The position numbers and the translations under genes were made by a program. A stretch of DNA of 20,529 nucleotides. Origin: a virus. The notes under the pieces were generated by a model. That model did no database searches. It worked only from the letters and a program-made list of their open reading frames with translations, and had not been told where the DNA came from. The stretch covers positions 1-20,529 of IMG/VR virus record IMGVR_UViG_3300030104_002573; one strand, given 5' to 3'. This document shows positions 1 through 20,529 of this stretch, piece after piece; positions within the stretch are counted from its first letter, which is position 1, and every line of letters starts with the position of its first letter.

Positions 1-95
1 GGAATAATTTGTCCTGTTGTTGCATAAGCACCTAGTGCTGCTACAAATCCTAGCATGGCCATCCAGCCATTAAACTTTTCTGCTTCGGGTGTCAT
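1..95 (-). CDS. hli: High-light-inducible (Hli) protein, 3' end cut by window edge
   Basis: Small chlorophyll-binding-like membrane protein of the Hli/Scp family, thought to protect photosystems from excess light in infected cells. The 31 complete codons begin MTPEAEKFNGWMAMLGF and continue through GAYATTGQIIP, matching the single Hli helix: the ExxNG(R/W)xAM core, then the TGQ-IPG tail. The usual Arg of NGR is Trp here. The start is the only ATG, 45 bases downstream of the preceding hli stop. It is the third hli copy in this cluster and closely resembles the 71-residue copy at 460-675 in both DNA and protein. The C-terminal few residues lie outside the window. Confidence 0.85.
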   Translation of the reverse strand, partial: MTPEAEKFNGWMAMLGFVAALGAYATTGQII

Positions 96-140
96 TGTTC
101 TTAGATTTAATAGGGGTAGAAGTGTAAGAGACCTTTTATC

Positions 141-254
141 TCAAAATATGCCTGGTATTACCCAGCCAGTGAATCCGTAATTGATTGTTGCAATTATCAA
201 ACCCATCATCGCAAGGCGACCATTGATTTGTTCTGCGTTCTTCCAGTAGTTCAT
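141..254 (-). CDS. hli: Minimal Hli protein (37 aa)
   Basis: Very short Hli family protein: an almost bare helix with the core AEQINGRLAMMGL (about residues 7-19) and the tail TGWVIPGIF. Glu, Asn, Arg and Met of the ExxNGRxAM signature are all present, so chlorophyll-ligand residues look intact. The start ATG overlaps the TAA of the upstream 26-codon ORF (TAATG at 252-256), suggesting translational coupling. A longer in-frame reading back to 407 is open, but its N-terminal extension is low-complexity and overlaps two better small ORFs, so the short start was chosen. Probably sits in the thylakoid membrane during infection. Confidence 0.8.
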   Translation of the reverse strand: MNYWKNAEQINGRLAMMGLIIATINYGFTGWVIPGIF

Positions 255-334
255 TAGACGTATGCAATAGTTGGAGAATAAACAACTGCTGCTGCAATTG
301 TTCCAAGAAATAGAGTCTGTATTAGAATCTTCAT
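254..334 (-). CDS. Tiny single-helix membrane peptide (26 aa), unknown
   Basis: Not recognised. The ORF encodes a 26-residue peptide, almost all hydrophobic: MKILIQTLFLGTIAAAVVY, ending SPTIAYV. It would form one transmembrane helix. Its ATG overlaps the TGA of the upstream 42-codon ORF (ATGA at 331-334) and its TAA overlaps the ATG of the next hli gene, so it is linked by overlap on both sides. That chain is the main reason to call it coding, since it is too short for codon statistics. Small photosystem subunits (PsbT, PetN, PsaM types) are of similar size and topology, but I see no specific match. Confidence 0.5.
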   Translation of the reverse strand: MKILIQTLFLGTIAAAVVYSPTIAYV

Positions 335-459
335 GATTTGAATGGTGAGTTGTAATACGCTTTGTTAACAGTATAAAGTGTAAACAGAGCAACCGCAATA
401 CCAGCAAACCCTAAAAGAAGGATCGGTGAATGCGGTATGTCATATGTTGGGATGTTCAT
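331..459 (-). CDS. Small membrane protein (42 aa) inside hli cluster, unknown
   Basis: Not recognised. The protein starts MNIPTYDIPHSP, has one hydrophobic segment (about residues 12-31, ILLLGFAGIAVALFTLYTV) and a short polar basic tail (NKAYYNSPFKS). It begins one base after the TAA of the 71-residue Hli gene and ends in an ATGA overlap with the next ORF, so it belongs to the same co-translated string. The single helix, size and hli neighbours suggest an accessory thylakoid or photosystem-associated peptide. That is inference from context only. Confidence 0.6.
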   Translation of the reverse strand: MNIPTYDIPHSPILLLGFAGIAVALFTLYTVNKAYYNSPFKS

Positions 460-675
460 TTAAAATACACCTGGAATGATTTGTCCAGTAGTAACATAAG
501 CACCTATCAATGCTACGAAACCAATCATAGCCCAACGACCATTTGTTTTCTCTGCGTTCAATGCATAACCTTCATAAGAATCGTTTTCATCAATCCAAGG
601 TTGTGCTTCAGCAGCAAACATATTCTGCTTACCGTATTCTGTTGTAGTGTACTTGTCGGCAGTTGATGAAGTCAT
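460..675 (-). CDS. hli: High-light-inducible protein (71 aa)
   Basis: Hli family protein with an extended hydrophilic N-terminus (about 40 residues, beginning MTSSTADKYTTTEYGKQN) and a classic C-terminal helix: LNAEKTNGRWAMIGFVA followed by IGAYVTTGQIIPGVF. The ExxNGRxAM chlorophyll-binding signature is complete. Translation start is supported by an AAAGGA ribosome-binding site 5 bases upstream. It is the first gene of the hli string and has a well-formed sigma70-type promoter at 705-734, so it probably drives the two tiny membrane ORFs and the other hli copies. Confidence 0.92.
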   Translation of the reverse strand: MTSSTADKYTTTEYGKQNMFAAEAQPWIDENDSYEGYALNAEKTNGRWAMIGFVALIGAYVTTGQIIPGVF

Positions 676-704
676 TTAATCCTTTTGTAAAGTAATGTAA
701 CATA

Positions 705-734
705 ATTATATAGCAACCATTAAGTCATTGTCAA
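705..734 (-). promoter_or_regulatory. Sigma70-type promoter of the hli cluster
   Basis: On the minus strand a perfect -35 TTGACA (729-734) is separated by 18 bases from a perfect -10 TATAAT (705-710). A TGC lies just before an overlapping TATATAAT reading. The start site would fall near 698, about 23 bases before the hli start codon. Cyanobacterial RNA polymerase could read this without phage factors, fitting early expression. Confidence 0.75.
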
Positions 735-763
735 ATGGGTATTTGTACCGATAACCGAACAAT

Positions 764-786
764 AAAAAGGGGGTCTTATAACCCCC
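764..786 (-). terminator. Intrinsic terminator upstream of hli cluster
   Basis: Minus-strand hairpin with a 6-bp stem GGGGGT/ACCCCC (781-786 with 769-774) and 6-base loop, followed directly by TTTTT (768-764). It ends transcripts of the 52-codon gene at 801-959 and isolates them from the hli promoter just downstream. Confidence 0.8.
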
Positions 787-800
787 ATAAGTATGCATTA

Positions 801-959
801 TCAATAGTCATCATTACTGTTACGGTTTACCCACTCGGCATTGTTTCTACAGTATGCATCAGCATCTATTTGCATCTGCCAATGAGTAAGGGTGTGAAGA
901 GTCTGTATTAGAACAGCACAAAACAATAACAACACTGGCCCAAACCAGAGTGGATGCAT
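801..959 (-). CDS. Small membrane-anchored protein (52 aa), unknown
   Basis: Not recognised. Starts MHPLWFGPVLLLFCAVLIQT: one N-terminal transmembrane helix (about residues 4-20), then a polar tail ending VNRNSNDDY. The start is set by a good ribosome-binding site AGGAG at 968-972, 8 bases upstream. The longer ORF back to 1190 would read through the structured leader and is rejected. An ATG at 983 (adding 8 residues) is possible but has no ribosome-binding site. The gene is a single unit, with an extended -10 promoter near 1084, a folded leader, and a terminator just after the stop. Confidence 0.65.
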   Translation of the reverse strand: MHPLWFGPVLLLFCAVLIQTLHTLTHWQMQIDADAYCRNNAEWVNRNSNDDY

Positions 960-1000
960 TACTAAGTCTCCTGTCTTTTTCATAGGAAGAATATTAGAAT

Positions 1001-1078
1001 GGTGGGTTCCTATAGCCGCTATTCCTGAACCCACCAAAGGGGAATACCGCAGTCGTAGGTAGCGAAAAACAAACGACT
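1001..1078 (-). promoter_or_regulatory. Structured 5' leader RNA (candidate cis-regulatory element)
   Basis: Between an extended -10 promoter and the 52-codon gene the minus-strand RNA can form two hairpins. Hairpin A pairs AGTCGT (1078-1073) with ACGACT (1056-1051). Hairpin B pairs GGTGGGTTC (1035-1027) with GAACCCACC (1009-1001), nine perfect pairs, with ATAGC/GCTAT nested inside. Loop A holds CGCTA (1064-1060), complementary to TAGCG (1021-1017) in hairpin B, so a kissing contact is possible. A competing 6-bp pairing TATTCC (1046-1041) with GGAATA (1025-1020) excludes it. Such mutually exclusive pairings resemble a riboswitch or protein-binding leader. The cyanophage-associated wcaG and PhotoRC RNA motifs are known families to compare; I cannot assign it to either. 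Confidence 0.5.
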
Positions 1079-1083
1079 CACAT

Positions 1084-1092
1084 ATTATAGCA
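1084..1092 (-). promoter_or_regulatory. Extended -10 promoter for the structured leader
   Basis: Minus strand reads TGCTATAAT, a perfect extended -10 (TG-N-TATAAT). No good -35 is present at 17-18 bases upstream (best TTCCAT). It overlaps the 3' end of the 89-codon gene. The predicted start near 1077 would place the whole two-hairpin element at the 5' end of the transcript. Confidence 0.5.
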
Positions 1093-1095
1093 TAC

Positions 1096-1365
1096 TTACA
1101 ACTGAAATGGAAGATAACTGCATTCATCATCCGCTTCTCTTGAAGCAAGTTCAATAATTCTTGATACTTTACTAAACAGTTCTCTATCAACTCTCTTATT
1201 CCAAGACATGCAATTTACCATATTATTAGTAAGCTGCACAAATCTATCAGCTTCTTCGGTAGTCAACTTTAATTTAGCAGAACCACATCTTGGTTCATTA
1301 GCTTTGAGAAGAAAACTGAAATGCTCTTCAGTAATAGGAGTTCCTCTTTGACTTAGGACTGACAT
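1096..1365 (-). CDS. Hypothetical protein (89 aa)
   Basis: Not recognised. A soluble, mainly helical small protein starting MSVLSQRGTPITEEHFSF, with a charged centre (LTTEEADRFVQL) and three cysteines, ending YLPFQL. An in-frame ATG at 1452 would extend it through the terminator hairpin at 1397-1425, so the start at 1365 was preferred. It lies just downstream of a TATAAT box at 1387-1392, giving a leader of about 15 bases. No strong ribosome-binding site is visible, which lowers certainty about the exact start. Function unknown. Confidence 0.65.
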   Translation of the reverse strand: MSVLSQRGTPITEEHFSFLLKANEPRCGSAKLKLTTEEADRFVQLTNNMVNCMSWNKRVDRELFSKVSRIIELASREADDECSYLPFQL

Positions 1366-1386
1366 TGTTATGTAGAATTTGATTTT

Positions 1387-1415
1387 ATTATAGCACAAAA
1401 AAAGACCCTCCGCAA
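1387..1415 (-). promoter_or_regulatory. Promoter overlapping a terminator
   Basis: Minus strand has -35 TTGCGG (1410-1415), a 17-base spacer and an extended -10 TGCTATAAT (TATAAT at 1387-1392). The -35 lies in the loop and 3' arm of the preceding terminator hairpin and the U-run lies in the spacer. One small element thus ends the upstream unit and starts the 89-codon gene. Confidence 0.55.
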
Positions 1416-1519
1416 GGAGGGTCTTGATAGTATTCAGGCTCTCTTGGGTCATCCTTAGGATCCCAGTAGAAGAATTTCATCTGGGATAACCTACAATGTT
1501 TAAGAGGCTTGATTTTCAT
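1388..1519 (-). CDS. Possible small ORF (43 aa) running through the terminator
   Basis: Starts next to the TAA of the exported-protein gene (TAAATG at 1517-1522) and encodes MKIKPLKHC, then a stretch rich in Trp, Asp, Pro and Tyr (FFYWDPKDDPREPEYYQD), and ends at the -10 box of the next promoter. The last 12 or so codons are the terminator hairpin itself, so full translation would require readthrough. An internal ATG starts 13 codons in. No ribosome-binding site is visible. The composition is protein-like, but the terminator overlap makes this a weak call. Confidence 0.25.
   Translation of the reverse strand: MKIKPLKHCRLSQMKFFYWDPKDDPREPEYYQDPPCGGSFFVL
1397..1425 (-). terminator. Intrinsic terminator after the exported protein gene
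   Basis: Minus-strand hairpin with a 10-bp perfect stem AAGACCCTCC/GGAGGGTCTT and 4-base loop (1402-1425), followed by a run of T that merges with the stem end down to 1397. A strong rho-independent terminator for the transcript of the gene at 1520-1903. Confidence 0.88.
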
Positions 1520-1903
1520 TTAGAATGTGTACTTAACACCAACTTTACCACCGAAGTTAACGATAGAATCACCAGTAGCATCCTCATCAGTGATACCAGA
1601 GATTTCTCCGTAGATGTCAGCAGATTCTGCAAGAGCAACGCTTAGACCAACCTTACCAGAAAGTTCTGTCTCAGTGTCATCTGATGAATCAGTATGAACG
1701 AAAGAAGGACCACCTTGTACGTAGTAAGCAATCTTATCAGTTGCACCGTCAAAACCGAAGTGAAGGTCAGTTGTTGCAGATGTGTACTCTCCGTCAGGAT
1801 ATGATGCATTTGCTTCTACGTTCACATAAGGACCAGCAAAAGCAGCTGAAGAAAGTAGAAAAGGTGCAGCAAAAGCAGCTGCGATTGTTGATTTGATAGA
1901 CAT
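1520..1903 (-). CDS. Exported outer-membrane beta-barrel-like protein (127 aa)
   Basis: Starts MSIKSTIAAAFAAPFLLSSA with an AFA-GP junction near residue 23, a textbook Sec signal peptide. The mature part (about 104 residues) has alternating polar and hydrophobic strands (KIAYYVQGGPSF, VGLSVALAESADIYGEISG) and ends KVGVKYTF, with the terminal Phe typical of outer-membrane barrels recognised by BamA. At about 100 residues it is half the size of an 8-strand barrel, so a reduced or oligomeric barrel is more likely than a full porin. It is a single-gene unit: strong promoter, a folded attenuator-like leader and a strong terminator. In a phage it could alter the host outer membrane. Function inferred. 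Confidence 0.7.
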   Translation of the reverse strand: MSIKSTIAAAFAAPFLLSSAAFAGPYVNVEANASYPDGEYTSATTDLHFGFDGATDKIAYYVQGGPSFVHTDSSDDTETELSGKVGLSVALAESADIYGEISGITDEDATGDSIVNFGGKVGVKYTF

Positions 1904-1927
1904 GATTGTTTTAAAGTATCTCGCAAG

Positions 1928-1983
1928 AAAAAAATCCTGCGGATGATGAGATCCCCGACATGGGATCTGTTACATTACGCAGG
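1928..1983 (-). promoter_or_regulatory. Attenuator-like folded leader before the exported protein
   Basis: In the minus-strand leader, CCTGCG (1983-1978) pairs with CGCAGG (1941-1936), enclosing an inner stem AGATCCC (1968-1962) with GGGATCT (1955-1949), and a run of seven T follows at 1934-1928. The two stems are separated by an asymmetric internal loop (9 and 7 bases). It lies about 30 bases downstream of the predicted start site and 25 bases before the start codon, so it could act as an attenuator of its own gene. It might instead simply terminate the long glycan operon ending at 2045; both readings are possible. Confidence 0.55.
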
Positions 1984-2018
1984 GGTACGATCTTTCGATT
2001 CCTTTGTTAATAGTATTT

Positions 2019-2048
2019 ATTATAACATAAGTTTACATTATACGTCAA
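2019..2048 (-). promoter_or_regulatory. Sigma70-type promoter of the exported protein gene
   Basis: Minus strand has TTGACG (2043-2048), an 18-base spacer and TATAAT (2019-2024). The -35 overlaps the TGA of the glycosyltransferase gene. An overlapping AATAAATA matches the T4-type late promoter TATAAATA at 7 of 8 bases, so dual-phase expression is conceivable. Confidence 0.7.
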
Positions 2049-2890
2049 GCCCCCTCTTTTTGCTCATCTGCCCTTGGAATAGGACCGTTTACATCAAAAC
2101 CAGGCGGTAAACCGTACATGTATGGTTCGTACTTCATCAACTGATTTATTGGAATCTGAGAACCAGATGTTGTCCAGAACTCATTCACACCATTAAAACT
2201 ATTCTTATGGAAGATATCTAAATGCTCATCATGGATTGATGATCCATGCTCCATAGAGAACAAGAAGATAGGAAGCACATATGTCTTACCAGAATATAGA
2301 ATACAATCTTCTGATGTTGCACGAGGTTGTACTCCATTATCTAACTTGTACTTCTCTCCTCTCATATGCATCCTTCTAATCTTCTCTGCATGATGTCTGG
2401 TAATAAGATAACAGGCAGCAGAGAAGTCATTAATAAATCTAGGATGCATAGTAATATGAACTATAGCAGGATTAATAATCGTAAACTGCATACAATCATA
2501 ATCATGAGGAAGATATGATATCATATCGTTCCAACTAAAATTCCAGAACTTAACTGTAGAGAAGTCTACATCATCTTCCATGATGAGAACTCTATCATAA
2601 TCAGTTTCATCTAAAAAATATCTGATTGCTTTCATATGAGATAAGCAACAGCCTAACTCACCAGGTGATAAGTTATCAGGTACTCTTCCCTTTAGATACT
2701 GAGTAACATCTTCATCATCTCTCGCATCTATACCACTAATCCTAGTTTGATTTTTTATATTCCAATACTCAAACTGGTCTTCCATGAACTCTTTACGATG
2801 TTCATCCTTGTCACAGTTTATCCAAAGAACAGGAGTAAACCCTTGGAGTTTATGTGCAGATTTGTTTTTATCTAGTGCGAAGTTTGACAT
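2045..2890 (-). CDS. GT25-like glycosyltransferase (281 aa)
   Basis: Resembles family GT25 (LPS LgtB/LpsA-type galactosyltransferases, which transfer sugars to lipopolysaccharide). Visible signatures are PVLWINCDKDEHR near residue 20, the GT25 hallmark GELGCCLSH at about 77-85, and the acidic motif VLIMEDDVDF at about 101-110, likely the metal/nucleotide-sugar site. The last ~50 residues look specific to this protein. It is the last gene of the glycan operon and overlaps the preceding glycosyltransferase by 23 bases. The donor sugar cannot be read from the sequence. Confidence 0.8.
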   Translation of the reverse strand: MSNFALDKNKSAHKLQGFTPVLWINCDKDEHRKEFMEDQFEYWNIKNQTRISGIDARDDEDVTQYLKGRVPDNLSPGELGCCLSHMKAIRYFLDETDYDRVLIMEDDVDFSTVKFWNFSWNDMISYLPHDYDCMQFTIINPAIVHITMHPRFINDFSAACYLITRHHAEKIRRMHMRGEKYKLDNGVQPRATSEDCILYSGKTYVLPIFLFSMEHGSSIHDEHLDIFHKNSFNGVNEFWTTSGSQIPINQLMKYEPYMYGLPPGFDVNGPIPRADEQKEGA

Positions 2891-3680
2891 AATCTAAATT
2901 GCTGTAGTACTCTTTGAGTTCCTCACGATTCATTTGGTTAATTCTTTCGTAAAGGTTTTTGTTTTTGTCTATGAAAGGGTTAGTAAACCACGAGTTGTCA
3001 GTACGAGCATGTTCAAGATGATAAACATGAGCATCCAGTCTGCCAACATTATAACCCAGTGTGTTGAATCTGTACCACCTTTCGTTATCCTCATAACCAT
3101 ATGCAATAAAGTTTTCGTTCTCTAAGCCTCCTTCTATATATTTCTCACGGTTGAAGAATTGACAGAATCCATACTTAGCATCATAGACTTTAGATTTATC
3201 ATGAAGTATAGAAAGATTATAATCTCCGTTAATAAAGTTAGAAACCAACTCATCATCAGCAAAGATTTGATACTGCCAATCACCATCACCATAAGGATAT
3301 ACAACATCATATGTACCATCCAAAATCTTCTCTTCTGCTTGCTGATAAGACTCCAAGGGTAAAAGTATATCACAATCATAATTAACCACCACAGGAGTCT
3401 TAGACATCATAGTCATGTCATTTAAGATCCTAGTGCGATGGAAGATTGGATCCTTACTCTGTTCAAAAACAGTATGCAATCTTTGTGCTTTCTCCTCACC
3501 TACACATTCTTTAATCTGTGGTAGAGCTGTAGCAGCAAAGGTAGATGCTGTATCAACTTCCTTGATAATAACCTTAGCATCAGTATTGTCAAGGAGATAG
3601 CAGGTAGAAACAATAACATTTCTAAGTCTATCCGTTGTCTCTATCCTTAGAGGGACTATGAATGTAGTGTTCTCAATCAT
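2868..3680 (-). CDS. GT-A glycosyltransferase (GT7/GT2-like, 270 aa)
   Basis: A GT-A fold nucleotide-sugar transferase. The N-terminal strand TTFIVPLRIETTDR and the metal-binding DxD motif in VVVNYDCDILLP (DCD at about 102-104) are clear. A later block AYGYEDNERWYRFNTLGY (about 190-208) resembles the GWGxEDxD acceptor-site block of the GT7 C-terminal domain. The start ATG at 3680 forms an ATGA overlap with the upstream fucosyltransferase and has GGAGGT about 10 bases upstream; a GTG 12 bases earlier is possible but would lie inside that ribosome-binding site. Acceptor and donor unknown. Confidence 0.75.
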   Translation of the reverse strand: MIENTTFIVPLRIETTDRLRNVIVSTCYLLDNTDAKVIIKEVDTASTFAATALPQIKECVGEEKAQRLHTVFEQSKDPIFHRTRILNDMTMMSKTPVVVNYDCDILLPLESYQQAEEKILDGTYDVVYPYGDGDWQYQIFADDELVSNFINGDYNLSILHDKSKVYDAKYGFCQFFNREKYIEGGLENENFIAYGYEDNERWYRFNTLGYNVGRLDAHVYHLEHARTDNSWFTNPFIDKNKNLYERINQMNREELKEYYSNLDYVKLRTR

Positions 3681-4480
3681 ATCTTTACCCACCTCCGAGG
3701 GAATAGATCAGAAACATCATGGTCTTTAGTATAACCAGTGATACCAAACCAATTCTTAGGATATACAACATCTTTGTCTTCTGCTTCAGATAACCAAGCA
3801 GGCCACCAACTGAAGGTGCTGTTAGCAATAATGAATCCAGTACACATACCCATCAAACACATATCAATATAAGAACTATTGTTTTCTGCAATAAGGAACC
3901 TATCAGGTTGGAATAACTTTTGTTTGTTACACCACTCAGTATCATCAGAAAAGATAATTACCTCTCTTCTCTTATCAAATCTCTTAAGTGCTTGCTCATA
4001 ATATTCTAATCCCTGATTATAATGATTCTCTACGTTGGTAATAAAATCTCCTCTACGGATATGAAGAGCAATAGCATCTTCTGTCTTACCCATTATCTCT
4101 TTACAAGGTTCTAAAATCTCTTTACGGAAAGTAAAGTCCTTACGTATCTCATCCTTGATGTGATTAAAATACATTGGTGTCTGATAGTATCCTACCAGTG
4201 ATGTATTGTCTGGGCAGTTATCAAACAGTTCCTCACTAAAATGAAAGTGTGGTTCCTGAATGTATCGATCTGTCTCCAATACACCTTGCTTTACATCAAG
4301 ATCAAATGGATTAAAAAGTTCTGTATATAATCTATTACCAAGAGAATCAACGACTGGATCCTCATTGTTAGCAACCATGTAATCAAAACCACGGTTACGT
4401 GCTATCCCCTTAAGGGATGCATACTGAAACATCTGGTTACCCAGTTGTCCCATACGACCAAGATGATTAAAGCCCAGCAT
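3677..4480 (-). CDS. GT11 alpha-1,2-fucosyltransferase-like (267 aa), copy 2
   Basis: GT11 enzymes move L-fucose from GDP-fucose to a galactose-type acceptor. The start has the family pattern GxGQLGNQMFQYASLKG (about 8-24). The GDP-fucose-binding HIRRGD motif is at 140-145, FSDDTEWC lies near 175, and the C-terminal motif ANSTFSWWPAWL near 220. All three conserved blocks are present and the length is normal for the family. It directly follows a paralogue with the same start and motif order (TGATG junction at 4478-4482), pointing to a tandem duplication followed by divergence. Probably cytoplasmic, acting on a growing glycan. Confidence 0.9.
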   Translation of the reverse strand: MLGFNHLGRMGQLGNQMFQYASLKGIARNRGFDYMVANNEDPVVDSLGNRLYTELFNPFDLDVKQGVLETDRYIQEPHFHFSEELFDNCPDNTSLVGYYQTPMYFNHIKDEIRKDFTFRKEILEPCKEIMGKTEDAIALHIRRGDFITNVENHYNQGLEYYEQALKRFDKRREVIIFSDDTEWCNKQKLFQPDRFLIAENNSSYIDMCLMGMCTGFIIANSTFSWWPAWLSEAEDKDVVYPKNWFGITGYTKDHDVSDLFPRRWVKI

Positions 4481-5352
4481 CAGTTTCCAGTCTCCGTAAA
4501 TGTTTCAGTGATCCATCCTTCTGGGAGGATGTCAGAAAGATCATTAAAGGATAGTTTATCTCCGAACCAAGGACTGGGAGCGATAACTTTATGATCCTTA
4601 TCTTTTTGTAACCAGGCACCCCACCAAGAAAGCGTACTATTAGATATTATAGCATCTGTACAGAGAGACATCAAGCATAAGTCAACATATGGAATTGCAG
4701 ATTTCTTTCTACTACCATCACCCTCTAGTGTTTCATGGTCATAGTAATCAACTGACTCACTAACAAAGAACCTATCCTGATCAAAGAATGGTTCGTTCTT
4801 ACACCACTCTGGATCATCACTAATAACTAGGCACTCCTCAGTAGGGAAATACTTATCCAACACTCTCTTATAATACTCCACTCTAGGCATAGGATAGAAG
4901 TCTGGTCTACCTACGTTGTCACCTCTACGAACATGAAGGAACACAACTCTACCACCAGCAAATTGCTTCATAAACTTTCTGCAGGGCTTCATTATGTCTG
5001 TATTAAATGCGAAGTCCTTACGAATCTTATTCTCAATATGCTTAAAATATTTTTCAGTCTGTCTGTATCCATCCACGTTCACATTGTCAGGGAAAGAATC
5101 AAACTGTTCCTTATCAAACGCAAAGGTGCTTTCATTAAGTGTCTTAAAGTTCTCAGGAACATATCCTACATGACCTTCTGCACCTGTCATCTTGAAGCAA
5201 TCAAACAAACCATAGTTTGCTTCCTTGTATGTGTCTGATGGTGGAACACACCAATCATAATTATGCTTTGCTGCTATCCCTCTTAAGGATGCATACTGGA
5301 ACATCTGATTACCAAATCTTCCATTGTCTCCGAGTCTGTTGTAACCAATCAT
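4480..5352 (-). CDS. GT11 alpha-1,2-fucosyltransferase-like (290 aa), copy 1
   Basis: Same family as its downstream neighbour: GRFGNQMFQYASLRG (11-25), HVRRGDN (140-146), VISDDPEWC (about 176-184) and SNSTLSWWGAWL near 241. Catalytic-domain motifs are intact. Compared with copy 2 it has an insertion of about 20 residues before the last motif (around SESVDYYDHETLEGDGS), so acceptor specificity may differ. It starts in an ATGA overlap with the PurS-like gene. GDP-fucose would have to come from the gmd product or from the host, since no obvious GDP-fucose synthase is in the window. Confidence 0.92.
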   Translation of the reverse strand: MIGYNRLGDNGRFGNQMFQYASLRGIAAKHNYDWCVPPSDTYKEANYGLFDCFKMTGAEGHVGYVPENFKTLNESTFAFDKEQFDSFPDNVNVDGYRQTEKYFKHIENKIRKDFAFNTDIMKPCRKFMKQFAGGRVVFLHVRRGDNVGRPDFYPMPRVEYYKRVLDKYFPTEECLVISDDPEWCKNEPFFDQDRFFVSESVDYYDHETLEGDGSRKKSAIPYVDLCLMSLCTDAIISNSTLSWWGAWLQKDKDHKVIAPSPWFGDKLSFNDLSDILPEGWITETFTETGN

Positions 5353-5675
5353 GATGCATCAAATATAGAATGTTTTGAAGTACCTGCATTATCATTTGAT
5401 ATATTACCTATACCAGTTTCTTCCGTCTCATGAAATTCATATTCCCAATCTTCTATCACAGTATTGGCTAGAAACAAATCACTAAGTTTATACAACTCTT
5501 TCTCTGCTGTTTCATAATCTTCTGCTTCAAACCAGTAATCAATACACTTACCAATCCGTAAGAGATTTGATTTAAGATTAGGAGCAACTCTATGAGTATT
5601 ATTCATCACAGCATTACCAGCAGCATCTGAAACAGATCCTCTCAACTTTACATTTACAGTTGCTTTAAATTTCAT
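5349..5675 (-). CDS. purS: PurS-like subunit of FGAM synthetase (108 aa)
   Basis: PurS is the small structural subunit of phosphoribosylformylglycinamidine synthase (with PurL and PurQ) in purine synthesis. The N-terminus MKFKATVNVKLRGSVSDAAG matches the PurS first strand and 'D-x-x-G' turn. The block RIGKCIDYWFEAEDYETAEK followed by LFLANTVIEDWEYEF matches the PurS core (gK...e-l-e...LLANPVIEDYE). About 28 extra C-terminal residues are Ser/Asn/Thr-rich and not part of PurS (usual length about 80-90). It is locked by ATGA overlaps between two sugar-transferase genes, an odd place for a purine gene. No purL or purQ is visible here. Confidence 0.75.
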   Translation of the reverse strand: MKFKATVNVKLRGSVSDAAGNAVMNNTHRVAPNLKSNLLRIGKCIDYWFEAEDYETAEKELYKLSDLFLANTVIEDWEYEFHETEETGIGNISNDNAGTSKHSIFDAS

Positions 5676-6556
5676 TTTGATTCCACACTCACAAGGGATG
5701 TATCAAACTTACCCTCAGCATCAGTATAAACTGTGTTGAGTGTAGCATGTGGGAAGTTATCCCTAGCCACAGATAAACCATTTCCATAGAGAGCAGCAAG
5801 ATAACTCATAGAACTATTAGACAATACTCTTATATCACATTTTATCATATGATAGAGAGATGTCAATGGATGTTCATTAATATGAAGTTGAACATTGTAT
5901 CCTTGGTTCAAGAAACTATCAAACCATTCTTCTTGTCCTTGTGAATAGATATGAAACTCTTTATCAAACTCAAAAGTTTCCTCAATACCATTCATTAGGT
6001 TAAGGAAATACTTTTCTTTAGGACTACCAGGTTCATAGTATTCTCTGGTAGGTGAATGATCATTGTCCCTATCAGGCATGAAGTTTCTAATGTGCATAGA
6101 CACATTCAACTTATTAGTATCAAGATACTCTTTAGATGGATCAAAACGAATATGAGGAATCAATGATTCAAAGATACGTTCCTTACCCCACCATTTAATA
6201 TTAGTATCAGCCCAAGGCATCAATGCAAAATTATTAATCTCAATAATCTTATCCTCTCTACTGTTCTGATACTTCTCTACAAACTCTTCAAACTCTGGTG
6301 TGAAATTATCAAACTTAACTACTTCTAAGTCAGGTAGTTCTACACGATTAGGGAAGTTAAAGAACTCAGTACATTCTTTACAGAACTCTTCTTGTGTACC
6401 ATAGTCCTGATAGTGTTGGAGATTAGTAAAGTCTCTACCTAGAAACCTTGCACCAATAATTGCTTGAGATAAATTGTATGCATGTATCTGGTACTGTGCC
6501 ATAGCACCAATACCTTCTGTGTTCTTACCGTCAGCAGGAGTGTAAATGTAAAGCAT
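5672..6556 (-). CDS. Fucosyltransferase-like glycosyltransferase (294 aa)
   Basis: A GT-B-type enzyme with remote similarity to the GT11/GT23 fucosyltransferase superfamily. SMHIRNFMPDRD at about 153-164 sits where HxRRGD is expected, and DIRVLSNSSMSYLAALYGNG at about 241-260 matches the SNSTxSWWxAW block. The first basic residue of the HxRR pair is kept (His-Ile-Arg) but the second Arg and the Gly-Asp are not. The N-terminal half is unlike GT11. It follows the sugar dehydrogenase with TAATG-type spacing and overlaps purS by four bases. Donor uncertain; GDP-linked sugars are the best guess. Confidence 0.65.
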   Translation of the reverse strand: MLYIYTPADGKNTEGIGAMAQYQIHAYNLSQAIIGARFLGRDFTNLQHYQDYGTQEEFCKECTEFFNFPNRVELPDLEVVKFDNFTPEFEEFVEKYQNSREDKIIEINNFALMPWADTNIKWWGKERIFESLIPHIRFDPSKEYLDTNKLNVSMHIRNFMPDRDNDHSPTREYYEPGSPKEKYFLNLMNGIEETFEFDKEFHIYSQGQEEWFDSFLNQGYNVQLHINEHPLTSLYHMIKCDIRVLSNSSMSYLAALYGNGLSVARDNFPHATLNTVYTDAEGKFDTSLVSVESK

Positions 6557-7755
6557 TAGAAGTTCACCTTATGATAATCAGGAGGTATGTGTTCCTCACA
6601 ATAAATGAATTTAAATTGGCCAGGCCATGTATATACCAAGTCATCATACACCTTCTCTACTACCTCTGGCAACTCCATTACAGTAACCTTATAACCTCTA
6701 GATAATAATTCTTTAAACAAACGATACTGTTGACTCTCCTCTAAAATATCTGTACCTTTCTTGTAAGTAATTCCATCAGGAAAATAGAAAGGAACCTTCT
6801 TATTCTTATGCTTCTCACATAATTCATTTGCTAAAAAATCTGAATGCTCATCATTGAATGCATCAATGGTTAATCCAATGTTGTTTTTAAGTCCAACTGT
6901 TTCTGCAGCATGAGCAAAAGCACGATTGTCTCTTGGTAAGCACGGACCACCAAACCCAAATCCATAACCCAGATACTTAGAACCAACTCTACTGTCTGCA
7001 CCTATGGCATTCAGCACAGTATCTATCTCATCATCTAAACCAAACTTTGTTAGTACCTCACCTACCTGATTAGCATAACTAATTTTCATTGTAAGGTAAC
7101 AGTTCAAAGCAATCTTTGTCAGTTCAGCAGCAGTCAAAGACATGAAGTTCATATTAGGTTCCATCTCTGGACCTTGAATACGATAATAAAGATCAACAAT
7201 CTTTCTATCATACTCACCACCAACCAATACCATATCAGCCTTTAGTAATCCATTAACAATAGCACCTTGTGCTATGAACTCTGGATTATAATACACCTTC
7301 ATACCAGGCAATTGTTCTGCAAACTTATCACAGTCACCTGCATTCGTAGTGCATCCAACAACAAAAGTCTTTCTATCAGTAAAGACTAATGGAGTATCCA
7401 ATATATCATCAACAACCTTTTGAACTGCACTCACATCATAACTACCATCATTAAGAGAAGGAGTAGCAACAAATGTGTATATGATATCTGATTCTTTAAT
7501 AACCTCTTCATTAGAAGTAGTTGCTTTTATATCAGATTGTTTAAGTAACTCTGGTACGTATGGTTCATTAGTACTAATCGTCTTCTCTTGAAGATTTTTT
7601 ACATAATCCTTTCTAACATCAGATACAATAACCTTATACCCTGCTCTATCAGCAAGGAGAGCAAAGCAGATACCTAATCTACCTGCTCCTATAACACCTA
7701 TAGTTGGTCTGGGATCTACGATGTTATCCAAAGCATCAAGATCTACTAGTGTCAT
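6556..7755 (-). CDS. UDP-glucose/GDP-mannose dehydrogenase family (399 aa)
   Basis: Oxidises a nucleotide sugar twice with NAD+ to the uronic acid. N-terminal Rossmann motif IGVIGAGRLG (about 19-28), TFVATPS (94-100), YYNPEFIAQGA (155-165, the NPE-F-x-GA substrate block), the central helix with Lys214 and Asn218 (ELTKIALNCY), and the catalytic Cys272 in GFGGPCLPRDN, all as in UGD/GMD enzymes. Slightly shorter than bacterial UGD. The start at 7755 has GGAG 11 bases upstream and overlaps nadE by 20 bases; an upstream GTG/ATG-like extension to 7824 lies wholly inside nadE and is rejected. UDP-glucose versus GDP-mannose preference is not decidable by eye. Confidence 0.88.
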   Translation of the reverse strand: MTLVDLDALDNIVDPRPTIGVIGAGRLGICFALLADRAGYKVIVSDVRKDYVKNLQEKTISTNEPYVPELLKQSDIKATTSNEEVIKESDIIYTFVATPSLNDGSYDVSAVQKVVDDILDTPLVFTDRKTFVVGCTTNAGDCDKFAEQLPGMKVYYNPEFIAQGAIVNGLLKADMVLVGGEYDRKIVDLYYRIQGPEMEPNMNFMSLTAAELTKIALNCYLTMKISYANQVGEVLTKFGLDDEIDTVLNAIGADSRVGSKYLGYGFGFGGPCLPRDNRAFAHAAETVGLKNNIGLTIDAFNDEHSDFLANELCEKHKNKKVPFYFPDGITYKKGTDILEESQQYRLFKELLSRGYKVTVMELPEVVEKVYDDLVYTWPGQFKFIYCEEHIPPDYHKVNF

Positions 7756-8500
7756 AATGTTTCTCCAGTGTGAATGTAGGGATAGGTTCCATCTTATGTT
7801 TATTCTTCCTATTAAATTCGTCAAGTATGTCCACAGCAGGGCCTTTACGATACTCCATTGCTTCTTCTAATTCCTTATACGATGCTCCTATTTGTCCTTC
7901 ATCTGTTCTACCATCATCCCACAATCCATCAGTAGGAGTAGCAGCAATGATTTCTGGATTCACTCCAAGATGTTCTCCAAGAGCCCAGACCTGTGACTTA
8001 TAAAGGTCAGCAATTGGTGCAATATCAACACCACCATCACCATACTTAGTAAAGAACCCTACACCATAATCTTCTACCTTATTACCTGTTCCTACTACAA
8101 CACCACCCACTGTTCCAGCAATCTGGTAGAGAGTGACCATACGTAGACGAGACTTTGTATTCGCATTAGCAAGTTTATTACCTGTAAAGGTATCATCTAT
8201 GTTAGAGATAAACTTATCATAAGTTTCAGATAAGTCAACGTCTAATCTAATAACATTAGAATACTCAGCAGCTAATCTATTAGCATGTTGATTTGACAGT
8301 TTAGTATTACCCTCCTTAGAGTGGAGAGGCATCGTCAAAACATAAGTACGAAGATCTGTTTTAGCACAGAGAGTAGAGACTACAGCAGAATCAATTCCAC
8401 CTGATACACCTATTACAAATGCATTAAGAGAATGCATATAATAATAATCTTTCAACCAATTGATGATGTCTTCTTCAAGAATCTGATAATGTAGAGTCAT
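7736..8500 (-). CDS. nadE: Ammonia-dependent NAD synthetase (254 aa)
   Basis: Makes NAD+ from deamido-NAD, ATP and ammonia. Contains the PP-loop SGGIDS (33-38) of ATP pyrophosphatases, MPLHSKEGN, VVGTGNKVEDYG (136-145) and the NadE signature FTKYGDGGVDIAPIADLYKSQV (150-171). No glutaminase domain is present, so ammonia is the nitrogen source. The start at 8500 makes an ATGA overlap with the upstream gene and is preferred over an in-frame ATG at 8530. Sitting between a sulfotransferase and an NAD-using sugar dehydrogenase, it may supply NAD to the sugar oxidoreductases encoded here, or to the infected cell generally. Confidence 0.92.
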   Translation of the reverse strand: MTLHYQILEEDIINWLKDYYYMHSLNAFVIGVSGGIDSAVVSTLCAKTDLRTYVLTMPLHSKEGNTKLSNQHANRLAAEYSNVIRLDVDLSETYDKFISNIDDTFTGNKLANANTKSRLRMVTLYQIAGTVGGVVVGTGNKVEDYGVGFFTKYGDGGVDIAPIADLYKSQVWALGEHLGVNPEIIAATPTDGLWDDGRTDEGQIGASYKELEEAMEYRKGPAVDILDEFNRKNKHKMEPIPTFTLEKHYDTSRS

Positions 8501-8883
8501 TTTTTTCGTTTGGGTACTTGGATTGTCCATGATGATGACACTAAGTCAACCATTTCAAAGTTCTTTTTGAACTCTTTCTCTCTTTCCTTCTTTTCCTTTT
8601 CCATCGTTACCTCAATAGTTTCTATTGTTTTAGAACCATATTCAGGTATGGTGAATCCAAAAGATTGACACTCCTCTGATTCTGAGAGATCTATACCACA
8701 ATCAGCAGCATAGTCCCAAATGATTTGGTCAACTTGTCCAAACAAAGAATCAAATGTCAATCTCTTACGTAGATCATTAGCAATGTTATCTACGTGTTCA
8801 GCATCTAAGTCCCTTCCACAGGGTCTATCCTTCACCAGTTGGTTAAGATTGATAACAATCTTACATTCATTGTAAATGCTCAT
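8497..8883 (-). CDS. Hypothetical protein (128 aa) in glycan operon
   Basis: Not recognised. Begins MSIYNECKIVINLNQLVKDR. The middle is acidic and mixed helical (LDAEHVDNIANDLRKRL), with a short Cys-containing stretch (AADCGIDLSESEECQSFG). A highly charged Lys/Glu helix at about 93-108 (MEKEKKEREKEFKKN) probably forms a coiled coil, and the tail is basic (VPKRKK). Overlaps the sulfotransferase-like gene by 17 bases and nadE by four, so it is part of the operon. No catalytic motif is visible. Confidence 0.75.
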   Translation of the reverse strand: MSIYNECKIVINLNQLVKDRPCGRDLDAEHVDNIANDLRKRLTFDSLFGQVDQIIWDYAADCGIDLSESEECQSFGFTIPEYGSKTIETIEVTMEKEKKEREKEFKKNFEMVDLVSSSWTIQVPKRKK

Positions 8884-9625
8884 TTTTTACTTGGGCAATG
8901 AGATCAAAGTCAGGTGCATAAAGCTCTTTAACTTTAGCACGTATTTCATCAGTATAGAATGAATCGTAATATTTTGCAAGGGGTGACTTACCCAAGTCCC
9001 ACCACTGTCTTACTGTCCATTCATGGAAAGGACCATCAATATCTTCCTTAACTCCCATTCTACCTGCTTTTGCTAAGTGTTCTGGGTCAAGATTAACCTC
9101 CACACCTAGCTCTCTAGCAGGTATAGCATATGCTTCAGGTAAGTCCTCAAGCAATACAACATCATCAAATCTTATCTCTACATTACCACTAAAGAAAAAC
9201 TTAGTTTGGTATGCAAAATGAGGGTCAAACCATTGATACAAATCAAGGTTACCCAATACATCAAAAACAAAATCTTTGAATGTATAGTCCAGCAAATTTT
9301 TATTAGGATCCAATGGAAGACGATAGCATCCAGGACCAACGTGTGTTAGATAATTCTTATAAACTTCTGCACGTGAATTAATATCATCGTAAGGATCTGG
9401 TACATCAATCCAAGGAACCCATCTCTCTCTTTTAACATCAGCAAGATGTCTTACATCTATATCTACAATCTTATTAAGGAACATACTAACAACACGATTA
9501 TAAGGATCCCTCATCTGAAGAAACTTATAATCACTGTCTGGTACAAGGACGTTCTGCCATGTACTTTCTGCAAGGATAATACCCGACTTAGGGCTACACC
9601 AGCAATGCTTACCTACCTGTTGCAT
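8867..9625 (-). CDS. Sulfotransferase-like protein (252 aa), possibly short at N-terminus
   Basis: Likely transfers sulfate from PAPS to a sugar or other acceptor. YKFLQMRDPYNRVVSMFLNK (33-52) matches the 3'-phosphate-binding RDPxxRxxSxF block of PAPS sulfotransferases. An SPKSG at 11-15 could be the 5'-phosphate loop (PKSGTT), but it lies only about 25 residues before RDP, much closer than usual, and only 10 residues from the start. So the N-terminal strand may be shortened or the start misplaced. An ATG 11 bases upstream reads only eight codons in another frame. The C-terminal half (WTVRQWWDLGKSP, YAPDFDLI) fits the family's tail. Sulfated glycans would fit the surrounding sugar genes. Confidence 0.6.
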   Translation of the reverse strand: MQQVGKHCWCSPKSGIILAESTWQNVLVPDSDYKFLQMRDPYNRVVSMFLNKIVDIDVRHLADVKRERWVPWIDVPDPYDDINSRAEVYKNYLTHVGPGCYRLPLDPNKNLLDYTFKDFVFDVLGNLDLYQWFDPHFAYQTKFFFSGNVEIRFDDVVLLEDLPEAYAIPARELGVEVNLDPEHLAKAGRMGVKEDIDGPFHEWTVRQWWDLGKSPLAKYYDSFYTDEIRAKVKELYAPDFDLIAQVKNEHLQ

Positions 9626-9643
9626 AATGAATCATAATGTGTT

Positions 9644-10411
9644 TTATTTAGAGATAAATTTTCGGACCTCTTCAGCAACTCTGTCCGTGGCATTATGATA
9701 TTTCTTACCCCGTTGGTAGTTATCTTCTACCGCTTCTAGTTTAGCATCATATAGTTCGGGTGTCAAAGTGTTTATCAAATCTTCCATCTCTTCTATGGTA
9801 TGGAAATGTAATATACCATCCATATTAAAGTAATCACCCACGTTAGGACAACCCCAATAAAGAGGGATAGTCTTAGTCTCAAAGCAATCTAATAACTTCT
9901 CTGAGAAATAATTATTAATCTCACTATTCTCTAAAGAGATAGTGAACTTAGCATTCTCTAGTGCAACATTCTTATTAGGAATAGAAGGTGGTGTTCTCTT
10001 CTTCCATACTTCAAAGTCATTTATCTCATCATACTCTTCCAACGCATACCATATCTCTTGACGTAACTTGTGTCCTTCACACCATCCCTTATTAGTGGTG
10101 AGGTAACTAATTTGATTACGCTTATCAATCTTAGCATCATTTATCCAACAGTTACTCCAGTTAAAGAGTTGTGCATTCTCAAGTTCTTCTACCAACCACT
10201 CACGATAAGTGAGGATCAAATCAAACTCAGATGCACCCTTTCTAACCAAGTCATCAAATGGATGAACACAAGGAGGTTCAACCACCACTAGAACTTTTAC
10301 GTCAGCATCTAAATCCTTCTCCAATGTGTCAAAGGAAATACTAACTTTCTTTTCAAACTCAGTCTCTAGTGATAACTGAGTTGGGCCATGATGCGAAGAG
10401 TTCTTAAACAT
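9644..10411 (-). CDS. GT10 alpha-1,3-fucosyltransferase-like protein (255 aa)
   Basis: GT10 enzymes transfer L-fucose from GDP-fucose. The C-terminal donor-binding motif is clear: KFTISLENSEINNYFSEKLL (155-174), then TIPLYWGCPNVGDYFN (181-196), which parallels the family's ENS...Y-x-TEK...vP-v-xG. The N-terminal acceptor half is present but diverged (VLVVVEPPCVHPFD near 40-53). At 255 residues it is short relative to bacterial FucT (about 350-480), lacking the heptad-repeat tail. Overlaps gmd by eight bases. Its product presumably shares an acceptor with the GT11 enzymes downstream. Confidence 0.8.
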   Translation of the reverse strand: MFKNSSHHGPTQLSLETEFEKKVSISFDTLEKDLDADVKVLVVVEPPCVHPFDDLVRKGASEFDLILTYREWLVEELENAQLFNWSNCWINDAKIDKRNQISYLTTNKGWCEGHKLRQEIWYALEEYDEINDFEVWKKRTPPSIPNKNVALENAKFTISLENSEINNYFSEKLLDCFETKTIPLYWGCPNVGDYFNMDGILHFHTIEEMEDLINTLTPELYDAKLEAVEDNYQRGKKYHNATDRVAEEVRKFISK

Positions 10412-11366
10412 TGTTCATCCAAAATTCAATCATTTCATCAAGCATACTATCAAATGTATACTCAGGTTCCCAACCCAATTCCTCACGGATTGGAGTGGAG
10501 TCTCCCTTAAGGAACTTAAGTTCCTCAGGACGCATAAACTTAGGGTTCTGAATCACATAGTCTTCGTAGTTCTTACCAAGTTTATCAAAGGTATATCTAC
10601 AAAAGTCACGGACTGTATGCGTGTCACCTGTAGAGATAATATAATCCTTAGGAACATCATTGTTCAGTATGGAATGCATACCACGAACATAATCTTTTGA
10701 GTGTCCCCAGTCACGACTAGAATCAAGATTACCTAACTCCAGTTTGTCACGCAATCCTTTGTGGATTTGTACAGCAGTCTTAACTACCTTGTTGGTGACA
10801 AAGTTTGACCCCCGCCTTGGTGATTCATGATTAAAGAGTATTCCATTGACGTAATGTTTATTGTAGCCAGCACGATAGTGCCGAACAAGATTATACGCCA
10901 GTACCTTAGAACAACCATAAGGTGAAACAGGATGCATGGGAGTAGTTATCCTTTGACATCCATCATCATCTATAGAGTTACCAAACATCTCAGATGAACT
11001 TGCTTGATAGAACTTAGCATCTGGTTGGAGAACCCTGCATAGTTCTAACATATTCAATACTCCAAGACTGTTTGTCTTGATAGTAAAGGATGGCATGTCA
11101 GTACTGATACGAACATGGCTCATAGCAGCGAGATTATATATCTCATCAAACTGATTCTCTTGGAGAATACGAACTAGTGATAGTTCATCAGTCAAATCAC
11201 CATAGTGAGTGATAACCTCCAATTCTCTTATCCTTGCGTCTTGATTCTCTGCTACAGAGTGACGACGAAGGATACCATGAACCTCATAACCAAGACTTAA
11301 AAGATACTCAGAGAGATAACTTCCATCTTGACCACTAATACCAGTGATAAGAGCTCTCTTAGTCAT
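10404..11366 (-). CDS. gmd: GDP-mannose 4,6-dehydratase (320 aa)
   Basis: Converts GDP-D-mannose to GDP-4-keto-6-deoxy-D-mannose, the entry to GDP-L-fucose, GDP-rhamnose, perosamine and colitose. Short-chain dehydrogenase fold: ALITGISGQDGSYLSEYL (5-22) with the GxxGQDG motif characteristic of Gmd, YNLAAMSHV (77-85), SSSEMFG (123-129), catalytic Tyr150 and Lys154 (YGCSK) and the family fingerprint FNHESPRRGSNFVTNK (178-193). Length is near normal for the family though slightly short. Operon context: it lies between an unknown 61-codon gene and the GT10 gene with 8-base overlaps on both sides. Confidence 0.96.
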   Translation of the reverse strand: MTKRALITGISGQDGSYLSEYLLSLGYEVHGILRRHSVAENQDARIRELEVITHYGDLTDELSLVRILQENQFDEIYNLAAMSHVRISTDMPSFTIKTNSLGVLNMLELCRVLQPDAKFYQASSSEMFGNSIDDDGCQRITTPMHPVSPYGCSKVLAYNLVRHYRAGYNKHYVNGILFNHESPRRGSNFVTNKVVKTAVQIHKGLRDKLELGNLDSSRDWGHSKDYVRGMHSILNNDVPKDYIISTGDTHTVRDFCRYTFDKLGKNYEDYVIQNPKFMRPEELKFLKGDSTPIREELGWEPEYTFDSMLDEMIEFWMNNV

Positions 11367-11544
11367 CAGATTCTATCTTAGTAAGAAACTCTTCTGCATC
11401 AATGATTGCTTCAATCTTAGATAGCATTTCAGCAATATGCTTACTGGTGTAAGGTGATTCAGTACGTGCTGCATATGCTAATGCATTACGTAAATTTGAT
11501 TGTGCCTCTCTTAGAGAGTCTTCTACTGGTGTTGATAAAGTCAT
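11359..11544 (-). CDS. Small helical protein (61 aa), unknown
   Basis: Not recognised. Starts MTLSTPVEDSLREAQSNLRN. It looks like two amphipathic helices (residues 7-25 and 34-58) joined by a short SPYTS turn, so it may dimerise. Overlaps both neighbours by four to eight bases (ATGA with the aminotransferase-like gene), so it is co-translated within the sugar operon. No motif suggests an enzyme. Confidence 0.7.
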   Translation of the reverse strand: MTLSTPVEDSLREAQSNLRNALAYAARTESPYTSKHIAEMLSKIEAIIDAEEFLTKIESDD

Positions 11545-12134
11545 TTGAATACATCCATAGTTCTAAGGTCAGGGTAGTCACGATCAGTCCAAATCTTTGG
11601 TTCTGACACAACTGCTTCTTCAAACTTATCCAATCCTGTCTGTGCTGCTTCGGGTGTCATGTAATAATGATACCCAATAGTTTTGATGTTTTGTTCTCTC
11701 CAAGGAATGTCTCTACTATTTCTACCATCATACACCATTTCTGACATTATTTCAAATGCTTCTTTATTATCAGTAAGAATCATACCACCCCTACCTATCT
11801 TAAGATGCTTCTGGAATTGAAAACTAAGACACATATGTGTGCTAGGTATGTAACCACCCATCTTCCACAGAACAGCAGCATCATAGACATTTGTATTACC
11901 AATCTGATAATAGTCTACCCACTCCTCTTCTTTAAAAGTCCATCTCAATCCCAACTTATGTCCTAAAAAAGGAATAGATGGATAGGTATGAGTTGGAAAG
12001 GTTACCTCATAGGGATCCTCATAACGTAAACACAACTCAACTGCATGAGTGCAAGAGTCTGTAGCAATAGCATAAGGTGCTCCAAAGAATGATGCAACCT
12101 TATCCTCTAGTTTAGTAACTAATTCAAACCCCAT
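11541..12134 (-). CDS. Short DegT/DnrJ/EryC1-type PLP enzyme (197 aa)
   Basis: Sugar aminotransferases of this family attach an amino group to keto-sugars such as the Gmd product (PerA type). Visible are the PLP phosphate-binding ATDSCTHAVEL (24-34, like the family's 'SGT-AL' loop), the Asp that holds the pyridine ring in VYDAA (83-87), the Schiff-base Lys109 in LSFQFQKHLKIGRGGMI, and IGYHYYMTPEAAQTGL (about 153-168, like GyNyRm-e-AA). All key PLP residues remain, yet the protein is about half the family's usual 370-400 residues. The C-terminal small domain and several spacers are missing. It may be a minimal enzyme, a sugar binder or a degraded one. Confidence 0.75.
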   Translation of the reverse strand: MGFELVTKLEDKVASFFGAPYAIATDSCTHAVELCLRYEDPYEVTFPTHTYPSIPFLGHKLGLRWTFKEEEWVDYYQIGNTNVYDAAVLWKMGGYIPSTHMCLSFQFQKHLKIGRGGMILTDNKEAFEIMSEMVYDGRNSRDIPWREQNIKTIGYHYYMTPEAAQTGLDKFEEAVVSEPKIWTDRDYPDLRTMDVFK

Positions 12135-12669
12135 TGTAGGCCTCCAAATTCAAACTCACTGGCATACCATTCTCCTTATCCATGTGAGGATAATATGCTT
12201 GAGAATGGTCATCGTATTTACCATGTTCAACCTCACGCCAATCCCACGGTTTCACACCTTCAAATCCAACACTTAAGAGAAGTTCAGTTAAAGAACTCTC
12301 ATCGTATGTTGTTTTGTGATAAATGGTTTCATCACCCATTGGCATCTTTCCATATAAAGGACCAAGAATTTTTTTAATATCACCTGTGCGAAAATAGATT
12401 TCACATAGAGTATTAAAATTAGGAACACCAATACGAAGGATACCATCCTTCTTTAATTTGGATTTCCACTTCTTAAGAATAGGAACTATCTCATCCCTAT
12501 CAAAGTATTCTATCACGTGGGACGCATAAATCAAGTCCACATTCTCATATGGAAAATCGATGATGTCCTTATGATCTAAGTGATCATAGTCTCCACCATC
12601 AATGTGTATCCAATCAGGGCCGAAGTTTCTCCAACCACATCCTAGATTAATCTTCAGTTTGTTTGCCAT
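12124..12669 (-). CDS. SAM-dependent methyltransferase, class I (181 aa)
   Basis: A compact Rossmann methyltransferase. Motif I is KINLGCGWRN (6-15), the acidic end of strand 2 is WIHIDGG (20-26), motif II is VDLIYASHVIEYFD (44-57) and motif III is LKKDGILRIGVPNFNT (72-87). It resembles the predicted SAM-methyltransferases found in LPS and capsule loci. In this setting it probably methylates a sugar of the glycan, but protein or small-molecule targets cannot be excluded. Overlaps the upstream 54-codon gene by 23 bases and the PLP enzyme by 11 bases. Confidence 0.85.
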   Translation of the reverse strand: MANKLKINLGCGWRNFGPDWIHIDGGDYDHLDHKDIIDFPYENVDLIYASHVIEYFDRDEIVPILKKWKSKLKKDGILRIGVPNFNTLCEIYFRTGDIKKILGPLYGKMPMGDETIYHKTTYDESSLTELLLSVGFEGVKPWDWREVEHGKYDDHSQAYYPHMDKENGMPVSLNLEAYNGV

Positions 12670-12811
12670 CAGGTTCCCACTTTCGCATTTCAGAATTCCA
12701 GATGTATCCTGGTCTACCCAAATATTCTACATCATTTTCCCACTCTCGTAAAGCCTCTACAACTATTGCTTTAATTTCTTTCCTTAACCAAGATGGTAAC
12801 TTAACTGACAT
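12647..12811 (-). CDS. Small basic protein (54 aa), unknown
   Basis: Not recognised. Starts MSVKLPSWLRKEIKAIVVEA: an amphipathic helix followed by REWENDVEYLGRPGYIWNS and a polar tail. Coding is supported by a strong ribosome-binding site AGGAGGT about 7 bases upstream and by overlaps with both neighbours (cupin gene 11 bases, methyltransferase gene 23 bases). It has three Trp in 54 residues. Without it there would be a 130-base hole in an otherwise gapless operon. Confidence 0.65.
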   Translation of the reverse strand: MSVKLPSWLRKEIKAIVVEALREWENDVEYLGRPGYIWNSEMRKWEPDGKQTED

Positions 12812-13229
12812 CACCCACCTCCAAGAAAACCTTATCGTTTTCTACTCCTTGATATGGTCCTGTTTTGTACTCATATACAACAGTATTTTCTTCTAGTATT
12901 TCATACGTATGACCACCTTCAAAGGTCATTGAACAATCACCTTGATTAATAACTTCTGTACTAAGAAGAGTATCATCGATGTCATAAAAATAAACCTTAA
13001 CCGATCCCTGAATAACTACCCAAGATTCTTGAGCAATTATCTGAGGACTAGGACAAGGTTTCCATATATGCTTATGAGGACGGAAGGTTTTACCCTTTTC
13101 CATCCTCAATGTAGCAAGTTGTATGAATTGGTCTGCAGGAGCAACATCTGTTCTCCCTTCTATTTCATCAAATCGATTGATGATGTGAAGAAGTTTGCCT
13201 TCTTCAACCTGAGAAAATAACTTCTTCAT
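12801..13229 (-). CDS. Cupin-fold protein, WbuC-like (142 aa)
   Basis: A small beta-barrel metal-binding cupin. Motif 1 is TFRPHKHIW (48-56) with His52 and His54, Glu68 and GSVKVYFYD (75-83); motif 2 is FEGGHTYEIL (103-112) with His107. The four likely metal ligands (His, His, Glu, His) are all present. The arrangement resembles WbuC-family cupins seen in O-antigen loci. A FdtA-type sugar 3,4-ketoisomerase is another possibility, and would suit a pathway with keto-sugars. Overlaps the epimerase gene by 26 bases and is clearly co-translated. Confidence 0.75.
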   Translation of the reverse strand: MKKLFSQVEEGKLLHIINRFDEIEGRTDVAPADQFIQLATLRMEKGKTFRPHKHIWKPCPSPQIIAQESWVVIQGSVKVYFYDIDDTLLSTEVINQGDCSMTFEGGHTYEILEENTVVYEYKTGPYQGVENDKVFLEVGDVS

Positions 13230-14304
13230 AATCTAAAGAATCTTCTAGTTGTTCACGGTCAGTTGCTTTAGGGTTCTGTTCTACAATCCATTCGTATGTC
13301 TTGCGAATACCCTCTTCTAAGGTTTGTTCATAATCCCATCCAAGTTTCTCTCTAATGAGATCGTTGCATGAGTTTCTACCACGAACACCAACAGCATTGG
13401 AATCAGTGATGTGAACCTTCTCAATAGTCTTACCTGCTACCTTAGCAGCAATGTTAACTAATTCATCAATAGTTACCATCTCCTCAGAACCAATGTTAAC
13501 TGGTCCCATGAAGTCTCCCTGCATCAGTCTTCTAGTTGCTTCAATGCATTCATCGATATACAAGAAGGAACGAGTTTGTAAGCCGTCTCCCCACACATCG
13601 ACAGGTCCACCTGCCTCCGCTTCTGAAACCTTTCTACAGATTGCAGCAGGAGCTTTTTCTCTTCCTCCTTTCCAAGTTCCTTCTGGTCCGAAGATGTTGT
13701 GGTAACGAGCAACCCTAACAGGGATACCATGATTACGATTGTAAGTGAGATATAACCTCTCACTGAATAGTTTTTCCCATCCATATTCAGAATCAGGTTG
13801 TGCTGGATATGCTATATCCTCTGGTAGTTTAGGATCATCTGTACTTTCCTGATGGAATGCAGGGTACATACATGCTGAACTACTATAAAAAATCTTAGTA
13901 TAATTACGATCTGTTAAATCATTTAACTTCTTCTGTTCATGTAGAACATTTAAGTTAATGCTGGCAGAGTTATGAACTATCTCTGAATCATTCTCGCCTG
14001 TAAATATAAATCCTGCTCCACCCATATCAGCAGCAAACTGATAGATTTCATTAAATGGATGCCAGTATTTACTAGGAACATCTTGCTTATAGAAGTTACC
14101 AGTCTTTCCTGTATAACGAAGTATCTTCTCTACAAAGAGAGGATCTGTTAAATCACCTTGAATAAATTCGTCTGCCTCAGTAGAAGAAAATTCTGGACGC
14201 TTGAGGTCTACCCCACGCACCCAGTAACCTTCCTTCTTGAGACGGCGAACCATATGGGAACCGATGAATCCACCTGCTCCCAATACTAACGCAGTGCAAG
14301 TCAT
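13204..14304 (-). CDS. GDP-mannose 3,5-epimerase (366 aa)
   Basis: Extended short-chain dehydrogenase that converts GDP-D-mannose to GDP-L-galactose or GDP-L-gulose. Rossmann motif LGAGGFIG (8-15), the GME fingerprint QFAADMGGAGFI (89-100), SSSACMYPAF (141-150) with the acid/base Cys145, Tyr174-x-x-x-Lys178 (YGWEK), GTWKGGREKAPAA (209-221) with Lys217, WGDGLQTRSF (238-247) and VRGRNSCNDLIREKLGW (307-323). These match plant GME so closely, including the Cys and Lys used in epimerisation, that GDP-fucose synthase is a poorer fit. Residues past 345 are a specific tail. First enzyme gene of the glycan cassette; starts with a TAATG overlap. Confidence 0.92.
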   Translation of the reverse strand: MTCTALVLGAGGFIGSHMVRRLKKEGYWVRGVDLKRPEFSSTEADEFIQGDLTDPLFVEKILRYTGKTGNFYKQDVPSKYWHPFNEIYQFAADMGGAGFIFTGENDSEIVHNSASINLNVLHEQKKLNDLTDRNYTKIFYSSSACMYPAFHQESTDDPKLPEDIAYPAQPDSEYGWEKLFSERLYLTYNRNHGIPVRVARYHNIFGPEGTWKGGREKAPAAICRKVSEAEAGGPVDVWGDGLQTRSFLYIDECIEATRRLMQGDFMGPVNIGSEEMVTIDELVNIAAKVAGKTIEKVHITDSNAVGVRGRNSCNDLIREKLGWDYEQTLEEGIRKTYEWIVEQNPKATDREQLEDSLDYEEVIFSG

Positions 14305-14531
14305 TATACTCCTAGTACTCCTCTAACTTTGTTTAGTGCTGCTTCAACTTCAAGAAGTTTGTCATGGTCATCACCTGTTGCAACTGCTGTTGTTGCTGGT
14401 GCATCATGAGAATGTGCTTGTAGTTCAGCTACTGCTGATTCAAGTGCTTGAAGTCTAGACTCCACTTCAACATCATATTTTGACATCGAAGCACCTGTTG
14501 CAGACTTTGCTGCCTTTCCTTTAGTTGCCAT
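14304..14531 (-). CDS. Small coiled-coil protein (75 aa), unknown
   Basis: Not recognised. Basic Ala/Lys-rich N-terminus (MATKGKAAKSATGASMSKYD), then a helix with heptad spacing of Leu and Ala (about residues 21-40, VESRLQALESAVAELQA), an Ala/Thr/His/Asp linker, and a short second helix (LLEVEAALNKVRGVLG). It probably oligomerises. Proteins of this shape occur as small structural or DNA-associated phage proteins. A CTAAATA sequence just upstream resembles a late-promoter core. Confidence 0.75.
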   Translation of the reverse strand: MATKGKAAKSATGASMSKYDVEVESRLQALESAVAELQAHSHDAPATTAVATGDDHDKLLEVEAALNKVRGVLGV

Positions 14532-14557
14532 TTTTCAAATAAGTGTGCTTTTGCTAT

Positions 14558-14782
14558 TTAGTTAAATTTCCTGTAGGCAGGAACACCTGCAGGATCTAAC
14601 CATTTTGTATACTCAAAATCTTCAATAGCAGTAGTTAACTGCATTGAATTATCACAATGATACATGTCTTTGTATCTCTTTGTCCAGTTATCCATTTTCT
14701 GGATTCTGAAATCAGGTTTGCCATTTTCCAATGTGCCTGACTCAACATAACGGTATGGGAACCGTTCCATAATAACGTTCAT
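14558..14782 (-). CDS. Hypothetical protein (74 aa)
   Basis: Not recognised. Begins MNVIMERFPYRYVESG, is polar and rich in Tyr, Asp and Trp, with WTKRYKDMYH in the middle and YTKWLDPAGVPAYRKFN at the end. The ATG overlaps the TGA of the preceding gene by four bases. A second start at MERFPYR, four codons later, is possible. No domain or membrane segment seen. Confidence 0.7.
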   Translation of the reverse strand: MNVIMERFPYRYVESGTLENGKPDFRIQKMDNWTKRYKDMYHCDNSMQLTTAIEDFEYTKWLDPAGVPAYRKFN

Positions 14783-14994
14783 TTGTTTTTGTTTAGTGCG
14801 GTTTGTAGTTCCTCAACGATTAACTCATAATCATCGTCGGGGTTGCCAAAAAATTCAACTCCTTGTCCTTTAAAATAACGGTATACCTTTCTGTATAGTT
14901 TTGGATTTGAGTGATCCAAATCACACTCCCTTCTTACAGTTTGTTCTAACAGTGGTATGTGCTTATGGAATTTGTCTACAAGCGAACGTGTCAT
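14779..14994 (-). CDS. Hypothetical protein (71 aa), first gene of the operon
   Basis: Not recognised. Starts MTRSLVDKFHKHIPLLEQTV; basic first half (VRRECDLDHSNPKLYRKVYR), then FKGQGVEFFGNPDDDYELIV and a helical end. It lies about 20 bases after the start site predicted from the promoter at 15016-15044, so it should be the leader gene of the long operon. Small basic first genes of this kind are often regulators, but nothing here proves DNA binding. Confidence 0.7.
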   Translation of the reverse strand: MTRSLVDKFHKHIPLLEQTVRRECDLDHSNPKLYRKVYRYFKGQGVEFFGNPDDDYELIVEELQTALNKNK

Positions 14995-15015
14995 TTGTCT
15001 AAGGTGAACGTAGTT

Positions 15016-15044
15016 AGTTTAGGATAAGTATGGATTCCTGTCAA
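15016..15044 (-). promoter_or_regulatory. Sigma70-type promoter before the glycan operon
   Basis: Minus strand has a perfect -35 TTGACA (15039-15044), a 17-base spacer and TAAACT (15016-15021) as -10. The -35 contains the TGA of pyrE. No terminator separates pyrE from it, so the operon may be read both from here and through pyrE. No other promoter of this quality was seen between here and 2048. Confidence 0.65.
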
Positions 15045-15607
15045 GAGGAATTATACTTAATAATTTCTTCTAGCAAAAATAGACTTACTACATCCAATCC
15101 AGCCTTTTCTAATGCGTCATATGCTTCCTTACCTTCCTGTCTATCCACAATTGCTACCACTCTATCAACTATATATCCAGCATCACGCAACTTTTCTGCT
15201 GCCTTGATTGCCGAACCTCCTGTAGTGATAACATCCTCTAGTACAGTTACTTTAGAACCTTTAGGAGGTAGTGGTCCTTCAATCCATGCTCCTGTACCAT
15301 GTCCTTTCGGTTCCTTTCTTACAATAAGACCATCTACTGATGGTTTATCATCAACAATAGCAGATGCCATAGCAACACCACTTACCAAAGGATCTGCTCC
15401 TAAGGTGAGGCCTCCTACTGCTACAGTATCATCTTCTATACACTCAAGTATACACCAACTGATGAAGAGTAAAGCATCAGACTGTAGTGTTACTGGTTTA
15501 CAATTTATATAATGCTCACTCTTCTTACCAGAGGACAGCATAAATTCACCCTTACGGTAAGATTTCTCTTTCAGTAAGGCAATAAGTTCATTTCTTTCTT
15601 CAATCAT
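15041..15607 (-). CDS. pyrE: Orotate phosphoribosyltransferase (188 aa)
   Basis: Joins orotate to PRPP to make OMP, a late step of pyrimidine synthesis. The PRPP-binding fingerprint VTVLEDVITTGGSA lies at 120-133, preceded by the flexible catalytic loop RKEPKGHGTGAW (97-108, Lys and His present) and GGLTLGADPL (65-74). Length is normal for a stand-alone bacterial PyrE. Starts in an ATGA overlap with the upstream gene. With nrdB and purS in the same window it fits boosting of nucleotide supply for phage DNA. Confidence 0.93.
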   Translation of the reverse strand: MIEERNELIALLKEKSYRKGEFMLSSGKKSEHYINCKPVTLQSDALLFISWCILECIEDDTVAVGGLTLGADPLVSGVAMASAIVDDKPSVDGLIVRKEPKGHGTGAWIEGPLPPKGSKVTVLEDVITTGGSAIKAAEKLRDAGYIVDRVVAIVDRQEGKEAYDALEKAGLDVVSLFLLEEIIKYNSS

Positions 15608-15849
15608 TCTTTACCACATTTAGGACATATATTCTTCTTTTCATTTGCTACCTGTCCTGCTTTCTCTGCAGCATATAATGCAAATGCTTTGGTTGCTAAA
15701 CCATTCATGGTATCTTTAATTGCTTGAGTGTCTTCGTCATTACACTTATCAGTCATAAAGCAACCAGCAATAGTAGAAGAAACTATTACTAATTCAAATC
15801 CAACCACAACAAAGATAAGTCTAAAGACCCACTTGAGGGATTGTGTCAT
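15604..15849 (-). CDS. Small membrane or lipoprotein-like protein (81 aa)
   Basis: Not recognised. A short basic start (MTQSLKWVFR), a hydrophobic stretch (LIFVVVGFELVIVSSTIAG) and then Cys30 in IAGC, which resembles a lipoprotein signal-peptidase box; but Glu19 in the helix is unusual. After it come a polar helical part and a C-terminal CPKCGKE, half a zinc knuckle. If exported and lipid-modified it would be an outer-membrane lipoprotein; if not, a membrane-anchored protein with a cytoplasmic tail. It directly follows a gene for a protein with an N-terminal membrane segment (one-base overlap). Confidence 0.65.
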   Translation of the reverse strand: MTQSLKWVFRLIFVVVGFELVIVSSTIAGCFMTDKCNDEDTQAIKDTMNGLATKAFALYAAEKAGQVANEKKNICPKCGKE

Positions 15850-16064
15850 TACTTATCCTTCCAACCTCCTGCTTTTAACCAGTTATTATAGTGTGGGTTG
15901 TCCCAGTTGTCACTAATCTCATAGGATGGAATTACCACCTCTTGAATGTATCTCCTGTTCTCTTCTACAAGTCTTACCTTGGAATCTATTTGAGCACCCC
16001 ACCAAACTGCTGCACCTACTTGTGCTGCTAAGAATGTGAGTAGTGGAATTGGTAAATTTTTCAT
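15849..16064 (-). CDS. Small N-terminally anchored protein (71 aa)
   Basis: Not recognised. Starts MKNLPIPLLTFLAAQVGAAV with a membrane segment to about residue 22, then a charged helix (SKVRLVEENRRYIQEV, likely coiled-coil) and a Trp-rich tail (SDNWDNPHYNNWLKAGGW). Topology would be N-in with the tail in the periplasm. The ATG overlaps the stop of the 55-codon ORF upstream (ATGA) and its own TAA overlaps the next start. Size and shape recall small inner-membrane spanins, but the coiled coil is short. Confidence 0.7.
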   Translation of the reverse strand: MKNLPIPLLTFLAAQVGAAVWWGAQIDSKVRLVEENRRYIQEVVIPSYEISDNWDNPHYNNWLKAGGWKDK

Positions 16065-16228
16065 GAGTTTTCGTATTCCTCTGTTGGTATAAGCCAGTCA
16101 GCGTATACACGCCTTCCTGTTTCGCCATTTGAATCTATGTAGACTTGATCAAGACTCGACCAATGACCCAAACGAACGCCTAATTTCACGTAGGCTTTCA
16201 AAATTTTTCTGTTTAGTGCCGCCATCAT
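16061..16228 (-). CDS. Overlapping small ORF (55 aa or 42 aa), unknown
   Basis: Not recognised. Read from the double ATG at 16223-16228 it begins MMAALNRKILKAYVKLGVRL and ends DWLIPTEEYENS, with a basic first half and the centre VYIDSNGETGRRVYADW. Its first 80 bases lie inside the nuclease gene in the +1 frame. A GTG at 16187-16189 would give a 42-codon product with half that overlap. The stop makes an ATGA overlap with the next gene, and without it 84 bases between nuclease and 16064 would be empty. No strong ribosome-binding site marks either start. Probably real, start uncertain. Confidence 0.5.
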   Translation of the reverse strand: MMAALNRKILKAYVKLGVRLGHWSSLDQVYIDSNGETGRRVYADWLIPTEEYENS

Positions 16229-16616
16229 ATGCCCAAGCATAACCCTCCGTAATCATCTGTTCATTTAAGGAAATAACATCCTCGTTAATATATAACCACC
16301 CAAGAAGCCTACCATACTTCCCAGTGCCACCCACAAGTTCTGTTCTAATAGAGAGTTCATCACCTTCACCTGCAATAGTATCTTCTAATTTTTTCTTCAA
16401 CCAGTTAGTAGCATCTATTCCCAGTGCCTTCTCTTCCAAGTCTCTTGTTCTTTTCTCTGGCGTATCAACTCCTGCAATTCTAACTCTTTCTTTCTTGTAT
16501 AAATCAAAACCGAGGTCAATAGTAACATCGATAGTATCGCCATCTAAAACCTTATCAATCTTTGTTACTCTGAAGTTGTAGCAGCTCTTCCTGCTCGGTG
16601 GAACCATGGCTCCCAT
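16149..16616 (-). CDS. Thermonuclease (SNase)-fold nuclease (155 aa)
   Basis: A staphylococcal-nuclease-like endonuclease. FRVTKIDKVLDGDTIDVTID (about 20-39) gives the first strands and the metal-binding Asp, VRIAGVDTPEKR (46-57) the catalytic Arg and Asp, then a typical middle with KYGRLLGWLYINEDVISLNEQMITEGYA (about 97-124) including the second Arg. No signal peptide, so likely intracellular, perhaps degrading host DNA. The start is uncertain: ATGs at 16616 and 16607 both precede the conserved region by about 20 residues, with no good ribosome-binding site. It overlaps the 88-codon gene by 62 bases. A consensus late promoter sits just upstream (16638-16645). Confidence 0.88.
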   Translation of the reverse strand: MGAMVPPSRKSCYNFRVTKIDKVLDGDTIDVTIDLGFDLYKKERVRIAGVDTPEKRTRDLEEKALGIDATNWLKKKLEDTIAGEGDELSIRTELVGGTGKYGRLLGWLYINEDVISLNEQMITEGYAWAYDGGTKQKNFESLREIRRSFGSLVES

Positions 16617-16821
16617 TTAAATAATCCGCAAGTGCATTATTTATATCAAATTCAGGATCGTTAAGAGACTGCTCCAGTTCCCAATTCCTCATCTCTTGCA
16701 TCCAAGTATTAAGTATATGAGAATTGTCAGGTAACATACCCTCATAAGGTTGTTGTTTCTCCACTTCCCACGCTTTCGCTGGGCTCGTCATCAGTAATAA
16801 TGGGATTAGGATTCCAATCAT
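16555..16821 (-). CDS. Small exported protein (88 aa), unknown
   Basis: Not recognised. Starts MIGILIPLLLMTSPAKAWEV: a short hydrophobic core and an AKA-WE signal-peptidase site near residue 17. The mature part is acidic and helical (MQEMRNWELEQSL, DINNALADYLNG), about 70 residues. It overlaps the upstream 45-codon membrane ORF by 80 bases and the nuclease by 62 bases, in different frames; only 16617-16741 is free of other genes, so that stretch best supports coding. No ribosome-binding site is clear. Probably periplasmic or secreted. Confidence 0.55.
   Translation of the reverse strand: MIGILIPLLLMTSPAKAWEVEKQQPYEGMLPDNSHILNTWMQEMRNWELEQSLNDPEFDINNALADYLNGSHGSTEQEELLQLQSNKD
16638..16645 (-). 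promoter_or_regulatory. T4-type late promoter sequence TATAAATA
   Basis: Minus strand carries the exact 8-base T4 late promoter TATAAATA inside the 88-codon ORF, about 20 bases ahead of the nuclease start. In T4 relatives such boxes are read with gp55 and need no -35. Chance occurrence in AT-rich DNA is possible, but position before a nuclease gene makes it plausible. Confidence 0.45.
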
Positions 16822-16879
16822 CGTATTTAAAAACCCAGTAAATTACAATAGCAACTGCTATTAAAAGAATGGCGATCAT
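16742..16879 (-). CDS. Small membrane protein (45 aa)
   Basis: Not recognised. One N-terminal membrane helix (MIAILLIAVAIVIYWVFKYD) followed by an acidic Pro/Asp/Ser tail (PNPIITDDEPSESVGSGE). It starts 22 bases after the stop of the 46-codon gene. The last 80 bases overlap the start of the exported 88-codon protein in another frame, so the pair may be translationally coupled. The clear membrane segment plus polar tail makes it protein-like despite its size. Confidence 0.5.
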   Translation of the reverse strand: MIAILLIAVAIVIYWVFKYDDWNPNPIITDDEPSESVGSGETTTL

Positions 16880-16901
16880 TATGTTGACCGACCAAACTAT
16901 C

Positions 16902-17042
16902 TCAGAGTAAGATTGCACCGATTATAAATCCCTTAGCAAAGGAGATACAAACAACTTGATAATCTGTCAATCCAAACTTGTCTTGACACTTTTTGATGAG
17001 ATTCTTGTCCCACTCAACAACTTTATCGAAATACTTTTTCAT
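16902..17042 (-). CDS. Small membrane-associated protein (46 aa)
   Basis: Not recognised. Basic N-terminus (MKKYFDKVVEWDKNLIKKCQ), then a C-terminal hydrophobic helix (YQVVCISFAKGFIIGAILL). The layout, an amphipathic helix followed by a membrane tail, resembles small tail-anchored phage proteins. It is the first gene of the minus-strand cluster that diverges from the lone plus-strand gene. Its promoter would be in 17043-17110, where the minus strand has TTGACA at 17101-17106 and a TGTATACT-like -10 nearer the gene. Confidence 0.65.
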   Translation of the reverse strand: MKKYFDKVVEWDKNLIKKCQDKFGLTDYQVVCISFAKGFIIGAILL

Positions 17043-17099
17043 CTTATTACGTAATAGTATACAAGTATATTTACACGTTTAAAAATTGTAAAGAAAATG

Positions 17100-17128
17100 T
17101 TGTCAAATGCTCACAAATATGCTATATA
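17100..17128 (+). promoter_or_regulatory. Promoter of the single plus-strand gene
   Basis: Plus strand has TTGTCA (17100-17105), a 17-base spacer and an extended -10 TGCTATATA (TATATA at 17123-17128). The same bases read on the other strand as TTGACA (17106-17101), so -35 elements of divergent promoters may share this site. Confidence 0.6.
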
Positions 17129-17153
17129 GTATGTGGTTAATGAGGTAAAACTT

Positions 17154-17312
17154 ATGATGATGTCTTACAATCAACTCGCAGGATGGAATAGTCATGCAGA
17201 AGGATATGTTACTGATGAAGACGTTAAAGTCAATGACTACTATGCCTGTTTAATTGAATGTGAAGATGATCAGTCCACTTGTAAACGGATCTGCAAAGAG
17301 GTCTTACTATGA
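17154..17312 (+). CDS. Lone plus-strand small protein (52 aa), unknown
   Basis: Not recognised. Three consecutive ATG codons begin the ORF (MMMSYNQLAGWNSHAEGYVT); the ribosome-binding site GAGG at 17142-17145 is 8 bases before the first. The protein is acidic and contains four Cys, spaced ACLIECEDDQSTCKRICKEV (C-x4-C-x6-C-x3-C), which could form disulfides or bind a metal. Promoter, ribosome-binding site, ORF and terminator lie within about 260 bases, making a complete autonomous unit opposite to every other gene here. Such units in phages are often early host-takeover genes or recent insertions; which is unknown. Confidence 0.75.
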   Translation: MMMSYNQLAGWNSHAEGYVTDEDVKVNDYYACLIECEDDQSTCKRICKEVLL

Positions 17313-17321
17313 ATCAAAATT

Positions 17322-17356
17322 AAAAAATAATTCCCCTCACACGAGGGGATTTTTTA
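17322..17356. terminator. Bidirectional intrinsic terminator
   Basis: Hairpin TCCCCTC/GAGGGGA (7 bp, loop ACAC) at 17332-17349 with A6 on its left (17322-17327) and T6 on its right (17350-17355). It can end the plus-strand gene and, read on the minus strand, transcripts arriving from the talC side. It overlaps the stop codon of the 70-codon gene. Confidence 0.88.
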
Positions 17357-17566
17357 TGCCTTCAATGCAGCTAAAGTTTCCATTTTTGTAAATATCCCTT
17401 CCATATTATAGAACAATTTAAAATTCTCTGTTGTAACGTAGTGTCCTCTTATATCATTACCATCACAGTGCCATCCATAAGACTCAACCTTTTCTTCTAT
17501 ACCATCAATCCTCATTTTCTTACTACCATCTAAGTAAGATAGGTATCGCTCGTCTAGATTAATCAT
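17354..17566 (-). CDS. Hypothetical protein (70 aa)
   Basis: Not recognised. Starts MINLDERYLSYLDGSKKMR, ends LETLAALKA-like (KMETLAALKA). A small soluble alpha/beta protein with YGWHCDGNDIRGHYVTTENF in the middle. It stands 75 bases from the upstream gene, with a weak extended -10 (TGTTATAGT) in that gap, and its stop sits in the bidirectional terminator, so it may be a unit of its own. No motif seen. Confidence 0.7.
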   Translation of the reverse strand: MINLDERYLSYLDGSKKMRIDGIEEKVESYGWHCDGNDIRGHYVTTENFKLFYNMEGIFTKMETLAALKA

Positions 17567-17641
17567 AGTTTTACGGTGGTATGTGAGGATACTATAACAT
17601 AGTCTTGTATTATTATGTATATTCTTAATGTCCTCTTTAGA

Positions 17642-17893
17642 TTATCGCACCTCAAAGTTAAGTTTCTTAACTTTTCTCTTCCTCCTTTGCTCTTGCCACT
17701 CCAAGTCTTGAGAAGTAAGACCATCCTTTTTCTTTGCGGAATGTCCATGAGACACGATCATCACCTTTGACATATCAAGAGCACTGATACTATCTCCTGT
17801 TACTGTGGTCATATTACTACAACCACAGCATCTTGTCTGGTGAGAATGACCTTCTACCTCTTTACCGCATACACGGCATCTTACTTTTACCAT
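17642..17893 (-). CDS. Small zinc-ribbon protein (83 aa)
   Basis: Two Cys pairs near the start, VRCRVCGKEVEGHSHQTRCC followed by GCSNMT, give C-x2-C and CC-x-C groups and a His, fitting a single zinc ribbon. The C-terminal third is a basic helix (EWQEQRRKRKVKKLNF). A small nucleic-acid-binding or regulatory protein is plausible but unproven. The start at 17893 has GGAG 9 bases upstream; the ATG at 17908 would overlap the preceding gene. Confidence 0.8.
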   Translation of the reverse strand: MVKVRCRVCGKEVEGHSHQTRCCGCSNMTTVTGDSISALDMSKVMIVSHGHSAKKKDGLTSQDLEWQEQRRKRKVKKLNFEVR

Positions 17894-17897
17894 TTTT

Positions 17898-18095
17898 CTA
17901 AGCTCCAAACCAACCTGCGTTGGGTTCTTCTTTTCCTATCCATTTTTTTGATATCTTTTTAATAGCATCCATTGCATCATCTAATTCTTTAGCCTCACCA
18001 GTTTCCTGCCTATCAGGTAAAACATAAGGCCTACGATCTGTGACGCACCAACGCCACACTTTTAGATCTGTACTATACCAGAGATGAATTCTCAT
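17898..18095 (-). CDS. Hypothetical protein (65 aa)
   Basis: Not recognised. Begins MRIHLWYSTDLKVWRWCVTD, Trp-rich, with a helical middle (EAKELDDAMDAIKKISKKW) and an end NAGWFGA. It overlaps the end of talC by 23 bases and ends five bases before the zinc-ribbon gene. No ribosome-binding site is clear; translation may depend on termination of talC. Function unknown. Confidence 0.65.
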   Translation of the reverse strand: MRIHLWYSTDLKVWRWCVTDRRPYVLPDRQETGEAKELDDAMDAIKKISKKWIGKEEPNAGWFGA

Positions 18096-18747
18096 TGTTT
18101 AATGCTTGAACGGATTGCCAATCTGAATCAAATAATTCCAAACCTTTATCTGTAAGGATATGTTTATAGCATTTTTCAAAGACACCTACTGGCATAGTAA
18201 CAATATCTGAACCATATTCAAATGCTCTACCCACATCTCTAGCACCTCTAATAGATGCTGCTAAAACTTGAGTTCTTACCATATGCTCACGGAATACCTT
18301 AGCAATATCTTTTACTAAGCATAGTCCACCAAATGAATTGTCATCTACTCTACCTACAAATGGTGATACATATGCAGCACCTGCTTTAGCAGCAAGAATT
18401 GCTTGTACCTGTGAGAAGATAAGAGTTACATTTACTTTGATACCTTCCTTAGCAAGTTCATGACATGATTGTAAACCATCAGGTGTACAAGGTACTTTGA
18501 TAGTTGTCACTTCACCAAACTTTTCATGTAGACGATGAGCTTCCTTAACCGTAGCAAGGACACTATCCGCAACTACTTCCATACTAATGTCAGTCAAACC
18601 AATATCCTTGAGTTCTTGATAAACATCATCAGGTTTCCTATGACTCTTCATGATAAGAGTGGGATTGGTTGTAACACCATCAATCAATCCAGAAGCAAAA
18701 TGCTTTTGAATCTGTTCGCAATCAGCAGTGTCTAAAAAGATTTTCAT
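18073..18747 (-). CDS. talC: Transaldolase, TalC/F6P-aldolase type (224 aa)
   Basis: Cyanophage transaldolase, thought to push host carbon through the pentose phosphate pathway towards NADPH and ribose-5-phosphate during infection. Family blocks: MKIFLDTADCEQI (Asp6), GVTTNPTLI (24-32), TTIKVPCTPDGL (81-92) with the Schiff-base Lys84, KVNVTLIFSQVQA (104-116) and YVSPFVGRVDD (126-136). The short 220-residue form is typical of TalC rather than host TalB. ATGA overlap with the upstream GIY-YIG gene. Confidence 0.95.
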   Translation of the reverse strand: MKIFLDTADCEQIQKHFASGLIDGVTTNPTLIMKSHRKPDDVYQELKDIGLTDISMEVVADSVLATVKEAHRLHEKFGEVTTIKVPCTPDGLQSCHELAKEGIKVNVTLIFSQVQAILAAKAGAAYVSPFVGRVDDNSFGGLCLVKDIAKVFREHMVRTQVLAASIRGARDVGRAFEYGSDIVTMPVGVFEKCYKHILTDKGLELFDSDWQSVQALNNENSSLV

Positions 18748-19187
18748 TGTTCAGGTTTAAAATAATCTTTACGCATGTAGCGTCCTAAGATATTACTATT
18801 GTAATATAAAGGTGTTTTTCCGTCAAGAGTTTCTGTTAGGACATTGTGAAGAAACAACTGTTTAGTCTCTTCAAAATTTACATCTCCGAGTCTGGTATGG
18901 AGGGATAAGATCTCTCGTTTGAATGCAGCATTTCCAAGTAACTTTCTATCTGCACTAAGCTCTGCAGAGCTTCCATAGTATCTTTTCCAGTCACTCTCAG
19001 ACGTAACCCGTCTCTTACCACCTCTAGGTTTACGCTTTTGTTGGAAATATTTTCTACCGATGTATCGTTTACCAGACTGGATATTAGTAATGCGGTAGAC
19101 GAAACCGAAGAAATCGCCAATATCGTCAGTAGTGAAAGGTTTACCCTCATATAACCAGGGGTTTTCATAAACTCCTTCTTCAACCAT
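18744..19187 (-). CDS. SegE-like GIY-YIG endonuclease (147 aa)
   Basis: A small GIY-YIG-fold nuclease of the T4 SegE-like type, often free-standing homing endonucleases in T4-like phages. FFGFVYRITNIQSGKRYIGR (about 26-45) holds the GIY-like (GFVY) and YIG halves of the signature and the Arg/Lys that follows. ESDWKRYYGSSAELSAD (about 64-80) is the second block seen in these proteins. There is no DNA-binding domain beyond the basic KRKPRGGKRR stretch. It precedes talC with an ATGA overlap, so it is carried in the operon rather than in an intron. Confidence 0.78.
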   Translation of the reverse strand: MVEEGVYENPWLYEGKPFTTDDIGDFFGFVYRITNIQSGKRYIGRKYFQQKRKPRGGKRRVTSESDWKRYYGSSAELSADRKLLGNAAFKREILSLHTRLGDVNFEETKQLFLHNVLTETLDGKTPLYYNSNILGRYMRKDYFKPEQ

Positions 19188-19216
19188 TTCATAATCTTCA
19201 TATTCTTATACCCTAT

Positions 19217-19609
19217 TTAGTCCCACCTAGTCACTGTTATCTCTATACTATTATTATCCATCTCCCACTCCTCCTGTACCTCAAATCCATCCATCTCCTT
19301 GACAGTATTGTATACCATCATCCTCGCATACTGTTGTGTAAGTTTATCAAGAAACCTAGTGATAGGAATATTCATATCCCATGTCTGAACATCAGCAACT
19401 AATTCAAAAGTTCCTGTAGTATTATTCCATTTGAAACCAGAATCTTTTGCTATTGCTATGTCAGCAGTAACAGTCTCATGACCTTTACCATGATACCCAG
19501 TAACTTTTAATTCTTTCTCCTCTTCTGGAAAATGACCAAGAAGATTTAATGCTTCTACTAAAGCAGGTCTATCTTTTAATTTGGTTTGAATTTTAGTAAA
19601 ATGGGACAT
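19217..19609 (-). CDS. Ycf35-like (DUF1257) protein (130 aa)
   Basis: Belongs to the Ycf35/DUF1257 family of plastids, cyanobacteria and cyanophages; function unknown. The start MSHFTKIQTKLKDRPALVEA is the family's standard N-terminus (MSHFT-I-T), and FELVADVQTWDMN and RFLDKLTQQYARMMV match its core. It was started at this ATG, not at the ATG three codons earlier, for that reason and because it then overlaps the preceding stop by one base. Found beside DUF2997, as in cyanobacteria. Confidence 0.87.
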   Translation of the reverse strand: MSHFTKIQTKLKDRPALVEALNLLGHFPEEEKELKVTGYHGKGHETVTADIAIAKDSGFKWNNTTGTFELVADVQTWDMNIPITRFLDKLTQQYARMMVYNTVKEMDGFEVQEEWEMDNNSIEITVTRWD

Positions 19610-19815
19610 TAAGCACACTCCGAATCGTGAGTAAATTCTTCAAGATCTCCTTCTACTTTCTGATAGTAGCTTGGAGTATGTATACGGTTTTCAATAACAC
19701 CAAGTCGATCTTCGATATTTTTTGTTAGGGATTCACATTGTGTTCCCTTAACTCCTTGCACTTCTTCGGTAACAGTACCGTCTTGTGCGATAGTGAATTT
19801 GATGGTAGTGGGCAT
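19609..19815 (-). CDS. DUF2997 protein (68 aa)
   Basis: Matches the DUF2997 family: an N-terminal strand with TIKFTIAQDGTVTEEVQGVK, then GTQCESLTKNIEDRLGVIEN, where the G-x-x-C-x-x-L-T-x-x-I-E motif is diagnostic. Length is normal. Function unknown. In cyanobacteria and their phages it is next to a Ycf35-type gene, as here (TAATG overlap), so the two proteins probably act together. Confidence 0.85.
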   Translation of the reverse strand: MPTTIKFTIAQDGTVTEEVQGVKGTQCESLTKNIEDRLGVIENRIHTPSYYQKVEGDLEEFTHDSECA

Positions 19816-19816
19816 G

Positions 19817-20050
19817 TCAAGATTGATGTTTTTTGATGCTTTGTTCCCACTCTTTGAGTGAGGATGAGCAATCAGGTGGTGGGGGGTCTGTATAACCCTT
19901 CATCTTTTTCCACTTATTATACAATGCACCCATCATCCATGACTGAGCAAGGCTCTTAGGACCATTATCTAACATCTCTGACTGGAGTTTGTTAGAGGTG
20001 TATCCCTTCATCTCTTCACGCCAATTAGAATCGTCGTAGTTTTTTGTCAT
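19817..20050 (-). CDS. Hypothetical protein (77 aa) after nrdB
   Basis: Not recognised. Starts MTKNYDDSNWREEMKGYTSN, helical with WMMGALYNKWKKMKGY in the middle and a run of prolines (DPPPPDC) before a polar end. ATGA overlap with nrdB and one-base spacing to the DUF2997 gene show it belongs to the nrd transcript. No domain assigned. Confidence 0.75.
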   Translation of the reverse strand: MTKNYDDSNWREEMKGYTSNKLQSEMLDNGPKSLAQSWMMGALYNKWKKMKGYTDPPPPDCSSSLKEWEQSIKKHQS

Positions 20051-20529
20051 AATGAGAAACCAGCAAAAGTGTCTTTGTTGACATCTTGTTTGATGCCACC
20101 AACAACGTAAGATTCAACCTCAGTTTCTTGAGGTGCTACTTGAAGACCTTTGGAACTAATCCAATGTTGTGTCCAAGGTAATGGATTGTTTCTTGCGGCA
20201 ATATCATAAACGGGCTTCAATCCTACCATCTTCATGCGCTTATTGGCAATCCACTCAACATATTGAAACAATAATTTGTCATTCAATCCTATGATACTAC
20301 CATCTCTAAAGAGATACTCTGCCCATTTCTTCTCTTCATTAACACATAGATCAAACTGCTTGTAGGTCCACTCCTCCTCTTCCTCCATGATCTGTTTCAT
20401 TTCTGGGTCATCACCTTCTCTCCAGTATTTTAGTATGGTTTGGGTGAGGACAAGGTGTTGATTTTCATCTCTGGCAATGAGCGATATAATCTTAGCTGAC
20501 CCTTCCATAAGTTTAAGTTCACCAAATGC
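20047..20529 (-). CDS. nrdB: Ribonucleotide reductase class I beta subunit, C-terminal 160 aa
   Basis: The small subunit that houses the diiron-tyrosyl radical for dNTP synthesis. The visible part begins AFGELKLMEGSAKIISLIAR, directly like T4 and E. coli NrdB, and contains DENQH with the iron-ligand Glu and His, and the earlier ligand Glu in GELK. The Tyr and first ligand set lie upstream, outside the window. It reads open through the right edge, so the first ATG in view is not the true start. The end, NKDTFAGFSL, is the flexible tail that docks on NrdA. It should provide dNTPs for phage replication. Confidence 0.95.
   Translation of the reverse strand, partial: AFGELKLMEGSAKIISLIARDENQHLVLTQTILKYWREGDDPEMKQIMEEEEEWTYKQFDLCVNEEKKWAEYLFRDGSIIGLNDKLLFQYVEWIANKRMKMVGLKPVYDIAARNNPLPWTQHWISSKGLQVAPQETEVESYVVGGIKQDVNKDTFAGFSL

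Follow-up and report, generated by a model that had tools for sequence, protein, structure and literature searches.

Comparative sequence analysis indicates that the minus strand at positions 1001 to 1078 of the window, the whole 20,529-nt stretch of viral DNA analysed here, encodes a cyanophage-specific structured RNA in which a 5' hairpin, P1, is followed by an H-type pseudoknot. The RNA is about 80 nt long, and members with an expanded P1 loop reach up to about 226 nt. The reading we favour, at roughly even confidence, is that it represents a new family of small phage RNA, probably stable, non-coding and trans-acting, and not a switch for the downstream gene. The initial annotation of this DNA had entertained a new class of RNA, and this part of it is borne out: the element is a genuine structured RNA outside all known Rfam families.

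Organization of the locus

T4-like cyanophages rank with the ocean's most abundant viruses. The window belongs to a 22.5-kb virus contig, and the hli-like ORFs and T4-like cyanophage matches within it identify it as cyanophage DNA; no tRNA gene is present in the window itself. The parts of the locus are as follows.

1092-1084 (box 1089-1084), minus strand: extended -10, TGC-TATAAT, sigma70-type, from sequence
1083-1079, minus strand: 5-nt spacer from the -10 to P1
1078-1073, minus strand: P1 5' strand AGTCGT (AGUCGU) and predicted transcript 5' end, from a blind pairing test
1056-1051, minus strand: P1 3' strand ACGACT (ACGACU), pairing with 1078-1073
1052-1049, minus strand: conserved CUGC from P1 to the pseudoknot helix, its first two bases common with P1
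1049, 1048 and 1046-1041, minus strand: 5' strand of the pseudoknot helix S1, including TATTCC at 1046-1041, from covariation
1040-1036, minus strand: loop L1, CCUUU (CCUU in the short form)
1035-1027, minus strand: 5' strand of the S2 hairpin, GGTGGGTTC as DNA and GGUGGGUUC as RNA, from comparative pairing
1025-1020, 1018 and 1017, minus strand: 3' strand of S1, with GGAATA at 1025-1020, from covariation
1016-1010, minus strand: loop L3, GCUAUAG, the conserved core loop (mostly GCGAUAG in relatives)
1009-1001, minus strand: 3' strand of the S2 hairpin, GAACCCACC, and 3' boundary of the conserved RNA, from comparative pairing
801..983, minus strand: small membrane-protein ORF downstream, an optional neighbour outside the RNA
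769..786, minus strand: terminator-like hairpin behind the 52-aa ORF

Behind P1, the order on this strand is CTGC, TATTCC, CCTTT, GGTGGGTTC, A, GGAATA, GCG, GCTATAG and GAACCCACC. Three features of the initial annotation recur here unchanged: the 9-bp perfect hairpin (S2; GGTGGGTTC at 1035-1027 with GAACCCACC at 1009-1001), which also has comparative support; the second, 6-bp hairpin (AGTCGT at 1078-1073 with ACGACT at 1056-1051), which is P1; and a start just behind an extended -10 (TGC-TATAAT, 1092-1084), located 5 nt before P1. The downstream ORF has 60 aa when read from ATG 983 and 52 aa from the in-frame ATG 959, the latter preceded by the Shine–Dalgarno (SD) sequence AGGAG. In the window, the RNA would lie between an early-type promoter and this 52-aa gene, on the transcript of the gene. 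Inside the 52-aa ORF, 27 nt (window positions 915-941) match 17 Streptomyces phage records exactly, probably by chance.

Comparative evidence for the pseudoknot

Orthologous loci were reached through the 52-aa downstream protein, and some of them carried the same leader. Pattern scans of viral contigs recovered at least 120 matches to the long form and at least 120 to an 8-bp short form (CCTTGGT); all counts from these scans are lower bounds, and the loci are mostly metagenomic fragments. The long-form pattern fixed the TTTGGT, TTCAG, GGC, A and AGGAA columns, which left three S2 pairs unable to vary, and imposed several L3 positions; it left the pseudoknot helix free except for two bases (the G of columns 34 and 42).

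Across 90 distinct long forms among the matches listed, the 6-bp pairing combines with the 9-bp hairpin into a single H-type pseudoknot, in which 99.7% of 1530 pair cells are paired. Covariation, which had been proposed as a check on relatives, is pronounced in these same listed sequences: 263 cells are changed on both sides against about 70 in shuffles (69.8, sd 6.3), and the covariation score is 0.505 against 0.166 for shuffles and 0.035-0.079 for slid versions. Among the long forms listed, helix S1 shows double-sided change in six of its eight pairs, and the six-pair pseudoknot helix occurs in 36 different sequence combinations, which is far more than one inherited change, though related sequences are not independent. 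The 90 long forms contain 79 G·U and no A·C pairs and 54 short forms contain 46 and none, giving 125 G·U against 0 A·C among the matches listed. Neither a DNA-level constraint nor one acting on the opposite strand would produce such an asymmetry, so selection acts on the transcribed minus strand, as RNA.

The loops and junctions are likewise conserved. CUGC is invariant in the 90 long and 54 short forms among the matches listed and was imposed by neither of the patterns that fetched them; the CC of L1 is invariant in the listed long forms and was also free in the long-form pattern. L1 bases could possibly form major-groove triples with S2. A variant pattern lacking the U at position 31 found zero matches, so U31 seems fixed. 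Minimum-energy folding is unremarkable against shuffles (z of -1.1 and -1.4; 28 and 20 of 200 shuffled sequences fold equally well); energy alone therefore proves nothing, and the comparative evidence is decisive instead.

These comparisons alter the picture of competing pairings drawn in the initial annotation. The 6-bp pairing, described as mutually exclusive with other structure, is real and covaries, but it coexists with the S2 hairpin in the pseudoknot and excludes only the nested stem. That stem (1022-1019/1015-1012) is present in the window sequence but is not conserved: only 57% of its cells are paired, no pair shows compensation, and it is broken in most relatives. Since the nested stem is unconserved, the pairings do not compete, and a switch between them finds no basis. 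A 5-bp loop-loop contact (probably CGCTA/TAGCG) is possible in the window; it cannot be general, because it uses pseudoknot bases and many relatives have different P1 loops, such as GAAA or GAGAAATA among the matches listed.

Promoter position and P1

Of 113 relatives among the matches listed whose P1 has 5 bp or more, 83 have a gap of exactly 5 nt between the end of the -10 and P1. P1 was also examined blind, its 5' strand being taken as the 6 nt directly behind such a 5-nt gap: in 109 relatives among the matches listed, five of the six positions pair in 88-95%, and overall pairing is 0.85 against 0.70 when permuted and at most 0.44 when slid. The fixed spacing predicts that transcripts should begin at P1, and a start there would sequester the transcript 5' end in a helix. 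One clade has a P1 loop expanded to well over 100 nt, and its promoter still abuts P1; locus L165 has a 9-bp P1 and a total of 226 nt, whereas P1 in the other expanded-loop members was judged by eye. The extra P1-loop domain of about 150 nt (L165:4543-4768; GGTTCTACTGCCCGAAC...GTAGGGGTTCAGGTGTAAGCGATTCCC...) recurs across contigs of this clade and has no match in Rfam.

A 27-nt stretch comprising the promoter and the start of P1 (window positions 1072-1098) also has an exact match in Syn1 and S-RIM44. Both genomes are without the pseudoknot despite sharing these 27 nt, a pattern that looks like spread of the promoter independently of the element.

Phyletic distribution

The element occurs once in each of nine complete isolate genomes (P-SSM2, ACG-2014f, S-B43, RB11-B, S-SM2, S-SCSM2R, SynMITS9220M01, S-SKS1 and Bellamy) and is also carried by P-SSM5, S-H68 and S-B05; none of the isolate records examined has an annotation of its own for it. 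It was not found in nine other cyanophage isolate genomes by exact patterns or by model R1, the means used in all absence tests, R1 having been built from long forms. The long- and short-form patterns had zero matches in the genomes of 84,980 bacterial and archaeal species, and a host origin of the RNA was rejected on this result. A single contig, that of locus L283, was found to have two strong copies, 1.2 kb apart (G019:C1:20506-21735). A divergent copy scoring 20.9 bits (L024:1045-1103) retains P1, CUGC, an 8-bp S2 and GGCGA, with the rest mostly changed.

Genomic context

The two forms differ in their neighbors. Among the matches listed, long forms with enough sequence lie before protein ORFs or have no nearby tRNA in 113 cases and precede a tRNA in 11, while 111 of 118 short forms are located upstream of a tRNA, mostly tRNA-Arg and sometimes tRNA-Pro, at a distance of 2-6 nt with few exceptions. 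No promoter is evident ahead of some short forms, and in some the P1 5' strand seems, by eye, to fall inside the end of the upstream coding sequence. ACG-2014f and S-B43 share the order element, tRNA-Arg, manA RNA, tRNA, in which a few nt separate each part from the next.

The protein neighbors are mutually unrelated. By sequence reading we take them to include Sm-like proteins before gp43, PurM, PstS, peptide deformylase, ThyX and a halogenase (putative names), in addition to the 52-aa membrane protein and a protein beginning 'MALTEKFK'. In all 11 distinct cases of the MALTEKFK clade among the matches listed, the gene has its own TTGACN-TATAAT promoter, with the -35 starting anywhere between 1 nt inside S2 and 30 nt past its end; this gene thus does not require the element as its leader. 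In relatives, tRNAs or -35 boxes start directly behind S2.

The initial annotation had presented the element as a candidate regulatory RNA preceding a small membrane protein near hli genes. The neighbor is indeed there, but the hli neighborhood is incidental, and regulation of this gene is not supported. Among 85 loci of the 52-aa gene, some of them truncated, the element is present at 11 plus one divergent copy; at other loci the gene directly follows a similar promoter, with no element in between, and elsewhere the element precedes tRNAs and unrelated genes. It is followed by a terminator-like hairpin in only 3 of 186 cases among the matches listed, and no conserved pairing with downstream sequence was detected (14.27 observed against 14.19 in mispaired controls). 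A pairing of AUAGGAA with the downstream UUCCUAU (988-982) is specific to the window and was set aside, as there is no enrichment over the mispaired controls.

With ORF starts assigned mechanically, a start codon lies 15-24 nt behind S2, across an AU-rich spacer, in 58 of 101 long forms among the matches listed. SD-like sequences accompany 3 of 74 such near starts among the matches listed, many of them from one gene family, compared with 29-37% of the other genes of these phages.

Functional interpretation

The presence of one copy per genome, the usual position at a transcript start and the frequent fusion to tRNAs suggest an RNA that is probably functional in its own right. Varied downstream genes, near-absent terminators, downstream complementarity equal to controls and the single copy form a pattern that fits an RNA gene; a cis switch, by the argument used here, would be expected next to coherent genes and with an expression platform, and might be present more than once per genome. 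When the next gene is a tRNA, RNase P cleavage a few nt past S2 would free the RNA, and the few-nt spacers in the element, tRNA-Arg, manA RNA, tRNA order are compatible with such release. The RNA would then probably act by offering its pseudoknot to a protein, whether of host or phage, or to the ribosome. We only tentatively extend this to a trans effector of marine cyanophages, whose rigid pseudoknot would occupy a host protein or the ribosome during infection after release by RNase P from a tRNA transcript or expression from its own promoter. Possible host targets would be a ribonuclease or an RNA-guarded defence toxin, and manA RNA, which these arrays also contain, would be another such effector. 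Against a trans-acting RNA stand the absence of a terminator behind the element, so that in protein contexts it must be excised or stay on the mRNA; the clustering of start codons and the scarcity of SD sequences, which a cis role in translation predicts; the nine cyanophage genomes without the RNA; and the contig with two copies.

The chief rival, which would predict those translational features, is a cis-acting leader, in which the 5'-terminal P1-pseudoknot would protect the transcript, position ribosomes on SD-less start codons, or both, with the T4 gene 32 leader pseudoknot as a precedent, and before tRNAs would protect or shape the pre-tRNA leader. A 5' end paired from about its first base, starts 15-24 nt behind S2 in those 58 of 101 listed long forms with almost no SD, and the missing terminator all agree with it. 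We nevertheless consider it rather unlikely, since the element is single-copy per genome, is followed by unrelated mRNAs and tRNAs, precedes a gene with its own promoter in one clade and is optional at the 52-aa gene; the P1 5' strand of some short forms apparently (by eye) lies in the end of an upstream coding sequence, and the 15-24 nt spacing could simply be minimum ribosome room.

A metabolite riboswitch, with the pseudoknot as an aptamer controlling the downstream gene, is improbable. SAM-II and preQ1 aptamers are compact pseudoknots with conserved loops, and the element resembles an aptamer in its compactness, its conserved L1 and L3 and, in some phages, its 5'-leader position at metabolic genes such as purM and pstS; its downstream genes are incoherent and include tRNAs, however, there is no sign of an expression platform (no conserved downstream pairing; 3 of 186 terminator-like among the matches listed), there is little SD to hide, and each genome has one copy. 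Least probable of all, in our estimate, is a transcription-level element, either a put-like RNA making RNA polymerase termination-resistant or part of a mobile promoter cassette. Its location directly behind early-type promoters and its precise presence or absence between promoter and 52-aa gene would suit such a role, but some short forms have no evident promoter before them, the copy number is one per genome, and a pure DNA cassette is excluded by the RNA constraint seen in G·U without A·C. The isolates with the element (P-SSM2, S-SM2, Bellamy and S-SKS1) make the choice between these readings and the favored small phage RNA directly testable.

Comparison with known RNAs

No Rfam covariance model recognised the window's element, at cutoffs up to E 5 and E 10, or the copies in relatives, and membership in any known Rfam family was rejected accordingly. 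We found nothing on regulatory cassettes of T4-type phages in the open-access literature. The cyanophage non-coding RNAs named in the papers found are CFrI, PhotoRC-II, wcaG, manA, glnA (the glutamine riboswitch) and abiF (PMC9964418, PMC9602691, PMC10665884), most of them identified through Rfam; the lists in PMC9964418 and PMC9602691 were made by Rfam search and cannot see this pseudoknot family.

A close contextual parallel is manA RNA (RF01745), a structured RNA of T4-like cyanophages with one copy per genome, found among tRNAs or before unrelated genes and often near the element. It differs in having a 192-position model and another structure; its 55.2-bit threshold is not reached by the element, and in relatives it is a separate neighboring locus. 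It is single-copy in all 17 positive records tested. These sequence features suggest that manA RNA may be a processed stable RNA, and a single-copy, strongly covarying RNA beside tRNA genes casts doubt on a cis-regulatory label for it. At L211:3130-3340 and L210:3136-3346, manA RNA, which Rfam labels cis-regulatory, lies a few nt from the flanking tRNAs.

The family is new, while its possible kind, small RNAs of phage tRNA arrays, has long been known from T4 rnaC and rnaD (species 1 and 2 stable RNAs), for which, to our knowledge, no function is known. These lie in the phage tRNA array beside tRNA-Arg, a position shared by the short form (111 of 118 among the matches listed), but on the opposite side of tRNA-Arg; as homologues they were rejected, since model R1 does not match them. 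Together with pseudoknot RNA antitoxins, such array RNAs are the nearest in kind to the element. The T4 gene 32 leader is also a phage pseudoknot in a 5' leader, and it autoregulates a single gene, whereas the gene beside the element varies. Type III antitoxin RNAs are short repeats upstream of a toxin gene. Two of them, ToxI and CptI, are small trans-acting pseudoknot RNAs, ToxI being of the H-type (PMC5086642) that the element shares. The element is instead a single unit with a P1, in one copy per genome with no host copy found, and reading of the sequences revealed no toxin gene among its diverse neighbors; the relation is one of analogy only.

The initial annotation had named wcaG and PhotoRC as possible affiliations, and both are likewise RNAs of cyanophage or marine origin from presumed leaders; wcaG is associated with exopolysaccharide or high-light genes and PhotoRC with probable psbA (PMC2864571). 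Neither affiliation survived the Rfam check, which gave no match up to E 10: the element does not reach the 42-bit threshold of wcaG (RF01761), and the PhotoRC-I and PhotoRC-II models (RF01716, RF01717) do not match it. No psbA was recognised among the listed downstream proteins. The search itself works, as wcaG was found elsewhere on the contigs of some relatives. Judged by eye, the wcaG matches at L089:7968-8061 and L105:507-600 look repeat-like (GGTTTC...AAGTGG) and might be located in coding sequence.
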